A DNA stretch of 64,000 bases from Chryseobacterium sp. POL2 (lineage in GTDB: Bacteria > Bacteroidota > Bacteroidia > Flavobacteriales > Weeksellaceae). Where the stretch lies: positions 2,604,001 to 2,668,000 of the forward strand of contig NZ_CP049298.1 in NCBI RefSeq assembly GCF_011058315.1, written 5' to 3'. A program made the position numbers and the translations under genes. The notes beneath the pieces were generated by a model. That model was not told the origin of the DNA and made no database searches. It saw only the letters and a list, made by a program, of their open reading frames with translations. Shown here in pieces: positions 1 to 64,000 of the stretch (the first letter of the stretch is position 1; every line of letters begins with the position of its first letter).

Positions 1-1
1 T

Positions 2-757
2 TGTGTTGTGCTGTACATTGTGCCATGTTATTTTTTTTCTAAGAAGTACTTTGGGAATTATTGGTTTTTCGCTATGTTTATGTTCATGGTGTCATATTCC
101 TTCTGGGCATACGGTGTCAATGGTGTGCGCAATGGATTGGCAACGTCATTGTTTTTGTTGGCTTTGTGCTTATATCATCGAAAATGGCTGATGTATGCCT
201 TGTTAATAATGTCTTATTTTATGCATGCCTCTTTGGTTATCCCCATAGCGGCTTTTGTGGTGTCTGGTCTTTACAAGAATCCTAAAGCTTATTTGGCTAT
301 TTGGTTGTTGGCAATTCCTTTGTCGTTAGCTGGAGGTTCTGCGTGGAGCAGCTTCTTTGCAAATTTAGGATTTGCTGAAGATCGGACGCAAGGTTATTTG
401 ACTGGAGGTTCGGAGGAGTATAATGATCAATTTTCGCAGAGTGGTTTTCGGTGGGATTTTTTAGCTTACAGTGCTTCTGCTGTATTTGCAGGATGGTATT
501 TTATATTTAAAAAGAAAATTACAGATAAGTTTTATATCCATCTTTTTGGGACTTATTGTATTGCCAATGCCTTTTGGATCTTGGTGATTAACGCTGCTTT
601 TAGTAATCGTTTTGCCTATTTGTCGTGGTTTTTGATGCCCGCCGTGATTGCCTATCCAATGTTTCGGTATAAGCTGTGGGATAATCAATATCGGGTATTT
701 GGGATTATTTTGTTTTTGTATTTTATGTTTACTTATATAATGAATGTCATGTTATAA
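2..757 (+). CDS. EpsG-family polysaccharide polymerase, 5' end missing
   Basis: This is the 3' part of a polytopic inner-membrane protein; the frame is open to the left edge, so the true start lies outside the window. The visible ~250 residues are almost all hydrophobic segments. A Tyr-Gly-Val-x-Gly-Val-Arg-x-Gly-Leu-Ala motif near residue 35 matches the RxG..S region typical of EpsG-like (Wzy-type) polymerases, which join repeat units of exopolysaccharide or capsule. The stop TAA shares its last A with the ATG of the following glycosyltransferase, so the two are translationally coupled. The family call rests on pattern and context; O-antigen ligase-like proteins would be the alternative. Confidence 0.7.
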   Translation, partial: CVVLYIVPCYFFSKKYFGNYWFFAMFMFMVSYSFWAYGVNGVRNGLATSLFLLALCLYHRKWLMYALLIMSYFMHASLVIPIAAFVVSGLYKNPKAYLAIWLLAIPLSLAGGSAWSSFFANLGFAEDRTQGYLTGGSEEYNDQFSQSGFRWDFLAYSASAVFAGWYFIFKKKITDKFYIHLFGTYCIANAFWILVINAAFSNRFAYLSWFLMPAVIAYPMFRYKLWDNQYRVFGIILFLYFMFTYIMNVML

Positions 758-1644
758 TGAAATCGATTACTGTTTTTACACCAACTTTTAATAGAGCACA
801 TCTGCTTCCTAGACTTTACGAAAGTTTGAAAAACCAAACCTCAAAGGATTTCGTTTGGATGATTATTGACGATGGTTCGGTTGATGATACGAAAAGCTTA
901 ATAGCACAATGGAGGGAAGAAGCTGATTTTGAAATCCAGTACCATTACAAAGAGAATGGCGGTATGCATACTGCTCATAATCTCGCGTATTCTTTAACAG
1001 AAACCGAGTTGAATGTCTGTATCGACTCAGACGATGCAATGACAAAGGATGCTATTGAACTAATCGTAAAGCTTTGGGAATCCATTGATAATAAATCCAA
1101 TGTCGCAGGAATCATTGGGTTAGATGTTGATAGAGAAGGGAAGATAATCGGAACGAAAATCCCCGAACATTTAGAGAAAGGTAGTTTACACGATTTATAT
1201 CATCTTCATAATGTTAAAGGTGACAAAAAATTAGTTTTAAGAACTGATGTTGTGAGAAGCTATCCACCTTACCCTGAATATGAAGGTGAAAAATTAGTGC
1301 CTTTGGGGATTTTGTATTTAATGATTGGCAAAGATTATAATCTTTTGTATGCCAATGATGTATACTGCATTGTTGAATATCAGGATGGCGGCTCTACGAA
1401 TTCCATCTTAAAACAGTACAAACAATCACCAAGAGGATTTGCATATAGTAGGAAACTTCAAATTAAACACGGTGATGGCATCTCAAACGAAATCAAGAAT
1501 TATGTACATTTAATTTCTTCTTCTATTTTTGCAAAAGATATTCCCCTAGCATTTAAAGGCGTTAATCCACTAAAAAGTTTATTCATTTATCCTTTTGGTA
1601 TCCTACTACATATCTATATTCTATTAAAAATTAAAAGTTCATGA
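757..1644 (+). CDS. Family 2 glycosyltransferase
   Basis: A 295-residue GT2 enzyme that should transfer a sugar from a nucleotide donor during exopolysaccharide assembly at the cytoplasmic face. It has the GT-A opening (TVFTPTFNRAHLLPRL, residues 5-20), the DDGSVDDT nucleotide-binding turn near residue 38 and the DxD-like IDSDDAM metal site near residue 90. There is no signal peptide; the C-terminal ~35 residues are hydrophobic and may touch the membrane. Its start overlaps the polymerase stop by one base and its end overlaps the next gene by four, so it is an internal operon gene. The sugar and acceptor cannot be told from the sequence. Confidence 0.88.
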   Translation: MKSITVFTPTFNRAHLLPRLYESLKNQTSKDFVWMIIDDGSVDDTKSLIAQWREEADFEIQYHYKENGGMHTAHNLAYSLTETELNVCIDSDDAMTKDAIELIVKLWESIDNKSNVAGIIGLDVDREGKIIGTKIPEHLEKGSLHDLYHLHNVKGDKKLVLRTDVVRSYPPYPEYEGEKLVPLGILYLMIGKDYNLLYANDVYCIVEYQDGGSTNSILKQYKQSPRGFAYSRKLQIKHGDGISNEIKNYVHLISSSIFAKDIPLAFKGVNPLKSLFIYPFGILLHIYILLKIKSS

Positions 1645-2771
1645 CCCAACCCATTCGAATCCTACAAGTTGTTACTATTATGAATTTAGGCGGATTAGAA
1701 AGTTTTCTAATGACCATTTATAGGAATATTGATCGATCTAAAGTTCAGTTTGACTTTTTAGTCCACAGACAAGAAAGAGGAGCTTTTGATGATGAGATTG
1801 AAAATTTAGGTGGTAAGATTTTTAGATTGAATCCTATTCGGCCCGCACGGTTTTTTCAATATCAAAAAGAACTCAAATCATTTTTCTTAGACCATAAAGA
1901 ATATAAAATTATTCATTCTCATCTCAATGAAAATAGCGCCATAGTATTAAATGTCGCCAAAAGATTAAATATCCCAATACGTATAGCCCATTCACATGCA
2001 AAAGCAACTGCTGGACCTTATAAATTTTTAAGAGAATTTATTAAAACGAGAATTTATCCAAATTCCACCTTGAATCTGGCATGTTCAGAAGATGCAGGAA
2101 AATGGCTATATGGTGGAAAAGATTTTGACGTTTTTAAAAATAGTGTGGATGTAGAAAAATTTAAATTCCCCCAAAATTCAGAAAAAATAAAAACTTTAAA
2201 AGATGAAGTAGGCATTGATAGTAAAGACTTTGTAATGGGATTAGTGGCGCGATTTAGTTTTACTAAAAATCATATATTTTTAATTGATGTTTTTAATGAA
2301 TATCAAAAATTAAATCAATATTCTAAACTACTTCTTGTTGGAGATGGTGAGTTGAAATTAGAAATAAATAATTACATTAAAGAATTAAATCTTCAAGAAA
2401 AAGTCTTATTTACGGGCAATGTTAGTAATCCCCAAGACTATTTAAGTTTAATGAATATATTTGTCATGACATCATTTAATGAAGGTATGCCTGTTGTCTT
2501 AATAGAAGCACAGTGTAATGGCTTACCTGTTTTAATGTCTGATACCATACCAGCAGAGATTGAAATTACAGATTTAACTTATAGAGAATCTTTAAATTCT
2601 TCTCCAAAACATTGGGCTAATAAAATAAATGAGATTAAAGAATTGCATAAAGATGACCATAGAGAACTATATAAAACCATAATTAAAGATAAAAACTATG
2701 ATATTAGTTCAAATGCTCAGAAATTAATTGATCTTTATATGTCTAATTATCAAGAATCATTAAAAAATTAA
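1641..2771 (+). CDS. Family 4 glycosyltransferase (GT-B fold)
   Basis: A 376-residue GT4 enzyme. The N-terminal Rossmann domain begins with ILQVVTIMNLGGLESFLM, the glycine-rich acceptor loop of EpsF/WcaL-like transferases. The C-terminal half contains GLVARFSFTKNH, LLVGDGE and NEGMPVVLIEAQCNGLPVL (about residues 283-301), the E-x7-E donor-binding region of retaining GT-B enzymes. It overlaps the GT2 stop by four bases. Its role is a sugar transfer step in the same surface polysaccharide; donor and linkage are unknown. Confidence 0.88.
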   Translation: MTQPIRILQVVTIMNLGGLESFLMTIYRNIDRSKVQFDFLVHRQERGAFDDEIENLGGKIFRLNPIRPARFFQYQKELKSFFLDHKEYKIIHSHLNENSAIVLNVAKRLNIPIRIAHSHAKATAGPYKFLREFIKTRIYPNSTLNLACSEDAGKWLYGGKDFDVFKNSVDVEKFKFPQNSEKIKTLKDEVGIDSKDFVMGLVARFSFTKNHIFLIDVFNEYQKLNQYSKLLLVGDGELKLEINNYIKELNLQEKVLFTGNVSNPQDYLSLMNIFVMTSFNEGMPVVLIEAQCNGLPVLMSDTIPAEIEITDLTYRESLNSSPKHWANKINEIKELHKDDHRELYKTIIKDKNYDISSNAQKLIDLYMSNYQESLKN

Positions 2772-2777
2772 TATATA

Positions 2778-3926
2778 ATGAAAATTCTAATTGCAGGCGA
2801 TTATTGTCCCATTGGTCGAAACGCCCAAATAATAGAGAAAGAAGAATATGTTTCTTTATTTAATGGTTTTGAGAATCTTACAAAGCAAGTAGATTATTCC
2901 ATTGTGAATTTAGAATGTCCAATTACGGTTTTTAATGAAAGAATAAATAAAACAGGACCTTGTATAAAAACTGAGGACACGAAGGCTCTGGCTGCTTTAA
3001 AATTTGCTGGTTTTGACTTACTCACTTTGGCAAACAATCACATTCAAGATTATGGTTCAAAAGGTGTTAAAGATACCCTCAAAAATGCGCATGATTTTGG
3101 CTTTGAAACTGTAGGAGCAGCGGACAATTTAAAGAATGCGAAAAAGCCATTTATTAAAGAAATACAAGGAATAAAAGTAGGTGTCCTCAATGTTGCGGAA
3201 AATGAATTTTGTGCTGCGACAGATCAATCAGCAGGAGCTTATACATTCAACTTAATTGATAATCTCCAAGAAGTTAAGCTTCTTAAACAAAAAGTAGATA
3301 AACTTATTCTTATTTACCACGGTGGAAGAGAACATTACCAATTACCTTCACCTGAATTACGAAAACGGTTTCGGTTTTTTATTGAAAATGGGGTAGATGC
3401 AATTGTAGCCCATCATACACATTGTTTTAGTGGTTATGAATATTACAACAACAAACCTATAGTTTACAGTTTAGGAAATTTCATTTTTGATTATAAGAAG
3501 AAATACCAAAAAGGAATATGGACGGAAGGAATGAGTGTAATTTTAAATTTAGTAAATAATGAATTTACGGTTGAGTTAATTCCCCATTTTCAAGGAAGAG
3601 AAAATGATTCCACATTGCATTTATTAGAAAACGAAAATAAAAAGGAGTTTTTAAATAAAATAGATAAATTGAATGCAATTATTTCTGATGATACTCTTTT
3701 CATGGAAGAGTGGGATAACTATATAAAATCACAAGAGAAGTTTTATTTATCCAGTTTATATATCAAAAACATTTATTTTCGAATGTTATTTATAAAAGGA
3801 TTCCTTCCTATTTCCCTTCTTCGGAATAAACATAATAAATTAATCTTAAATCTTATGCGGTGTGAAGCACACCGTGAAATTATGATAGATGTATTATCAA
3901 ATGAATTGGGTTCACATGAAAGATAA
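2778..3926 (+). CDS. CapA-family (PGA_cap) metallophosphatase-like protein
   Basis: A 382-residue protein of the CapA family, named after the poly-gamma-glutamate capsule protein and related to calcineurin-like phosphoesterases. Metal-ligand motifs are visible in order: AGDYCPIGR at the N-terminus, VNLECPIT near residue 50, LANNHIQDYG near residue 82, YHGGREHY near residue 180 and AHHTHCFSG near residue 213. No signal peptide or transmembrane segment is evident, so it probably acts in the cytoplasm. Six bases separate it from the glycosyltransferase and its 3' end overlaps the next gene. Proteins of this family occur in many capsule clusters that do not make poly-glutamate, so the substrate is open. 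Confidence 0.82.
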   Translation: MKILIAGDYCPIGRNAQIIEKEEYVSLFNGFENLTKQVDYSIVNLECPITVFNERINKTGPCIKTEDTKALAALKFAGFDLLTLANNHIQDYGSKGVKDTLKNAHDFGFETVGAADNLKNAKKPFIKEIQGIKVGVLNVAENEFCAATDQSAGAYTFNLIDNLQEVKLLKQKVDKLILIYHGGREHYQLPSPELRKRFRFFIENGVDAIVAHHTHCFSGYEYYNNKPIVYSLGNFIFDYKKKYQKGIWTEGMSVILNLVNNEFTVELIPHFQGRENDSTLHLLENENKKEFLNKIDKLNAIISDDTLFMEEWDNYIKSQEKFYLSSLYIKNIYFRMLFIKGFLPISLLRNKHNKLILNLMRCEAHREIMIDVLSNELGSHER

Positions 3927-5280
3927 AATCTATAAAATATTACCAGACTTTTTACAAAATTTTTTGATAAGTCTTTTCAATATATTGGCTTATAAAGAAC
4001 GTTACGGCGGAAAGTATCAGTTTTATCTAAAGCGGTTTAAAGATAATCGTCAACTTTCTAGGGCAGCTTTGAAAGATATTCAAAAACAAAGGTTCTCTGA
4101 GTTTTTGCACCAAGCAATATCTAAATCTGAATATTATAAAGACTATCCGTTGGTTGACTTAGCAAATATTGAACAATTACCTATTTTAAAAAAAGAGGAT
4201 TTAAGACAACATATAAAAGAAGTATTTACTATTACTAAAAGTGATGGTATTGTTTCTAAGACAGGTGGAACAACAGGGAAGTCTTTGGAAGTTTTGTTTT
4301 CTAAGGAAAATATGCAGGAACGTTTTGCAATGCTAGATGATTTTCGTGGACGATTTGGTTATAAGCTAGGAAAGAAAACAGCCTGGTTTTCTGGAAAAGA
4401 TCTATTGACAGCTAGTGATATTAATAAGAAACGTTTTTGGAAAACCGATTTTATCCATAAGGTTCGTTATTATTCAACTTTTCATATCAAAGATGATTAT
4501 CTTAAATATTATGTTGAAAATCTCATTAAATATCAACCTGAATATATGGTGGGTTTTCCATCGAGTATTTTGGAAATTGCAAAATGCGGTATTGCTAATG
4601 GATATGATTTTCCGGCTAACTGTATCAAAGCTATTTTTCCCACAGCAGAAACGATTACAGAAGAAATGCGTGCTGTAATTGAAGCTTTTTTTAAAGCCAA
4701 ACTTATTGATCAGTACGCATCGTCTGAAGGAGCACCTTTTGTTTTTGAATGTCGCAATGGACATTTGCACCTTGAATTACAAAGTGGTGTTTTTGAGGTG
4801 TTGGATGACTCGAATCAACCTACTTTTGAAGGTAAATTGGTTGTTACGAGTTTTACTACTGAGGCAACTCCTTTAATTAGATATGATATTGGAGATTCCA
4901 TTATTTTGGATGATGCTGATAAAGTTTGTGGGTGTGGGAATAACAATCCTTTAGTTAAAAAGATTCTGGGACGTATTGATGATTACATATTTTCACCGCA
5001 AACAGGAAAGATTAACTTGGGAAATATTTCTAATACCTTAAAAGATACAAAGGGCATTATTCGTTTTCAAGCCATACAGAATGAATTGAATCAAGTCAAT
5101 ATATTAATTATTACTGATTCTAAAACATTCGATGCTAAAAGTTATGATAAATTTTTAGCGAACTGGAAGGCTCGTGTTGGTGACGAAATGATTATTAATA
5201 TTCAGGAAACAGATTATATTCCTGTTGAGAAGAGTGGGAAGTATAGAATTGTAAAAAATAATATCAAACATCTGATATAG
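3916..5280 (+). CDS. PaaK/CapK-like adenylate-forming enzyme
   Basis: An adenylate-forming enzyme related to phenylacetate-CoA ligase; such CapK-like proteins are common in polysaccharide clusters and are thought to activate a carboxylate. The phosphate-binding loop TGGTTGKS lies near residue 116, an A5-like YASSEGAP near residue 260 and RYDIGD near residue 315. An ATG at 3889 would give a 38-base overlap with capA; the ATG at 3916 gives an 11-base overlap and an N-terminus (MKDKIYKILPDF) more like the family, so I chose it. It is the last gene of the operon; no clear hairpin terminator follows. The substrate is unknown. Confidence 0.8.
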   Translation: MKDKIYKILPDFLQNFLISLFNILAYKERYGGKYQFYLKRFKDNRQLSRAALKDIQKQRFSEFLHQAISKSEYYKDYPLVDLANIEQLPILKKEDLRQHIKEVFTITKSDGIVSKTGGTTGKSLEVLFSKENMQERFAMLDDFRGRFGYKLGKKTAWFSGKDLLTASDINKKRFWKTDFIHKVRYYSTFHIKDDYLKYYVENLIKYQPEYMVGFPSSILEIAKCGIANGYDFPANCIKAIFPTAETITEEMRAVIEAFFKAKLIDQYASSEGAPFVFECRNGHLHLELQSGVFEVLDDSNQPTFEGKLVVTSFTTEATPLIRYDIGDSIILDDADKVCGCGNNNPLVKKILGRIDDYIFSPQTGKINLGNISNTLKDTKGIIRFQAIQNELNQVNILIITDSKTFDAKSYDKFLANWKARVGDEMIINIQETDYIPVEKSGKYRIVKNNIKHLI

Positions 5281-5325
5281 TGATTTTTTTATGTAGATTT
5301 TGGCATCTCGGCTCTGCTCGATGGC

Positions 5326-5349
5326 CTGAGGGGACTGGGGACTGGGGGT
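5326..5349 (+). repeat. Short degenerate heptamer array (array 1)
   Basis: Three to four units of the RGRGAYT heptamer (ggggact repeated, then a decayed ggggtgg) lie between the polysaccharide operon and the small minus-strand gene. The unit and strand match five longer arrays in the window. Confidence 0.7.
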
Positions 5350-5355
5350 GGTGTG

Positions 5356-5559
5356 TTAATCTATGATGTATTCTATGACTTTTGCATGTTCTAGCCCTGT
5401 GTAGGTGCAGAATTCTTCGATGCTAACGAGGTGGTGCTCTGGTTTGTTATAGTGTTTTCTGATTTTTTGAATGAGCGCGCGGCTGTAACGCTCACTACGT
5501 CCTGTAATTCTTTGGATGTCTTTTGGGTAGATGCATAGCCTTGTCAGTTTGCTAATCAT
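5356..5559 (-). CDS. Small conserved helical protein (HTH-like), Bacteroidota
   Basis: A 67-residue protein with ATG at 5559. The sequence reads as two helix pairs: LCIYPKDIQRITGRSERYSR and then IEEFCTYTGLEHAKVIEYI. The segment resembles DNA-binding helix-turn-helix proteins in which a helix reads a target, and I recall close relatives of this size scattered through flavobacterial genomes near mobile DNA, without an assigned function. It is convergent with the polysaccharide operon and lies just before a broken recombinase. Function is not claimed beyond a possible nucleic-acid-binding fold. Confidence 0.6.
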   Translation of the reverse strand: MISKLTRLCIYPKDIQRITGRSERYSRALIQKIRKHYNKPEHHLVSIEEFCTYTGLEHAKVIEYIID

Positions 5560-5614
5560 GTCTAAGGTTTTTGATAAACAAAGATTGGTAGACTGAATGA
5601 ATTTTTTACGGTAG

Positions 5615-5641
5615 TCTTTCGGTAGTACCGAAAGATTTTTT
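5615..5641 (+). terminator. Perfect 10-bp inverted repeat followed by T-run
   Basis: TCTTTCGGTA, one base, TACCGAAAGA, then six T. On the + strand this has the shape of an intrinsic terminator, although the stem must open to about 8 bp to form a loop. No gene obviously ends here, so it could instead be a recombination or operator palindrome left from the mobile element that carried the recombinase fragment. Confidence 0.4.
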
Positions 5642-5702
5642 AGCTTTTTGACCTATCCTTGCTGTATTTCTACTGGTAAACCGCTATCCATGCTCCGCTA
5701 AA

Positions 5703-5929
5703 ATGAACGCCTATCTTAAGGCGATTGCCGATTTGTGTGGTGTTACCAAAGGTTGAACCATCATGTTGCCCGTTATACATTGGCTACTACAATAAGGCTT
5801 TCTAATGGTGCTTCTATAGAATACGTTAGCAAAATGCTAGGTCATAAAAGTATTACAACCACACAGTATTACACTAAACTCCTCGACAAGAACGTGGGTG
5901 AAGATATGTTGATTTTAAAAGAAGTATAA
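5703..5929 (+). pseudogene. C-terminal fragment of tyrosine recombinase (integrase)
   Basis: Two frames together encode the catalytic end of a Bacteroidota tyrosine recombinase. Frame 1 gives MNAYLKAIADLCGVTK (5703-5750) and runs into a TGA; the neighbouring frame continues with NHHVARYTLATTIRLSNG and ends with LGHKSITTTQYYTKLLDK. The HxxR box, the GH box and the Tyr nucleophile region (QYYTK) are all visible, so what survives is the end of the catalytic domain. The arm-binding, core-binding and first catalytic Arg regions are absent and a frameshift at about 5745-5755 separates the two pieces. It marks a former integration event next to the defence-like operon. Confidence 0.8.
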
Positions 5930-6005
5930 AATTAAAAATACGTAGCCCTATTAAATCAATTTAACATTTCAGATGTTTTCAATTTATATATAAATACAGG
6001 TGTTC

Positions 6006-6869
6006 TTATCCGTTTATAATTTCCCCTCCATTAGGATGAATAACCTGACCGGTAATATAACTTGAATCTTCGCTTGCTAAAAATAGAAAACTCGGAGCCA
6101 CCTCATTAGGCATTCCTGCACGCTTCATTGGTGAATCGCTTCCAAATTCCGAATTTTTTTTTGGTGAGAAAGAAGAACTGATTAATGGCGTCCATATTGG
6201 GCCTGGTGCGACTGCATTCACTCGGATCCCTTTATCTACCAGATTGGAGGCTAAACTTCTTGTAAAAGACAGGATTGCTCCTTTCGTTGCGGAATAATCA
6301 ATAAGTTGGGGGCTTCCTCGGTAAGCTGTTACAGAGGATGTATTAATAATACATGATCCTTTTCTGAGAAATGGTAAGGCATATTTTGTAATCCAGAAAT
6401 AAGAGAAGAAATTATTTTGAAATGTTCTTAACAATTGGTCAGTAGAAATTTCTTCTAATGACGCGGATTCCCAATGCAAAGCCGCATTATTTATAAGGAT
6501 ATCTATTTTTTTATAAATTTTTATTGTCTTTTCAATTACTTTTTTGCACTGGCTTTCTTTTGCTAAATCTGCTTTTATCAATGTGCATTTTCTTGAAAAT
6601 GTTTCTACCTCTTTTTTAGTTTGTTTGGCATCGTTGGTTTCGTTGAGGTAGGCAATGATAATATCGGCTCCTTCTTTTGCGAATAGCAGCGCTACAGCTT
6701 TTCCAATACCGCTATCTCCTCCTGTAATCAATACTACTTTATCTTTAAGTTTTCCTTCTTTAGAATAGCTGATTGGATTAGTTTCGGGAAGAGGAGACAT
6801 TTTGTTTTCAGTTCCGGGTCGGTTTTGAGATTGTTTAGGTCTCAAAGCTCTTTTTTTTTGTTTTTTCAT
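6006..6869 (-). CDS. SDR-family NAD(P)-dependent oxidoreductase (YghA/stress type)
   Basis: A 287-residue short-chain dehydrogenase/reductase. It has a basic, Pro-rich N-terminal extension of about 40 residues, then the cofactor motif TGGDSGIG (49-56), NNAA (127-130), and the catalytic Ser179, Tyr192 and Lys196 (YSATK). The extended N-terminus and the C-terminal GQVIHPNGGEIING resemble general-stress SDRs (E. coli YghA, B. subtilis YdaD/YhxC-like). Substrate unknown; these enzymes are usually cytosolic. ATG at 6869. It stands alone, convergent with the recombinase remnant; about 720 bp separate its start from the next operon. Confidence 0.88.
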   Translation of the reverse strand: MKKQKKRALRPKQSQNRPGTENKMSPLPETNPISYSKEGKLKDKVVLITGGDSGIGKAVALLFAKEGADIIIAYLNETNDAKQTKKEVETFSRKCTLIKADLAKESQCKKVIEKTIKIYKKIDILINNAALHWESASLEEISTDQLLRTFQNNFFSYFWITKYALPFLRKGSCIINTSSVTAYRGSPQLIDYSATKGAILSFTRSLASNLVDKGIRVNAVAPGPIWTPLISSSFSPKKNSEFGSDSPMKRAGMPNEVAPSFLFLASEDSSYITGQVIHPNGGEIING

Positions 6870-7585
6870 AAGCTTTTATTAAAGCTAATGCAATAATTAT
6901 GCATTAAAAAGTTAGCCTATACAATATTGACTCATAATTTATGCGGTATTCTACTATCAAAGGGGGGATTGATGAATTTGTAGATCATAAAAATTAAAAT
7001 AAATAATATACTATATTGATTAAGATCTAAACAATAAAAAAAGTAAAAACTATTGATTATAGATGGATGCTATTAATAATCCGATATGCATAGATTATTT
7101 TAGTAGACCGCTGTTTGAAATCATAAAATTTACATAAATATTGCTGTATTTTTGTAAAGTAAATTAAAAATATGACCATATATAACATTTTACTTAAATA
7201 ATAAATGTGAAATTCGAATTTTTGAAAACAATTTCATTTATAACTTGTAGGTAAGTATTATTATGCTCAGTTGTACAAAACAAGGACAAAAAATCCTAAT
7301 ATTCTGATACTACTTTAGGTCTTAAAAGAATAATGATTCAATAGTAATAAGTGTTAATAAAAGTAATAAGGTTTGTATTGTATATGGGGGGATGATAGCA
7401 TGTCTTTTATCAAAGTTGGTAGAACGTTATTTTATCCTGTTAGTTTTTTTAAATGCAGGTTGGAGACTTTGATATGATTTAGTGCGGATTTATATAGTTA
7501 TTAATGACTAATAATAGATTGAGAAAATAAACTAGCTGTATTAATGATAATAAAAATCAATATCTTTACACCATATGCAATTTTT
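6870..7585. other. AT-rich gene-free stretch upstream of the five-gene operon
   Basis: About 700 bp with no convincing coding region on either strand. It must contain the promoters of the divergent SDR gene and of the XRE-led operon. Several TAnnTTTG-like strings occur (for example 7147-7154), but I could not pair one with a TTTG box at the usual 17-23 bp, so no promoter is called. No repeats or hairpins of note. Confidence 0.5.
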
Positions 7586-7786
7586 ATGAGTAAAAAAGTA
7601 ATTAATAGACTAAAGGTAGTACTTGCAGAGAAGAATGTAAGTAGTAAATGGCTTGCAGAACAGTTAGATAAGAACGAGGCTACAGTTTCAAGATGGTGTA
7701 CAAACGAGGTTCAACCGCCACTAAAGACTTTTGTAAAAATTGCAGAAAAACTGGATGTTAAATTAACCACATTGTTCAATGACTAA
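7586..7786 (+). CDS. XRE-family helix-turn-helix regulator, first gene of the operon
   Basis: A 66-residue HTH_3/XRE protein. The reading frame is open from 7544, but the ATG at 7586 gives the normal domain start (MSKKVINRLKVVLAEKNVSS). The helices SKWLAEQLDKNEATVSRWCT (recognition helix VSRWC) and the tail KTFVKIAEKLDVKLTTLF fit a C-protein-like regulator made of little more than the DNA-binding domain. It overlaps the following ATPase gene by eight bases. Small XRE controllers commonly lead restriction-modification operons and delay nuclease expression; that role is inferred here from position. Confidence 0.88.
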   Translation: MSKKVINRLKVVLAEKNVSSKWLAEQLDKNEATVSRWCTNEVQPPLKTFVKIAEKLDVKLTTLFND

Positions 7787-10409
7787 TCACAACAATAGCA
7801 CTAAAATTCCTTTTAAGGTTTCGGCAAGAACTGCTAGGCTTATTGGAAGGGAAAATATAGCTTCTTCCAAAGGAGCAATTATTGAATTGGTCAAAAATGG
7901 TTATGATGCTGACAGTAAAATTAGCATTGTGTATTTTGATAATAAATTTTCAACGGTTTTAAATGAAATAACTGAAGAATATGTAAGCGAATTAAATTCT
8001 TTAGGAATATCAAAAGTCGAAATCTTTGATTTATACGAAAAGGATATTGAAAACGACAATGCATATGTAATTAAGAAAGATGTTGATGAAGAAAAAAAGA
8101 AACAATTCAAAAACATAATAGCTAAGTTTTGTTCATTATACATTATTGATACTGGAGAAGGTATGACACAGAAAATTATTCGTGATTATTGGATGACGAT
8201 AGGTACAGATAATAAGGCGAATGATGTTTTCACTAAGTCAGGAAGGGTAAAAGCTGGTGCAAAAGGAATCGGTCGATTTGCCCTTGATAAATTAGGTGGC
8301 ATTTGTGAGATGACAACAATATTTAATCCGGAAGTACACGAAAACGATGTAGATGAGAATGGAGTTGCAACTGATTACTCGGGCTATAGATGGATTGTTA
8401 ATTGGGAAGATTTTGAAGGAGAGTTTAAAACAATAGACAAAGTTGATGCAGAGTTGATTGGCATAAATGCAAATTCAATAATTGAAGAAATTGAAGCACA
8501 AATACCATTCTTGGATTTATCAAAAATTAATTTTGAAGAAGGTGCTCAATTTGGAACGATTTTAAAAATATCAAATCTAAGAGATAATTGGGAAGATTTC
8601 TATGTTGACCAAGTTTTTACCGATTTGGAAGTACTTGTTCCACCAAAAGAAGTTGGGGAGTTTGAAATATATCTTTTTAGCTCTCTGGCGCAAAATAAAT
8701 ATGGTGAAGTATTAGGTTCAGTTTGTGATGATTATGACTATAAATTAGTTGCAAAGGCTGATGAAAATCAAAATATTTCAATTACAGTTTATCGTGAAGA
8801 GTATGATGTTGAGTTAATTCCAAATGGATTTTTTCAGAGAGAAGCGATGAAGAATGAGCCTTACAGAAAAGAAGATTTCCTTCAAGGATTTTGGAAAAAG
8901 GAAACATCATTTTCTCAAATATTGATGGGTTTTAAAGAACGTGACGAGGATAATACGTTTGACAATATTGGGGTTTTTGAATTTACATTTTACTTCCTAA
9001 AAAGAAGCTATTCAAGCGATGACGCAAGCCGTTTCTTTTACAAAGGATTTATGTCAAATAATCGTAAAGATTGGTTGAATAAATTTGGAGGAATTAAACT
9101 ATTCAGAGATAACTTCAGGGTAAGACCATACGGAGAGGCAAAAGATGCAGCGTTTGATTGGTTAAGTTTGGGTAATAGAAAAGCGGCAAGTCCTGCGGGT
9201 GTAGCAAAATCGGAAGGCGGATATAGAGTTGAGCCGGAAAATGTGGCTGGGGCAGTAAAAATTTCAAGGTTAACCAACGTAAATTTTGAAGATAAATCAA
9301 GCAGAGAAGGTTTGCAGAATAATAAAACCTTTGATGTGTTTAAGCAGCTTTTAGCAGGGATAATTAATGTTTTTGAAGACGACAGGGCATTTATTGCAAG
9401 AGAAATGGATGCTTATGATGATGAAAGATTTGGAGCAGAAAGGAATAGAAAAAAAGCTGAAGATTTGGCTAAAAAAATCGTTGCAGATTCCCGTGAGAAA
9501 AGAAAGCAAAGGGAAGATAATCCTAATAATGCTACCAATGATAATACATCCGAAGAACAACAAGCAAGTGATAGAGAAAAGGAAATTTTAGCAATTGAGA
9601 TAGAACGTAAAGAAGAACAAATCGAAAAACTTAAAGACGAACAAAAAGTATTACGAGGATTAGCAAGTAGCGGTATTGTTTTAGCGTCTTTTAGTCACGA
9701 TTTGAGTAAATTAAACGATGTATTGAGTTCAAGAACTGATAAGTTAAAAGAGCTAATTTCTGAAAAAATTAAAGAGGAAGATTATATTCAAGTTGAACGA
9801 AGAAAGAATCCTTTTTCTCAGATAGAGAAAATAAAAACACAGGATGTTAAACTTCAGAATTGGTTAAATTTTTCAATGGGTGCTACTAGAAAGGATAAAC
9901 GGAAAAGGCCGCAAGTATTCCTTCAAAATTATTTTCTTGAATTTAAAGAAGATTGGAAAACAGTATTGGATGAAAGAGGTACTAATTTAGAAATTTCAGA
10001 AATAGAAGATATTGAGTTACGAGTTTTTGAAATCGACCTTGATAGTATTTTTAATAATCTTTTGGTTAACTCTATTGAAGCTTTCAATCTAATGAAGGTA
10101 AATAGACAAAGAGAAATACAAGTAAAAGTTCACTCTAATGGGAAAGAAGTTATTTTTGACTATGCTGACAATGGTACAGGATTATCTAAAGATATTGAAA
10201 AAGCAGAAATTATTTTTGAGCCATTATTTACAACTCGAAGAAACCCACATACTGCTGAAGAGGAAGGCACAGGATTGGGTATGTGGTTAGTACAGTCAAT
10301 TGTTAAAGAAAATGATGGAAACCTAAAACTATTATTCCCTGAAAATGGATTTGGTTTAAGAATTTCATTTCCTGTAAAATATAAAAGACAAAAGGATGGA
10401 CAAGTATAA
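7779..10409 (+). CDS. Double-GHKL protein: Hsp90/MutL-like ATPase N-terminus plus histidine-kinase-like C-terminus
   Basis: An 876-residue cytoplasmic protein with two GHKL ATP-binding modules. Module 1: GAIIELVKNGYDAD (residues 32-45, Glu36 and Asn40), IIDTGEGMT (122-130) and the glycine lid KAGAKGIGRFALDK (158-171), the layout of HATPase_c_3/MutL-MORC-type ATPases. A long charged coiled-coil region (about 540-630) leads to an H-box-like segment, ASFSHDLSK with His640, then the kinase N-box NNLLVNSIEAFN (about 759-770), G1 DNGTGL (about 797) and G2 EGTGLGMWLV (about 829). It has no transmembrane or sensor domain. It overlaps the XRE gene by 8 bp and the receiver gene by 14 bp. The protein probably phosphorylates or otherwise controls the receiver protein; the trigger is unknown. 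Confidence 0.88.
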   Translation: MTNHNNSTKIPFKVSARTARLIGRENIASSKGAIIELVKNGYDADSKISIVYFDNKFSTVLNEITEEYVSELNSLGISKVEIFDLYEKDIENDNAYVIKKDVDEEKKKQFKNIIAKFCSLYIIDTGEGMTQKIIRDYWMTIGTDNKANDVFTKSGRVKAGAKGIGRFALDKLGGICEMTTIFNPEVHENDVDENGVATDYSGYRWIVNWEDFEGEFKTIDKVDAELIGINANSIIEEIEAQIPFLDLSKINFEEGAQFGTILKISNLRDNWEDFYVDQVFTDLEVLVPPKEVGEFEIYLFSSLAQNKYGEVLGSVCDDYDYKLVAKADENQNISITVYREEYDVELIPNGFFQREAMKNEPYRKEDFLQGFWKKETSFSQILMGFKERDEDNTFDNIGVFEFTFYFLKRSYSSDDASRFFYKGFMSNNRKDWLNKFGGIKLFRDNFRVRPYGEAKDAAFDWLSLGNRKAASPAGVAKSEGGYRVEPENVAGAVKISRLTNVNFEDKSSREGLQNNKTFDVFKQLLAGIINVFEDDRAFIAREMDAYDDERFGAERNRKKAEDLAKKIVADSREKRKQREDNPNNATNDNTSEEQQASDREKEILAIEIERKEEQIEKLKDEQKVLRGLASSGIVLASFSHDLSKLNDVLSSRTDKLKELISEKIKEEDYIQVERRKNPFSQIEKIKTQDVKLQNWLNFSMGATRKDKRKRPQVFLQNYFLEFKEDWKTVLDERGTNLEISEIEDIELRVFEIDLDSIFNNLLVNSIEAFNLMKVNRQREIQVKVHSNGKEVIFDYADNGTGLSKDIEKAEIIFEPLFTTRRNPHTAEEEGTGLGMWLVQSIVKENDGNLKLLFPENGFGLRISFPVKYKRQKDGQV

Positions 10410-11085
10410 AATACTCTTTATAGATGAGGAGAGAGATAGCTTTGATGATTTTCTTGATTATGTTGAAAAATCACCCAGGGCGGGTGAAATAGAACCGTTA
10501 ACACAGCTACCCTTGGAAGATTTAGATTCTATGATTGAAAAAATCATAGACATTTCTCCTGATGCAATCATAACAGATTTCAATCTGAATGAAAAAAGAG
10601 TTGATATTGATTATAACGTTCCATATAATGGAACAGAACTCCTTGAAACATTTCTTTCAATAAGAGATGGTTTCCCGTTCATTGTTTTAACTGCTTTTGA
10701 TGATATTGCTGTTAATCAGGCTGATGATGTAAATAAAGTATATGTAAAAAATATTTTGCACAAGTCAAATAAAGAAGAGATGACAAAAGCAAAGGCAACA
10801 TTTTTGGATAGGGTAATAGCATCAATAAATCATTATCAAGCAAAATTGAAAAATGCTGAAGAAGAACTCGTTCAATTATTGGAAAAGAAAAAGGCAGGTA
10901 AAACGAATTATGATGAAGAGCAAAGAATTATAGAGTTAGATGGTTTTATTGAAAAATCCGTTGACAAAGGTTCGTCGATACCAAACGAGTATAAATTGTC
11001 TTCAAATACTGATAGATTAGGAGAATTATTGAGCAGGGTCGATAATATGATTAACAAGTTAAATAAGGATGGTAATGACAATTGA
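10396..11085 (+). CDS. Stand-alone receiver-domain protein with C-terminal coiled coil
   Basis: A 229-residue response-regulator-like protein. The receiver signature is present but divergent: acidic pair in LFIDEERD (Asp10, Glu11), probable phospho-acceptor Asp61 in IITDFNLN, Thr99 in IVLTAFDD and a conserved-type Lys at 118 or 123 (YVKNILHK). An insertion of about 15 residues follows the phospho-acceptor. No DNA-binding output domain follows; residues 135-229 are charged and helical, including a coiled coil (KLKNAEEELVQLLEKKK). It overlaps both neighbours by 14 and 17 bases. In this setting the receiver may transmit the state of the kinase-like protein to the nuclease or methylase; that is inference. 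Confidence 0.8.
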   Translation: MDKYKILFIDEERDSFDDFLDYVEKSPRAGEIEPLTQLPLEDLDSMIEKIIDISPDAIITDFNLNEKRVDIDYNVPYNGTELLETFLSIRDGFPFIVLTAFDDIAVNQADDVNKVYVKNILHKSNKEEMTKAKATFLDRVIASINHYQAKLKNAEEELVQLLEKKKAGKTNYDEEQRIIELDGFIEKSVDKGSSIPNEYKLSSNTDRLGELLSRVDNMINKLNKDGNDN

Positions 11086-11635
11086 TTTTAGAAATGATAA
11101 TCCACAACGAACTTGTAATAAGACATATGTAAACTATCGGAGTTTCAAACCTTATCTTAGGGCGGATTTTAGAATGAAATGCGGTTATACTGATTGTAGC
11201 GATTTTTGGTTTGGAGGTACAAAGACGTTTCATATTGACCACTTTAAACCAAAAAGTAAATTTCCTGAACTTGAAACTACTTATTCTAATTTAGTTTATT
11301 GTTGCTCTTATGTGAATGTTCTGAAATCGGATGATGAAAATGAGTATTTGGATCCCTGTGAAGTAAACTATAATGAACATTTTGAAAGGGATAATGATGG
11401 AAATATTTTTCCAAAAACTGGGTCTGCAACAGCAGCCTATATGCACAAAAATTTGAAAATGTTTTTAAAGCGTTATCAGATTATTTGGACATTAGATAAA
11501 TTGATTGAAAAAATTGACCTACTTGGTGAGGTAATTGAAAAGAATGTAAACGTTTCTGATGAAATTAAAAAAGAATACATTAATCTAAATATTGAATTTC
11601 ATAAATACAGAAAATTTTTAAGTAAGGAACAATAG
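11069..11635 (+). CDS. HNH-type endonuclease
   Basis: A 188-residue protein with an HNH nuclease core in its first half: a knuckle Cys38/Cys43 (KCGYTDC), FHIDHFKPK with His55-Ile-Asp57-His58, Asn74 in YSNLVYCC, a second pair Cys78/Cys79, and Asn83/Lys86. This is the arrangement of the small HNH proteins (TIGR02646/PtuB-like) found in several phage-defence operons. The C-terminal half (about 110-188) is helical and unassigned. The usual CxxC spacing of the first knuckle is stretched to CxxxxC, so zinc binding may differ. It overlaps the receiver gene by 17 bases; the methylase follows after 9 bases. A role as the cleaving subunit is inferred. A start at 11075 is equally possible. Confidence 0.82.
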   Translation: MVMTIDFRNDNPQRTCNKTYVNYRSFKPYLRADFRMKCGYTDCSDFWFGGTKTFHIDHFKPKSKFPELETTYSNLVYCCSYVNVLKSDDENEYLDPCEVNYNEHFERDNDGNIFPKTGSATAAYMHKNLKMFLKRYQIIWTLDKLIEKIDLLGEVIEKNVNVSDEIKKEYINLNIEFHKYRKFLSKEQ

Positions 11636-11644
11636 ATTATTCAG

Positions 11645-13504
11645 ATGAACCCAAAAGTTTTTAAATTCCTCGAATCATCTGCTCTACCACCAAAAGATGT
11701 GGATAGACTTATTGTTTCTGCTTTTATCGAGATAAACAATCTTAGACTAGTAAATAATCTACTTCTTAAAGATTATTCTATAACCAAGAGAAATACAAAA
11801 AAAAGAAAAAAACTAAATGAATTTATTGCAATTGTAAAAGATGAAATTGAAGAATTTAATATAGAAGAGCTAATTGAACTCTTCGAGTTCGTTATTTCCC
11901 CTTCTGACAGAATTGTAAATGGTGCAATATATACTCCCTCAGATATTAGAGATTATATTGTAAACGAATCATTTAATAGAGATAATCTTGATATTGAAAA
12001 CTGCCAAATTGCAGATATTGCGTGTGGTTGTTCGGGATTTTTATATACGGCTGCAAAAGAACTAAAAAGTAGAACGAATAGTACATATCAATACATTTTT
12101 GAAAATCAAATTTATGGTTTAGATATTCAACAATATTCAGTAACTCGTAGTAAATTACTATTGAGTTTATTAGCATTGTCTGAAGATGAAGATTTTGAAG
12201 AATTTCATTTTAATATTTATCAAGGGGATGCTTTACTTTTCAATTGGCAAGAAGTTATTAATAATTTTAATGGTTTTGAAATTATAGTTGGAAATCCGCC
12301 TTATGTTTCAGCTCGTAATTTAGATGAAGATGCTAAAGAAAATGTAAAACTTTGGGAGGTTTGTTCAACAGGAAACCCAGACTTATATATTCCATTTTTC
12401 CAAATTGGTTATGAGAATTTAGCTCCTAATGGAATTCTTGGTTTTATTACAATGAACACTTTTTTCAAGAGTTTGAATGGTAGAGCTTTAAGAGCATATT
12501 TTGAAAGAAATAATACTTCTATCAAGATTATTGATTTTGGCACTCTTCAGATTTTTAAATCGAAGAGCACTTATACATGTGTTTGCTTTATAGAGAAAAC
12601 CGAACGGAATTATATCGAATATTATAAATCGGTTAATAAGGAGTTACCAACGAATGCTAATCTTTATCATAAAATTAATTATCAAAATTTAGATGCAAAA
12701 AAAGGTTGGAATCTTAATAATAATGAAATCATTTCTAGAATTGAGTGTGTTGGAAATCCTTTTGGAAAGAAATATAAGACAAGACACGGTATTGCAACAC
12801 TTAAAAATGATATTTATATTTTCAAACCTGTAGAAGAAGATGAGGATTATTTTTATCTTCAGAATGGTAGTCTTTTTCCAATTGAAAAAGGGATTTGTAG
12901 AGATATATTAAACTCAAATAAATTGAGTCGAGAAGTTGATTTTGATAATGTTGTTGAAAAAGTTTTGTTTCCATATGATAATAAAGTAAAACCTAAAGCA
13001 TTAGAAGAAGAGTTTTTGCAAGACACATATCCAAGAGCATTTGAATATTTACAAAGAAAAAGACTAATACTTTCTAAAAGAGATAAAGGTAAAGGAGAAT
13101 ATGAAAAATGGTTTGCTTTTGGTAGAACGCAATCTTTAGAAAAAGTAGGAAATAAATTATTCTTTCCTAAGTTTTCAGATAAGATTCCCAGCTATTTAAT
13201 AAGCAATGATATTGATTTAATGTTCTACAATGGTCAAGCAATTATTGGTCACTCTGAAGAAGAAATGCATTTGATTAAAAAGATTATGGAATCACGCTTG
13301 TTTTGGTATTATATTAAAACAACCAGTAAACCTTATTCTTCAGCATATTATTCTTTAAACGGAACTTATATCAAGAATTTTGGTATTCCAGAGTTTACTA
13401 ATGATGATATTGATTTTCTAATCAGTGAAGAAAATAGAAATATCATTGATGCTTTTTTAGAGGATTACTATGATATACAATTGACAGACGAAATGGTATT
13501 TTAA
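11645..13504 (+). CDS. N6-adenine DNA methyltransferase, Eco57I/TaqI-like
   Basis: A 619-residue class I methyltransferase of the N6-adenine group. SAM-binding motif I reads IADIACGCSGFLYTA (about 121-135), a variant of DPACGSGxF, and the catalytic motif IV is NPPY at 217-220 (VGNPPYVSARN). The region after the catalytic domain has KRLILSKRDKGKG, WFAFGRTQ and IIGHSEEEMHLI, in the order seen in TaqI_C-type target-recognition domains. The protein therefore has its own specificity domain and could protect a site alone. No nuclease motif is obvious within it, so cleavage is probably left to the HNH protein. It is the last gene of the operon, 31 bp before a terminator. Confidence 0.88.
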   Translation: MNPKVFKFLESSALPPKDVDRLIVSAFIEINNLRLVNNLLLKDYSITKRNTKKRKKLNEFIAIVKDEIEEFNIEELIELFEFVISPSDRIVNGAIYTPSDIRDYIVNESFNRDNLDIENCQIADIACGCSGFLYTAAKELKSRTNSTYQYIFENQIYGLDIQQYSVTRSKLLLSLLALSEDEDFEEFHFNIYQGDALLFNWQEVINNFNGFEIIVGNPPYVSARNLDEDAKENVKLWEVCSTGNPDLYIPFFQIGYENLAPNGILGFITMNTFFKSLNGRALRAYFERNNTSIKIIDFGTLQIFKSKSTYTCVCFIEKTERNYIEYYKSVNKELPTNANLYHKINYQNLDAKKGWNLNNNEIISRIECVGNPFGKKYKTRHGIATLKNDIYIFKPVEEDEDYFYLQNGSLFPIEKGICRDILNSNKLSREVDFDNVVEKVLFPYDNKVKPKALEEEFLQDTYPRAFEYLQRKRLILSKRDKGKGEYEKWFAFGRTQSLEKVGNKLFFPKFSDKIPSYLISNDIDLMFYNGQAIIGHSEEEMHLIKKIMESRLFWYYIKTTSKPYSSAYYSLNGTYIKNFGIPEFTNDDIDFLISEENRNIIDAFLEDYYDIQLTDEMVF

Positions 13505-13535
13505 ACCACGCTCTGCCAATCCCAAGAAAAAATAC

Positions 13536-13571
13536 GGCTTTATACAGTAATCTCTGTATAAAGCCTTTTTT
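13536..13571 (+). terminator. Strong intrinsic terminator of the five-gene operon
   Basis: A perfect 12-bp stem (GGCTTTATACAG / CTGTATAAAGCC) with a 6-base loop is followed by six T. It lies 32 bases after the methylase stop and closes the operon. Confidence 0.9.
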
Positions 13572-13601
13572 ATTTGCTGTATCAAAACAAAAACTTGTAA
13601 T

Positions 13602-13730
13602 ATCCTTACAAGAGCTATCCTAGCTTTATCAATTTGGATTTATCTACTAAAAAAAGATTTAAAAGAAACAGAACAAGTATTACAACAATGTTCGGAAAGA
13701 TACTATGAGAAAATTGGTAAGCCAGAATGA
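13602..13730 (+). pseudogene. 3' remnant of an unidentified gene
   Basis: The frame ending at TGA 13728-13730 encodes a coherent C-terminus (IWIYLLKKDLKETEQVLQQC followed by SERYYEKIGKPE) but has no ATG or GTG start, because upstream sequence is the terminator of the methylase operon. The TGA overlaps the ATG of the next gene (ATGA), the usual sign that the two genes were once an operon. Function not recognised. Confidence 0.4.
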
Positions 13731-13936
13731 AAAAGAAATTGGGGTTTTACGATTACAAACAACTCTCTGTTAATGATCAATATGACTTGGTCTTTAAAGA
13801 GGGCGTATTTTTAGGGGCAAGCGAGATAGGAAGTCGAAAATTTGCACTATACCAACTTTACAATTTTTATGTTGAGGTGGAATATGATGCTGATGCTAAT
13901 AAAATTGTAAATCTAGTTTGTAAAAGTTATAAATGA
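13727..13936 (+). CDS. Small conserved hypothetical protein
   Basis: A 69-residue protein that looks like a complete single domain of alternating beta strands (KFALYQLYNFYVEVEYDADANK), with no signal peptide and no membrane segment. I do not recognise a named family, although proteins of this size and flavour are common in flavobacterial accessory regions. It starts inside the stop codon of a truncated upstream gene, so it may be an orphan whose partner was lost. It could be an antitoxin or immunity-like protein; nothing in the sequence proves that. Confidence 0.55.
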   Translation: MKKKLGFYDYKQLSVNDQYDLVFKEGVFLGASEIGSRKFALYQLYNFYVEVEYDADANKIVNLVCKSYK

Positions 13937-13989
13937 ATTATTTCTCATCTATGGTTTATGAAAAGATAAATCGCGAATTTTGTAAATAC

Positions 13990-14316
13990 TTATAAATTTT
14001 TATAAAGATTATTTAATCTACTTTTCCCTTTAATAGCATCATCTACTTCTTTGTTTGTAACATTTTGTACTAATTGAAAAAAATAATCAATATTGATATT
14101 AAAGTAATTGGATATTAAATATAAATTTTCTAAAGTAGTATTGGGTAAGGTTTCTTCTCTGGCACTATTCCATGATTTATTATATTTCTCAGAAATATCA
14201 TTGTTCAAATATTGCTGTGTCATAGGTTTTCCTTCAATTAATAAGTCGGTTCTTAATTTTTTAAAAACAATTCCTACAGCAACTTTATATCTAAATATTT
14301 CTCTTTGAAATTTCAC
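13990..14316 (-). CDS. Divergent XRE-like helix-turn-helix protein
   Basis: The C-terminal part reads as a diverged HTH_3 domain: KLRTDLLIEGKPMTQQYLNN, then NTTLENLYLISNYFNINIDYFF, the usual last helices of XRE regulators. The longest frame begins with a TTG at 14424, which would run the coding region through two palindromes; the GTG at 14316 (giving Met-Lys-Phe-Gln-Arg-Glu) leaves them upstream as operators and gives a 108-residue protein, so I prefer it. No partner toxin is adjacent on this strand. Start and exact function are uncertain. Confidence 0.6.
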   Translation of the reverse strand: MKFQREIFRYKVAVGIVFKKLRTDLLIEGKPMTQQYLNNDISEKYNKSWNSAREETLPNTTLENLYLISNYFNINIDYFFQLVQNVTNKEVDDAIKGKSRLNNLYKNL

Positions 14317-14349
14317 AGAGTAAAATAATTTATAAAAATTCAGACTTTC

Positions 14350-14411
14350 AACGACGTTTATGTCGTTATTATTTATTACATTTGTAAAATAAGTTACAAT
14401 AAAAGTAACTT
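14350..14411 (-). promoter_or_regulatory. Two operator-like palindromes upstream of the HTH gene
   Basis: AACGAC-gtttat-GTCGTT (14350-14367) is a perfect 6+6 palindrome, and AAGTTAC-N7-GTAACTT (14391-14411) a perfect 7+7 palindrome. Both lie just upstream of the preferred start of the minus-strand HTH gene, as expected for autoregulation. Confidence 0.5.
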
Positions 14412-14424
14412 TGCGATACTTCAA

Positions 14425-14778
14425 CGAAATTATAGAAGCTATTGCTTAGAATCTTGTAATAGAAAACTGGTAATTTTTAAACACACAAGACGATAAGTAA
14501 GCGGCTCACGACCTAGGCGTGGGTCTCTTCCTCTTATCTGTGTGTAAGGTATACCAGTACCCCTATTACTGATAATGTAGAGTACCCATGCCGTTTTGTT
14601 TCCTATGCTGTCAGCTTTTTCTACGACAAGCGATATTTTCAAAAATACTGATGTGGTCAAGTGATACTTTATCTCGCAGTGCTGCATACAGAACGACAGT
14701 AAGAATAGGGTGTACAACCTATTGCGGCTTTTAGTAGCTAACACGTGGAAAATTTCATATCATTAATTTGTTTAGACT
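14425..14778. other. Gene-poor stretch with imperfect inverted repeat
   Basis: The only open frame here (minus, 14439-14744) has no recognisable protein character. The notable feature is an imperfect inverted repeat: ACACACA...GATAAG near 14480-14496 against CTTATC-TGTGTGT near 14534-14546, enclosing a smaller CTCACG/CGTGGG stem. It may be a structured remnant of mobile DNA; no function can be given. Confidence 0.35.
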
Positions 14779-14836
14779 GGTAGTGCTGTAGCATTCCCCC
14801 ACAATGCAAACCTCATTGCAGTGCTACCGTCTTTTT
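14779..14836 (+). terminator. Imperfect hairpin with T-run
   Basis: GGTAGTGCTGTA (14779-14790) pairs with TGCAGTGCTACC (14817-14828) over 12 positions with G:T wobbles, followed shortly by six T. No gene ends just upstream on +, so the assignment as terminator is tentative. Confidence 0.35.
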
Positions 14837-14840
14837 TAGT

Positions 14841-14940
14841 TGAGAGTCGAGAGATAGGGGACTGGGGACTGGAGACTGGAGACTGGAGACTGGTGACTAG
14901 AGATTGGGGATTGGGGACTGGGGATTGGTGATTGGTGGGT
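14841..14940 (+). repeat. Degenerate heptamer array (array 2)
   Basis: About 13 tandem units of RGRGAYT, for example ggggact ggagact, agagatt ggggatt and ggtgatt. Variation is confined almost wholly to purine-purine and C-T exchanges. The array sits 110 bp upstream of the SusC start. Open frames read from its complement give Pro-Gln-Ser repeats and are artefacts. Confidence 0.9.
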
Positions 14941-14974
14941 GTGACAAGAATATAGTAAGGGACAGAATAAAAAT

Positions 14975-15014
14975 GCTCTTTCCTGATAGTTTGGCGACCA
15001 TGCAAGGAAAGAGC
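14975..15014 (+). promoter_or_regulatory. Perfect 10-bp hairpin in the SusC leader
   Basis: GCTCTTTCCT (14975-14984) is the exact complement of AGGAAAGAGC (15005-15014), with a 20-base loop. It ends 38 bases before the susC ATG and is not followed by a T-run, so it fits a leader structure or operator better than a terminator. Confidence 0.5.
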
Positions 15015-15052
15015 GGTAGTAATTAATATTAATTAAAAACCATTTCAAAAGT

Positions 15053-18000
15053 ATGAAAAAAAACTTTTGTAGACTAGGCCATTTTCGATTGGGTCTAGGC
15101 TTCGCCTTGCTCGTCTCGGGTATGGCATTTGGCCAGATGCGCAGCATCAGTGGCAGTGTGATGGATCGTGACAGGCCTTTATCGGGTGTTACGGTAAGAC
15201 AAAAAGGAACGGAGCTAATTGCTGTAACCGACAAAGAAGGTAGGTTCCAAATAGAGGTTAATGGCAGTGATGCCGTACTGGAGTTTGAACATCCCGACTA
15301 TGAGCAGGTAAGTGAGCGCATAGGACAGGAGAACCGCATTAAGGTGTTGCTGTCTAAAGCGATAAATAAGATAGAGGAAGTATTGATTAATGCGGGCTAC
15401 TACACTGTAAAAGACAAAGAACGGACGGGTAGTATTGCTAAGGTCACCGCAAAGGACATCGAGAACCAACCTGTAACCAATGTGTTGTCGGCAATCCAAG
15501 GTCGCGCATCTGGCGTTAATATAGTCCAGAGTAGTGGTGTGCCAGGGAGTAATTTTGATGTTCAGATAAGGGGGCAAAATAGTTTGCGTACTTTGTCTAA
15601 TAGTGGTATTAATGGTAGTGCTCCTTTGTATGTTGTAGATGGGGTGCCTTTAGGAAGCGATACCTCTACCTTATCGACAGCTTCTCTATTACCAACAAAA
15701 AGTATAAACCCGCTTAACACTATAAACCCCGATGATATAGCTTCGATAGAGATCCTTAAAGATGCCGATGCCACGGCTATATATGGCTCTAGGGGAGCAA
15801 ATGGGGTGGTGCTAATAACGACAAAAAAAGGACGGTCGGGAAGCCCTAGATTGGTGGTAAATACGTCTTACGGTTTTAGTCAGTCGCTTTCTAATCTCAA
15901 TATGATGAATACCGAGCAATACCTCAAGGTTCGGCGTAAAGCGTTTGCAAACGATGGCATTTCCACGTATCCCACCACAGCATACGATATTAATGGAATT
16001 TGGGATCCCAAGCGCTATACCGATTGGAAAAAAACACTCATAGGGCATACGGCAGATTATACAGATACCCGTTTTTCTTTAAGCGGAGGTAGCGAGCAGT
16101 TGACGTTTTTAGTAAGTGGTTCTAACAATGTACAACACACTGTTTTTGGCAAAGATTTTAAATATGTAGATAATAATATATCCAGTAGTTTGGCGTATAA
16201 ATCTGCCGATGGTAAATTGGTGCTTAATCTAAGTAACCGCTATTCTAATCAGCAAAATAATATTCCACAATCTGATATTACAACTCAAGCTTATTTCTTA
16301 TCACCTAATGCTCCAGCTTTATATCATCAAAATGGGAGTCTAAATTGGGAGAACAATACGTTTTCTAATCCTATTGCAGCTTACGAAGCTACATATTCAT
16401 ATAATAATCGTCAGTTTTTAAATAGTTTCAATGTTGGATATGAACCGGTTAAAAATCTTAAACTAAAACTTAATGGTGGATATAATTATACGGTTTTTCA
16501 AGAGTTATTGCTTAAGCCAAATACGATGTATAACCCATCTATAGCTTTAGGGCAATCCAGTGCCAATTCTTCGGCAAGTAAACGAAATCAAAATAAAAAT
16601 TCTTTTATTGTAGAGCCTCAAGTTGAGTGGTTGTTTGCAAAAAATAATCACAAGGTAGATGTGTTAGTTGGGGGCTCTCTTCAAAAAGATTCAAACAGCC
16701 AAGGTTCAATTAGTGGGTTGGGTTTCGAGAGTAATGCATTTATTACAAATATAGGTGCTGCAACTACGAAAAATATTCAGGATCAGATAACAGTCGATTA
16801 TAAATATGCAGCGGTGTTTAGCCGATTCAATTACCATTATAAGGATCGTTATTTTCTTAATGTTACAGCTCGTAGAGATGGTAGTAGTCGTTTTGGACCA
16901 GATAAGCGGTATGCTAATTTTGGTGCGGTTGGCGCTGCTTGGATTTTTTCTGAGGAGGCATGGCTGAAAAATCAACACTACTTATCTTATGGAAAACTAA
17001 GGGCTAGCTTTGGCACATCGGGTAGTGATAATATTGGCGATTATCAATATTTAGATTCTTATACGGTGTCGTCTTTGGCTTATAATAATATTACAGGGCT
17101 ATCACCCATGCGTTTGTTTAATCCTAATTACAGTTGGGAGAAAACCAATAAACTGGAAGCTGCTTTGGAATTAGGCTTTTTCCAAAATCGTATTAATTTC
17201 AATTTATCATGGTATCGCAATCGATCTGGTAATCAGTTAGTAGGATATCAGTTGCCGTCCATTACAGGGTTTACAAGTGTAGTTGCTAATTTGGATGCTG
17301 TAGTACAAAATCAGGGTTGGGAAATAGAGCTTTCCTCAGAGCCAATTATTGGAGATAAATTTAAATGGAGTAGTAGTTTTAATTTAAGTTTTCCATCGAA
17401 TAAGTTAATCGCTTTTCCAGGTATAGAAGGTTCTACTTACTCTAACAATTATATCGTTGGTAAGTCACTTAATATTGTTAAGCTTTATCAGTTCGAAGGT
17501 ATCGATCCTACTACAGGTCTCTATACGTTTACAGATTTTAATAAGGATGGTAAGATTTCGTCTCCCAATGATAATAAGGCGGTAGAAAATATTGGGGTTC
17601 GGTTTTTTGGAGGATGGTCCAATAATCTAAAATTTAAAAATTGGAATATATCTTTTCTATTTCAGTTTGTAAAACAAAAGAATCGCAATTATAATTATAT
17701 TATGCCTTTGCCTGGTAGTATGAATAATTTACCTGTAGAACTACTAGATGTTTGGTCGTCAGATAATCCATCGGGGCAATATATGCCCTATACAAGCATT
17801 AGTAAGCCTGCTTTTACTTATTTTAGAGCAAGTACCGCAACCGTATCAGACGCATCATATATTAGGCTAAAAAATATACAAGTTGCCTATAACATCCCTC
17901 TAGAAAGTAGATTTGTTAACAACGTTAAAATTTATTTCCAAGGGCAAAATCTACTCACTTTTACAAAGTATTTTGGGATAGATCCCGAGTTTCAATTCAT

Positions 18001-18055
18001 AGGATTTGCTCCTCCAGTTCGTACTTATTCTTTCGGTACTCAGTTTAACTTTTAA
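15053..18055 (+). CDS. SusC/RagA-family TonB-linked outer-membrane receptor
   Basis: A 1000-residue TonB-dependent transporter. It has a signal peptide ending near AFGQ (residue 28), a carboxypeptidase-regulatory-like domain (SGSVMDRDRPLSGVTVRQKG), then a plug domain with LYVVDGVPLG and IEILKDADATAIYGSRGANG (signature about residues 235-255), followed by the 22-strand barrel ending in Phe. It imports a ligand captured by the SusD partner in the outer membrane. SusD follows after 12 bases and an S9 peptidase directly after that, which points to peptides rather than glycans as the ligand, but this is inference. A leader hairpin and a heptamer array lie upstream. Confidence 0.95.
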   Translation: MKKNFCRLGHFRLGLGFALLVSGMAFGQMRSISGSVMDRDRPLSGVTVRQKGTELIAVTDKEGRFQIEVNGSDAVLEFEHPDYEQVSERIGQENRIKVLLSKAINKIEEVLINAGYYTVKDKERTGSIAKVTAKDIENQPVTNVLSAIQGRASGVNIVQSSGVPGSNFDVQIRGQNSLRTLSNSGINGSAPLYVVDGVPLGSDTSTLSTASLLPTKSINPLNTINPDDIASIEILKDADATAIYGSRGANGVVLITTKKGRSGSPRLVVNTSYGFSQSLSNLNMMNTEQYLKVRRKAFANDGISTYPTTAYDINGIWDPKRYTDWKKTLIGHTADYTDTRFSLSGGSEQLTFLVSGSNNVQHTVFGKDFKYVDNNISSSLAYKSADGKLVLNLSNRYSNQQNNIPQSDITTQAYFLSPNAPALYHQNGSLNWENNTFSNPIAAYEATYSYNNRQFLNSFNVGYEPVKNLKLKLNGGYNYTVFQELLLKPNTMYNPSIALGQSSANSSASKRNQNKNSFIVEPQVEWLFAKNNHKVDVLVGGSLQKDSNSQGSISGLGFESNAFITNIGAATTKNIQDQITVDYKYAAVFSRFNYHYKDRYFLNVTARRDGSSRFGPDKRYANFGAVGAAWIFSEEAWLKNQHYLSYGKLRASFGTSGSDNIGDYQYLDSYTVSSLAYNNITGLSPMRLFNPNYSWEKTNKLEAALELGFFQNRINFNLSWYRNRSGNQLVGYQLPSITGFTSVVANLDAVVQNQGWEIELSSEPIIGDKFKWSSSFNLSFPSNKLIAFPGIEGSTYSNNYIVGKSLNIVKLYQFEGIDPTTGLYTFTDFNKDGKISSPNDNKAVENIGVRFFGGWSNNLKFKNWNISFLFQFVKQKNRNYNYIMPLPGSMNNLPVELLDVWSSDNPSGQYMPYTSISKPAFTYFRASTATVSDASYIRLKNIQVAYNIPLESRFVNNVKIYFQGQNLLTFTKYFGIDPEFQFIGFAPPVRTYSFGTQFNF

Positions 18056-18067
18056 TTTTTACCTATT

Positions 18068-19438
18068 ATGAAAATACTATCAATAATTACAATAGTTATT
18101 CTAATGATATTGTGTTCTGTGCTTTCGTGCGATAAATTAGTAGATGTAGATGTTCCACAAAATCAAATGGATAAATCTACAGTGTTCGAAAATAATCAAA
18201 CGGCTTATGCTGCATTAAGTAGTCTATATGCCGATTTGCAAAAAAACTCACCTCTTGCAGGGGACAAAATAGCGCCATTTTTAAGCGTTTATACCGATGA
18301 CCTTATATCGTATTCTCAAAATACCCCCAACTCTACTTATGATCTTTATACTAATTTGTTAATCGATACCAATGATTCGGTTTATACAATTTGGTCAGCT
18401 GCTTGGCAACAAATTTATTTAGCGAATTCTATTCTAGAGTCGCTAGAAAAATCAACCTCACTTAGCCAAGATGTACACGATAATATTATGGGCGAAACAC
18501 TTTTTATTCGTTCTTTAGTTTATTTTTATTTAAATCAAGTTTATGGTGATATCCCTTATATTACGTCTACAAATTATACGATTAATATGTCGTTATCTAA
18601 ACGACCTGAAACCGAATTATTAGAGCTTATTCGTTTAGATTTTCAAAAAGCGGCCTCATTGCTAAAAGATGATTACAGAAATGCCGAACGTCTTTATCCA
18701 AATAAAAAAGTGGTAGCGTTAATGTTGGCAAAAGTTGCTATACTTCAAAAAAAATGGTCTGTTGCGGAAGTTTTTTTGAACGATGTACTTAATTTTTCAT
18801 TGTATCAACCAGAAAAAGATATTAAGAAAGTATTTCTCAAATCTGGGAAGCATATTTTATGGCAGTTAAAACCACTAAAAGAAGGTGTTCCAACACCAGA
18901 AGGGAGTCTCTATTATTTTAATAATGCAGCGCCTACCTTATATTCGTTATCGCCTGATCTTGTTGGTCAGTTTACAGATATGGATCTTAGAAAAGTAAAC
19001 TGGATTACTGCAGTGTCTTCTAATTCTAATACATGGTACCGTTCGTCTAAGTATAAAAATTTGTCGGCAAATACAGATGAGTATTCTATTATTTTTAGGA
19101 TAGATGAGGCTTATCTTCTAATGGCAGAAACGCTAATTCGGCAAGGCCGCAGCCTAGAGGCTATCCCTTTTATTAATGTATCTCGTAAAAGAGCTGGTTT
19201 AGCTGGATTGTCGGGCGTTTATTCCTCAGATAATCTGATGCTAGAATTAGCATTAGAATACCGTAGGGAGTTTTTTGTAGAACAAGGGCATCGGTTTTTT
19301 GATTTAAAGAGATTGGGGCTTTTAAGTCTTTTAAGTGCGAATAAGCCCAATTGGAAAAGTCATAACCAATTATGGCCTATTCCTCAACGTGATATATTGT
19401 TAAATCGAAATCTCAACCCTCAAAACGATGGTTACTAG
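18068..19438 (+). CDS. SusD/RagB-family ligand-binding lipoprotein
   Basis: A 456-residue lipoprotein with the lipobox ending at Cys21 (CSVLSC), placed on the outer membrane as the lid of the SusC transporter. Helical TPR-like segments cover the middle, and the C-terminal RagB/SusD region has the EYRREFFVEQGHRFFDLKRL signature and ends with LWPIPQRDILLN. Length is slightly below the family average. It is preceded by SusC and its TAG is immediately followed by the ATG of the peptidase gene, so all three are cotranscribed. Confidence 0.93.
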   Translation: MKILSIITIVILMILCSVLSCDKLVDVDVPQNQMDKSTVFENNQTAYAALSSLYADLQKNSPLAGDKIAPFLSVYTDDLISYSQNTPNSTYDLYTNLLIDTNDSVYTIWSAAWQQIYLANSILESLEKSTSLSQDVHDNIMGETLFIRSLVYFYLNQVYGDIPYITSTNYTINMSLSKRPETELLELIRLDFQKAASLLKDDYRNAERLYPNKKVVALMLAKVAILQKKWSVAEVFLNDVLNFSLYQPEKDIKKVFLKSGKHILWQLKPLKEGVPTPEGSLYYFNNAAPTLYSLSPDLVGQFTDMDLRKVNWITAVSSNSNTWYRSSKYKNLSANTDEYSIIFRIDEAYLLMAETLIRQGRSLEAIPFINVSRKRAGLAGLSGVYSSDNLMLELALEYRREFFVEQGHRFFDLKRLGLLSLLSANKPNWKSHNQLWPIPQRDILLNRNLNPQNDGY

Positions 19439-21892
19439 ATGAAAAATACTTTTCTTTTGTTCTTGTTTCTTTTATCGGCAAAATTTGGTTGTCAGATTGT
19501 TAAGGATTCTTCCCAGTCGAAAGCCTCTATTTATTATGATGTTAAAATAATAGCGTCCTCTTATAATAAGCAATGGTTGGCTTATAGACCATTGTATCTT
19601 CTTAATAATGATACTATTGTGATAAAAAATACTCATAGCCATACTATGCCTTCTTTACGATTTGTAGGTTTTAAGGAGAATAGTTTTTTTATTCAAGATA
19701 AGGCCATTCTTCTTTGTGATCAGAAGAGGGTAAGGTACCAAGATTTATATTCTAACCTGACTGTGGAATATAATTCGGTTAAAAAGGTCGGTGGTATCGC
19801 CAGTCAAGGCTTGTATTATATTTTGGATGACTCCAATAATTTGACTGTTTATAATGCTTTATCTAAACGGATTTTGGTGTTGTCGGGAGTTGTAGATCTC
19901 ATTTACAATGAGGAAAATGAGCAACTTTTTGTTCATCAGAATAAGGCTGGGAATAATCAAATTGCTAAGCTTGTAGGGACTCGTTTTGTTCAATTGTACT
20001 CTACAACAAAAGAGATAGTGGATTGGGAGTATCTTAGTAACGCTGACAAATTACTCATTACAGAGATCGATGCTGATAAAAAGGCTGTTATTGTATTATG
20101 TATTTATGATAAAACATTTATGCGTTTGCCTTTTGGTTTTGGAGTGGATGAAGATTTAATGATGTCCGCATTAGCGAATCAATCGGGATTATTGCTAAAA
20201 AAAATGATTAAAAATCCTAAAATGGAGGTTGCTGAGGTGTGGTATGCCAATAAAGTTAATTTGACGGAGTTTGATAAAAAACATCAACAGAGGGTGGAGT
20301 ATTATATTTGGAGGTTTGCCTCTAACGATTTAAAACCTGTTCCTATCAATGATTTTTCATTAATCATGCCTTCTAATAATCCTGATTTTCTAATTGCTTT
20401 TAATCCAATCAATGACAATGATAAAATAGATTTTTATTACGATTTAGATTTTAGTCTTTTTAATATCAAAACCTCTTGTTTTCATAAAATTGATAATTTG
20501 AGACAGTCTGAAATGGTTATGTCTTTAGATGGGAAATTTTTGGTTTATAGAAATAAGAAAAATCAGTGGCTTGTATTTAATACGCATACATTTACAACGC
20601 AAGTTATTGATGCTTTTCAAGCAAAGAATCCTGTGTTTAATAGCAATAATAACTGGCTTTTGTTAGAGACTGATAAAGCTATTTTAAAGTATGATTTAGT
20701 TAGAAACGAGTTGTCGGTTTTCAGTTCTAATGTAGATAATGCACAAATAGTTAATAGAAAAAAAGAAAGTCTAACAAGTGTTTCTAATTACAGGATTTAT
20801 AATTCGACGCTTATTTCAGATTCTGAAATTCTTTTTGAAGAGAAAGATAATAATAGTAATTTAACATCTTATAGCTTATGGAAAAATGGGATTTTGCGTC
20901 CTCTTATTTTACCTACACCTAATAAGATTTCGGATTTTATATATGATAAACACTTTAATAGGATAGTATCAGTACAAGAAAATTATAATACCTCGCCTTA
21001 TATTTCATTGCTTGATATCAAAAGTAAAAAAGAAGATATTGTTTTTAATAAACCGTCAAAATATTCCATTGATAGACATGTAGTAAATTATTTGAGTGTT
21101 GATAATAAACCACTGAAAGGCGTTTTGTATTATCCTTTAGGCTATGATGAAACAAAACGATATCCAATGGTAGTTCATATTTATGAGCGACAATTTACAA
21201 AGTCAAACACCTATGTGTATCCAGGTTTGGGGTTGAGAGCCCCCTTAGGCTTCGATTTGTATGCTTTGCTTAGAGAAGGTTATTTTGTTTTCTTTCCAGA
21301 TGTTATTCCAGAGTCTATTGGTGCTGGTCTTTCGGCACTTTATTGTGTGAATAATGCTTTGGATGCTGTTAAGAATATTAAGACTATAGATACGAACAAA
21401 ATTGGTCTTATTGGTCATTCATTTGGGGGTTACGAAGTCGATTTTATTGCAACGCATTCTACTCGTTTTGCAGCGTATATTTCGGGGGCAGGGCATAGCG
21501 ATATTATTAAAGCTTACTATTCGTATAACTTCAATAGGGCATATGCTTTTCAATTCGAATCGGGTATCTATAATATGCCTTATCCCTTTCATGTAAATAA
21601 GCAATTGTATATCAAAAATAATCCTATTTATTATGCAGACAAGGTTACTGCTCCAATATTGTTGTGGTCGGGTAAAAATGATAAAAATGTGCCATGGGAA
21701 CACAGCCTGTCGTTTTTTATGGCATTAAAAAGGAACAATAAAAAAACAATTGCTCTCTTTTTTCCAGGAAAGAATCACGATTTGGGAAATGCTACTATAG
21801 AGTCTCAGGAGCTTTATGTTAAGATGTTAGATTGGTGGGCTTTTTTTTTGAAAGATGAGAAAGATAAAGCTTGGATAAAAAAAATGCTTTAG
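19439..21892 (+). CDS. Secreted S9-family (prolyl oligopeptidase-like) peptidase
   Basis: An 817-residue protein with a signal sequence (residues 1-17; Cys18 could also make it a lipoprotein), a long beta-propeller-like N-terminal part and a C-terminal alpha/beta hydrolase. The nucleophile motif GHSFGGYE, the acid in SGKNDKNVPW and the His in PGKNHDLG form a complete S9 triad. S9 enzymes cut short peptides; its position one base after SusD suggests that peptides taken up by, or presented to, the SusCD pair are trimmed in the periplasm or at the surface. A bidirectional terminator follows. Confidence 0.9.
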   Translation: MKNTFLLFLFLLSAKFGCQIVKDSSQSKASIYYDVKIIASSYNKQWLAYRPLYLLNNDTIVIKNTHSHTMPSLRFVGFKENSFFIQDKAILLCDQKRVRYQDLYSNLTVEYNSVKKVGGIASQGLYYILDDSNNLTVYNALSKRILVLSGVVDLIYNEENEQLFVHQNKAGNNQIAKLVGTRFVQLYSTTKEIVDWEYLSNADKLLITEIDADKKAVIVLCIYDKTFMRLPFGFGVDEDLMMSALANQSGLLLKKMIKNPKMEVAEVWYANKVNLTEFDKKHQQRVEYYIWRFASNDLKPVPINDFSLIMPSNNPDFLIAFNPINDNDKIDFYYDLDFSLFNIKTSCFHKIDNLRQSEMVMSLDGKFLVYRNKKNQWLVFNTHTFTTQVIDAFQAKNPVFNSNNNWLLLETDKAILKYDLVRNELSVFSSNVDNAQIVNRKKESLTSVSNYRIYNSTLISDSEILFEEKDNNSNLTSYSLWKNGILRPLILPTPNKISDFIYDKHFNRIVSVQENYNTSPYISLLDIKSKKEDIVFNKPSKYSIDRHVVNYLSVDNKPLKGVLYYPLGYDETKRYPMVVHIYERQFTKSNTYVYPGLGLRAPLGFDLYALLREGYFVFFPDVIPESIGAGLSALYCVNNALDAVKNIKTIDTNKIGLIGHSFGGYEVDFIATHSTRFAAYISGAGHSDIIKAYYSYNFNRAYAFQFESGIYNMPYPFHVNKQLYIKNNPIYYADKVTAPILLWSGKNDKNVPWEHSLSFFMALKRNNKKTIALFFPGKNHDLGNATIESQELYVKMLDWWAFFLKDEKDKAWIKKML

Positions 21893-21894
21893 AA

Positions 21895-21916
21895 AAGGAT
21901 GCCTTTTGGCATCCTT
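21895..21916. terminator. Bidirectional hairpin between convergent genes
   Basis: AAGGATGCC-tttt-GGCATCCTT, a 9-bp perfect stem, lies between the stop of the S9 peptidase (+) and the stop of the DUF6520 gene (-). A-rich sequence on one side and AATTTT on the other allow it to serve both directions. Confidence 0.75.
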
Positions 21917-21920
21917 AATT

Positions 21921-22184
21921 TTAGGGTTCAGATAATTCTTGGCCACACATTGTAGCTTCGGATTCGTCAAGAGCAAATAAATGTTTGCTACTGTCTTGGC
22001 TCCATGTACATACAGGCCCAGGATCAGTACTACAACGCTGGCTTGTTTTTATACATTTGCCAGTTGTGGAATCAACTACATAAGCATCTACAATCGCTTT
22101 TGGACTTTTCTTAGATGCTTGACTTGCCAATGCAGCGGTTGTTCCAATTAATAAAACAACTGCTGGAATAATAAATCGCTTCAT
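21921..22184 (-). CDS. DUF6520-family small secreted protein
   Basis: An 87-residue protein with an N-terminal signal peptide (KRFIIPAVVLLIGTTAALAS), followed by a short mature chain with four Cys (GKCIKTSQRC, GPVC, TMCG). Length and layout match DUF6520, a Bacteroidota family of unknown function. It is the last gene of a minus-strand operon behind a MauE-like membrane protein, 11 bases away. Four cysteines next to a redox-type membrane protein suggest that the mature peptide carries disulfides made by that partner; this is inference. Confidence 0.85.
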   Translation of the reverse strand: MKRFIIPAVVLLIGTTAALASQASKKSPKAIVDAYVVDSTTGKCIKTSQRCSTDPGPVCTWSQDSSKHLFALDESEATMCGQELSEP

Positions 22185-22195
22185 AATACGTGATT

Positions 22196-23767
22196 TTAGT
22201 TTTGCCTACTCTTTGTAAGGTTTTCGGCTTCCCCTTTATTTATTTTTTTTATCATGCGATCGACAAAATGATAGCGGAACAACTGTCGATCTACTATGAT
22301 GTACAAATACTTATTTTGTAATTGTATACTTTTTATGGTACTGTTTTTAGTGGGTTTGGCAATATAGATACTGCCAAGGTATTCTTGTTGTAGGATAGAG
22401 TAGAAATCAATTACAAAAGAATTAGCCCATTGCTTCTTCGATTCATGTCGGCCTCTTAAGTATGATTGTATGCATATTGTTCCATTATTAACTGAGCTTT
22501 TTCCATTAACTTTCGGTGGTGGACTAACCATTTTAGATAAGCCATTGCTTAGTTTTTTACTTTTTACTGTTGTTATTGTACTAATGCTTATGGTATTATA
22601 TCTTTGTATATTCTGTAGATTTTTATCAGTTACAAGAAAATTATTTCTGTAATAGTATACATAAACTATTTTTTTATTTCTATTGTCAATCAAAATATTC
22701 CCGTCCACATCAAAAACGCCATCACTTTGTTTTTCTAAAATATTTGATTTAAGTTCTATTTGAGGTAATGAATCTATGTGCAAAGTAGCAAGGGTGTAAG
22801 CTTGGTTCTGCCTGCTCTGGGTTCTTAAAACAAAATTTAGACTGTCTATGTTAATTAATTGATTAAAATATCCATTTTTATAACTGATAGTATTAACTTT
22901 TGATTCTCCCAGATTTCCACGATATATTATAGGTATTGTGCCATCATATAAATAGTAAAAAGGAGGATTTGTAGATAATTGTAACTTTTTAAAGGGAAGA
23001 TTTATGTAGTCAGGCTTTATAATTAGTTTTTTTATTTTAGTCGTTTTGGTATTTAATGTATATAGCACAAGAGGTGTTGTGATATTGCCTAGAATTACGT
23101 TATCTTTAAATATACCAATTATGTAGTAAGAATCAATTTTTAGATTATAAGTTGTATTGAGTATAGCTCCATGAGGTATAAATCTTCGCGTAAAATTGTT
23201 TTCCTTTTTAATAATGTATTCGGATGAAAAGAACATGCTGATGACTAGTGTTGATGATAGCAAGGTGACTATACTAAGCTTAGTAGCTAGCCATATTCTG
23301 CTTCTTTTTAACATTCGTCGCTCTTTTATTTCATCTATTTGTGATTTTTCGATTTTGAGCTTATGTTGGGCCATAATAGCATAAAGAGTAAGTAGTACAC
23401 AGGCTGTATTAAAGATGAGGTGCTCTGTCCATCCCATTTTTTCGAGAATGCCACCACAAGAGCAGGGTACAAAATCGCTATAGTTGAGAATAAGGTATAT
23501 GTACACAGTAAAGGCTAGCATTAATCCAAATGATGCATAAAGCCCAGCTGGTCTTGCTTTTGGAATCATTAAAAGAGCAACAATTAGTAGTTCTGCAATT
23601 ATTACCGAATATGATACAAAACCAGCATAGGCACTAAGCAATGGTGATTGTGCAATTTGAACCTGAAAGTTTTCAAAATCCAGAATTTTGCTTATTGCAG
23701 CATAACAAAACAAGAGCATCAGGAATGAAGTCGTTATGTTGATAATGGTTTGTTTAAAGTTTCTCAT
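22196..23767 (-). CDS. MauE/DoxX-like redox membrane protein with propeller-like C-terminal domain
   Basis: A 523-residue protein. Residues 1-140 hold four transmembrane helices of the MauE type, with the redox-type motif PCSCGG (Cys102, Cys104) in the loop between helices 3 and 4. Another membrane segment at about 160-185 leads to a roughly 330-residue extracytoplasmic part made of short strands, resembling 6-bladed propeller proteins of the BF3164/TolB type. MauE helps mature a disulfide-rich subunit of methylamine dehydrogenase; here the obvious client is the DUF6520 protein encoded just downstream. Confidence 0.8.
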   Translation of the reverse strand: MRNFKQTIINITTSFLMLLFCYAAISKILDFENFQVQIAQSPLLSAYAGFVSYSVIIAELLIVALLMIPKARPAGLYASFGLMLAFTVYIYLILNYSDFVPCSCGGILEKMGWTEHLIFNTACVLLTLYAIMAQHKLKIEKSQIDEIKERRMLKRSRIWLATKLSIVTLLSSTLVISMFFSSEYIIKKENNFTRRFIPHGAILNTTYNLKIDSYYIIGIFKDNVILGNITTPLVLYTLNTKTTKIKKLIIKPDYINLPFKKLQLSTNPPFYYLYDGTIPIIYRGNLGESKVNTISYKNGYFNQLINIDSLNFVLRTQSRQNQAYTLATLHIDSLPQIELKSNILEKQSDGVFDVDGNILIDNRNKKIVYVYYYRNNFLVTDKNLQNIQRYNTISISTITTVKSKKLSNGLSKMVSPPPKVNGKSSVNNGTICIQSYLRGRHESKKQWANSFVIDFYSILQQEYLGSIYIAKPTKNSTIKSIQLQNKYLYIIVDRQLFRYHFVDRMIKKINKGEAENLTKSRQN

Positions 23768-23807
23768 TTAATACTATTTTATGTTCGATTGCTATTAGTA
23801 CATATTG

Positions 23808-23987
23808 CTAGCCTTTATGTATGAGTTGCCATAGTACATCTTTGCCCAGGTAAGTTGGCATAATATCGCCTTTTGAGAGAATAATACTCGTGGTGACTAG
23901 GCCTACCACGTGCCATTCGCCACTAAAGGGGCATACTTGGCCAGTAGGAACGATGATGTCGGCTTCTTTATTCTGATTTTTTGGCAT
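23808..23987 (-). CDS. 59-residue microprotein with CPxSGxW...MP...W motif
   Basis: The ATG at 23987 directly follows the TAG of the upstream lipoprotein gene (stop and start abut), and TAG lies at 23808-23810. The product has the motif TGQVCPFSGEWHVVG, then KGDIMPTYLGKDVLWQL. The spacing Cys-Pro-x-(Ser/Thr)-Gly-x-Trp ... Met-Pro ... Trp is one I associate with a small domain seen in secretion-linked proteins of Gram-negative bacteria; the family name is not certain. No signal peptide. The MauE gene starts 40 bases downstream, so it is part of the same operon. Confidence 0.7.
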   Translation of the reverse strand: MPKNQNKEADIIVPTGQVCPFSGEWHVVGLVTTSIILSKGDIMPTYLGKDVLWQLIHKG

Positions 23988-24212
23988 CTATTGTGGTGTC
24001 CGCCATTGTTGGCGGTCTTTTCGGGGTTCTTCATCGTCTGGATCTAGAGCGTTGCTTGTTGAGGTGTTGTCAACAATGCTGTCTTGATGTGGATTTTGCT
24101 TATTGGCCTGCAAGCTTATTGGCAGGTGGTCGTCTTGTTCGGTTTGATTTGGTACGCATGAGATGTTAATGCATAACAAAAGAATGCTAAATATTGAAAG
24201 GATTGTTTTCAT
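23988..24212 (-). CDS. Small lipoprotein
   Basis: A 74-residue protein with a signal sequence and a lipobox ending at Cys19 (LLLCINISC). The mature ~55 residues are hydrophilic and acidic-to-basic without recognisable fold (DPDDEEPRKDRQQW). It is the first gene of the minus-strand operon lipoprotein / microprotein / MauE / DUF6520. Small lipoproteins of this type recur beside DUF6520 genes in my recollection, but no function is known. Confidence 0.7.
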   Translation of the reverse strand: MKTILSIFSILLLCINISCVPNQTEQDDHLPISLQANKQNPHQDSIVDNTSTSNALDPDDEEPRKDRQQWRTPQ

Positions 24213-24477
24213 AATGAGATTTTTAAGATTAATCTCGGTACCGATTGTTCGTAGAATTCTGATTCGAAATTAGTTTCAATGCTTTTGAAAAACAAAGCTT
24301 TAGGGCAATCGTGGAAGTAAATTAAGGTAACTGTGGTTACATAATGACAAGCTATTTTTTATAATATTGAGGCATATTCTATTTTTATGTAAATTGTTCT
24401 AATTATTGTTGGTGGTGTGGGCTGCTAAGAATATGCTAAGGATGGTTATAAAATAAGTTTTGATCTTTTTTTGAGGT

Positions 24478-26127
24478 ATGATTAGATTTGTTTTAGTTTT
24501 TCTGTTATTATGTATTGGAAGCGATATATATGGGCAAGTCCATAATGGGACTTACGCAGAAATTGAGCGGTTGTATGAATCTAAAAAAGAAAATGATGAA
24601 AGTGCACTGCCCTATATAGAACGACTACTTTATCTTGCTAAAAGAGATTATGACTACAAACGCGTTGTATATGGGTATGAAGATGCCATTTTTTATACGG
24701 GGCGTGTTGAGCGGAAGTTGGCCTTTGCTGACAGTGCAGTTGCTGCGGCTCTGCTGTCGCATAAAAATGATCTTATTGCTAAGTCTTATTTAGGGAAAGG
24801 CATTGTTCATTATTTTAATCAACGTAATTATAAAGAGGCTTTGTCCAACTATTTGTCTGCTGGACATTATCTGAAAGACTCCAAGGATCTTTATCTTCAA
24901 AATAAATTGCGGTATCATATCGGTGTGGTGAAAAGTTATTTGGGTTATTATGATGATGCAGCGAAGGCTTTAGAAAAGACGGCGTCTTTTTTTTCTAAAG
25001 AAATGTCGCAAGCCAAACATCAAACAGCGTATTATAATTTTAGCCGAGGTTATCTTAATAGTAGTCATCAGTTGTTGATTATTTATCGCATGAGGAAAGA
25101 ATGGACGCGTGTAGATAGTCTGTTTGGAAAGGTTGATGGTCTTGTGTTAAGAAGTGGACATGGGTATGCACAAGAAAAGGCTTATCTTCTAAAAGAAAAG
25201 GCTATCCGTAAGTACTATCAAAAGGATTACACGACATGTATTGAAGAACTGAAAATGTCCTATAATCAGCTAAAAACTTTTAAAGATGTTGCTGCCGATG
25301 CATTGATCTACTTGTACCTTGCTAAATCTTATCATAAGAAAAGTTTGGCGGATTCTTCTGTTTGCTATGCGCAGAAAGTTGATAGTATATTTAACCAGCA
25401 TTTATACGTTATACCTGAGATACGCAGCAATTACGAGTTGCTGATAGCGGAGGCTGTAGAGCGGGGTGATAAAAAGTCCTGTAAATATTATACTGCACAA
25501 TTGGTGAAGGCGGACAGTCTTATCGTATCTGATTTTCCACAGTTGGCGACTGCTATTAATCATCATTATTATCCACAGCTAGCCAATGGGATACATGTAG
25601 AAACTCATCGTTTTTTTCCATATTATATTTTTGCTTTTGTTATTGTGGTTGGTGTTTTCGTTTTCGTTCTCTTTTTCGTGCGAATGCGAAACACTAAACA
25701 GACTGTTGTGCAGGCGATGCCTATTGAAAAAGAAGTTCTTGTTAATCTGAGCAGGAAGTATGATTATTCTGAGGAAGTTGTAAGCACTATTCTTGCAGGT
25801 TTGACATCTTTTGAAAAGAGTAAGGCTTTCTTAGATCCCAAGTTGAACTTATCTCGTCTTGCCAAGCGTATCAAAACTAATAATACGCATCTTTCGTATG
25901 TCCTAAATGAGCACAAAAAGTTGTGTTTTTATGATTATATCAAGCAGCTAAGGATAGGTTACATCACAAGATTGTTAGAAACCGAACCGAAATATCTTAA
26001 TTATACCATAGAGGCTTTGGCACAGGAATGTGGCATAGCCAACCGCCAAACTTTTTCCAAGCAGTTTTATGAAATCAATGGGATAAGACCTATTGATTTT
26101 ATTAAGAAAAGAAGGGAAGTCATGTAG
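24478..26127 (+). CDS. Membrane-anchored TPR-AraC transcription regulator
   Basis: A 549-residue one-component regulator: signal sequence, about 350 residues of TPR-like helices facing the periplasm, one transmembrane helix (about 383-401, YYIFAFVIVVGVFVFVLFFV), and a C-terminal AraC/XylS DNA-binding domain (about 440-545) with LAKRIKTNNTHLSYVLNEHK and LAQECGIANRQTFSKQFYEI. This layout is common in flavobacteria. It is divergent from the DUF6520/MauE operon and could control it; the ligand is unknown. An equivalent gene broken by an IS element lies at 38.9-41.8 kb. Confidence 0.9.
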   Translation: MIRFVLVFLLLCIGSDIYGQVHNGTYAEIERLYESKKENDESALPYIERLLYLAKRDYDYKRVVYGYEDAIFYTGRVERKLAFADSAVAAALLSHKNDLIAKSYLGKGIVHYFNQRNYKEALSNYLSAGHYLKDSKDLYLQNKLRYHIGVVKSYLGYYDDAAKALEKTASFFSKEMSQAKHQTAYYNFSRGYLNSSHQLLIIYRMRKEWTRVDSLFGKVDGLVLRSGHGYAQEKAYLLKEKAIRKYYQKDYTTCIEELKMSYNQLKTFKDVAADALIYLYLAKSYHKKSLADSSVCYAQKVDSIFNQHLYVIPEIRSNYELLIAEAVERGDKKSCKYYTAQLVKADSLIVSDFPQLATAINHHYYPQLANGIHVETHRFFPYYIFAFVIVVGVFVFVLFFVRMRNTKQTVVQAMPIEKEVLVNLSRKYDYSEEVVSTILAGLTSFEKSKAFLDPKLNLSRLAKRIKTNNTHLSYVLNEHKKLCFYDYIKQLRIGYITRLLETEPKYLNYTIEALAQECGIANRQTFSKQFYEINGIRPIDFIKKRREVM

Positions 26128-26172
26128 TGCTTAGGAGTTTTTAGTCTTTTACGGGAACTAAACTTTTAATAT

Positions 26173-27042
26173 ATGGATTCACATTTACTATTACAAAAAA
26201 CCGAGGAACTTTGGGAGGAACTCCTTAGAAAAAATCAACACCTCCAAAGGCAACAAAGCAATGAGTTGCTGTGTGCCCAATATCAGCTCATGGAAGTGGA
26301 TGCATGCATCCAGCTGTTGAAATCATGGGTACTAAAGCATGAGTTTGCGGATTGGTCTAGTGAGATCATTTTTTTTAAAAAGTGGAAGGCAAAATTTTGT
26401 GGTCATTTTATTTTTCTTTCAAAAAAGATAGAATGTTTGGTTTCTTTTCCAGTGAATTCTCCACGTATTACCAAGCGCCTTATTGAACATCAGTTGGAGC
26501 AAATGAATTTATTTTGTTGTGAGCACCGCGATTTTATTTCCTACTACCGTCGTGGTGCGAGTCATAATGACAAACGTTATTTTTTACGTTTTAGGTTTGA
26601 TCTTAATGAAAAAATTCCGAATGATTACCACAGTTATGACAATCGTTTTTGTACTGCTTATGATCATCTTTTAGCACAGGTATTTGCCAATGAGTCTTTT
26701 GAGGTCTTTTTACAACAAAAATTAGATAGGCTGAAAAACAGGTCGGCAGAAGATCAGTATTCTGAATCTCCGCTTACGGCTCTTCAGTGGACGGGATCGA
26801 AATCCGCTCTTATCGAATTGCTATTCGCATTGTACCATAGCCGGTCTATAAATGCGGGCTCTATTGAATTGGCGGAGTTTATACGGGTTTTTGAAAAGTT
26901 GTTTAATACAGGTCTTGGAAATTATCATAAGACTATAGGTGAGCTTCGGTATCGAAAAGTTGATCGCACGAAATTTTTGCATCATTTAGAAGAGGTGTTG
27001 TGTTTGTATATGGATGGTTTTGATGAGGCTGTGGGGTGTTAG
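26173..27042 (+). CDS. RteC-domain protein
   Basis: A 289-residue RteC family protein; RteC was defined as a regulator on Bacteroides conjugative transposons. The family's C-terminal signature is clear: LQWTGSKSALIELLFALYHS, then FEKLFNTGLGNYHKTIGELR. Many flavobacterial copies lie outside complete conjugative elements, as here. It follows the AraC gene by 45 bases. The stop TAG overlaps the first bases of a heptamer repeat array, so the gene's 3' end is a junction with repeat DNA. Target promoter unknown; the cassette just downstream is a candidate. Confidence 0.88.
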   Translation: MDSHLLLQKTEELWEELLRKNQHLQRQQSNELLCAQYQLMEVDACIQLLKSWVLKHEFADWSSEIIFFKKWKAKFCGHFIFLSKKIECLVSFPVNSPRITKRLIEHQLEQMNLFCCEHRDFISYYRRGASHNDKRYFLRFRFDLNEKIPNDYHSYDNRFCTAYDHLLAQVFANESFEVFLQQKLDRLKNRSAEDQYSESPLTALQWTGSKSALIELLFALYHSRSINAGSIELAEFIRVFEKLFNTGLGNYHKTIGELRYRKVDRTKFLHHLEEVLCLYMDGFDEAVGC

Positions 27043-27112
27043 GGATTGGGGATTGGGGATTGGAGACTAGAGATTGGGGATTGGGGATTAGGGATTGGGG
27101 ATTGGTAGATAT
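27041..27112 (+). repeat. Degenerate heptamer array (array 3)
   Basis: About ten tandem RGRGAYT units (agggatt, ggggatt, ggagact, agagatt) begin inside the stop codon of the RteC gene. T-ending units dominate here. Same strand as the other arrays. Confidence 0.9.
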
Positions 27113-27126
27113 GTTAGATGCTTTGA

Positions 27127-27210
27127 CAGGTTCAGTATGATAATTTACGAGAAGGAAAGACTTACAAGTTTGATTATAATTGGGTAATGAAAAAGGCAAA
27201 AAAGAAATGA
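27127..27210 (+). pseudogene. C-terminal remnant of a lost gene
   Basis: A 27-codon frame ends with EGKTYKFDYNWVMKKAKKK and TGA 27208-27210 but has a stop and repeat DNA immediately upstream and no start. It looks like the basic C-terminus of a deleted protein. It directly follows array 3 and a CTTTGACAGGTTCAG motif. Identity unknown. Confidence 0.35.
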
Positions 27211-27282
27211 ATCGGCAAAATCGGCTTGTTTGCACTTAGTTGTTTGTTTTACAGGTGTTTAAGTTTAATATTTGTGCTGTGA

Positions 27283-27316
27283 TCACAAAGGTTTGAGCAG
27301 GTGTACCTAACACCTG
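27283..27316 (+). promoter_or_regulatory. Inverted repeats upstream of the DUF5675 cassette
   Basis: CAGGTGT-ACCTA-ACACCTG (27298-27316) is a perfect 7-bp palindrome 27 bases before the first ATG of the cassette. Just upstream, around 27279-27288, TGTGATCACA is a second perfect palindrome. They may be operator sites, but no regulator can be assigned. Confidence 0.4.
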
Positions 27317-27342
27317 AGCATTAATAAAAAAACTTAAATATT

Positions 27343-28098
27343 ATGGCAAGACAAAAAGGTATCATAAAACTTCATGGTACAATAGGCGATATTACTTTTT
27401 ATCGTTCCAAAGATGGCTATATGGCCAGAGAAAAAGGCGGTGTTTCCGCAGAGCGTATATTGAATGATCCTGCTTTTCAGCGTACTCGAGAGAATGGTGC
27501 AGAGTTTGGACGAGCAGGTAAGGCAGGTAAGCTTTTGCGGAATTCGATACAGGCTTTACTTAGATCTTCCGCTGATAGTAGAATGGTGGGGCGTTTGACT
27601 AAAGAAATGCTGAAAGTTATTCAGATGGATGCTACCAATCCTCGTGGTTTGAGAAATGTCATAGATGGAGAGGCAGAACTTTTGGAAGGCTTTGAGTTTA
27701 ATATTCAAGGAAAGCTAAGTACAACATTATTTGCTCCTATAAGCGCTACGCTAGATCGGGTAACAGGTGATGCTCATATTGAGCTTGCTGCGTTTGTTCC
27801 GACAGATTATGTTGTTGCCCCCAGTGGTAGTACTCATTTTAAAATTGTGTCTGCGGCAGTTGAGATTGATTTCGAAAATGCAGTCTATATTAGCGCGCAA
27901 TCTGAGTCTGCCACGCTTGAGTTGGACAACAATGTGACATCGATAATCCAATTACAAAATGCCTTGACAGCTGGTAGTACACATCCTATGTTCTTGATAA
28001 TGGGGATTTCTTTTTATCAGGAAGTGAATGGTGAAACCTATGTTTTAAAGAATGGGGCCTACAACGCACTACAGATTATTAAAGTATTGGGAACTTAA
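27343..28098 (+). CDS. Conserved Bacteroidota protein, first gene of the DUF5675 cassette
   Basis: A 251-residue protein whose first ~120 residues are strongly basic and read like a family signature (MARQKGIIKLHGTIGDITFY, FQRTRENGAEFGRAGKAGKL). The remainder is beta-rich with PTDYVVAPSGSTHFKI. I recognise this N-terminus as recurrent in Flavobacteriia and Sphingobacteriia, often several copies per genome and next to a DUF5675 gene, but know no assigned function. No signal peptide. The early GTIGDITFYRS pattern recalls short phage structural proteins, which is only suggestive. The next gene starts one base after its stop. Confidence 0.75.
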   Translation: MARQKGIIKLHGTIGDITFYRSKDGYMAREKGGVSAERILNDPAFQRTRENGAEFGRAGKAGKLLRNSIQALLRSSADSRMVGRLTKEMLKVIQMDATNPRGLRNVIDGEAELLEGFEFNIQGKLSTTLFAPISATLDRVTGDAHIELAAFVPTDYVVAPSGSTHFKIVSAAVEIDFENAVYISAQSESATLELDNNVTSIIQLQNALTAGSTHPMFLIMGISFYQEVNGETYVLKNGAYNALQIIKVLGT

Positions 28099-28099
28099 T

Positions 28100-28504
28100 A
28101 TGAAGGTTATGGAATTACAATTATTAAGAACCTATATGTCTAAAGGTACTAATGGCAGATTGTATCATGATGGGCGTGAGTTGTGTAAATGTATAGAGCT
28201 GGGATGGCATAAAAATGCTAAGCAACGTTCTTGCGTGCCAGAAGGTGAATATAGACTTTCTAAGCGTTATAGCTCACGGCACGGTTGGCATTTTCAGCTT
28301 ATGGATGTTCCTGGAAGGAGTCTGATTCTTGTGCATCCTGCGAATTGTGCAGAACGTGAGTTGCTAGGCTGTATAGCTCCTGTCACAGGTCATACTGGAG
28401 AAGGGAGAGGCTATTCTTCGCGATTGGCAATGCAAAAGCTAAAAGATTTGCTTTTTCCTATTATGGATCAGGGGCATATTGTTAAACTTTTAATAAGCTC
28501 ATGA
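28100..28504 (+). CDS. DUF5675 protein, possible cell-wall-active enzyme
   Basis: A 134-residue protein (ATG at 28100; an upstream GTG in frame at 28052 would overlap the previous gene). Motifs of DUF5675 are present in order: CKCIELGW, CVPEGEYRLSKRYSSRHGWH, VPGRSLILVHPAN and GCIAPV. A His...Asn...Gly-Cys arrangement resembles the active-site order of L,D-transpeptidase-like folds, so a role on peptidoglycan is conceivable. Its stop overlaps the next gene by four bases (ATGA). With two small membrane proteins behind it, the block looks like a lysis or release module; this is inference. Confidence 0.8.
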   Translation: MKVMELQLLRTYMSKGTNGRLYHDGRELCKCIELGWHKNAKQRSCVPEGEYRLSKRYSSRHGWHFQLMDVPGRSLILVHPANCAERELLGCIAPVTGHTGEGRGYSSRLAMQKLKDLLFPIMDQGHIVKLLISS

Positions 28505-28719
28505 TGAATAAGATAATTAAAAGAATGCAGTCACCGACGCCTAAATTTTTTCAGAGTATTCGCAATATCGGTTTAGTCCTAACGGCGATAAGCGGTGTTA
28601 TAAGTACCGCCCCGATTAGTCTTCCTTTGATTGTTGTAAAGATCGCTGGGTATGTGGCTATTGCAGGGGGTATTGCCAGTGCTATAAGTCAAACTGCAAT
28701 AAAACAAGAAGAGCGATAA
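28501..28719 (+). CDS. Small membrane protein (holin-like)
   Basis: A 72-residue protein with a basic N-terminus, two hydrophobic segments (about 24-40 and 42-64, rich in Ile, Ala and Gly) and a charged tail KQEER. It starts within the stop of the DUF5675 gene. Size, two short hydrophobic helices and position beside a possible wall enzyme are like class II holins, but many unrelated small proteins look the same. Confidence 0.6.
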   Translation: MMNKIIKRMQSPTPKFFQSIRNIGLVLTAISGVISTAPISLPLIVVKIAGYVAIAGGIASAISQTAIKQEER

Positions 28720-28722
28720 GTT

Positions 28723-28920
28723 ATGTATTATAATGATGTATATCAGCGGGCTAGCACATTGTTCGGAGTAGGTTTGGTGCTTTTGGTTCAGTTTGAGAAG
28801 AATGAGGTTTTGAAAACAATTTTGCTAGCAGGCTTGGGAGGTGCTTCTAGTTATGCATTTAGTCAAGTAGTTATGCTAATTATTTTCTTTATTAAAAACC
28901 GATGGTTATCTAAGAAATAA
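28723..28920 (+). CDS. Small membrane protein, last gene of the cassette
   Basis: A 65-residue protein with two hydrophobic stretches (about 12-23 and 30-57) and a basic C-terminus (IKNRWLSKK). Three bases separate it from the preceding small membrane protein, and a good terminator follows after 19 bases. No family recognised. A pair of small membrane proteins after DUF5675 may be a holin/antiholin-type unit or anchors for the first two proteins. Confidence 0.55.
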   Translation: MYYNDVYQRASTLFGVGLVLLVQFEKNEVLKTILLAGLGGASSYAFSQVVMLIIFFIKNRWLSKK

Positions 28921-28939
28921 AACAAATATTAACAATGGG

Positions 28940-28967
28940 GCTGCATCTGAAATGGTGCAGCTTTTTT
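28940..28967 (+). terminator. Intrinsic terminator of the DUF5675 cassette
   Basis: GCTGCATC / GGTGCAGC stem (8 bp, one G:T) with a short loop and six T, 19 bases after the last stop. Confidence 0.85.
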
Positions 28968-28997
28968 GTTTTCAATCTCGGCTTCGCGCGGTGGGAT

Positions 28998-29208
28998 GGG
29001 GGCTAGAGATTGGAGATTGGAGATTGGAGACTGGGGACTAGGGACTAGGGACTAGGGATTAGAGATTAGAGATTGGAGATTAGAGACTAGAATCAAGAAT
29101 CAAGAAACTGGGGATTGGACACTAGAGATTAGAGATTGGGGACTTGGGATTGGAGACTAGAGATTAGAGATTAGAGATTGGATACTGGTGACTAGAGTTA
29201 AGAGCCAA
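28998..29208 (+). repeat. Long degenerate heptamer array (array 4)
   Basis: Roughly 28 RGRGAYT units over 210 bp (ggagatt, ggggact, agggact, agagatt), with a short interruption around 29090-29110 where CAAGAAT is repeated instead. It ends at the stop codon of the minus-strand LuxR gene. The sequence before it (28976-28997) is GC-rich. Confidence 0.9.
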
Positions 29209-29211
29209 AAA

Positions 29212-29922
29212 TTAAGAAATTAAATCAAAAGCTAAAGCAAAACGCAGCAATTCGGCAAAGGATTTTACATCTAATTTTCGTATAATATTTTTTCGGTGCG
29301 TTGCAACGGTTTCTTTTGAAATAAAAAGCTGATCTGCAATTTCGGGTGACGATTTCCCTGCGCTTAGTAATGCTAAAATTTCTTTTTCGCGTTTGGTAAG
29401 TAATGCAAATTTCTTGTAATTGCGTGTAATGTATTCATTTTCATCTAACACCCGTTTTACCTTTTCCATCAAGGTACCAACACCATCAATCGGGGTTGAA
29501 AGCATAATTAATCTTTGCTGATCCCCCTTGTTGTTTTCCAATAATTTGCATACTGTATAAAACCACTGATGCTTATCAGCTTTGTAAAGTTTTACCCGCT
29601 GAAAGAAATTGAGTTGCGTGGTATGATTCCCTTCGCTGCAGTAAGCTAAAAGTTTCGGATAAATATCTTCCAGATCTTCACGGATAAAGAACTGGTCGTA
29701 GTAATGTGCCTGCATGGCATTAAGCTCATCCAGTTCCACTCCTAAATGATGGCAGCCCCAGGTATTCATATAGGTAATCTGCTGCGGAACTCCCTCACTT
29801 AAACTATGAACCATTATCGAAGCGGGAATAACTTCCGATATATCGGCTATTTCAAAAGAATCTTTAGAGAGATTACGCTCAATCTGGTAAAGCTTTTGCG
29901 AAATGTTATCAAATTCTTTCAT
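29212..29922 (-). CDS. PAS-LuxR transcription regulator
   Basis: A 236-residue regulator. Residues 20-150 resemble a PAS-type sensor (SEGVPQQITYMNTWGCHHLG); residues about 173-230 are a GerE/LuxR helix-turn-helix (LTKREKEILALLSAGKSSPE, then KETVATHRKNIIRKLDVKS). There is no receiver domain, so it is a one-component or partner-regulated factor. It is divergent from the DFWG-motif secreted protein gene, with repeated GGGTA/TACCC sites between them. The ligand is unknown. Confidence 0.88.
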   Translation of the reverse strand: MKEFDNISQKLYQIERNLSKDSFEIADISEVIPASIMVHSLSEGVPQQITYMNTWGCHHLGVELDELNAMQAHYYDQFFIREDLEDIYPKLLAYCSEGNHTTQLNFFQRVKLYKADKHQWFYTVCKLLENNKGDQQRLIMLSTPIDGVGTLMEKVKRVLDENEYITRNYKKFALLTKREKEILALLSAGKSSPEIADQLFISKETVATHRKNIIRKLDVKSFAELLRFALAFDLIS

Positions 29923-29944
29923 ATTTTAAGGAATAGATAAATAT

Positions 29945-30056
29945 TTTTGGGTAAAACATTCCGAAATATTTTGATTATGGGAATTATAGGTATCAAATAT
30001 ATAAATTTTTATTAAAATACCCTCTAGTGGGTATTGCTTTACGTATTTACCCAAAA
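29945..30056. promoter_or_regulatory. GGGTA/TACCC sites in the divergent intergenic region
   Basis: TTTTGGGTAAA (29945-29955) and its exact reverse complement TTTACCCAAAA (30046-30056) flank a third site, AATACCC-tctagt-GGGTATT (30016-30035), a perfect 7+7 palindrome. The cluster sits between the LuxR gene and the secreted-protein operon and is a plausible operator set for that LuxR protein. Confidence 0.5.
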
Positions 30057-30090
30057 TACCTTTGATTGATCAATTCTAATTTAGAAAAAC

Positions 30091-31980
30091 ATGAACACTA
30101 TTACTAAAACTATAGCAGGCATTTTTGGGATGATTTGTTTGCTTATCGCAGTAGATGCAAGGGCACAGTCGCAGTGGTCAAATCCAGCAACAGTTGGTTC
30201 TCGCCCAGAAGTGGTTCTTTTATACAGTTACCAATGGGTAACTGCTGGGAAAGGACATCAAGATTTAAAAATTGTTTGTAAGAATATAACAACAGACAAA
30301 ATAAAATTCAAGATTAATTATGAGGTTCATTTTCATAACGGAGATGTAGAACGTGTAGCTTCGGAGAATACGATTGAATTAAAACCAGGTGAAGTTTATG
30401 ACCCAAAATCTGTTGCAGATTGGGGAGGTGTTTATATGCGTTATTTTCTTACACCAACAGGAGGAAAATATGGCGCAAAAGAAAAGTGGTTTCAGTTTGG
30501 AAAAGACAGTTATGGGACACCTTTATATACTGCTATACATAGCGTAATGAATATGAAAATTACAGATTTTGAAAATCTTAGTCTGAAAGAACGGGAAGAA
30601 AAAGAAAAATTAGATAAACAGAAGAAAGAAGCCGAAGAGAAAAAGAAAAAAGAAGAGGAAGAAAAGAAACGTAAAGAAGCCGAAACTAAAAATCAGCAAA
30701 CAACGTCTAAAAAAGAGACATCTAATAATGATACGTCTAATGAAACAACATCAAACAACAAAACTACTGATGATTTTTGGGGAGATGGATCTTCTTCTAA
30801 AAAGTCAACAACCTCAAACAATAACAACAAAGACTTGTATCCGAAAGACGAAAATTTTGTTGCCGATTCTAAATTTAAAGATAAGTTGAGTGGCGTTAAA
30901 GAAGGAGAATATTTTACTGATGGTGCTGGTGGTTATTATAAAAAAGAATTAGGTGGCGCGCGTAAAGTAGATAAAATGGTTTATGAACGCGAAGCAGCGA
31001 ATAAGATTTACGAAAAAATGGAACGCCAAGAAGCAGAACGCCAGCAACGCGATGCCGAATTTAAACAAAACTGGGATAATATGAGTACCAGCTTTTATGC
31101 GATGTCGGCAGCTAAAGAGGGGATGCGAGATGCTAAAGATTTGGGCAGTGGTTATTCGAGTATTGAAGAACTCAATGCCGCTTTTAATCAAAAAATGCGT
31201 CAAGTATCGGCAATGGGTAGTCAAATGCAAGCATCTACTAACCAAGCTGTACAAGCTTATTCAAATGTAATAAGTACAGGTTCCAGTGGCTATGATTACT
31301 CAGGATATACCAATGCTATAGGAACTATTGCTTCTGCAATTTCGGCAAATAAAGCAGAAAATGAGGCAAGAGAAGAGCTGAAAAGACAACGCGCAGAAGA
31401 AGAAGCACGAATAAAAAAAGTACAATTAGACGCTTTAATCGCTATCCGTACGGAGATTGGTAAAGTCTATACCGAAGGCGGAATGCCGTTAAGTGCACAC
31501 AAAATAACCGCTCCCGTGTTGTATGTATTTGCCTATAACAGCAACAAAGCCGATTGGGATAAAAACCAAAGCGTACCGATGAGCATCAGCAACATAATTC
31601 CTGTTTATCGTTACAGCGACGGAACGTATCCTTATACATCCAATGTAAAGCGAACCTTTGAAAACGCCGGTATCAGCAGTCCGGTTTTAATGGGGTATTT
31701 TACCAATAAAAGTGAAGCCGAAAATTACCGCAGTTCCCTGTTAGAGGTTGCACCTAATGCCAAGTTTGCTGTAAAAGAAGTGGAAGTAAAAGTAAAAGAA
31801 CAAAAGCCAAATACAACAACCACTACTTCGGAAACTGATTTTTGGGGAACAAAAACCGAAACTAAAAAACAAGACAATACCCAAAACACCGAAACCGACT
31901 TTTGGGGTACACAAACAAAAGATAAAAAAGCAGAGCCTAAAAAGGAAACAAAAAAAGAAGTTGATTTTTGGAGTAAGTAA
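30091..31980 (+). CDS. Secreted coiled-coil protein with four DFW(G/S) motifs
   Basis: A 629-residue protein with a signal peptide (cleavage after ARAQ, about residue 26), a beta-rich N-terminal domain (30-160), a Lys/Glu coiled coil (165-205), a low-complexity Ser/Asn/Thr linker, a helical Ala/Gln-rich middle (300-460) and a SPOR-like patch (YFTNKSEAENYRSSLLEVAP, about 547-566). The tetrapeptide Asp-Phe-Trp-Gly occurs at 228, 583 and 603 and DFWS at 625, each in a disordered Thr/Lys-rich context. I know no family with this pattern. It probably works in the periplasm or at the surface; the repeated motif may bind a partner. Confidence 0.75.
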   Translation: MNTITKTIAGIFGMICLLIAVDARAQSQWSNPATVGSRPEVVLLYSYQWVTAGKGHQDLKIVCKNITTDKIKFKINYEVHFHNGDVERVASENTIELKPGEVYDPKSVADWGGVYMRYFLTPTGGKYGAKEKWFQFGKDSYGTPLYTAIHSVMNMKITDFENLSLKEREEKEKLDKQKKEAEEKKKKEEEEKKRKEAETKNQQTTSKKETSNNDTSNETTSNNKTTDDFWGDGSSSKKSTTSNNNNKDLYPKDENFVADSKFKDKLSGVKEGEYFTDGAGGYYKKELGGARKVDKMVYEREAANKIYEKMERQEAERQQRDAEFKQNWDNMSTSFYAMSAAKEGMRDAKDLGSGYSSIEELNAAFNQKMRQVSAMGSQMQASTNQAVQAYSNVISTGSSGYDYSGYTNAIGTIASAISANKAENEAREELKRQRAEEEARIKKVQLDALIAIRTEIGKVYTEGGMPLSAHKITAPVLYVFAYNSNKADWDKNQSVPMSISNIIPVYRYSDGTYPYTSNVKRTFENAGISSPVLMGYFTNKSEAENYRSSLLEVAPNAKFAVKEVEVKVKEQKPNTTTTTSETDFWGTKTETKKQDNTQNTETDFWGTQTKDKKAEPKKETKKEVDFWSK

Positions 31981-32059
31981 TTATTCGTAAGTGTTCTGCT
32001 TTTCTATTATCAAAAACCTACAATTAAAATCAATTACAAATAGTATACTTAAAAAAAAT

Positions 32060-33043
32060 ATGAAACAGTTTTTACAAATTTTAATCTTTTTATGCGTAGC
32101 AACAGTTACTTACGCACAAAACCCTACCGAGGCCAAAATGGCGTACCAAATGGCTGAGGAAAAGTTTGATGCCAAACAATATCCCGAAGCGTTGGATTAT
32201 CTTCAAAAAGCCGAAACCGCTTTGGGCAGTACCAACCCGCCTATGTTGTTTTTAAAGGTTATGATAACCAATCAAATTGTTACCGCCAAAGAAAGCGCAG
32301 ATAATTACCAAAAGTTAGAAAAAGCCATTGCCGATTTCGACAAACACAAAGACAAAAATGCCCTTGGCGAAGACAAGCTAATGGACGTTTACCGTATAAA
32401 AATGGATTTGGATAAACGCAAAAATGCTTACGAAAAAGAAGCAAACCGCACAGCAGATTTACAAAAGCAATATAACGAAATGGTCTATCGCTTAGCTGCG
32501 GATTTTCCGATAACAGAAACAACAGTAGGTGATTTTATAGCAAGTGTACCTACAACTTGGGTAAGACCTTCCTGGGGAAGTGGATGGGATACAAGAATTT
32601 CAGACAAGGATATTAACAAATTTGTTAATTGGGGAGGAATAGGTCTTCACACAGGTAATGAGAGTAAAACCGATGGGAAATTTTATTTAACCCAATTAAG
32701 GACTCATACTCCAGGAGAAGATCGTGTAAAAGATTATAAAATACAGAAAAAAATAAAATGGCACAATAGAGCAAAAAATAATATAGAAAGAAATTTAACT
32801 ATTGAAGAATTTTGCGAATTTTTAAATATAACGACGAAACAATGGAATGATTTTACAACAGGAGCAAAATCTCTTATTAAAAAAGAAACAAAACCAGAAG
32901 GATATAGAATTACTCTTATATCTAATGAAAAGAGAGTAGATGGAGAATATAAAATGTTTCAAATGTATATTTATGGAAAAACATCGGTTATAGATGGAAA
33001 TTGGGAAGAAATGCGAATTGACATTTTCGAGAATACTCTCTAA
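32060..33043 (+). CDS. Secreted TPR-like protein
   Basis: A 327-residue protein starting at ATG 32060 (signal peptide KQFLQILIFLCVATVTYAQN); the frame is open from 31991, but that would precede the signal sequence. The N-terminal third holds a TPR-like pair (AYQMAEEKFDAKQYPEALDY) that is clearly related to the start of the protein encoded at 33172. The rest is unlike known families and ends in a beta-rich segment. It is 79 bases after the DFWG gene and likely cotranscribed. Confidence 0.75.
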   Translation: MKQFLQILIFLCVATVTYAQNPTEAKMAYQMAEEKFDAKQYPEALDYLQKAETALGSTNPPMLFLKVMITNQIVTAKESADNYQKLEKAIADFDKHKDKNALGEDKLMDVYRIKMDLDKRKNAYEKEANRTADLQKQYNEMVYRLAADFPITETTVGDFIASVPTTWVRPSWGSGWDTRISDKDINKFVNWGGIGLHTGNESKTDGKFYLTQLRTHTPGEDRVKDYKIQKKIKWHNRAKNNIERNLTIEEFCEFLNITTKQWNDFTTGAKSLIKKETKPEGYRITLISNEKRVDGEYKMFQMYIYGKTSVIDGNWEEMRIDIFENTL

Positions 33044-33163
33044 TTTAACTCATCTAATTTAGACAATCACGTAGATTTTAAATTGTCCAATGTTGAAGTC
33101 AATTATATTCAGAGATACATCCACGCACCTTTCATTGGAATTACTTATAACTTAACAAAATAA
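33044..33163 (+). pseudogene. C-terminal strand remnant of an outer-membrane barrel protein
   Basis: Directly behind the stop of the TPR gene, an in-frame stretch without a start encodes NHVDFKLSNVEVNYIQRYIH and ends PFIGITYNLTK, then TAA (33161-33163). The alternating pattern is that of last strands of a beta-barrel. It reads as the 3' end of a deleted gene, leaving the tail between two paralogous TPR genes. Confidence 0.45.
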
Positions 33164-33171
33164 TCAACATC

Positions 33172-34557
33172 ATGAGAAAACTATACACATTTTTAATTTT
33201 AATCTTCGCTTTTACGTTTGCCCAAGCACAAAACGATATAAAAGCCCGCATAGAGTTTGAAGAAGCCGAAAAAGCTTTTACAGAAGAAAACTACGAAACA
33301 GCTATAAAACACCTAAATCAAACCGAAAAGGAGTTAGGTAGATGGACACCTAATGTGTCGTACCTTAAAATAGAAAGTTTGTATGCTGTTACCGATATGG
33401 GAAATTTTGGAGCACCAACTATGCAACCGCTTTACGAAGAAGTGACCCAATATATGGCATACCTCAACAAACTAAAAAGCGATGATGTACCTATGGAAAA
33501 ATACAAAGTGGTGTACGGCATCGAAAAAACATTAAAGGCTTTAAAGTTGGAAGAACGCCAGAGTGCCGATTTCCAGAAAGCTAAAAAAGAACATGATGCC
33601 AAAAACTACGATATTGCCATTCCGCTATACGAAAAATTGGCACAAAAAGGCAATAGCTGGGCAATGCGTAACTTGGGAGTCGTCTATGAAGTAAAAAAAG
33701 ATAACGAGAAAGCCAAAGAATGGTATTTAAAAGCGTTGGAAAATGACAATGGTGATGCAGCTGAAAAACTCGCCGAAATTGACAAAGATAATGCCCAAAA
33801 ATATTACGAAAAAGCAACACAATTAGGATATCCTTATGGTTTTTACGGATTGGGTTGGTATGCCGATAAAGATGGTAATGCAACAAAAGCTATGGAATAT
33901 TACCAGCAGGCAGCCGATTTAGGGAGTGCGGACGGTTTGTTTGGTCTAGCAGTATTATATTATAATAATAAAGAAAATGAAAAAGCAATTTCACATTTTA
34001 AAAAATCACAATTAAAAGGTAATCTAACAGCCATATTTAATTTAGGGGTAATTTATTGTAATGGAGACAGAGTTCCTAAAAATCCTCAGGTTGGTATGGA
34101 ATATTATAATAAAGCAGCAAAAGGAGGGTTTTTGAATGCTATGAAAAACCTTGGTGAAATATACGAGGAAGGGTTATATGATGTTCCTAAAGACGATGAG
34201 AAAGCAGCATATTGGTATGAAAAAATGAGTGATATTGACAAAGGTTTGGGATACGAAAAATTAGGTGGTTTATATAGAAGCAAGCAACCGAAAAAAGCCT
34301 TAGAATATTACGAAGGAGCTATGAATGCTGGACAGCTTCGGTCAAAATATTTAGTAGCACATATTTATTTTAGTGGAGAGGGAGGCATTACAAAAGATTA
34401 CGCCAAAGCCATTAAATATTATGAAGAATATTACAACAGCGAAAAGAAAAACGAAAGCTATATAGATAACCTTATCGAAATGTATAACCGTGGCGGTAAT
34501 GGCATAGAAAAAGACAAAGAGAAAGCTAAATATTGGAAAGATATTAGGAGAAAATAA
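33172..34557 (+). CDS. Secreted Sel1/TPR-repeat protein
   Basis: A 461-residue protein with a signal peptide (ending AQAQ, about residue 20), an N-terminal TPR pair paralogous to the preceding gene, then from about residue 140 a run of Sel1-like repeats (for example AMRNLGVVYEVKKDNEKAKE, AIFNLGVIYCNGDRVPKNPQ, AMKNLGEIYEEGLYDVPKDD). Sel1 repeats are protein-binding solenoids. It is the third secreted protein of the group and may form a scaffold with the first two. Specific function unknown. Confidence 0.82.
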   Translation: MRKLYTFLILIFAFTFAQAQNDIKARIEFEEAEKAFTEENYETAIKHLNQTEKELGRWTPNVSYLKIESLYAVTDMGNFGAPTMQPLYEEVTQYMAYLNKLKSDDVPMEKYKVVYGIEKTLKALKLEERQSADFQKAKKEHDAKNYDIAIPLYEKLAQKGNSWAMRNLGVVYEVKKDNEKAKEWYLKALENDNGDAAEKLAEIDKDNAQKYYEKATQLGYPYGFYGLGWYADKDGNATKAMEYYQQAADLGSADGLFGLAVLYYNNKENEKAISHFKKSQLKGNLTAIFNLGVIYCNGDRVPKNPQVGMEYYNKAAKGGFLNAMKNLGEIYEEGLYDVPKDDEKAAYWYEKMSDIDKGLGYEKLGGLYRSKQPKKALEYYEGAMNAGQLRSKYLVAHIYFSGEGGITKDYAKAIKYYEEYYNSEKKNESYIDNLIEMYNRGGNGIEKDKEKAKYWKDIRRK

Positions 34558-34622
34558 TAACCATTAACGCATTTAATTTCGGCTGTTTAATAGTAACAGA
34601 TCTTATTAAAAAGTATTAATCA

Positions 34623-35138
34623 ATGTCTAATTCTTCTAACATGAAAACCAATCCGTATCAATTAAAAAACATTGATTTTATAGATTCGATAGCGATTGTT
34701 TGTCCACGGTGCAGAAAGAAAGCAGTTGTTTCTGGCGGGCAAGCTGTTAGTAATACGCTTGGTTTTGAAGATGATATACAGTTTTCCTGTATGCAATGTG
34801 GGCATGCAATAAAGTATGCTAATACGCCCAAGTTTCCGGTTTTTACGAATAGTAGAGGAATTACAAAATATGCCCGGGTTTTGTTTTTTGATTCGCAAAC
34901 CGATCCGTACTTCAACTTTCCGTTATGGTATATTATAGAAACGCCTTGGGGCATTATCTGGGCATATAACCTAATGCATTTAGAAGTTATAGAAAATTAT
35001 ATCGCTAGCAAAGACCGAAATAGAAACGGAATTCCCACACAAAACGACAGTATTGCTTCGCGTTTGCCACAATGGGCTAAAAGTGCTAAGCACAGAGAAA
35101 CTTTATTAAAGTTGATTCGATTAAAAAAAATACAGTGA
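34623..35138 (+). CDS. Zinc-ribbon cytoplasmic protein
   Basis: A 171-residue protein with a four-Cys zinc ribbon: CPRC (about 28-31) and CMQC (about 56-59). The rest is aromatic-rich (FNFPLWYIIETPWGIIWAYN) and ends in a basic helical tail. It has no signal peptide. I recall similar flavobacterial proteins without assigned function. An ATG at 34641 is an alternative start. It follows the Sel1 gene by 65 bases. Confidence 0.65.
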   Translation: MSNSSNMKTNPYQLKNIDFIDSIAIVCPRCRKKAVVSGGQAVSNTLGFEDDIQFSCMQCGHAIKYANTPKFPVFTNSRGITKYARVLFFDSQTDPYFNFPLWYIIETPWGIIWAYNLMHLEVIENYIASKDRNRNGIPTQNDSIASRLPQWAKSAKHRETLLKLIRLKKIQ

Positions 35139-35176
35139 ATTAAAAAAATTAGACGACCATGAAAATAATAATATAA

Positions 35177-35278
35177 ATGCTTGTTTTGGTATTTTACTGT
35201 ACGAGGGTATAAGCGCAAAATATTACAGCATCGGACTATATCTTTGATGCTACATTGGACAAGTTTAGCTCCCAATGA
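35177..35278 (+). pseudogene. Possible 5' fragment of a secreted-protein gene
   Basis: ATG 35177 opens a short hydrophobic frame with an in-frame TAA after 11 codons, followed in the same frame by AQNITASDYIFDATLDKFSS and a stop. The Ala-Gln junction looks like a signal-peptidase site interrupted by a nonsense codon. Evidence is thin because it is only 34 codons. Confidence 0.25.
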
Positions 35279-35297
35279 TTATTAAGATGTGTTTTAT

Positions 35298-35522
35298 GGA
35301 GACTGGAGACTGGAGACTGGAGACTGGGGACTAGGGATTGGAGACTGGAGATTGGAGACTGGGGACTAGGGACTAGGGACTAGGGATTGGGGACTGGAGA
35401 TTAGAGATTGGAGATTGGAGACTAGGGATTGGGGACTAGAGATTAGAGACTAGGGATTGGGGACTAGGGATTGGGGACTAGAGATTAGAGACTAGAGATT
35501 GGAGATTAGAGACTAGAGTCAA
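35298..35522 (+). repeat. Longest degenerate heptamer array (array 5)
   Basis: About 32 RGRGAYT units in register over 225 bp (ggagact, ggggact, agggatt, agagatt and all mixtures). Departures from register are nearly absent. It is followed at 35528-35555 by a 28-bp sequence that recurs with one mismatch after array 6 (42287-42314), and at 35561-35580 by a 20-mer identical to 42179-42198. Confidence 0.92.
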
Positions 35523-35616
35523 GATATAAGAATTGAGAGGGGTGGGTGGCTGAGCGGCGTCGAAGTCATCGTGTTGTTGGGTACTTCTCAATACGAATAT
35601 AATTCAGTTAGTCGGT

Positions 35617-36189
35617 TTAGGGTTTCCAATATGTCCATGCTTTACCGTTGTAGACGGCTAATCTTTTAGCGCCTGTTTTATTAATGTAAACTAACATGCC
35701 TGGCGCGGGGTCGATAATTTGGTCTGTACTCTCTATCATTGGCAATACCATGGCTTTGGTATCAGATTCTAAAACCAATGCGCCAGGGTTTGTAGAATTT
35801 GCAGCACCGATGACTACTTTAGAATTGGAATTTTCATTAACAGCTAGTGGTTGATGCAATAAGGCTGATGTAACATCGGCTTCGTTGTCACTGCTTAGAT
35901 CAAACCAACCATCAGGATTTGTCGCATTGATGATACCATTGTAATATTTGACTTTGGCTTTTGATGGGTTGCTTGCATCAAGGACAAATGTACCTGTGCA
36001 AACTTCTATGCCTGCGGGGAGTGTTCGTACGTAGGGGAGGATAATGCCTTTTTGTTGGCCAACAGCAAACTCAAGTAAAACGGATGATTTTTGGCCGTTT
36101 GGAACTGTGCCTATATTATCTCCAATAATGACTTGTGCATTTGATATTACAACGAGGCCTAAAGCGATGATGCTAATTATTTTTTTCAT
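35617..36189 (-). CDS. Small secreted flavobacterial protein
   Basis: A 190-residue protein with a signal peptide ending near SNAQ (19). The mature part is beta-rich; it contains KSSVLLEFAVGQQKGIILPY and ends GMLVYINKTGAKRLAVYNGK-AW. That tail (Gly-Met-x-Val-Tyr ... Leu-x-x-Tyr-x-x-x-x-Trp) is shared with the end of the RCC1-like protein encoded just upstream, so the two proteins share a C-terminal module. It follows that gene by 48 bases on the same strand. Function unknown; surface or matrix protein likely. Confidence 0.7.
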   Translation of the reverse strand: MKKIISIIALGLVVISNAQVIIGDNIGTVPNGQKSSVLLEFAVGQQKGIILPYVRTLPAGIEVCTGTFVLDASNPSKAKVKYYNGIINATNPDGWFDLSSDNEADVTSALLHQPLAVNENSNSKVVIGAANSTNPGALVLESDTKAMVLPMIESTDQIIDPAPGMLVYINKTGAKRLAVYNGKAWTYWKP

Positions 36190-36237
36190 GATGTTATTTT
36201 TTTGATACTAAAGCTACTACGAATATATATAAGTTGC

Positions 36238-38214
36238 CTATGGACAAGCTGGCGTATTAAAACATTTCCAGGCGCCATCAGCATATAATTTTATGCAATT
36301 AAGATCTGTATCATAAACCATCATTCCTTCCTGTGGATTACTTATTTTCGGAGCTATAAAGGATGGCGAAGTTTGGCCTTCGATTTCGACAGTAGATAGT
36401 CGGTTGATAACAAAGCCTTTTTTATTTGATTCTATGGCGATATGGCCTGATTTTCTGAGCATTGGCCAGTTGTCTAGGTTTTGTGTGCCTGCTCTCTGTA
36501 ATAATGTTATTCCCATTTTAGTGTCGGGGCCATTACCTGAGGTAGCAGGATTGAAGCACGGACAAGGGTAGTCTGGTTCGGTCGAACTATAGTAGGAAAC
36601 TGTTATGATGGAGCCTACTAATCTACATTTTCCTGCTGCTACAGTATAGAAGGCGTAGTAAGTGCCTGGTCCTACTGCTTTGATATTTGTTACCAGTGGA
36701 CTTTCAGGATCGTTGGCGGTGTGCCATTCAACTTCATTGGGATTATCTTCTAAAATAGCATTTGTAAGATCTGCAGTTTTGTTAGGGCATATTTTTAAAT
36801 TTTTAACACTTGGGCCTAAGTCTGTACCACATACAATGAGAATGGAAGTTGCATAGCTAAAGGTGTTGGGGTTGGAGCTAGTATCGGTGCCATCGCCCAT
36901 ACTTCCATTGGTTCTGTGGCCAATATAACCGAAGTTTTGTGAGCATTTTTTTACATTCACTGTCGTATGTCCTCCAGTTTCAACAGCGATTACTTCATCT
37001 GTTAGGCTAAGGCCATTGGCATTGGTGCTGTTCCCAGGCATAAAAATAGGGTTGTAATAACTGTTGCTTAAAGCTCCTCCAATCATATTGCCACTGTTGG
37101 AACCCCAAGCCCATTGTTTGTTATTTTTAGTTAATACATTGATGGCGGCCGAATTGTCATAATTGGAATGTTCATTTGGAGACATCCAAGCTATATTTCC
37201 TCCTAAAGTATTGGATCCAGATGTGGCTGTTACTTCTTTCCAGTTGTTGCTAGATGTTGTTGAATTATCGCCTAACTGACGATTGGCATTGTTACCCATG
37301 GCATATAGCTTCCCCTCTGTAGAAAGTAAATAGTATGTCTGTTGACTTGCCGATGCTTGCGTCATTCCTATCATTTTGGGAGTTGCGCCACTCGGTAAAG
37401 AGATTTCAGTAGCATAGGTCCTGTTAGATGAGGTCGCATTGTTGTTAATATAAGTGCTTGTTCCCCAGGTAAATACTTTGCCTTCGGAGGTTAGAGCTAT
37501 CAAGGCATTTGGTGTTCCGCGCAGTGCCACCACTTTGTCAAGATTGGGATTGCCTGTGGCTGATGTTTTGACACGATGCCAAATTACATTATTTGTCGCG
37601 TTTTGCGTTGAGCCATCCCCGTTTTTTGATCCTAACATTGACAATACCCAAGCTTCTCCTTGGCATGTTACAATGGCTAAGGTTTGATACGAGCCAAACA
37701 TCATTTTAACATCAGAAGGGGAAACGCCTGCGGGTAGGCCATCTGCCTTGGCATTTATTGTAATTTTACCAAAAGCAGTAGTGCTTTTTATTGTAGAGCT
37801 TATTAAAGTGTTTGTATTTCCCCAAGCATATAGTCCATCGGTTGTTAACAGTACAAACTGATGACCAGTGTTGCTTATGCTGCCTGTAGTTGCCTTAAGT
37901 GGTGTTCCTGTATAGTTAAAATTGGCATTTCCAGTCCCTGCTTCTATTTTGGTTGGGCTTAATAAATCGGAGGAGCCATTGCTACCACTATTTTGTCCCC
38001 AAACTTTAAAGTTTCCATCTTTTTCTTTGGCTATAGAAGCGTGAAAAGAAGATACTAGGTTGTCGTATTCAATTGTATTGGGATCCTGGCTATTGATGTA
38101 CGCGTTTGAATTACATCCTAAAGTACAAAAGTTCTGGGCTTTGAGTTGAGATAAAAGGCTAGAAGCCATTATAAACATCGATGCTAAAACGAAATTTATA
38201 GTATAATTTTTCAT
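36238..38214 (-). CDS. Secreted RCC1-repeat-like protein
   Basis: A 658-residue protein with a signal peptide (cleavage after LKAQ, about 27). Residues 60-450 carry repeated Trp-Gly strand motifs (FKVWGQNSGS, LYAWGNTN, VFTWGTS, QWAWGSNSGN) as in RCC1-type seven-bladed propellers. The C-terminal ~120 residues hold GITLLQRAGTQNLDNWPMLR and the GMMVYDTDLN...YADGAWKC module shared with the next gene. No T9SS sorting domain is visible. Probably a cell-surface or secreted propeller; ligand unknown. Confidence 0.8.
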   Translation of the reverse strand: MKNYTINFVLASMFIMASSLLSQLKAQNFCTLGCNSNAYINSQDPNTIEYDNLVSSFHASIAKEKDGNFKVWGQNSGSNGSSDLLSPTKIEAGTGNANFNYTGTPLKATTGSISNTGHQFVLLTTDGLYAWGNTNTLISSTIKSTTAFGKITINAKADGLPAGVSPSDVKMMFGSYQTLAIVTCQGEAWVLSMLGSKNGDGSTQNATNNVIWHRVKTSATGNPNLDKVVALRGTPNALIALTSEGKVFTWGTSTYINNNATSSNRTYATEISLPSGATPKMIGMTQASASQQTYYLLSTEGKLYAMGNNANRQLGDNSTTSSNNWKEVTATSGSNTLGGNIAWMSPNEHSNYDNSAAINVLTKNNKQWAWGSNSGNMIGGALSNSYYNPIFMPGNSTNANGLSLTDEVIAVETGGHTTVNVKKCSQNFGYIGHRTNGSMGDGTDTSSNPNTFSYATSILIVCGTDLGPSVKNLKICPNKTADLTNAILEDNPNEVEWHTANDPESPLVTNIKAVGPGTYYAFYTVAAGKCRLVGSIITVSYYSSTEPDYPCPCFNPATSGNGPDTKMGITLLQRAGTQNLDNWPMLRKSGHIAIESNKKGFVINRLSTVEIEGQTSPSFIAPKISNPQEGMMVYDTDLNCIKLYADGAWKCFNTPACP

Positions 38215-38303
38215 TTGGTTTTTTATTTAAAAATTGCAGATAAGCAGGATTATGAGTGAATCACATAAAGCTTTGTAGCGTGGCCATACTTGGTATAAAA
38301 GCG

Positions 38304-38699
38304 CTATGACCAAAATGGAAAGATGTATGCAGTAGTAGCAAGATATACTTTTAGAAATGACAGATTGTAAGCTTTTAAATCTCGATTTTTGTTACTCATT
38401 CTCAAATCTTTATTCTGATGAGGTTGAGATCTATTAATGGTATCCGTAGGCTTAGAAAGATATTTTTTTTCAGAATCTAATTCGCCTTTTGAAGCATTCG
38501 ATTTATTTTTTGAGTTTATGTCGCTTTGGAAAATAAATGAATTGTCTTTGGTAACAATACTTGTATTACTCGAAATGTAAATTTGAGAAGAATACCAATT
38601 GATGGATAGTGCAAAAAGTAGTGCGGTGTAATAAATGCCGTTACGCCTGCAATTGTTGGTGATTTTTTTTCGATTAATTTGCTTTTTAGAACCTAACAT
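38304..38699 (-). CDS. Secreted or membrane-anchored hypothetical protein
   Basis: A 131-residue protein with a basic N-terminus (SKKQINRKKITNNCRRN) and one hydrophobic segment (about 21-38), then a Ser/Asn/Lys-rich, likely disordered region. It lies 89 bases upstream of the RCC1-like gene on the same strand, so probably in one operon. No family recognised. Confidence 0.5.
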   Translation of the reverse strand: MLGSKKQINRKKITNNCRRNGIYYTALLFALSINWYSSQIYISSNTSIVTKDNSFIFQSDINSKNKSNASKGELDSEKKYLSKPTDTINRSQPHQNKDLRMSNKNRDLKAYNLSFLKVYLATTAYIFPFWS

Positions 38700-38871
38700 G
38701 TGTCATCATTTATGCTGCAATATTAAGTCGTCATGAAGAGCTTTTGCAAATACATGTAGGTACGAATTCGTGAAAATGCTTGCTTGTTTTTAACCTCTAT
38801 TAAGCTGGTGTTGTGGTGTTTATGGTGTTTTGGTGTTGGTGGGTTAAGTGCTGGTTTTTTAAGTCTATTTT

Positions 38872-39032
38872 TTATCCGTTTTCCTTCAAATGCTTGATAA
38901 ACTCCGAGGGCGAAACAGAAGTTACCTTCTTAAAAGCAGCAGCAAATTTACTTTGTGATGAGAAACCAATTTCTTCGGCAAGGCTTGAGATTTTGTATTT
39001 TAAATATTTAGGTTCTTTTTTTAATTTTCCAA
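38872..39032 (-). pseudogene. 3' half of TPR-AraC regulator, separated by IS3-family insertion
   Basis: On the minus strand this stretch encodes the end of an AraC domain: KEPKYLKYKISSLAEEIGFS, then SKFAAAFKKVTSVSPSEFI, stop at 38872-38874. Joining it to the fragment at 40414-41818 after removing the IS and one CAA copy gives an uninterrupted frame (…GLRINYII-GKLKKEPKYL…) of 520 codons. The break therefore lies between the two helix-turn-helix motifs of the DNA-binding domain. Confidence 0.92.
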
Positions 39033-39057
39033 TGTCCCGTCCTGAAATAGCGATACA
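39033..39057 (+). repeat. Left terminal inverted repeat of the IS3-family element
   Basis: Begins TGTCCCGTCCTGAAA and ends GATACA; pairs with 40389-40413 with five mismatches in 25. Confidence 0.9.
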
Positions 39058-39075
39058 AAAAAAATAATCGTTATT

Positions 39076-39504
39076 ATGGAAGAAAGAAACAATTATGTCA
39101 AACGCACTCAGCGAGATTACAGTATGTCTTTTAAGTTGAGTGTTGTAAAAGAAATCGAGTGTGGGGAGTTATCTACTGTGGGTGCTTGCCGTAAGTATGG
39201 CATCCAATCTCGAAGCACAGTTGTGAGTTGGCTCAGAAAATTTGGTACCTTTGATTGGGAGAACCAAACACCTTCGAATATGCCAAAGTCACCACAACAA
39301 AAGATTATGGAGCTTGAAGCTCAAGTAAAACTTTTGCAAAAACAGAAGACCTTTCTTGAAAAACAGGCTTATGTGGCTGATAAAAAAGCCATTATTTTCG
39401 ATATGATGATTAACCTTGCCGAAGAGGAATATCAAATTGATATACGAAAAAACTCACCACCCGAACTATCGAATCTTTCCGAAGGGAACAAAAAGAAACT
39501 ATAA
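39076..39504 (+). CDS. IS3-family transposase OrfA
   Basis: A 142-residue OrfA: N-terminal helix-turn-helix (FKLSVVKEIECGELSTVGAC, then SRSTVVSWLRKFG) that binds the IS ends, followed by a leucine-zipper-like helix (PQQKIMELEAQVKLLQKQKT). An A-rich stretch at 39489-39495 lies where the -1 frame of OrfB is already open, so an OrfAB fusion by programmed frameshift is expected. Confidence 0.92.
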   Translation: MEERNNYVKRTQRDYSMSFKLSVVKEIECGELSTVGACRKYGIQSRSTVVSWLRKFGTFDWENQTPSNMPKSPQQKIMELEAQVKLLQKQKTFLEKQAYVADKKAIIFDMMINLAEEEYQIDIRKNSPPELSNLSEGNKKKL

Positions 39505-39518
39505 GTTTCTCCTGTGAA

Positions 39519-40364
39519 TTGTTCGGGGTTGACCGACAGGTTTATTATCGTCATTTGAAACGAAGAGCAAAGCGGCAACAAAATGCACAGCAGGTTGTGG
39601 ATTGGGTAGCAGAGCTGCGAATGATTCATCCAAAAATGGGTGGAAAGAAACTGTATTTTCTTTTGAAAGAGAAACTTGAAAATTTAAGAATTGGCAGAGA
39701 CAAATTCTTTGACTTCTTAAGGGCTAACCATTTGTTAATCATTCCCAAAAGAAGTTATCACAAAACTACCAATTCGTATCATCGTTTTAAGAAACATAAA
39801 AATTTGATTAAAGATTATCAATACAAAAAACCAAATAATGTATGGGTGTCGGATATCACCTACTTGGGAAACAGAGAAAACCCAGCCTATTTAAGCTTGA
39901 TAACCGATGCTTATTCTAAGAAAATCGTAGGCTTTGATGTGTCGGATTCTTTGGCTACAGCATCTTGTTTAAATGCTCTAAAAATGGCATTGAAAAAAGA
40001 AAACCCGAAGAGTCTTATTCATCACTCAGACAAAGGTTTACAATATTGTTCCGATGATTATCAAAAGCTATTGAAAAAGCATAAAATCCGTTGTAGTATG
40101 ACACAAGAATCAGATCCTTATGAGAATGCCATAGCCGAAAGAATCAATGGAATTTTAAAACAGGAATATGATATTGATAAATTTAATGTAGATTTGAATA
40201 CAAGAAAGATTTTGGTCAAACAAACCGTAGAGATTTATAATGAGTTAAGACCGCATTTGTCAAACTATTATTTAACACCGATGCAAATGCACCAGCAACA
40301 AGATTTAATACCAAAATCGTACAAAAAGAAAAACAGTACAAATACGAATATATGTACTGTTTAA
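39519..40364 (+). CDS. IS3-family transposase OrfB, DDE catalytic subunit
   Basis: About 281 residues with the HTH_21 region and rve integrase core. Catalytic acids: Asp in NVWVSDITYLG, Asp in LIHHSDKGLQYC, Glu in NAIAERINGILKQEY, the normal DDE spacing. The frame is open well upstream of the TTG at 39519 (…ESFRREQKETISFSCELFG), so the protein is probably made as an OrfAB fusion by -1 frameshifting. It looks functional. Confidence 0.93.
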   Translation: MFGVDRQVYYRHLKRRAKRQQNAQQVVDWVAELRMIHPKMGGKKLYFLLKEKLENLRIGRDKFFDFLRANHLLIIPKRSYHKTTNSYHRFKKHKNLIKDYQYKKPNNVWVSDITYLGNRENPAYLSLITDAYSKKIVGFDVSDSLATASCLNALKMALKKENPKSLIHHSDKGLQYCSDDYQKLLKKHKIRCSMTQESDPYENAIAERINGILKQEYDIDKFNVDLNTRKILVKQTVEIYNELRPHLSNYYLTPMQMHQQQDLIPKSYKKKNSTNTNICTV

Positions 40365-40388
40365 AATAAAATTTTATTGGTCTAATCC

Positions 40389-40413
40389 TGTATCATTTTT
40401 TCAGGACGTTACA
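40389..40413 (-). repeat. Right terminal inverted repeat of the IS3-family element
   Basis: Reads TGTAACGTCCTGAAA on the minus strand from 40413; partner of 39033-39057. Confidence 0.9.
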
Positions 40414-41818
40414 CAATGATGTAATTAATCCTGAGACCATTAATGTAATTGTTAAAATCTTTTCCTTTGTGGGTATTAATGACATAGGAAAGATATTTGG
40501 TATTGGTGTCAAAATTGGCTGCAAGAAAGGGCAAAGAAATGCTGTTCTGAACAAATTTGGACGATGATTCGAAGTTCTCGAGCTGGGAAAGTATTTTTTT
40601 TTCAGTGGCATCTGTCATTAGACTTTGCTGTGTATTGCCGTTATTTTCCTTGCTGATTTCTTCTGAGCGGGCGTCAAGTGGATTGGGGCTTGGCGTGTTT
40701 TGTTTAGAATAATCTATGTTGTCAAGTATTTCTTGGATTTTTTTAAACTTCTGTTTTTGACGTTTTTTATAAACACACAAATACATCACAACACACAAAA
40801 GAATAACAAAGATAATAATTGAAACCATTGTTTTCTCTTGCGACTTTATCGCCATCTGTTCATTTTCCTTTTGTAAACCGGTGTAAGAAGAATTTATAAA
40901 TTCTACCGATTTGTCGCGTATTTTTTCGATGACAGAATCTTGCTTAGTTTGTGTTTCCTGGACTTTGTCAATATCTTTTGTGAGGATATAAAAATCTTTT
41001 GACGTCTTATAGATTTCATTTTTTAAGCTCAGATAATTAGATTCTTTTGCAATAAGTTCTGCTTCTTTCAGGTTTTTTTCAGCCTTTTTGACATCTTTTT
41101 GTTTGATGTACACATTGGCCTTTCCATTATACAAAAGTGCAGTATAATAGTTTTTGGGTAAGTTTTTTATACGGTCCAATCCTAGGTCGTAGTACTCAAG
41201 AGCTTTGGCAAAATCATTTAGGTAAAAATAATTTAATCCCAAGAGCTGGTCGTTGTTGGAAGATATAAAGGGATTATTTTGTGATGTGAGATCAAAATAA
41301 TGTTGAGACGATTTGATTAATTCAATTGATTTTAAATAATTCCTTTGATTCAATTCGTAATATGCCTGTTCTTGCTTGATAAAGCCTATTGTTTGGTTGT
41401 AGAAACGTGGGTTATCTATATTGTTCAGAGCCTTTATGCTTTCATCAATATGTATTTTTGATTGATCAAAAAGGCCCAGATTTCTATATTGTGTAGCTAG
41501 AAAACCAGCAATTTTGGCCTTCCAAATGTCCTCGTCTCTCTCCGAAGTAAGCTGTTTCGCTTGTAAGGCGTAATTGACAGCCTTGTTGACATTGCCCGAT
41601 TGTTGAAATAGCGATGCTGATAGCATGAGACTTCGGATTTTGAAGTATGGCGTTTCAGAAGTTTGGTATAATGAATCTGCAATTTGCAGCGCTTTAGGGA
41701 AGTTTTTTTGAGAAATATCGAGATAGGTGGTTGTGTAGATACGGTTGTATTCTTCATAATTTTGAGCCCTACTAGTCATGCTTGTAAAAAAGAAGATTGT
41801 ATATAATAGATACCTCAT
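40414..41818 (-). pseudogene. 5' part of TPR-AraC regulator, truncated by IS insertion
   Basis: Encodes a signal sequence, TPR-like helices (about 25-300), a transmembrane helix (about 330-350, VSIIIFVILLCVVMYLCVY) and the first half of an AraC domain (LPFLAANFDTNTKYLSYVIN). The frame then runs into the IS and stops after two residues. With 38872-39032 it made a 520-residue regulator of the same type as the gene at 24478. The truncated product lacks the second HTH and should not bind DNA normally. Its former target may have been the RCC1-like operon downstream on the same strand. Confidence 0.93.
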
Positions 41819-42200
41819 TAATAAAATGTTTTTTGTAAAAATTACGAAATCGCAAATATATATTACGTAGGCCTAAAATACGTGTTTTTTTTAATAAATA
41901 TGCTCCATTTTCGCGAATATGGATAACTATTTTGTGTGTTTTCCTGATTTTGAAAGGCTTTTCATAAAGTCCGAAGCCTGTTAAGATAAATGACTATTTT
42001 TATTTTGTTTTTAAAATTATGTTAGTCTTTTGTAGATTTTATTTTTATGTTGTACAAGAATATGTTTTGTCATTTATATATGTTTTTGTTTTTTCTAAAA
42101 TAATTTCATTTTTGAAAAATTTCGAGAAACAGAATTTGAATAAAGATTGATAGAGCATGGCTGCTGACGGAGAAGAGCCGAAGTCATCGTGTTGTTGGCG
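41819..42200. other. AT-rich upstream region of the broken regulator
   Basis: No gene seen. The first ~300 bp are AT-rich and should contain the promoter of the minus-strand regulator. From 42160 a repeat cluster begins, including the 20-mer at 42179-42198 that is identical to 35561-35580. Confidence 0.5.
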
Positions 42201-42378
42201 CTTTGACAAGCTCAGTGACCGATTGGGGACTAGAGACTAGAGACTAGAAACTGGAAACTAGAAACTAGAGACTGGAGACTGGAGACAAGAATTGAGAGGG
42301 ATGGGTGGCTGAGCTTGTCGAAGCCGTGTTGTTGCACTTCGACAAACTCAGTTACCAACTTTGACGGGCTCAGCGACC
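42201..42378. repeat. REP-like CTTYGACRRRCTCAG motifs around a hairpin
   Basis: Three direct copies of a 20-bp motif: CTTTGACAAGCTCAGTGACC (42201-42220), CTTCGACAAACTCAGTTACC (42337-42356) and CTTTGACGGGCTCAGCGACC (42359-42378). One inverted copy, GGCTGAGCTTGTCGAAGCC (42307-42325), can fold against the copy at 42337. A diverged copy (CTTTGACAGGTTCAG) follows array 3 near 27121. I know this motif as a common intergenic repeat in flavobacteria; no REP-type transposase is in the window. Confidence 0.75.
42221..42287 (+). repeat. Degenerate heptamer array (array 6)
   Basis: Nine to ten units; in addition to RGRGAYT this array has A at the fourth position in several units (agaaact, ggaaact). It is embedded between CTTYGAC motifs and is followed by the 28-bp repeat shared with array 5. 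Confidence 0.88.
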
Positions 42379-42407
42379 TGTTGTCTCAAATATATATTAA
42401 AAAAAGA

Positions 42408-42438
42408 TTTGCGAATTAGAAAATAATGTTTAATTTTG
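42408..42438 (+). promoter_or_regulatory. Bacteroidota-type promoter of rpmE2
   Basis: TTTG at 42408-42411 and TAATTTTG at 42431-42438 are separated by 19 bp, matching the TTTG-N19-TAnnTTTG sigma-A promoter of this phylum. The L31 ATG is 81 bases downstream. Confidence 0.8.
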
Positions 42439-42518
42439 CAATCTCAAATACCAGAGTGGTAGGATTCCATTACATCCGAAACTCATATTTAAACAAAAAA
42501 TTTTAAAAAATTCTGAAA

Positions 42519-42770
42519 ATGAAACAAGGTATCCACCCAGAAAATTATAGATTGGTAGTTTTCAAAGATATGAGTAACGACGAAATGTTCCTTTGCAAAT
42601 CTACTGCTGATACTAAAGACACTATCGAATTCGAAGGTCAAGAATATCCATTAATCAAAATGGAAATCTCTTCAACATCCCACCCGTTCTACACTGGTAA
42701 AACTAAATTAGTTGATACTGCTGGACGTGTTGATAAGTTCATGAACAAGTACAAGAAATTCTCTAAATAA
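42519..42770 (+). CDS. rpmE2: Ribosomal protein L31, type B (zinc-free)
   Basis: An 83-residue bL31 of the type B (C-minus) form: it begins [20 protein letters not shown] and ends [14 protein letters not shown], with one Cys instead of the CxxC pair of zinc-binding L31. It is part of the 50S central protuberance and intersubunit bridge. It stands alone between its own promoter and terminator. Confidence 0.97.
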
Positions 42771-42794
42771 TTTTAGATTATTAAAAGAAATATA

Positions 42795-42825
42795 AAAGCT
42801 TTCGGAATTTCCGGAAGCTTTTTTT
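42795..42825 (+). terminator. rpmE2 terminator
   Basis: AAAGCTTTCGG / CCGGAAGCTTT (11 bp, one G:T), 5-base loop, followed by T-run; 25 bases after the stop. Confidence 0.88.
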
Positions 42826-42916
42826 GTTAAATTTGTTTTTTAACAGAAATAGAATCGATTGGCAAATGCCATTTTGGTCTAGTTTCGAATATCTAACTTC
42901 TAACATCTAACTAACA

Positions 42917-44077
42917 ATGCAACTTGTATTTTCGGACGCACAATATTGGGAAGATTTTCTTCCATTAACTTTTACTAGGCCAGTCGCAGAGATGCGTGTC
43001 GGCATTTTGACCTTTACAGAACGTTGGAAAAAACTTTTGAATATTGACCAACACTTCTATATTACCGAAGATTTTCTTCAAGAAAAATTTGTAAAACCAA
43101 AGACTGGACAAAGCCTCTTTATAGTACCGAATTTTTTACCATCTAATGAGATTTTGCAACAGATAAAAGATCTTAAACTAGGCGAAGCTTTGGTTTATGA
43201 TAATGAATTGCTTGTTGCCAATATCAATATGGAGAATTTTTCTCTTAATCAGATTGAGAAAATGACAGATGTGACGGAGGACTTATTGTTTTTCAAAAAA
43301 CCAACAGATTTGTTTTCGTATAATGATAAAGCCATAGATTTTGATTTTGAATTATTGACGAAAGGTCGCGCTTCTCAAGAGCTATCTTCGACATGTGGTT
43401 TCCTAGGAAATAAAGAAGATTTGTTTATCGAAGAAGGTGCAATGGTAGAGTTTGCAAGCCTCAACTGTAAAACTGGCAAAATCTATATCGGAAAAGATGC
43501 AGAGGTCATGGAGGGGTGTAATCTTCGCGGACCTATTGCTTTGTGCGAGTATTCTAAGTTTAATCTAGGTGCAAAAGTATATGGCGCAACCACTGTTGGC
43601 CCACATTCCAAAATTGGTGGCGAGGTTAACAATATTGTCGTGTTTGGGTATTCCAACAAGGGTCACGACGGTTTTGTCGGGAATTCTGTGATTGCAGAAT
43701 GGTGTAATCTTGGCGCCGATACCAATTCTTCAAATCTTAAAAACAATTATGCTTCAGTAAAACTTTGGAATTATAAATCCAAAAGATTCGAAGATACAGG
43801 GCTGCAGTTTTGTGGATTAATTATGGGAGATCACTCCAAGACAGCGATTAATACGCAGCTTAATACAGGAACTGTTGTAGGTGTGGCTTCTAATATTTTT
43901 AAATCAGGTTTTCCACCGAACTTAGTTGAAAGTTTTTCGTGGGGCGGTATGAAGTGCGATGAAAAGTTTAAGCTCGAAAAAGCTTACGAAGTCTGTGAGA
44001 AAGTCATGGCGCGTAGAAAAGTCGATCTTACAGAAACGGACAAGAATATTTTAAAATATATTTTTGAAAATTATTAA
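42917..44077 (+). CDS. GlmU-family sugar-1-phosphate nucleotidyltransferase-like protein
   Basis: A 386-residue protein. The N-terminal half resembles a nucleotidyltransferase (LPLTFTRPVAEMRVGILTFT, residues 16-35), as in the GlmU_Nter group; the C-terminal half is a left-handed beta helix of hexapeptide repeats (GKIYIGKDAEVMEGCNLRGP, GPHSKIGGEVNNIVVFGYSN). Flavobacteria carry this protein besides true GlmU; it may act on a sugar-1-phosphate for cell-surface synthesis. It has no close partner; a terminator follows. Confidence 0.85.
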   Translation: MQLVFSDAQYWEDFLPLTFTRPVAEMRVGILTFTERWKKLLNIDQHFYITEDFLQEKFVKPKTGQSLFIVPNFLPSNEILQQIKDLKLGEALVYDNELLVANINMENFSLNQIEKMTDVTEDLLFFKKPTDLFSYNDKAIDFDFELLTKGRASQELSSTCGFLGNKEDLFIEEGAMVEFASLNCKTGKIYIGKDAEVMEGCNLRGPIALCEYSKFNLGAKVYGATTVGPHSKIGGEVNNIVVFGYSNKGHDGFVGNSVIAEWCNLGADTNSSNLKNNYASVKLWNYKSKRFEDTGLQFCGLIMGDHSKTAINTQLNTGTVVGVASNIFKSGFPPNLVESFSWGGMKCDEKFKLEKAYEVCEKVMARRKVDLTETDKNILKYIFENY

Positions 44078-44097
44078 AATTTATTTTATTGAAAATC

Positions 44098-44127
44098 AAG
44101 CGTTTAAATTTATTTGAGCGCTTTTTT
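44098..44127 (+). terminator. Terminator after the GlmU-like gene
   Basis: AAGCGTTTAAAT / ATTTGAGCGCTT (12 positions, two G:T), 2-base loop, then T-run. Confidence 0.8.
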
Positions 44128-44188
44128 TATTTTAAATGTAATATTTTTGTCCCGATAGATGTCTTACTTATAAACCGGCAAACAACTC

Positions 44189-44707
44189 ATGACCAAAGAA
44201 CAATTTCAAGAATCGATATATACGCTCAAAGATGAGATGTATCGTTTTGCGAAAAGATTTGTGATGAGCGTTGACGAAGCCGAAGATGTCACGATGGATT
44301 TATTAATGAAGTTTTGGCAAAAAAAAGAAGAATTACTTTCTGTTGATAACCTAAAGTCTTATGTCTTAAGATGTGTAAAAAATGAATGCCTCAACCGGCT
44401 GAAGCATCATGATGTTAAACAAAATTATGCACAATTAGAATACGGAAGATCTGAACTTTATCAAATAGAAACCAATAATTTGAAAGAGCAAATTCTGAGA
44501 TTTATCAACGATTTGCCAGAAAAACAAAAGATGGTCATCCACCTAAAAGATGTTGAGGAATACGATATTTCTGAGATCGCCGGGATTCTCGAAATGGAGG
44601 AAAATGCAGTGAGGATAAACCTGATGCGGGCCCGTCAGAAGGTGCGAGATGCCATTAACAAACTTTACGCGTATGAAAACCGACAAATACAAGGATTGGG
44701 AGTATAA
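44189..44707 (+). CDS. ECF-type RNA polymerase sigma factor
   Basis: A 172-residue sigma-70 family protein of ECF type. Region 2 spans about 20-85 (AEDVTMDLLMKFWQKKEELL, then LKSYVLRCVKNECLNRL), region 4 about 110-165 (LPEKQKMVIHLKDVEEYDIS, then VRINLMRARQKVRD). It overlaps the next gene, which encodes a single-pass membrane protein in the place of an anti-sigma factor. The operon continues with two DUF4252 proteins, the probable output of the regulon or its envelope sensors. Confidence 0.93.
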   Translation: MTKEQFQESIYTLKDEMYRFAKRFVMSVDEAEDVTMDLLMKFWQKKEELLSVDNLKSYVLRCVKNECLNRLKHHDVKQNYAQLEYGRSELYQIETNNLKEQILRFINDLPEKQKMVIHLKDVEEYDISEIAGILEMEENAVRINLMRARQKVRDAINKLYAYENRQIQGLGV

Positions 44708-45419
44708 ATTCTTCGAAGGTGAGGAGCTGTCACCAGAAGAAGAACGACTTCTAAAACAAGAAAGCGACGATCCTTATTTTTCTTTTCTACGAGAAGAAAA
44801 ACAAGAAAAGATGAAACTGGACTTCGATGATTTTTTGTCGAAAGTAGAAGGAGAACAGGTCGCACCGAAAATGGAACAAACATCTATTATGCCGTTGGGT
44901 TCTGCAAAACCAAAATTCGGAAATGGATTCAAAAACTATTGGATGGCTGCGAGTCTGGTGATGTTTATGGGAGTTTTGGGAGGTTATCTTTTTGTGAACC
45001 AAGAAAGTGGAGATGTTAATAAGCCTTTGCAGCCCGTTGTAAAACAAGATGCAGAAGCTACCGTTGAGCAGCAATCCCAAATTTTAGCACAAAAGAATAT
45101 TGAAGATAATGCAAATGTAGCACAACAAAATGTGGCAAAGAGATTAGCCCAGAAACCAGAATTGCCAACTTCAAAAACAAAAAATATGGTAAGTGTAAGT
45201 CAAACAGAAATACATAATTTAGTAGAAACTGAAACAGATAATGTAAATTATCAAGAAGCTTATAATCCTAATTATGTCGTCATCAATGGAAAACCTGTTT
45301 ACAACGAACAAGAAGCCATCGCATTAACAGAAGATGCGGTTAATTATTTGGCAAGCAATGTAAGCCAAACGGTAGATCACGCACAAAATGCAACCAGTCT
45401 TTCACTTGATTTAAAATAA
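44673..45419 (+). CDS. Single-pass membrane protein, probable anti-sigma factor
   Basis: A 248-residue protein starting at ATG 44673, 35 bases inside the sigma gene; the frame extends to 44649 but the start MKTDKYKDWEYKFFEGEELS is the natural one. The cytoplasmic part (1-80) has the compact acidic helix pattern of anti-sigma N-termini, one transmembrane helix lies at about 88-106 (NYWMAASLVMFMGVLGGYLF), and a Gln/Ala-rich periplasmic part follows. The assignment as anti-sigma factor is by position and layout. Confidence 0.72.
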   Translation: MKTDKYKDWEYKFFEGEELSPEEERLLKQESDDPYFSFLREEKQEKMKLDFDDFLSKVEGEQVAPKMEQTSIMPLGSAKPKFGNGFKNYWMAASLVMFMGVLGGYLFVNQESGDVNKPLQPVVKQDAEATVEQQSQILAQKNIEDNANVAQQNVAKRLAQKPELPTSKTKNMVSVSQTEIHNLVETETDNVNYQEAYNPNYVVINGKPVYNEQEAIALTEDAVNYLASNVSQTVDHAQNATSLSLDLK

Positions 45420-45427
45420 ATAAAAAA

Positions 45428-46699
45428 ATGAAAAAGTTCTCAATAATATTAGTTTTATTCTTTCTTTCAACGAATATTTTCGGCCAGTCAGAAAAGATTA
45501 ACCAACTGTTCACACAGTATCAAGATGCACAAGGTGTTACGACGATTAAGATTGCAAAGCCCATGTTCGGGATGCTCAACAAGCTTAATATCGGAGACTC
45601 TGAACTGAAAAAAATTAAACCACTTCTCAAAAAAATCCAAGGCTTGAATATTATGATTATGGAAAAGCCAACTTTCCCAGCCGATTTAGCTGCCGAAAAT
45701 GTTGTGCCTTTGCAAAATTATGAAACGCAACGTAGCGCGATTTTGTCGGCAATTAGTAATCTTAAGTATGAGGAATTGGTGACGGTAAATAGCCGAGACA
45801 ATAAAATTAAATTTTTGGCATCCGACGCAACAGACGGCATATTCAATGATTTGTTACTGAATATCACAACGAACGACAACACGATTTTGATGATGTTGGA
45901 TGGGAAAATTTCTATGGATGATGTTTCCAATCTAATAGAAGAAACCAAGAATGTTACGGCGCTTAATCCGATTTCGAGTATTAATTCAACCACTCAGCAG
46001 AATACCGCAAGTGTTAGAAAAGTTTCCGCTTTCGATGGCATCGAAGTATCTACGGGTGTAAGTGTTAAATTTACGCAAGCTGCCAATCATTCCGTAGTGG
46101 TGGATGTTGAGCCAGACAAGCTACAATATGTAATTACGGAAGTAGAGAATAATGTTCTTAAAATATTTATCAGAAATAATGGGGTTAAAAATTTGAATAT
46201 TAGAAATCTTATTGTAAAGGTTTCTTCTCCTAAAATGAACCGAATTGTTACCAAGTCTGGGGCAAGCTTTCAAGCCATGAATACCATTAAAGACAGAGCC
46301 TTAGCGATAGAAGCTTCTTCTGGTTCCAGAGTAGATGGCGATTTTGATATTTCATCTTCCTCAGCGATAGAATCGACTTCGGGGTCAACAATCAAGATGA
46401 AACTTCAGACAGGCAGCGTGGCGTTGGATGCAAGCAGTGGTTCTTTTGTGCGACTAAATGGTTCTGCCGACAATGTTGCGTACAGTGTGACGAGTGGCGC
46501 GACTCTGGACGGTGCCAATTTCGCAACCAAAAAAGCAACGGTAAGTGCTTCATCTGGAAGTAGTGTTAAAGTAAATGTATCGGACGCGTTGACAGCTTCG
46601 GTTTCTTCGGCGGCATCGGTTCAGTACAAAGGTAATCCATCAAGCATTGTGACGGATGTTAAGAAGATTACTGGTGCTAGTTTAACACAAATCAATTAA
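45428..46699 (+). CDS. Secreted DUF4252-DUF2807 fusion protein
   Basis: A 423-residue protein with a signal peptide (ending IFGQ, about 20). Residues 25-180 match DUF4252 (FGMLNKLNIGDSELKKIKPL; LLLNITTNDNTILMMLDGKI). Residues about 195-420 match the DUF2807/GIN beta-helix domain (VSAFDGIEVSTGVSVKFTQA and Ser/Gly-rich repeats). DUF4252 proteins usually stand alone, as the next gene does, so this looks like a domain fusion. Located 8 bases after the membrane protein gene. Function in the envelope is unknown. Confidence 0.85.
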   Translation: MKKFSIILVLFFLSTNIFGQSEKINQLFTQYQDAQGVTTIKIAKPMFGMLNKLNIGDSELKKIKPLLKKIQGLNIMIMEKPTFPADLAAENVVPLQNYETQRSAILSAISNLKYEELVTVNSRDNKIKFLASDATDGIFNDLLLNITTNDNTILMMLDGKISMDDVSNLIEETKNVTALNPISSINSTTQQNTASVRKVSAFDGIEVSTGVSVKFTQAANHSVVVDVEPDKLQYVITEVENNVLKIFIRNNGVKNLNIRNLIVKVSSPKMNRIVTKSGASFQAMNTIKDRALAIEASSGSRVDGDFDISSSSAIESTSGSTIKMKLQTGSVALDASSGSFVRLNGSADNVAYSVTSGATLDGANFATKKATVSASSGSSVKVNVSDALTASVSSAASVQYKGNPSSIVTDVKKITGASLTQIN

Positions 46700-46720
46700 G
46701 ATCAAACTTAAAATTAAAGC

Positions 46721-47239
46721 ATGAAAAAATATATATTTTTAGGATTTAGTATATTGACGATGCAGTCTTGTCTCGTTTCGCAAAAACCTTCCGTTGATTT
46801 TTTCAATACGCCGTATTATCGCAATCAAGCCAATTTTATGAGTATTAATGTTCCGACTTTTTTGGCTAAATCATTTCTTAAAAATCAATTAAAAGAAGAT
46901 GGTGAGAGCGAAGAAGTTATCAACCTCGTTAAGAAAGTCTCAAAAATAAAACTGATGACTTCCGAGAATATGGATTCTAAAATGATGGCAGAATTTACCA
47001 ATTACCTCAACCAAGAAAAGTTTGAAGAATGGGCGTCTATCCGTAATGATGGCGATGTTATCAACATCAATGCGCAACAATCGGATGATGTAATTAAAAA
47101 AATAATGATTGTTGTAAACTCAAAAGATAATGATGCTGTTTTTATAGATGTAAGTGGAACATTCACCATTGATGATATCTCCAAGCTTGTGGAAGCGGGC
47201 AAAACATCTAACATTAAAATTAATCGTAAAAAATCATAA
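46721..47239 (+). CDS. DUF4252 lipoprotein
   Basis: A 172-residue protein with a lipobox ending at Cys17 (LTMQSC), likely lipid-anchored in the outer membrane. The domain runs through VSKIKLMTSENMDSKMMAEF and VNSKDNDAVFIDVSGTFTID as in the N-terminal half of the preceding protein; the two are paralogues. Last gene of the sigma operon, before a bidirectional terminator. Confidence 0.85.
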   Translation: MKKYIFLGFSILTMQSCLVSQKPSVDFFNTPYYRNQANFMSINVPTFLAKSFLKNQLKEDGESEEVINLVKKVSKIKLMTSENMDSKMMAEFTNYLNQEKFEEWASIRNDGDVININAQQSDDVIKKIMIVVNSKDNDAVFIDVSGTFTIDDISKLVEAGKTSNIKINRKKS

Positions 47240-47274
47240 CATACATATTAACACTAGAACTTAAATTTTTCACT

Positions 47275-47305
47275 AAAAAATCCCTCACATTTCGAGGGAT
47301 TTTTT
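47275..47305. terminator. Bidirectional terminator
   Basis: AAAAAATCCCTC / GAGGGATTTTTT, a perfect 12-bp stem with 7-base loop, between the convergent DUF4252 gene and the YciI-like gene. The last T is part of the stop codon of the minus-strand gene. Confidence 0.92.
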
Positions 47306-47760
47306 TATGGATTTTCCTGAGATATTTTGTCGTGATAACGCAGATACATTGGCAAAGCTGCGGAGCCGTACCATTTGAAACTTTCATAACTGAACACTCC
47401 AGCAGCTACAGCAGGATCGCTTTTTACCAAGGCGTCCGCTTCTTCTGTTGTTTTGACATTAAAGATGAACATACCACGATAATCGCGATTGTTTTTATCA
47501 AAGAAAGGACCTGCTACAGACAGTTTTCCTTCTTTTGCAAGTTTTCCTATATTGTCGAGATGTCCACGCATTAAGCTAGCCATTTTCTGTTTGTCCTCAA
47601 TTTTGTTAGGTCCCGTTTTTAGCATGACAATGACGTAAGGTCGCATGCCATATTTGTCGGCGGACAAAGAGTCTGCTAGTTTTTTATCAAAATTTTTGTG
47701 TTGCGCAAAACTTAAGCTTGCACAGAAAAACAGTATAAGACTAAATGATAAATGTTTCAT
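47305..47760 (-). CDS. Secreted YciI-like protein
   Basis: A 151-residue protein starting at ATG 47760 with a signal peptide (KHLSFSLILFFCASLSFAQ). The longer frame to 47823 would place the start in a repeat element and ahead of the signal. The mature part fits the YCII-related ferredoxin-like fold (YVIVMLKTGPNK; GKLSVAGPFFDKNNRDYRGM; EEADALVKSDPAVAAGVFSY). Secreted YciI-like proteins are common in flavobacteria; activity unknown. Confidence 0.85.
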   Translation of the reverse strand: MKHLSFSLILFFCASLSFAQHKNFDKKLADSLSADKYGMRPYVIVMLKTGPNKIEDKQKMASLMRGHLDNIGKLAKEGKLSVAGPFFDKNNRDYRGMFIFNVKTTEEADALVKSDPAVAAGVFSYESFKWYGSAALPMYLRYHDKISQENP

Positions 47761-47818
47761 GATTTTTATATTTAATTGGGGCGTGTCCCGTTGTTTTCCT
47801 TGGCGCGTCCATTGCCAC

Positions 47819-47920
47819 AACAAGCGGGTCGCTACGTTCGCTGCTATCTTTGGTATTCGGGGCTTCGGCTCCGCTCAGCCGCCGAATACCAAAGGATATC
47901 CGCTATCATCGCTCACGCAT
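47819..47920 (-). repeat. Flavobacterial intergenic hairpin element, copy A
   Basis: Read on the minus strand: ATAGCGGATATCCTTTGG, a 12-bp perfect stem TTTGGTATTCGG / CCGAATACCAAA (47882-47893 with 47849-47860) around a GGAGCC-containing loop, then AAAGATAGCAGCGAACGTAGCG. The order AGCGG-ATCCTTT-stem-AAAGAT-AGCGG is shared with copy B at 49251-49362. I know this layout as a frequent intergenic element in flavobacteria; it may correspond to a named RNA motif such as Flavo-1, which I cannot check here. Confidence 0.75.
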
Positions 47921-47992
47921 ACAGCATATTGCGACAACAAGGCTCTTTTGGCGCTCGCTTCGCTCGCGCCTCAAATTCACTTCTTAATTCTA

Positions 47993-49171
47993 TTAGTCTT
48001 TAATTCTCAAAAACTCTTTGGCGAGTTCAATCATTTTTGGATCGCCTGTATATTTTCCTCTTTCGTCCGAAAGCTTCACTGTTGGGATCCATTCGTTGTT
48101 GATACCTTTTACGCCGATTAGCTTCATTACGATGTTCATAGGTTTCAGTCCGACATCATTGGTAAGATTGGTTCCAATTCCGAACGAAATTCCAATTTTC
48201 CCGCGGCAAGCCTTTGTTATTTCGTGCACTTTTTCAAGATTAAGACCATCCGAAAAAATAATGTATTTGAAGAGCGGATTAATTCCTAGAGACTCATAAT
48301 GTTTTATCGTTTTTTCGGCAAATTCTATGGGGTCACCACTATCGTGTCGCACGCCATCGAAGAGTTTTGAAAACTTTTTGTCAAACTGTTGGAAGAAAAC
48401 ATCCGTTGTGTAGGTGTCGGACAATGCAACGCCCAAATCGCCGCGATAGACATCAATCCAATGTTCCAAGGCTAGAGAATTGGCCATCTTGAAGCCGTAT
48501 TCTGCTGCATGGAACATAAACCACTCGTGGGCGTGTGTGCCGATGGGTTTCACATTAAACTTCATAGCGAAATGCACATTGGATGTGCCTATGAAAGTTG
48601 AGTTTTTGTCTTGTAGCAAAGCTTCCATAACCAGACCATGTACGCGATAAGAATGGCGTCTTCTTGTCCCGAATTCTGCAAAAGAAACGCCTAGTTCTGT
48701 AAGGTGTTTTGCTTTTTCCACTGTCTTGTCGATGACTTCTTGGTTGGATTGTCGCTCGAGGTGGTTCATTTCATAATGGAGCTCGCTGATTAAAGATAAT
48801 AACGGGACTTCCCAAAGGATGGTTCTGTACCAAAGTCCTTCGGCGCTGACTTTTAGGTCGTTGCCATGTTGTTCAATTTTTATTTCAGAAGGATCATATT
48901 GATAGCCTTCGAGAAAGTCTAAGTAGGGGAGGCTAAGGTACGGGCAAGTTTTTTTAAGGTAGGCTTTTTCCTCTTTGGTAAGTTTGAGGTTTGCCATGTC
49001 ATTAACCGCTTTGCGCAGTTCTTCGGCGAAACCCTCGGGGAAGTTGTGTTTGCCACGGTTGATGAATTCGTATTTTACGACTTCGTTGGTAAAGAGTTTT
49101 ACGACGGCATTTTGCATCGTAATTTTATAAAAATCATTATCTAATATAGACTGAAGTCTTACTTCTTGCAT
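47993..49171 (-). CDS. pncB: Nicotinate phosphoribosyltransferase
   Basis: A 392-residue enzyme that makes nicotinate mononucleotide from nicotinate and PRPP with ATP, the first step of NAD salvage. Visible: SILDNDFYKITMQNAVVKLF at the N-terminus, FGTRRRHSYRVHG with the phosphorylatable His, FVGTSNV-like TFIGTSNVHFAMKF, RHDSGDP and FSDGLN phosphate-binding segments, FGIGTNLTND. Full length. Its gene is flanked on both sides by copies of the same hairpin element. Confidence 0.96.
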   Translation of the reverse strand: MQEVRLQSILDNDFYKITMQNAVVKLFTNEVVKYEFINRGKHNFPEGFAEELRKAVNDMANLKLTKEEKAYLKKTCPYLSLPYLDFLEGYQYDPSEIKIEQHGNDLKVSAEGLWYRTILWEVPLLSLISELHYEMNHLERQSNQEVIDKTVEKAKHLTELGVSFAEFGTRRRHSYRVHGLVMEALLQDKNSTFIGTSNVHFAMKFNVKPIGTHAHEWFMFHAAEYGFKMANSLALEHWIDVYRGDLGVALSDTYTTDVFFQQFDKKFSKLFDGVRHDSGDPIEFAEKTIKHYESLGINPLFKYIIFSDGLNLEKVHEITKACRGKIGISFGIGTNLTNDVGLKPMNIVMKLIGVKGINNEWIPTVKLSDERGKYTGDPKMIELAKEFLRIKD

Positions 49172-49250
49172 AAAAGCTTGTTTTATACAAAGCTACTGAA
49201 ATATCATATTGTGAAGAATATTTTTAGTCAAAAGAATGTTGAATGTTTTA

Positions 49251-49362
49251 ATCTAGCCCCGATGGAAGCGGCATCCTTTGGGCTTGGCGTGAGGCGGCGG
49301 AGCGTAGCGGAGCCGACCGAGCGCCAAGACGAAAGATATAGCGGACAGCGGGTGGGAAAAGT
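49251..49362 (+). repeat. Flavobacterial intergenic hairpin element, copy B
   Basis: Begins TAGCCCCGATGGAAGCGGC-ATCCTTT, a stem CTTGGCG / CGCCAAG around GGCGGAGCGTAGCGGAGCC, then GAAAGATATAGCGGACAGCGGG. It is oriented opposite to copy A, so the two copies point toward pncB from either side. Confidence 0.78.
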
Positions 49363-49414
49363 CAAGAGCATGACAACTTGCCATGCTCCTAATTTTATTG
49401 AAAATTTTAAACCT

Positions 49415-51040
49415 TTATTGTTTGATAAATTTAAAGTTTTTGTAGCCGTTGTCGGTTTTTATGTTTAAGATATAGGCACCCGAAGGAAGTCGAGCAACGT
49501 TGATTCTTGTAGAATTGGTGGATATAATTTGCTTGCCACTGAGATCATAAATGAAGATTCTTTCAATGTTTTTGTTGGTTGCCAAAATATTGATGAAATC
49601 AGAAGTAGGATTTGGGAAAATCTTGATAATTCTTGATGGATCTTCTATGCCAAGTTTGTCTGTTAGCTTAATAGGTTCGCGGAACAAAGAGAGTTGCATG
49701 AGATTTTTGCCAATCAGTTTGTAGGTGTAGGCTTCCACAGTGTAGGATCCGTAATCTTCGGTTGTTACTTCGTTGAAAAACAGGTTTTCTGTGGAAATGT
49801 CCATGTTTTCATCTAGATTTTTGAACCAAGTAAAGCTGTAGTCTGGTCCTGTTAAATATTGATGAAGAGAGGCGGGTTGTCCTATAACGCCCAGCACTTC
49901 TGCTGGCGCATCATAACGTTGTGGTGAATAATAAAATCCATCGTAATTGAAATTTTCTGAAGCGAATTTTGCTTGTAGTGCTTGTGGTGTATATCTGTTG
50001 TTGCTAAGGTCACAAACTGGTGGGAGCTTTGTTGGAAGTTCGCCTTCCAAATGATTGTCGCGTATGGATAACATTAACAAAGTCGGAATGTTTAGCAACT
50101 CCGAAGGAAAACTTCCCCGAAGTTCGTTTTCGTCAATCGAAAGTTGTTGGAGTTTTTTCAGTTGGATAAGGTTTGATAGCCCCGATTTTATTTTATTTTG
50201 GCTCAGATTGAGATTTAATAGATTTGAAAAACTCGCGATTTTTGCGGGTAATTGTTCAAGGTTGTTAGCGGCGATATTGAGTTGTTCAAGATTGTTAAGA
50301 TTGCCAATGTTAGAATAGTTTGAAATGTTGTTCTTACTAAGGTTTAGTTTAATCAAACGTGTGAAACTATTAATAACATTGGGAACTGCTGTTAATTGAT
50401 TGTTGGATAAATTAAAATCCTGTAATGCTGAAAGATTTGTAAGCCTGTCGAAGCCAGAAGTAATTTGGTTGTCGCTAAGGTCGAGTTGTAGAAGGTTTAT
50501 AAAAGACGATAAGCTTGTTGGTACTTCGGTTAGTTGAAGATTGGAAAGGTTAAGGTTTTTCAGTTTTGTAAATGGCTGAAGCGTTTGGTTGATGTTAGGA
50601 ATTTCGAAACGGTTGCCACCAAGTCCAAGATCTTCAAGATTGGTAAGGCTTGTGATTTTGGAAGATGGATCGCCTGATAAGCGGTTGTGGGAAATGTCTA
50701 ATACTTTTAGATTTGTTAATCCGCCAAGGCTTCCTGCTAATTCGCCATTTAGTTCGTTATTACTTAAGTCTAGCTTTTGAAGTTTCGAAAATATAGAAAG
50801 ATTGGACGGGAAAACACCTTTTAAGGCGTTGTTGTTAAGTGAAATTTCTACGACATCGCCGTTTTTTATATTGATACCAAACCAGTTTCTGGGATCTTTG
50901 GATAGATCCCAAGTGCGGTTCCAGTCTGGGCCATTGGTAGTGTTGTAGATGTTGATTAGCGCATTTCGTTGTGCGTTAGAAATGCTCCATTGTGCCCATA
51001 CAAAATTGGAAATCAGTAGAAAAAGTAGAGTTTTTTTCAA
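49415..51040 (-). CDS. T9SS-secreted leucine-rich-repeat protein
   Basis: A 541-residue protein: signal peptide (residues 1-16), about 13 leucine-rich repeats between residues 60 and 345 (LQKLDLSNNELNGELAGSLG, LLQLDLSDNQITSGFDRLTN), an Ig-like linker (about 370-455), and a type A sorting domain at the end (IIKIFPNPTSDFINILATNK ... PSGAYILNIKTDNG). The sorting domain sends it through the type IX system to the cell surface or medium, where the repeats should bind a protein or glycan. Confidence 0.92.
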   Translation of the reverse strand: MKKTLLFLLISNFVWAQWSISNAQRNALINIYNTTNGPDWNRTWDLSKDPRNWFGINIKNGDVVEISLNNNALKGVFPSNLSIFSKLQKLDLSNNELNGELAGSLGGLTNLKVLDISHNRLSGDPSSKITSLTNLEDLGLGGNRFEIPNINQTLQPFTKLKNLNLSNLQLTEVPTSLSSFINLLQLDLSDNQITSGFDRLTNLSALQDFNLSNNQLTAVPNVINSFTRLIKLNLSKNNISNYSNIGNLNNLEQLNIAANNLEQLPAKIASFSNLLNLNLSQNKIKSGLSNLIQLKKLQQLSIDENELRGSFPSELLNIPTLLMLSIRDNHLEGELPTKLPPVCDLSNNRYTPQALQAKFASENFNYDGFYYSPQRYDAPAEVLGVIGQPASLHQYLTGPDYSFTWFKNLDENMDISTENLFFNEVTTEDYGSYTVEAYTYKLIGKNLMQLSLFREPIKLTDKLGIEDPSRIIKIFPNPTSDFINILATNKNIERIFIYDLSGKQIISTNSTRINVARLPSGAYILNIKTDNGYKNFKFIKQ

Positions 51041-51203
51041 AAGCTAAATGTTTTTTGCAAATATATATTTTATATGTAATACTTGTTTTATTTTTTTTGT
51101 TACAACTGATAAGCCTATCTCTAAGAATTTGAAAAATTATATCCAAAGGCTTGTGTTTTATTTCTTGAGAAAATTCTTAATATTGCGGGTTTTAGACTTT
51201 TCC

Positions 51204-52583
51204 ATGAAGAAATATGTTATTCTTGCTGTTATTGTAGTTATTGTTAATCTGTTAGAAAGTTTTCTGTTACCAACAGGCGGCGTCTATGCGGATAGTTTGT
51301 CTTACTTCGAAATCGCTGCGGATTTACCTACTCCCGTGACAGATCTTTTCCCATTGGGATATCCTATTTTTTTGAGGGCTTTCTTTGAGGTGTTTAAAGA
51401 TTACTTTTGGGCGTATAAGCTTCTTAATGTTAGTATGCTTATGACGGTATTTTTGTTTTCATATTTTAAAAAGTTTTTTTTCAGAGAAACGGTTTTGTTG
51501 TTCATGGGAAAAACCTTGTTGTTTGTAATGGCTATTGCGATTTCGGAAGGTCCATTTTTGTTCTTAATGTATTTTCTGATTTACTTTTTCTACCAAATTT
51601 TAACAAGTAATTCTTTTAAATATAGAGATGTTGTTTTCGCGTCGCTCCTTATGGTATTGATGTTTGTTGTAAGGTATTCGGGCATTTATGTGTATTTGGG
51701 TATAAGCTTATTCGCGCTGTATATGTTGCTAAAATCTAAAGACCGCAAACGGGTCACAACTTTGTTTTCATTTCTTTTAATTTCCGGAGTGGGCATTGCA
51801 AGTTATTTAGCCTTCAATTATATTTCTTTTGGAAGTTTTACAGGAGAAGATCTTAGAGGGCAGCCCCATGAGATTTTGGGAATTAGTGTTTTAAGAGGCG
51901 TTTTAGGAACTGTCAACGCGATTAATCCGTACATTGGTCTAAAGCCGGCATCGAATAGTATGTTTAGTATAGGCTTTCAATTTGTTTTAATGCTGGTTGA
52001 TGTTGCAATATTGCTGTATTTTCTCAAATATTTTAAAAAATCAAAAAATACCACTGCTTCTTATTTCCATATGTTGTTGTGGACCATTGCAGGCGTATAT
52101 GCAATTTGTCTTTTTGTTTCCAGTCTGGCGCAACAAATCGAAGAAATGAATACAAGAATGCAAGCTGCAGTCAATGTATGCTTGTTTTTCTCGTTCCTTA
52201 TATTGTTCTTTCAAACGGGAAAATCGGATAAGATTATTGTAAGACTGTCTTGTTTTTTCTTTTGTTTTGGAGTGCTATATAGTTTGAAAAGTCCTGAAAG
52301 CTATTTCGAAAATCGCAAGCAGATTGAGCCACAAATGTCAATGTTCATAGATAAGGAATATAGTTTTAATAACGAAAGTAATAAGAGAGAAATGACAACC
52401 TATTATATCCCTATTATTAAAAAGACTTTCCAATACAGGCATACGGGAGGGCAAGCGGGCGATACCAAGCAGTCTATTATTGGAACGATTAATCCTAAAA
52501 TAAAATGGTTAAAATTCGATACCGTGCAAGACAAGTCTAAAGTCTTGTACACTTCCGAAATTGTTTTGGACGGAAGTCAATAA
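51204..52583 (+). CDS. Polytopic membrane protein, glycosyltransferase-like
   Basis: A 459-residue protein starting at ATG 51204 (MKKYVILAVIVVIVNLLESF); the open frame before it is hydrophobic but has no good start. About ten transmembrane helices are visible. The first periplasmic loop, GGVYADSLSYFEIAADLPTP, with acidic residues after helix 1, and LGYPIFLRAF resemble GT-C lipid-dependent glycosyltransferases. A C-terminal hydrophilic domain (about 380-459) follows. No neighbour suggests a pathway. Confidence 0.62.
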   Translation: MKKYVILAVIVVIVNLLESFLLPTGGVYADSLSYFEIAADLPTPVTDLFPLGYPIFLRAFFEVFKDYFWAYKLLNVSMLMTVFLFSYFKKFFFRETVLLFMGKTLLFVMAIAISEGPFLFLMYFLIYFFYQILTSNSFKYRDVVFASLLMVLMFVVRYSGIYVYLGISLFALYMLLKSKDRKRVTTLFSFLLISGVGIASYLAFNYISFGSFTGEDLRGQPHEILGISVLRGVLGTVNAINPYIGLKPASNSMFSIGFQFVLMLVDVAILLYFLKYFKKSKNTTASYFHMLLWTIAGVYAICLFVSSLAQQIEEMNTRMQAAVNVCLFFSFLILFFQTGKSDKIIVRLSCFFFCFGVLYSLKSPESYFENRKQIEPQMSMFIDKEYSFNNESNKREMTTYYIPIIKKTFQYRHTGGQAGDTKQSIIGTINPKIKWLKFDTVQDKSKVLYTSEIVLDGSQ

Positions 52584-52773
52584 GAATAGAATATTTATTA
52601 ATCCTGTTTTTGTTACTATTAAATTTTCTCTTGCTACTAAAAGCAGTATCTGAACAAATCAGCGATTGTTAGTCTAGATAAAAACACTAATAGAAATGAA
52701 AAGCCTTTTAAAATATATTGTCCTAAACAAATGATTTTTAATGAGAAAGAATATTAAATTTTTATAGCATGTG

Positions 52774-52803
52774 TTGTTAATTAAAAAAATATTATTACTT
52801 TTG
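52774..52803 (+). promoter_or_regulatory. Promoter of the str operon
   Basis: TTG at 52774-52776 and TACTTTTG at 52796-52803, 19 bp apart, fit the Bacteroidota sigma-A promoter. The rpsL ATG is 31 bases downstream. Confidence 0.85.
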
Positions 52804-52833
52804 CACCCTGAATTATAATATAAAAGCAATTAA

Positions 52834-53241
52834 ATGCCTACTATTCAACAATTAGTAAGAAAAGGAAGAGCCACGCTTGCCAAGAAGAGCAAATCGGCTG
52901 CCCTTGATTCTTGTCCACAAAGACGAGGAGTATGTACAAGAGTATATACTACTACACCTAAGAAACCTAACTCTGCACTTAGAAAAGTTGCAAGGGTAAG
53001 ACTTTCTAACGGTAAGGAAGTTAACGCCTACATCCCGGGCGAAGGACATAATCTTCAAGAGCACTCGATAGTATTGGTAAGAGGCGGAAGGGTGAAAGAC
53101 CTACCGGGAGTACGTTACCATATCGTAAGAGGTGCATTAGACACTGCAGGTGTTAATGGAAGAACACAAAGAAGATCTAAGTATGGAGCTAAGAGACCAA
53201 AACCAGGTCAAGCGCCAGCTGCAACAGGTAAGAAAAAATAA
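52834..53241 (+). CDS. rpsL: Ribosomal protein S12
   Basis: A 135-residue uS12 of the decoding centre. Conserved loops are wild-type: [20 protein letters not shown] and [20 protein letters not shown], with the two Lys usually changed in streptomycin-resistant mutants intact. First gene of the str operon. Confidence 0.98.
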
Positions 53242-53264
53242 TCATTAAATAAGGTACAAAAGCA

Positions 53265-53741
53265 ATGAGAAAGACAAAAGCGAAAAAAAGACCGTTGTTA
53301 CCAGATCCGAAATTTAATGATCAATTGGTAACAAGATTCGTAAACAACCTAATGTTAGACGGTAAAAAATCTATCGCATTCAAAATTTTTTATGATGCGC
53401 TAGATATCGTTGAAAACAAAAAAGGAGATAACGAAAAAACATCACTAGAAATCTGGAAAGATGCATTAACTAACGTTATGCCACACGTAGAAGTACGTTC
53501 TAGAAGAGTTGGTGGTGCTAACTTCCAAATCCCAATGCCAATCAGAGCAGATAGAAAAATTTCTATGGCTATGAAATGGTTAATCAAGTACTCTAAAGCA
53601 AGAAACGATAAATCTATGGCTCAGAAATTAGCTGCAGAAGTTATTGCTGCTGCTAAAGAAGAAGGTGCTGCTTATAAAAAGAAAACAGATACTCACAAAA
53701 TGGCAGAAGCTAACAAAGCTTTCTCTCACTTTAAATTTTAA
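53265..53741 (+). CDS. rpsG: Ribosomal protein S7
   Basis: A 158-residue uS7, which nucleates assembly of the 30S head. It shows [20 protein letters not shown] and [20 protein letters not shown]. It is 23 bases after rpsL and 8 bases before fusA. Confidence 0.98.
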
Positions 53742-53749
53742 TTAAGACA

Positions 53750-55867
53750 ATGAGTAGAGATCTTAAATTAACAAGAAATATTGGTATCGCAGCACACATC
53801 GATGCTGGTAAAACAACTACAACAGAACGTATTTTGTTCTATTCTGGTAAAAACCATAAGTTAGGAGAAACTCACGAAGGTTCTGCTACGACTGACTGGA
53901 TGGAGCAAGAAGCTGAAAGAGGTATTACAATTACTTCTGCTGCTGTTACTGTAGATTGGAAATTCCCTACAGAGCAAGGGAAAGCCCTTCCAGATGCAAA
54001 AGATTATCATTTCAATATCATCGATACCCCAGGACACGTTGACTTCACAGTAGAGGTTAACCGTTCTTTAAGAGTTTTGGATGGTTTGGTATTCTTATTC
54101 TCTGCTGTAGATGGTGTTGAGCCTCAGTCTGAAACCAACTGGAGACTTGCTGATAACTACAAAGTTCCAAGAATGGGATTTGTAAACAAAATGGACAGAC
54201 AAGGAGCTGATTTCCTTAATGTTTGTAAGCAAGTTAAAGAAATGTTAGGTTCTAATGCAGTGCCTATCGTTTTACCAATTGGTGACGAATCCGACTTTAA
54301 AGGTGTGGTAGATTTAGTGAAAAACAGAGCAATCGTTTGGCATGATGAAAACCACGGATCTACTTTTGATATTGTTGAAATCCCAGCTGAAATGGTTGAC
54401 GAGGTAAGACAATACAGAGGTCAATTAATCGAAGAAATTGCTGCATACGACGAAAATCTTCTTGAGAAGTTTATGGAGGACGAAAACTCTATTACAGAAG
54501 AAGAAATTCATGTTGCATTAAGAGCTGCTACTTTGGATATGAGTATCATTCCAATGACTTGTGGTTCTTCATTCAAAAATAAAGGTGTTCAGTTTATGCT
54601 AGATGCTGTTTGTCGTTACTTACCTGCTCCAACAGATAAAGAAGCGATCGACGGTACAGATCCTAAGACTGATTTGCCAGTTACAAGAAAACCTTCAGTA
54701 ACTGAACCATTCTCAGCTTTAGCATTTAAAATTGCAACTGACCCATTCGTAGGTAGATTAGCATTCTTCAGAGCTTATTCTGGTAGATTAGATGCTGGTT
54801 CTTACGTATTGAATACAAGATCAAATAACAGAGAGAGAATCTCTCGTATCTTCCAAATGCACGCTAACAAGCAAGAGCCTATCGAGTACATCGAGGCTGG
54901 AGATATTGGTGCTGCTGTAGGATTTAAAGATATCAAAACTGGAGATACATTATGTGATGAAAAGAACCCAATCGTTCTTGAATCTATGGTGTTCCCAGAT
55001 CCAGTAATTGGTATCGCTGTTGAGCCTAAAACTAAGGCTGACCAAGATAAAATGGGTAACGCTTTAGCTAAATTGGCTGAAGAAGATCCTACTTTCACAG
55101 TGAAAACTGATGAAGCTTCTGGTCAAACAATTATCTCAGGTATGGGTGAGCTTCACTTAGATATCATCGTAGACCGTATGAGAAGAGAGTTTAAAGTAGA
55201 AGTTAACCAAGGTCAACCACAAGTAGAATACAAAGAAGCGCTTACAGCAACAGCTAATCACAGAGAAACTTATAAAAAGCAATCTGGTGGTAGAGGTAAG
55301 TTCGCAGATATCGTATTTACTATTGGTCCAGCAGAAGAAGGTAAATCTGGTCTTGAATTCGTAAACGAAATTAAAGGTGGTAACATTCCTAAAGAATTTA
55401 TCCCTTCAGTTGAGAAAGGATTCAAAGAAGCTATGAAAAATGGTCCATTAGCAGGTTTCGAAGTTGATGCTATGAAAGTCGTTCTTAAAGACGGATCTTT
55501 CCACGCGGTTGACTCGGATCAGTTATCGTTTGAATTAGCTGCTAAGATGGGATTCAAAGAATCAGGAAGAGCTGCAAAAGCAGTTATCATGGAACCTATC
55601 ATGAAGCTTGAAGTGGTAACACCTGAGGAATACATGGGAGACATCGTTGGTGACCTTAACAGAAGAAGAGGTACTGTAAACGGTATGGATGACAGAAATA
55701 ACGCTAAAGTTATCAAAGCATTCGTTCCCCTTTCTGAAATGTTTGGTTATGTAACGACACTAAGAACATTATCTTCTGGTAGAGCTACATCTTCTATGGA
55801 ATTCGAAAAGTACGAAGCTGCTCCTAATAACGTTGCTGAAGAAGTAATCGCTAAAGCTAAAGGTTAA
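53750..55867 (+). CDS. fusA: Elongation factor G
   Basis: A 705-residue translocation GTPase. G motifs are intact: [14 protein letters not shown] (G1), RGITITSAA (G2), DTPGHVDF (G3), NKMDRQGAD (G4), followed by domains II-V ([20 protein letters not shown] in domain [25 protein letters not shown] near the end). Located in the str operon directly after rpsG. Confidence 0.98.
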
Positions 55868-55884
55868 TTTTAAATTAGATTAAA

Positions 55885-56190
55885 ATGTCACAAAGAATCA
55901 GAATAAAACTTAAGTCTTACGATTACAATTTAGTAGATAAATCTGCTGAGAAAATCGTAAAAACGGTAAAAGCAACTGGTGCTGTAGTTAACGGTCCAAT
56001 CCCTTTACCAACTAACAAGAGAATCTTCACTGTGTTAAGATCTCCACACGTTAACAAAAAAGCTAGAGAACAGTTCCAATTATCAGCTCACAAGAGATTG
56101 ATGGATATCTACTCTTCTTCTTCTAAAACTGTGGATGCGCTTATGAAGCTTGAGCTTCCTTCAGGTGTAGACGTAGAAATTAAAGTGTGA
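55885..56190 (+). CDS. rpsJ: Ribosomal protein S10
   Basis: A 101-residue uS10 ([40 protein letters not shown]). In this lineage it closes the str operon and is followed by a terminator, so it is not joined to the large S10 operon here. Gap to fusA 17 bases. Confidence 0.98.
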
Positions 56191-56217
56191 TACTAGCATA
56201 CTTTGCTATGATTATAG

Positions 56218-56250
56218 AATCCCTTTCCAATTTTGGAAAGGGATTTTTTG
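56218..56250 (+). terminator. str operon terminator
   Basis: AATCCCTTTCCAA-tt-TTGGAAAGGGATT, up to 13 paired bases, followed by four more T; 28 bases after the rpsJ stop. Confidence 0.9.
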
Positions 56251-56863
56251 TTGTAACAGCATTTGTTTAAAATTAACTTTTTTTGTGCACAAAGATTAAT
56301 TATGATATTAGGACTTTTCTTTAACCTGAGTTTATTCTGTGATGTGTTTTAGTTGAGCCTCATTTACCGCATTCTCTGAGTCAAAGAAAGAAGTCTTTTT
56401 TAATAGCAAGAAAATTTTTGTAGAAACACAATCAATAGATTTAAAGTTGTCAACTAAGTCAGGCAAAAAAATAAAAGAATTAAGAGAACAGCTAAAATGA
56501 AATAGGAATTTATTGAAACTGAAAGCTTGAAATAGAATTAGTATTCTTTTTTAACCAAAAAATCCCCTCGTTTTCACGGAGGGGAGTTTATTTTATACCT
56601 TCAAGATTCCTAAAACCTTGAAGGTTGGTTGTAAAATTACTTCACTTCTTCAAAAATAACGATATATGATAATCAATTAGTTATGATTTTACGGTACAAA
56701 TAAGGTACAGATAAAAGATCGTGAACATTGTCTTCTTTTTTATTCTTTTTGCCGTTTTCTTTAATTTATTAATTTTTGAAAAATAATTCATAAATATCAA
56801 AATTAAAGATTAACGCGTATTATTTCATACATTAAATTTGTCGGTGAAAAAAAATATAATTTT
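56251..56863. other. Gene-free boundary between housekeeping block and decayed patch
   Basis: About 610 bp without a convincing gene. Two hairpins are visible: TCCCCTC / GAGGGGA (56563-56585) and ACCTTCAAG / CTTGAAGGT (56597-56625). Around 56695 a short direct repeat, GGTACAAATAAGGTACA, occurs. Such sequence at the edge of mobile DNA could hold an old attachment site, but no matching second copy was found by eye. Confidence 0.4.
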
Positions 56864-57808
56864 TTATTGAAAGATTAGCAATCTATTTTGGAGCAGTTTG
56901 ATGTATTTTTCTTGATGTTCTTTACTTAAATAGGATTGATGAATGAGTGATAACATTTTCTTCTCTGATTTTAGAAAACGTTTAAAAGTATTCTCCACTT
57001 GTTTTTGGTTTAATCCTAATTTTAATCCTAAATTAATAAAATCGCTTTTGGAAAGTTTTTTCTTTTTTCCACCAATAGTTAATGCTGATTCTTCTTTATC
57101 TTCAGGTAAATGAAGTTGAACGTTGAGCAAATCGTAAGCAGGAGATATTTCCCAATTTTCACCATTTAATATGAGCGAAAAATTTTTGAGATGCATATCA
57201 TTATTTCCTGTAATGTAACAGAAAATTACTATTTCATAAAACCTCATTAAATCTAATAAAGTGTTTGCAGAATGCTCTTTAATCGCTTTTCCAACCTTCT
57301 CTACTGAACCACGATATTTATCAAATGCTTCTAAGATTTGAAACATATCCAGCATATGAATTTTGTTTCCATTATCGTCTCTGTCAATTCGTTTTGTAAT
57401 GTAGGATAATTCGCCAGATTTTAAACGAATGAGTGAGGACATCACGGTAGTAATACCGCATATTTCAGCCATTTTCATCGTCAGATGTTCATTTTCGGGC
57501 ATCTCCGAAAAAGTGGAATTTTGCGGTTTTAAAATATAGTTACCTCCCAAAGCACCAACAACCGTTAATCTACCTCTGTTTGCATCCTTTAGAACATCTT
57601 TAATGAAGCCCATCGATAATTTTGGCTGAACTCCTGGAACTGCAACGGAAGTTTCAATGACTTGTTTTGCCAAAATTTCCATTTCCTGCAACGTATAATC
57701 TAAAATTGGAGGATTAGTTGTCCCAAAGAATTTCTGACTGCAATGCGGATGAAAATCCTCTTCGCCCATTACTTCTTGATAGCAATATAGACATTTTTTA
57801 CCCATCAC
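56864..57808 (-). CDS. HipT-like kinase toxin (HipA C-terminal domain)
   Basis: A 314-residue HipA-family kinase. It starts with a Cys-rich knuckle (KKCLYCYQEV...HPHC), then the HipA core: VPGVQPKLSM (phosphate-loop region), GGNYILKPQNSTF, catalytic NNDMHLKNFSLI (about 204-215) and metal-binding ISPAYDLLN (about 225-233). HipA N-terminal subdomain 1 is missing and is encoded by the separate gene upstream, which overlaps it by 11 bases. HipA/HipT kinases inactivate tRNA synthetases by phosphorylation; the target here is unknown. Catalytic residues look intact. Confidence 0.88.
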   Translation of the reverse strand: MMGKKCLYCYQEVMGEEDFHPHCSQKFFGTTNPPILDYTLQEMEILAKQVIETSVAVPGVQPKLSMGFIKDVLKDANRGRLTVVGALGGNYILKPQNSTFSEMPENEHLTMKMAEICGITTVMSSLIRLKSGELSYITKRIDRDDNGNKIHMLDMFQILEAFDKYRGSVEKVGKAIKEHSANTLLDLMRFYEIVIFCYITGNNDMHLKNFSLILNGENWEISPAYDLLNVQLHLPEDKEESALTIGGKKKKLSKSDFINLGLKLGLNQKQVENTFKRFLKSEKKMLSLIHQSYLSKEHQEKYIKLLQNRLLIFQ

Positions 57809-58133
57809 TTTTCACAATTAAAGGTTCTACACTTACTGCACCAATGCAATTTTTGCAACACGCCAAAAGCAATCCCATTCTGTCGTTTTTGTTGATTTTC
57901 CAACTTTCGGAGGCAATTTCCAAAAGCCAACCTTCTGGAATTAATCCTTCAAAAAAAGGGAACAACCTATTTTCTCTATATAATTTCTCGGAAACAGGCA
58001 TTGAAAAGGTAATGAATTGATACGGAAATTTTTGAATATAATCATTATCATATTCAAAGGTGTAATCTCCATCGTTGGTTTCCGTAACGACTCCTGCAAA
58101 ATGATTTTGATAAAAAACTTTTCCCTGTCTCAT
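57798..58133 (-). CDS. HipS-like protein (separate HipA N-terminal subdomain)
   Basis: A 111-residue protein equal to subdomain 1 of HipA: GKVFYQNHFAGVVTETNDGD, FSMPVSEKLYRENRLFPFFE, GLIPEGWLLEIASESWKINK, NDRMGLLLACCKNCIGAVSV. In tripartite HipBST systems this piece (HipS) is the antitoxin of HipT. It overlaps hipB by four bases and the kinase by 11, giving the order B-S-T on the minus strand. Confidence 0.87.
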   Translation of the reverse strand: MRQGKVFYQNHFAGVVTETNDGDYTFEYDNDYIQKFPYQFITFSMPVSEKLYRENRLFPFFEGLIPEGWLLEIASESWKINKNDRMGLLLACCKNCIGAVSVEPLIVKSDG

Positions 58134-58342
58134 TTTTCAATTTCTTTTAAATTGGCAGGAACAAGTTTACTCCCAAACATCAGAAGTACCTGATTTACTT
58201 TTGACAAGCTGAGATTTTCTTTTCCCTGTTCTATTTTCCGAACCACAGTTAATGCAACACCAGCTCTTTCCGCAAATTCTTGTTGGGTAAGATTGGCTTC
58301 TTTCCTTTTTGTCTTTATAAAATTGGCTAGGTTAACGTACAT
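58130..58342 (-). CDS. HipB-like XRE regulator/antitoxin
   Basis: A 70-residue HTH_3 protein (LANFIKTKRKEANLTQQEFA; GVALTVVRKIEQGKENLSLS). The ATG at 58342 is chosen; an in-frame TTG at 58360 would lie within the first operator repeat. HipB represses the operon and helps neutralise the kinase. Three regularly spaced copies of AATTATATGC lie immediately upstream. Confidence 0.88.
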   Translation of the reverse strand: MYVNLANFIKTKRKEANLTQQEFAERAGVALTVVRKIEQGKENLSLSKVNQVLLMFGSKLVPANLKEIEK

Positions 58343-58431
58343 AATTATATGCTTTTGCAATTATTTTATGCAAATATATTAAATTATATGCAAAAACGTA
58401 TAAAATAATTAAATTTGCAATAATTATATGC
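58343..58431 (-). promoter_or_regulatory. Three-copy operator of the hip operon
   Basis: AATTATATGC occurs at 58343-58352, 58382-58391 and 58422-58431, spaced 39 and 40 bp, about four helical turns, so a regulator bound at each would lie on the same face. ATATGCAA/TTGCATA-like sequence occurs between them in both orientations. The first copy touches the hipB start codon. Confidence 0.7.
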
Positions 58432-58545
58432 AATTAGATATATAAATTTAGTATTAAATACATTGTCTAATAAATAAAGACTTTATGCTATTAAACCCTT
58501 CGGATAACTTGTCTGAAGTTAATAATATTTTAAAATGAGTTGTTT

Positions 58546-58715
58546 TTAACCCCTATTATATTGTGCATTAAAATCACTGTTTAAATGTCTTGCTAAATCT
58601 TTTGAAACTTTACCATCGCAAACCAATACTTCATTCTTCAATTCTGATTTGAATCGTTTCTCAAGATGATGAATTGTATCTACATATTTGAAAACAGAAT
58701 AATTTTTCTGTTCGG
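58546..58715 (-). pseudogene. 3' fragment of unidentified protein gene
   Basis: Minus-strand frame bounded by a stop upstream and without start. It reads VFKYVDTIHHLEKRFKSELK then EVLVCDGKVSKDLARHL and ends at TAA 58546-58548. The composition is that of a real C-terminus. Family not recognised. Confidence 0.5.
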
Positions 58716-58735
58716 CTCATTAGCTAGAAGGCGTT

Positions 58736-58918
58736 TTATTTTTTTATAATTTCTTCCTGCTTAGGATCATTCTCTACTAATTTTAAGTCTTTCAGTCGCT
58801 TTTGAATATCTTTAAATAATTGAATATCCGAATCTATATCATCTAAAAACTCTTGTTGCCTATGAAAAGTATCAACATTATAAACTTCATTGTTTTTAGG
58901 AGTTTTTCGTTTGAGTGC
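58736..58918 (-). pseudogene. 3' fragment of helicase-like gene
   Basis: Minus-strand tail reading VYNVDTFHRQQEFLDDIDSD, FKDIQKRLKDLKLVENDPKQ, stop at 58736-58738; an in-frame stop just upstream (near 58921) and no start. It resembles the helical end of large SF2 helicases of Bacteroidota defence islands, which is a recollection, not proof. It lies directly upstream of the previous fragment in the same direction. Confidence 0.5.
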
Positions 58919-59112
58919 CTAAATAATTACAAAGGTGTAACCCCACTAACAATTTTATTTTTTATTGAGGATTTTTTTGAAGACTTAAGTAGATATCTGA
59001 CCATCCTGAAAAATAAAAATAACCTACCAGAAATTTCAGCTTATCACTAATGGAAATCAAATTATTCAATCTTCCTTTTAGTGTTTTTTGTTGTTTATTA
59101 TTGGTAATAAAA

Positions 59113-60463
59113 TTATTCGACATTGTATTTAGTGATAAAGTAATTGATATATTGTTTTAAATACGTCCCTAAATAGTAAGGCAAATTCATTAACAAGTAA
59201 GGTTTCCCTTCTGGTGTAACAGTTTCTTCAATGTTGAATTTCCCTCCATACATTCTGACTGCGAATTGATGAGGGGCTTGATTCACAAATTGATGCAAGG
59301 ATTTCAAACTTCCCGTTTTCCCCGATTTAATTTCAATAGGAATCAAGAATTTCCCGTGAGCAATGAGCAAATCAACCTCTGCTGACGATTGCGTTTTGTC
59401 CCGAACCCAAAAGTTGGTCTTTTTGTAATCCGTAGTATTCAAAGACAAAACTTCCTGATTGATAATATGAGGGATAGTCGCTCCTTTGTATGCTTCGTTA
59501 AGGTCTTTCATTAGCAACAAATCGGCTTGAATATTCTGATCAAAATTTAAAATTCCTGTATCCAAAAATTGTAATCGTGGCGATTTTTTATAATCTGGAA
59601 GAATTGGCGGCTCTACATTGGTACAAGGATAAATTACCTGAATGACCTTTGCGGCATCTAAATTATTGAATGCCTCGCTCACTTCCCTCGACTTATAATT
59701 AGAGTGTCCGAAATTTTGAAATTTAATCCGTTGGTCAACAAATGATGCAGCGGTATTTACGATGTGTTGCATCACATTTTCTTCCGATTTACTATCTGCA
59801 TATTTTATCACATCATCTTTGTAGGTATTCCAAATACTTTCATAAATCTGTGGAAGGAATAATAAATCTTTATGAGCAACATAGTTGACAACAATTTCGG
59901 GCATTCCCCCAATAATACAATAGGTGTGGAATTCTTTCATCAAAAGTTCGTGGGCAATGTCGTCAACGGGAACATTCCGAAATCTTTCTAACAAATTCTT
60001 TTTCCCCTGTGCTTCAAGATATTCCTGAAAATTTAAAGGAAACAAATACAGATAATTAATCCTACCTACTGGATAATTTTTAGTTTTCTTTAAGGTATGC
60101 TCCAGCAAAGACCCCGCAGCAATGACATTCAATTCTGGCAAGTCCTCATAAAAATACCGCAAAAAAGAAATAGCTTTTTCGGATTCCTGGATTTCATCAA
60201 TAAAAAGCAGTGTCTAGGGAAAATCTTTTGGAGAGATTTCATTTTTTAATGCAAAAAATTGACCAATTCCTGCACACTATTACTCCGTTCTACGAGATTA
60301 GCATCTTCGCTTTTTTCTAAATTAAACTCTATAAAATGGGTATAACTTTCCCCGAAACTACGAACCAAGGTCGTTTTCCTACTTGTCGAGCTCCTCTTAG
60401 TATCAACGGTATGGCATTAGAACTCGTTTTCCATTGAACCAACTCATCAAAAAATATGTCGTT
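59113..60463 (-). pseudogene. DUF4143 ATPase, inactivated by two frameshifts and a nonsense codon
   Basis: The protein is an AAA-like ATPase with C-terminal DUF4143 nuclease-like domain. The 3' part (59113-60162) is open for 349 codons (AGSLLEHTLKKTKNYPVGRI; FWVRDKTQSSAEVDLLIAHG; PIEIKSGKTGSLKSLHQF). Upstream, Walker B (TLLFIDEIQESEKAISFLRY) is in frame but preceded by TAG at 60214-60216; a 1-base indel lies near 60250-60260, and the Walker A segment RGARQVGK is shifted by a missing A near 60378-60385. These defects together exclude a full product. Confidence 0.88.
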
Positions 60464-60538
60464 TAAAATTCATTCTTATCATAAAACAAACCCAAATTTA
60501 CTAAATTTTCGTAACAAAACAAGGGTGATTTTTGCACT

Positions 60539-60676
60539 TCATTTTTGATTTGATTTATATATAAAATGCAAATCGAGCTCCGTTAACAATTTTCTATAAT
60601 AATTATCCTCAGGAACTAGCATATCTAGACTGAGTTCGTAGAACAGTTGTGATGTAAAGTGTTTTCGTCCTTGCAT
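60539..60676 (-). pseudogene. N-terminal remnant of IS1182-family transposase
   Basis: 45 codons from ATG 60676 to TGA: GRKHFTSQLFYELSLDMLVP, EDNYYRKLLTELDLHFIY. This is the start of an IS1182-type transposase (domain with LVPEDNFYR... signature); the catalytic part is absent. Confidence 0.75.
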
Positions 60677-60902
60677 ATTTAAATTTACGAAAATTTCATA
60701 TCATAAATAACAGTTTTTAACTATATTTGAGTTGTGCAACAGGCACAAGGGTTTTGCAATAGTGGGGCTGAAAGTTAAAGGCTCAACATTTGTGCTACTA
60801 TTGAGCTTTGGTGCAATCATCAACTAACGTTCTTCGATTGCCCCACCATCGCAAAGCCCCAAACCGTTATCTGCAAAGCAAAAACCATGATTGTCAATTA
60901 AA
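60677..60902. other. Short gene-free stretch ahead of the HEPN-like gene
   Basis: The first 45 bases are AT-rich; from about 60735 the sequence becomes unusually GC-rich for the region and contains complementary segments (GTGGGGC near 60763 and GCCCCAC near 60840). It looks like a small structured repeat; identity not recognised. Confidence 0.4.
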
Positions 60903-61451
60903 ATGAAGGAAGAAAAATTCCAATTTGGTCAGTACTCAAATGAAAATCACACTTATTATGATGAAAATAATGAGGAATATGAATCATTCTTACAACAAAC
61001 CGCTCCATTAATTGGTTACATTGTGCATGATTTTAATAAACTTGATGAGAGTTTAAACAACGCTATTTGGCAAATAATATCTGATAGAACTGACGAAATA
61101 GGAGCATTAATTACTTACAAAATGAATTTTTCCGCAAAAGTTGATTTGTTTAATAGAATAATTAAATCAATGGAAATAGGTTGTGATAATGAAATTCCAA
61201 TTTTAAATGAATTAATTGAAAAACTTAAGAGATGTGCAACTTTAAGAAATGCTGTAGTACATGCTGAATGGTATAATATGAATGAAAAAGGCTATACTTT
61301 TGTAAAACTAAATTTTGAAAAAAATGGTTTGAAACAACATTATTGGCAGTTTACACCAGAGTCTCTTAGAAAAATAGTTGATTTAATTAACGAAACTTAC
61401 TTTCTATTTGATACTTATTATGAACAAAAAGATGATTTGCTCAGCAGCTAA
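60903..61451 (+). CDS. Hypothetical protein with HEPN-like RNxxxH motif
   Basis: A 182-residue all-helical protein (ATG 60903; the frame opens at a TTG at 60891). It contains RCATLRNAVVHAEW, with Arg115, Asn116 and His120 in the Rx4-6H arrangement of HEPN ribonuclease-type domains. The preceding segment DKLDESLNNAIWQIISDRTD-like helices (about 45-70) fits the four-helix bundle. No nucleotidyltransferase or other partner lies beside it. The family has both RNases of defence/toxin systems and inactive members; assignment rests on the motif and helical pattern alone. Confidence 0.5.
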   Translation: MKEEKFQFGQYSNENHTYYDENNEEYESFLQQTAPLIGYIVHDFNKLDESLNNAIWQIISDRTDEIGALITYKMNFSAKVDLFNRIIKSMEIGCDNEIPILNELIEKLKRCATLRNAVVHAEWYNMNEKGYTFVKLNFEKNGLKQHYWQFTPESLRKIVDLINETYFLFDTYYEQKDDLLSS

Positions 61452-61491
61452 CATATTCTATGTCAAAAAACAAGAAAAATTTTAAATATTT

Positions 61492-61677
61492 TCAATTGGC
61501 AAATTGATGGGTTTTTACATAGGGCGTTTCTCGTTTGATGACTGCAAAAATGCGGCTTACCAGTTTGCATTTTACATTATTTAAGGCTAATAAACTGTGT
61601 TTGCCTTCTCCTTTTTTTCGTTCGTAGTATAATTTGAGTTTCCGTTGTTGGCACAAGCATCTTGCCCGTGTCTGCAT
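61492..61677 (-). pseudogene. C-terminal remnant of IS110-family transposase
   Basis: 61 codons resembling the end of IS110/IS116/IS902 transposases: YYERKKGEGKHSLLALNNVK, CKLVSRIFAVIKRETPYVKT. No catalytic part remains. Confidence 0.7.
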
Positions 61678-62146
61678 AACCTATTTTCATTAATCTGTAA
61701 AATTTGTATTACTGCTCATCTTTTATTTATTGTAAGCACGAGCGCTAGGGAGACCCTGCTAAGAATGATAAGATAAAAAAAGTGATAACGTTGTTATGTT
61801 CTTTTAATCGCAAAGGTTTTATATGCTTTGTATTTAGTTTTTAAAAAAAAAAAATTAACATGTTATAAAGCTAAAAAACAATGGTAAAAACATTCCTTTT
61901 GTATTCTTTTATCATAAAAATATGATATTATTATAAATCTCATAAATTAATAGCCATAACACAGCAATTTAACTTCGCATTTTATATAGATTAAAAAACA
62001 GAACGAAACATACAACTTACTAATTCTATACAAAATACGAAACCAAAAAAACACAAAAAACATATATAAAATAAACACTTACAATAAATAATAAAAATAT
62101 TTGTGGTTTCACAAAACTTTCGTACATTTACGTGTTGTAGGCAATT
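61678..62146. other. AT-rich gene-free stretch
   Basis: About 470 bp, very AT-rich, no coding region, no repeat recognised. It may be upstream sequence of the lost IS110 copy. Nothing else seen. Confidence 0.5.
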
Positions 62147-62482
62147 TTAACCGCCCGAACCGTCCAAAGATTTTCCCCATTCGTTTAAATCCCAAAGAAT
62201 TTTTACCAAACCATTTCCTAAATCCGACAACTCATATTCAACACGAGGAGGAAGCTCATTAAAAGAAGTTTTGGTAAGCAATCCATCTTCAACCATTTCA
62301 GAAAGTTGTTGATTGAGTACTCTTCGGTCAACATTTTTTATGCCACGCAAAAACTCGCTTGGTCGTTTTTTTCCTTCGTTGATTTGCCAAACGATGGAGA
62401 TTTTCCATTTTCCATTAATGGCGTTTACTGCTTTTTCCAACGGACACATTTTTTCTTCTATCGTTAAAACCTTTATCCCCAT
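62147..62482 (-). CDS. HxlR-family transcription regulator
   Basis: A 111-residue MarR-like winged-helix regulator of the HxlR family: CPLEKAVNAINGKWKISIVW with the redox-type Cys13, PSEFLRGIKNVDRRVLNQQL as recognition region and PPRVEYELSDLG wing. It is divergent from the azoreductase gene, separated by about 95 bp, and probably controls it in response to electrophiles or quinones through the Cys, as for related YodB/HypR-like proteins. Confidence 0.9.
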   Translation of the reverse strand: MGIKVLTIEEKMCPLEKAVNAINGKWKISIVWQINEGKKRPSEFLRGIKNVDRRVLNQQLSEMVEDGLLTKTSFNELPPRVEYELSDLGNGLVKILWDLNEWGKSLDGSGG

Positions 62483-62576
62483 AAAATTGACTTTTTTATC
62501 CCCTATTGATTAATTAATGCGGTATTGTGAGAGCGTTTCTACTACTATAAATTTGCTCAAATTCAACTACAAAAAT

Positions 62577-63200
62577 ATGAATATTTTAAGAATCGATTCA
62601 AGCGTAAGAGTACAAAACTCGAAGTCAAGAGAATTGACGGATTTTTTTCTGAAAGAACTTTCAACAAAACAAAATTTTAACCTAAAAATCTGTGACGTAG
62701 GCATTAATCCACCAGCATTTCCAACCGATGAATTCATAAAAGCAAATTACACTTTGCCCGAAAACAGGACGGACGAAATGAAATCAATTTTAGCAAATTC
62801 AGATGCGTTGATTGATGAATTGTTTTGGGCGGATAAAATCGTGATTGCTTCGCCAATGTACAATTTTACCATTTCGGCAACATTAAAGGCGTATATCGAT
62901 AATATCGTAAGAATTGGACGCACATTTTACATAAACGAAAAAAGTGAAATGCAAGGTTTACTCAACGATAAAAAACTATTGGTCATCACTTCCAGAGGTG
63001 CAATGTTTTACGGCAAAAATGAAAATTTGGAATCGTTCGATTTTCAAGAAAGCTATCTAAAATCGGTGTTTCTGTTTATGGGAATTTCCGATTCCACTTT
63101 TGTAAATACAGAAGCCCAAGACTTTGGAACTACCGAAATGAAAATGATTAACTTTGAACATTCTAAAAATCAATTATCCGAACTTTCTAAAATATGGTAG
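62577..63200 (+). CDS. FMN-dependent NADH azoreductase / quinone reductase
   Basis: A 207-residue flavodoxin-like enzyme of the AzoR family. Start at ATG 62577 (MNILRIDSSVRVQNSKSREL); the open frame upstream is not part of it. FMN and substrate motifs: IASPMYNFTISATLKAYIDN (about 92-111) and VITSRGAMFYG. It reduces azo compounds and quinones with NADH. Divergent from HxlR; its last seven bases overlap the next gene. Confidence 0.9.
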   Translation: MNILRIDSSVRVQNSKSRELTDFFLKELSTKQNFNLKICDVGINPPAFPTDEFIKANYTLPENRTDEMKSILANSDALIDELFWADKIVIASPMYNFTISATLKAYIDNIVRIGRTFYINEKSEMQGLLNDKKLLVITSRGAMFYGKNENLESFDFQESYLKSVFLFMGISDSTFVNTEAQDFGTTEMKMINFEHSKNQLSELSKIW

Positions 63201-64000
63201 AACCGCAGATTTTAAACAGAAAAGGAGCTTTAAAGGCAGAGAATATTCCAACCGAAGTTTTGGAATTATTGAATAGCGGAAAAATAGAAACCGTGAATTT
63301 AACGGAATGGTTGGCTGTAAATCATATTCAACTCATCAAAACCAATTTTTCGGAATTGGGAATTTCAAATTCAGTCATAGAAAAGGTTTTGGGCGAAATC
63401 CAAAAGCAGAAAAAATCTTCCACAATGAACACCATAAAAGTTGTTGGCGAAATGCTTTACAAAGAATTGAAAGACAAAAAAGAGTTTGAAAAAATCTTAG
63501 ATAGTTTAAGCAATCATCCGTCCGATTCTATTCGTTGTTATGCTCCGTATTTAATTTCGCTGAATGAAAAATTAGAAATTCAAGAAAAGCTAAACCAAGC
63601 AAAACCTTTGATTGCCGACACTCATTTTGGTGTTCGGGAAATAGTTTGGATGGCTTTACGCCTCGAAATTGAAAAAAATCTTGAAGTATCGATTGAGTTT
63701 CTAACAGATTGGACAAAAAATGAAGATGAAAATATCAGACGATTTACCACCGAAGCAACAAGACCAAGAGGCGTTTGGTGCAAACACATTGACCAACTGA
63801 AAGAAACACCTGAAATCGCTTTGCCCATTCTGGAAAACTTAAAATCCGACACTTCAAAATATGTTCAAGACAGCGTTGGGAATTGGCTCAATGATGCAAG
63901 TAAATCCCGACCCGATTTCGTAATTGAACTCTGCAAAAAATGGCAAAAAGAATCGCCCACAAAAGAAACCGAAAAAATAATTAAAAGGGCAAAAAGAACG
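63194..64000 (+). CDS. DNA alkylation repair protein (HEAT-like, AlkC/AlkD type), 3' end missing
   Basis: Coding from ATG 63194 to the window edge (269 codons), overlapping azoR by seven bases. The protein is a helical HEAT-like solenoid: SIRCYAPYLISLNEKLEIQE, FGVREIVWMALRLEIEKN, then the family signature RRFTTEATRPRGVWCKHIDQ and LKSDTSKYVQDSVGNWLNDA. AlkC/AlkD glycosylases remove 3- and 7-alkylated purines. Pairing with an azoreductase under HxlR control points to a response to alkylating or electrophilic stress. Confidence 0.85.
   Translation, partial: MVEPQILNRKGALKAENIPTEVLELLNSGKIETVNLTEWLAVNHIQLIKTNFSELGISNSVIEKVLGEIQKQKKSSTMNTIKVVGEMLYKELKDKKEFEKILDSLSNHPSDSIRCYAPYLISLNEKLEIQEKLNQAKPLIADTHFGVREIVWMALRLEIEKNLEVSIEFLTDWTKNEDENIRRFTTEATRPRGVWCKHIDQLKETPEIALPILENLKSDTSKYVQDSVGNWLNDASKSRPDFVIELCKKWQKESPTKETEKIIKRAKRT

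What the first reader, a model, noticed from the sequence alone, without database searches (positions are those of the whole stretch)
7586..13504. Five-gene XRE / double-GHKL / receiver / HNH / N6-methylase operon: candidate two-component-controlled restriction system
Seen: all five genes overlap or lie within 9 bp (8, 14 and 17 bp overlaps, then a 9-bp gap), end in a strong terminator, and lie beside a broken integrase. Known: XRE + nuclease + methylase is the core of restriction-modification, and GHKL ATPases of MutL/MORC type have been reported in some R-M islands. Not known to me: an R-M operon that also carries a kinase-like CA domain in the same protein and a separate receiver protein. 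Inference: the ATPase/kinase senses phage or DNA state and licenses the HNH nuclease through phosphorylation of the receiver, with the methylase marking self.
Basis: partly seen in the sequence, partly recalled or inferred. Interest (0 to 1): 0.88.

Follow-up and report, generated by a model that had tools for sequence, protein, structure and literature searches.

The report
Kinase-relay restriction-modification gene cassette
Five adjacent genes form a mobile bacterial DNA-defence unit in which a DNA-cutting enzyme and a DNA-marking enzyme travel with a complete histidine-kinase signalling pair, suggesting that cutting of foreign DNA is switched on by a phosphate relay, an idea for which we found no experimental test.

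Summary
The last four genes are a real, mobile cassette: of 78 loci (the window included) with an intact kinase ORF and enough downstream sequence, 75 carry all four, mostly in the same order with adjoining or overlapping ends, in nine named phyla, one archaeal. The phosphorelay residues are universal: kinase His640 in 87 of 87, receiver Asp61 in 86 of 86. Models show a DHp-CA kinase core and a CheY-like receiver with no DNA-binding domain detected. Kinase, receiver and nuclease co-evolve; the methylase is repeatedly exchanged. Distant relatives of the pair sit beside C5 methylases, N4/N6 methylases or Ssp phosphorothioation genes, at times with a metallo-beta-lactamase-fold protein in place of HNH. 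Best reading: a restriction-modification-type defence whose nuclease is licensed by phosphotransfer. A two-component pair linked to R-M was predicted in 2021 (PF19191/PF19192), but these proteins match neither model. Verdict: a new variant of a known kind for which I found no experimental test. Phosphotransfer, cleavage and defence remain inferred.

The parts
7586..7786 (+). XRE/Cro-CI regulator, 66 aa (P0001); accessory member
   Evidence: Pfam HTH_26 5.5e-9; a similar gene directly upstream of the kinase in at least 18 of 85 loci with 250 bp or more upstream (a lower bound, an XRE-like ORF before the L018 kinase seen by eye was not counted); inside the block shared with E. hominis
7779..10409 (+). 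Double-GHKL protein, 876 aa (P0002): N-terminal MORC/MutL-type GHKL ATPase, long helical linker, DHp-CA histidine-kinase core
   Evidence: HATPase_c_3 29-179 and HATPase_c 752-863; 87-sequence conservation; model with kinase-core matches over 624-870, Z up to 19.2
7884..7886 (+). Codon of Glu36, predicted ATPase catalytic base of the N-terminal GHKL domain
   Evidence: Glu in 85 of 87; the other two (L009, L097) have no residues in that stretch of the alignment; the role of the residue is recalled from MutL/Hsp90-type ATPases
9696..9698 (+). Codon of His640, predicted phospho-accepting histidine, followed by E (57) or D (30)
   Evidence: His in 87 of 87
10396..11085 (+). Receiver protein, 229 aa (P0003): (beta-alpha)5 receiver plus three long C-terminal helices, no DNA-binding domain detected
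   Evidence: model pLDDT 84.6; PDB matches mostly receivers
10576..10578 (+). Codon of Asp61, predicted phosphorylation site at the end of beta 3
   Evidence: Asp in 86 of 86; D10 82, T99 84, K118 85 of 86
11069..11635 (+). HNH nuclease, 188 aa (P0004), closest to PtuB-type HNH models
   Evidence: PADLOC PtuB 8.2e-16; Pfam HNH 1.9e-4; H58, N74, N83, K86 in 85 of 85
11240..11242 (+). Codon of His58, predicted catalytic His of HNH
   Evidence: His in 85 of 85
11645..13504 (+). N6-adenine DNA methylase, 619 aa (P0005), NPPY motif at 217-220 (12293-12304), probable target-recognition part C-terminal
   Evidence: Eco57I 9.1e-30; PADLOC MTase_II 7.7e-101; N, P, P, Y in 80, 81, 81, 80 of 81
13536..13565 (+). 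Intrinsic terminator of the operon
   Evidence: 12-bp stem, 6-nt loop, T tail; 13500-13590 folds at -19.9 kcal/mol, z -4.6
7552..13482 (+). Block shared with E. hominis L033 at 86.6% DNA identity, flanks without match: extent of the transferred unit
   Evidence: blastn
5720..5926 (+). C-terminal remnant of a tyrosine integrase (context, not part of the system)
   Evidence: PF00589 1.6e-7

Best explanation
A mobile restriction-modification-type defence cassette controlled by a cytosolic phosphorelay. SHOWN by sequence and model: an N6-adenine methylase; an HNH nuclease with invariant active-site residues; a protein joining a GHKL ATPase of the MORC/MutL kind to a complete DHp-CA histidine-kinase core; a receiver protein in which no DNA-binding domain was detected; and tight linkage of kinase, receiver and nuclease. 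INFERRED: the methylase gives sequence recognition and marks host DNA. The N-terminal ATPase acts as an ATP-gated clamp that reads unmodified or otherwise foreign DNA or a stalled methylase complex. Its closure is passed through the helical linker to the kinase core, which autophosphorylates on His640 and passes the phosphate to Asp61. The phosphorylated receiver then binds the HNH protein, most likely through its C-terminal helices, and activates it against unmarked DNA. The sign could be opposite (phosphorylation holds HNH off). XRE, where present, keeps expression low.
For: Linkage: 75 of 78 loci with an intact kinase ORF and at least 3.3 kb downstream hold all four genes; in the 75 complete plus-strand loci with the methylase last (a partly different 75), the three junctions are overlaps or gaps of 10 bp or less in 71, 74 and 69 (ORFs run from the first start codon, so overlaps are upper estimates). 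Reverse linkage: of 385 class genomes searched for the receiver, 6 have it below 1e-30, the 6 that hold the kinase, each time beside it; of 395 searched for HNH, the same 6 have it below 1e-60 (see against). Universal residues: His640, N760, N764, D797, G799, G801 87/87; Asp61 86/86; H58 85/85; NPPY 80-81 of 81. Structure: kinase core Z up to 19.2, receiver Z up to 14.3. Co-evolution over 79 loci: kinase-receiver r 0.89, receiver-HNH 0.83, kinase-HNH 0.78, but kinase-methylase 0.44, and HNH versus methylase C-terminal part given kinase 0.007; with equal column numbers the receiver follows the kinase half (partial 0.54) more than the ATPase half (0.28), and HNH follows the receiver's C-terminal helices given its receiver domain (0.42). 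Methylase size class (cut at 575 aa) changes at least 13 times on the kinase tree. Part swapping in 18 distant loci: C5 methylase in 7, N6_N4 in 3, N6 methylase plus MBL-fold protein in 1, Ssp/PAPS-reductase genes in 2, none recognised in 5; a plasmid locus (L113) also has N6 methylase plus MBL. Functional analogue: VcSduA, a GHKL ATPase fused to a nuclease, needs both for phage defence (PMC12137116, passages).
Against: No biochemical or phage data exist here. Column covariation between the proteins was weak and did not single out the kinase-receiver contact. The residue four after His640, often T/N in HisKA kinases (recalled), is not conserved (K 25, S 21, N 19 of 87). One locus (L082) has kinase, receiver and HNH but no methylase recognised nearby. 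All protein pairs tested, the methylase pairs included, correlate above shuffles (0.001 each), so shared ancestry contributes. The methylase size cut is arbitrary (lengths of 571-598 aa occur) and was not compared with shuffled labels. The HNH reverse test is partly circular: 6 of the 10 rows of its model come from those 6 genomes; the receiver model holds only the window and one locus whose kinase is identical to that of one of them. The window HNH lacks two of four knuckle cysteines, as do 35 of 85, so its metal site is unusual. The fold of the N-terminal half was not independently matched. Several loci are metagenome bins, where a contig can be misplaced.
Confidence: 0.6

Rival explanations
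1. Abortive-infection reading: kinase and receiver sense phage or DNA damage and unleash HNH on the cell's own DNA or on nucleic acid in general; the methylase marks DNA only to hold the system off.
For: HNH is closest to PtuB and retron HNH effectors among defence models; HNH is short and does not follow the methylase's C-terminal part, so it may lack sequence specificity of its own.
Against: A methylase is present in nearly all cassettes and is swapped rather than lost, as expected for self/non-self marking.
Confidence: 0.17
2. Expression control only: kinase and receiver regulate transcription or stability of an otherwise ordinary type II R-M pair.
For: Two-component systems are mostly transcriptional (recalled); an XRE regulator sits in the operon here.
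Against: No DNA-binding domain was detected in the receiver protein; it co-evolves with the nuclease; receiver and HNH genes overlap or lie within 10 bp in 74 of the 75 complete plus-strand loci with the methylase last.
Confidence: 0.1
3. The C-terminal kinase domain is only a structural second GHKL clamp and the receiver a phosphorylation-independent adaptor.
For: N-terminal GHKL alone is proposed or shown to work with nucleases in paraMORC/Shedu proteins (PMC2292703, PMC12137116, passages); column coupling at the expected interface was weak.
Against: His640, the N and G boxes (87 of 87) and receiver Asp61 (86 of 86), T99 (84) and K118 (85) are kept in very divergent copies, which a scaffold would not need.
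Confidence: 0.09
4. Neighbouring but independent modules: a regulatory pair plus an R-M pair brought together by chance in an island.
For: Integrase remnant nearby; mobile context.
Against: Same gene set in nine named phyla, linkage seen from both sides, and co-evolution of three of the four proteins.
Confidence: 0.04

Closest known systems
HEF_HK (PF19191) / Response_reg_2 (PF19192) two-component-like elements linked to R-M (Bellieny-Rabelo et al. 2021, PMC8011034)
   Same: N-terminal HATPase_c_3, DHp-like helices with conserved His, C-terminal HATPase_c; adjacent receiver-like gene; R-M neighbourhood
   Different: Their receiver query is 600 aa and the neighbours are mostly C5 methylases; here 229 aa, and neither Pfam model matches; profile comparison with seven true Response_reg_2 proteins gives 2.8%. 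A fixed four-gene HNH plus N6-methylase cassette is not described in the parts read
MORC / paraMORC GHKL ATPases of R-M operons (Iyer et al. 2008, PMC2292703)
   Same: N-terminal GHKL ATPase with intact motifs beside methylases and nucleases; paraMORC1 may co-occur with HNH
   Different: No C-terminal kinase core or receiver in the passages seen (the word receiver does not occur); those operons usually carry a superfamily II helicase, not present among the five genes here
Shedu VcSduA (paraMORC3-like; PMC12137116)
   Same: GHKL ATPase and nuclease are both needed for phage defence
   Different: One fused protein with a PD-(D/E)xK nuclease; no kinase core, receiver or methylase in the passages seen
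Septu / retron PtuB HNH effectors
   Same: HNH protein scores best against PtuB models
   Different: Partner here is a GHKL kinase; far below the NCBIfam PtuB cut-off (24.7 of 150 bits)
Type II and BREX (PglX) Eco57I-class methylases
   Same: Same methylase class
   Different: No PglZ or BrxC among the matches shown for the five proteins; the restriction partner is kinase-linked HNH

Membership tests
HEF_HK (PF19191) | Match to the HEF_HK model above its cut-off (24.1 bits) | tested here: not met
   No match for P0002 at E<=1; 1 of 11 aligned kinases, the outlier L010, at 18.8 bits; none in the own genome at E<=0.001; 0 of 13 distant kinases at E<=0.01
Response_reg_2 (PF19192) | Match to the Response_reg_2 model | tested here: not met
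   0 of 11 receivers at E<=1; own genome no match; hhalign against seven true members 2.8%
R-M-linked two-component-like elements (the wider kind) | HATPase_c_3 + DHp + HATPase_c protein next to a receiver gene in an R-M locus | tested here: met
   full-length homology to C5-, N6_N4- and MBL-linked kinases, 5.2e-92 over 694 columns
Two-component system | Kinase core with phospho-His, N, D and G boxes | tested here: met
   87/87 for His640, N760, N764, D797, G799, G801, G830, G832, G834; fold Z up to 19.2, rmsd 2.1, 149 aligned
Two-component system | Receiver fold with phospho-Asp, acidic pocket, Thr and Lys | tested here: met
   model; Z up to 14.3, rmsd 3.7, 144 aligned
Two-component system | Autophosphorylation and phosphotransfer | not testable with these tools
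   needs protein biochemistry
Type II restriction-modification | Methylase and endonuclease encoded together | tested here: met
   by sequence only:
Type II restriction-modification | Endonuclease recognises the same site as the methylase on its own | tested here: inconclusive
   HNH does not co-vary with the methylase C-terminal part (partial 0.007; 0.07-0.09), which argues against its own matched specificity but is no assay
MORC / paraMORC | N-terminal GHKL with ATP motifs | tested here: met
   HATPase_c_3; E36, N40, D124, G126, G128, K162, G163 in 85-87 of 87
MORC / paraMORC | S5 domain after the GHKL domain | tested here: inconclusive
   no meaningful PDB sequence match for residues 1-544 (best E 0.26); structure list filled by the kinase core
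Septu (PtuAB) | PtuB HNH with a PtuA ATPase partner | tested here: not met
   HNH resembles PtuB, but the ATPase P0002 has no PADLOC match at all at E<=0.1 and no PtuA appears among the matches shown (for P0004 and P0005 only the best 25 of 53 and 35 are shown)
BREX | PglX methylase with PglZ and BrxC | tested here: not met
   PglX-like similarity of P0005 only; no PglZ or BrxC among the matches shown for the five proteins
MADS (methylation-associated defence) | Mad2 methylase with the other Mad proteins | tested here: not met
   only P0005 resembles Mad2 (4.1e-18); no other Mad model among the matches shown for the five proteins

The most novel reading that the evidence does not exclude
The double-GHKL kinase plus receiver is a general, portable phospho-licensing module for self/non-self DNA recognition. 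It couples any DNA mark (N6-methyladenine, 5-methylcytosine, N4/N6 marks, phosphorothioate) to any effector (HNH, MBL-fold, Vsr-linked and others), making a kinase-signalled class of restriction systems distinct from types I-IV.
Probability: 0.35. Interest if true: 0.92.

Novelty: new variant of a known kind. Interest (0 to 1): 0.73.

Why it matters
Restriction enzymes are thought to be governed by DNA methylation, ATP-driven translocation or expression timing (recalled). A restriction nuclease licensed by a His-Asp phosphorelay would join two well-studied fields that, in the literature I could search, have met only as a prediction. It would explain how a nuclease that seems to lack its own recognition domain can be paired with ever-changing methylases, and would make a clear mutational test (H640, D61) possible. 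The cassette is compact (under 6 kb), widespread and has exact, universal residues to mutate.

Tried and rejected
Pfam alone barely sees the receiver (E 0.052); the model and the PDB profile did. The idea that the window pair simply belongs to PF19191/PF19192 was tested and dropped. Weak Response_reg_2 matches L028-L032 look like ordinary OmpR-type regulators (by eye). Inter-protein mutual information was computed to find a kinase-receiver or receiver-HNH contact: region enrichments were only 0.2-1.7-fold; the top receiver-HNH pairs (182-133, 182-135) stand out, but HNH 133/135 also pair with kinase 800, so I treat it as inconclusive. No meaningful PDB sequence match for the N-terminal half; absence from lists dominated by kinases says nothing about its fold. 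No tRNA in the window that could mark an insertion site. An empty site in the one other genome of the genus could not be shown: the left flank gene matched at 72% on one contig, the right flank only in scattered pieces. No HNH match in 50,697 phage records at E 1e-5; kinase matches in 6 phage records were partial, none over 80% of the query. PADLOC has no match for the window kinase at E 0.1, but its REase_II models match the N-terminal part of some relatives (L016 1e-4, L113 2.9e-8, L158 4.5e-12, L150 2.6e-4), so similar proteins were filed there as type II enzymes. DefensePredictor (PMC13092281; section 8 and passages) has HATPase and REC among the abbreviations of its Fig. 6F legend, so one predicted system there may carry such a pair; figure and supplements were not available, so I cannot tell whether it is this one. 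Literature searches that did not name the cassette: (open-licence PMC papers; most subscription papers are missing). One search also listed PMC10663231, which I did not open. The BREX paper PMC12839542 was searched for kinase, receiver and MORC terms only.

Limits. The census is of the best 80 of 445 relatives found by one scan plus 6 plasmid loci, 5 class genomes and the window itself; L016 and L076 have identical kinases, so independent loci are slightly fewer. Dropped before the 78 (13 of 91): L048, L061, L073 (contig ends), L078 (contig end, no methylase), L042, L052, L069, L072, L092 (short room; all but L092 have all four), L050, L062, L063, L012 (no kinase ORF of 700 aa or more). The three exceptions among the 78 are L047 (methylase in two pieces), L060 (receiver ORF of 70 aa), L082 (no methylase recognised). 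L010 was set aside as an outgroup. The kinase tree is a quick LG+G4 tree with 22 open forks of 83 and long-branch warnings. Of the 18 distant loci, 5 (L149, L154, L157, L162, L163) showed no modification gene that I recognised within three ORFs; their neighbours were not HMM-tested. L163 shows no receiver-like ORF next to the kinase by eye, and the L151 contig ends after the kinase. The receiver of L113 has no Pfam match and rests on the receiver HMM at 7e-5; the annotated MBL pieces of L116 flank an IS982 transposase, and the larger one has no Pfam match.

Full report
Observation. The operon ends in a strong intrinsic terminator at 13536-13565. The integrase remnant is real but lies 1.66 kb upstream, beyond an unrelated gene. 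All five frames are intact. Against the copy in Epilithonimonas hominis (kinase 95% identical) synonymous codon differences outnumber non-synonymous ones in every gene: XRE 15:4, kinase 127:40, receiver 63:18, HNH 40:25, methylase 190:134 (counts of codons, not corrected for sites), as expected of working protein genes. DNA homology to that species is one block, 7552-13482, with no match in the flanks compared: the five genes moved as a unit. The methylase diverges fastest (485 of 619 residues identical, against 836 of 876 for the kinase).

Anatomy. P0002 has an N-terminal GHKL ATPase (HATPase_c_3), a long helical linker, and a C-terminal HATPase_c. In the model (pLDDT 80.5) residues 624-870 match histidine-kinase DHp-CA cores, best Z 19.2 (rmsd 2.1, 149 aligned), and a profile of 50 kinases of this family matches Leptospira LvrB over profile positions 582-825 at 4.6e-14. 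P0003 models as a (beta-alpha)5 receiver with Asp61 at the end of beta 3 and Thr99 at the end of beta 4, followed by three long helices (pLDDT 84.6). Most structure matches listed are receiver or response-regulator proteins, best Z 14.3; odd rows are two respiratory complex I chains and a USP11 entry. P0004 is a short HNH protein nearest to PtuB among defence models. P0005 is an Eco57I-class N6-adenine methylase.

Is it a system? A scan of one genome per species with an 11-sequence alignment found 445 relatives and kept the best 80. With six plasmid loci, five class genomes and the window I examined 92 loci. With HMMs for the four proteins, 76 of 92 show kinase-receiver-HNH-methylase on one strand in that order; one more has it on the other strand, two have it with an extra or split methylase, and three have the methylase first. 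Among 78 of 91 loci (outgroup L010 set aside) with an intact kinase ORF and at least 3.3 kb downstream, 75 have all four. Phyla of the 79 complete cassettes in all, as named in the records: Bacteroidota 45, Pseudomonadota 12, Bacillota 3, Campylobacterota 2, Kiritimatiellota, Auribacterota, Methanobacteriota (an archaeal bin) and Thermodesulfobacteriota 1 each, 13 without a phylum in the listing; one of those 13 is on a Deinococcus plasmid, which makes nine named phyla. Several are metagenome bins. The reverse test used the class. Of 385 genomes searched with the receiver profile, 6 have it below 1e-30, all directly beside the kinase, and one has a weak hit at 2.5e-11. Of 395 searched with the HNH profile, the same 6 have it below 1e-60 and 4 others have hits of 2.6e-16 or weaker; this second profile holds rows from those 6 genomes, so its gap is partly built in. 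The third, 'already named system', is answered below.

Is the phosphorelay real on paper? Across 87 kinases: His640, N760, N764, D797, G799, G801, G830, G832 and G834 in all 87. Across 86 receivers: Asp61 in all, D10 in 82, T99 in 84, K118 in 85. The N-terminal ATPase motifs (E36, N40, D124, G126, G128, K162, G163) are kept in 85-87 of 87, the two lacking E36 having no residues in that stretch. The motifs of two ATP sites and of a complete His-Asp pair are thus kept at kinase identities down to about 26%. In 13 more distant kinases the equivalent His, both N, the D and most G positions are invariant, one G being at 90% or more, and in 12 distant receivers two Asp positions are invariant.

Who follows whom? 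Over 79 loci with all four proteins, distance correlations are kinase-receiver 0.89, receiver-HNH 0.83, kinase-HNH 0.78, but kinase-methylase 0.44 and HNH-methylase 0.34; all pairs tested, the weak ones too, exceed shuffles (0.001), so shared ancestry is in all of them. Given the kinase, HNH and the methylase's C-terminal part are uncorrelated (0.007). With 60 columns drawn from each part, the receiver domain follows the kinase half (partial 0.54) more than the ATPase half (0.28), and HNH follows the receiver's C-terminal helices (0.42 given the receiver domain). Long and short methylase classes (arbitrary cut at 575 aa, no shuffled control) interchange at least 13 times on the kinase tree. 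So kinase, receiver and nuclease look like one inherited machine, and the methylase like the exchangeable specificity part. This is unlike a classical type II pair, whose two enzymes must share a site (recalled), and more like systems in which the methylase supplies recognition for cutting. A finer column-by-column analysis was inconclusive.

Part swapping outside the close family. A profile search of 392 genomes of the phylum found matches in 41 at E 1e-30. I fetched 20 regions: 2 are ordinary cassettes, 18 are distant branches. By Pfam or PADLOC, 7 of the 18 have a C5 methylase (one fused to, and two next to, a Vsr endonuclease), 3 an N6_N4 methylase, 1 an N6 methylase with an MBL-fold protein in the place of HNH, and 2 have Ssp/PAPS-reductase genes of the phosphorothioation kind (SspC and SspD by PADLOC in L150; PAPS_reduct in L164); in 5 I recognised no modification gene. 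A Hymenobacter plasmid repeats the N6-methylase, kinase, receiver, MBL order, its receiver being seen only by the receiver HMM at 7e-5. A Pseudanabaena plasmid has kinase, receiver and annotated MBL pieces on either side of a transposase; the larger piece has no Pfam match. The 13 distant kinases aligned are full-length relatives of the window kinase (hhalign 5.2e-92 over 694 columns), and the receivers are related over the receiver domain (96.9%, 88 columns). A kinase-receiver module that changes both DNA mark and effector is what one expects of a licensing device rather than of a dedicated regulator of one promoter.

Comparison with the known. PMC8011034 (parts 1-5 of 7 read: abstract, introduction, results, discussion, part of methods; [quoted passage not shown] It is the closest precedent and lowers novelty. 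But the window kinase and receiver match neither Pfam model, its receiver query is 600 aa long, and the fixed HNH/N6-methylase cassette was not described in the parts read. PMC2292703 (passages) gives the paraMORC background and mentions HNH neighbours of paraMORC1. PMC12137116 (passages) reports that both the GHKL ATPase and the nuclease of VcSduA are needed for defence. My searches of the open literature found no test of the pair and no name for this cassette. PADLOC gave no match for the window kinase, though its REase_II models match some relatives.

Mechanism, with marks. Shown: gene content, linkage, conserved catalytic residues, folds of the kinase core and receiver, exchange of the methylase. 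Inferred: methylase as recognition and self-marking unit; ATPase as sensor clamp; His640 to Asp61 transfer; receiver-HNH contact; activation rather than inhibition. I give 0.6 to the whole reading, with abortive action of HNH as the main rival (0.17).

Score. A specialist in two-component signalling or in restriction would find a phosphorelay-licensed nuclease surprising, and the cassette makes it directly testable with two point mutants. The 2021 precedent and the lack of any experiment keep the overall interest at 0.73.

Noticed in passing
HNH residues 41 and 82 across 85 relatives: Two knuckle cysteines are either both present (50) or both absent (35, the window included), never singly, with 3 changes on the kinase tree: a coupled loss of a probable metal site in an otherwise conserved nuclease.
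   Followed up: partly
L150 4253-12913, L164 7891-11249, L010 6989-16259: Kinase-receiver pairs beside SspC/SspD (PADLOC), a PAPS-reductase (Pfam) or an annotated DUF4007 gene: possible two-component control of a phosphorothioation-based defence.
   Followed up: partly
L113 5161-8937, L166 6287-10090, L116 5290-10063: An MBL-fold protein takes the place of HNH directly after the receiver gene in L113 and L166 (Pfam-confirmed); in L116 it is annotated only, in pieces around a transposase, the larger without a Pfam match.
   Followed up: partly
L082 11965-15612: Caspase-domain (Peptidase_C14) protein of 1215 aa converging on a kinase-receiver-HNH set in which no methylase was recognised.
   Followed up: no
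window 14853-14935, 27042-27105, 28997-29204, 35297-35518, 42228-42291: Scattered tandem arrays of related 7-bp units of the GGGGACT / TGGAGAC type; pieces similar to the first array recur elsewhere in the genome.
   Followed up: no
window 15053-19438: Large 1000-aa and 456-aa genes downstream that look by eye like a SusC/SusD-type outer-membrane pair.
   Followed up: no
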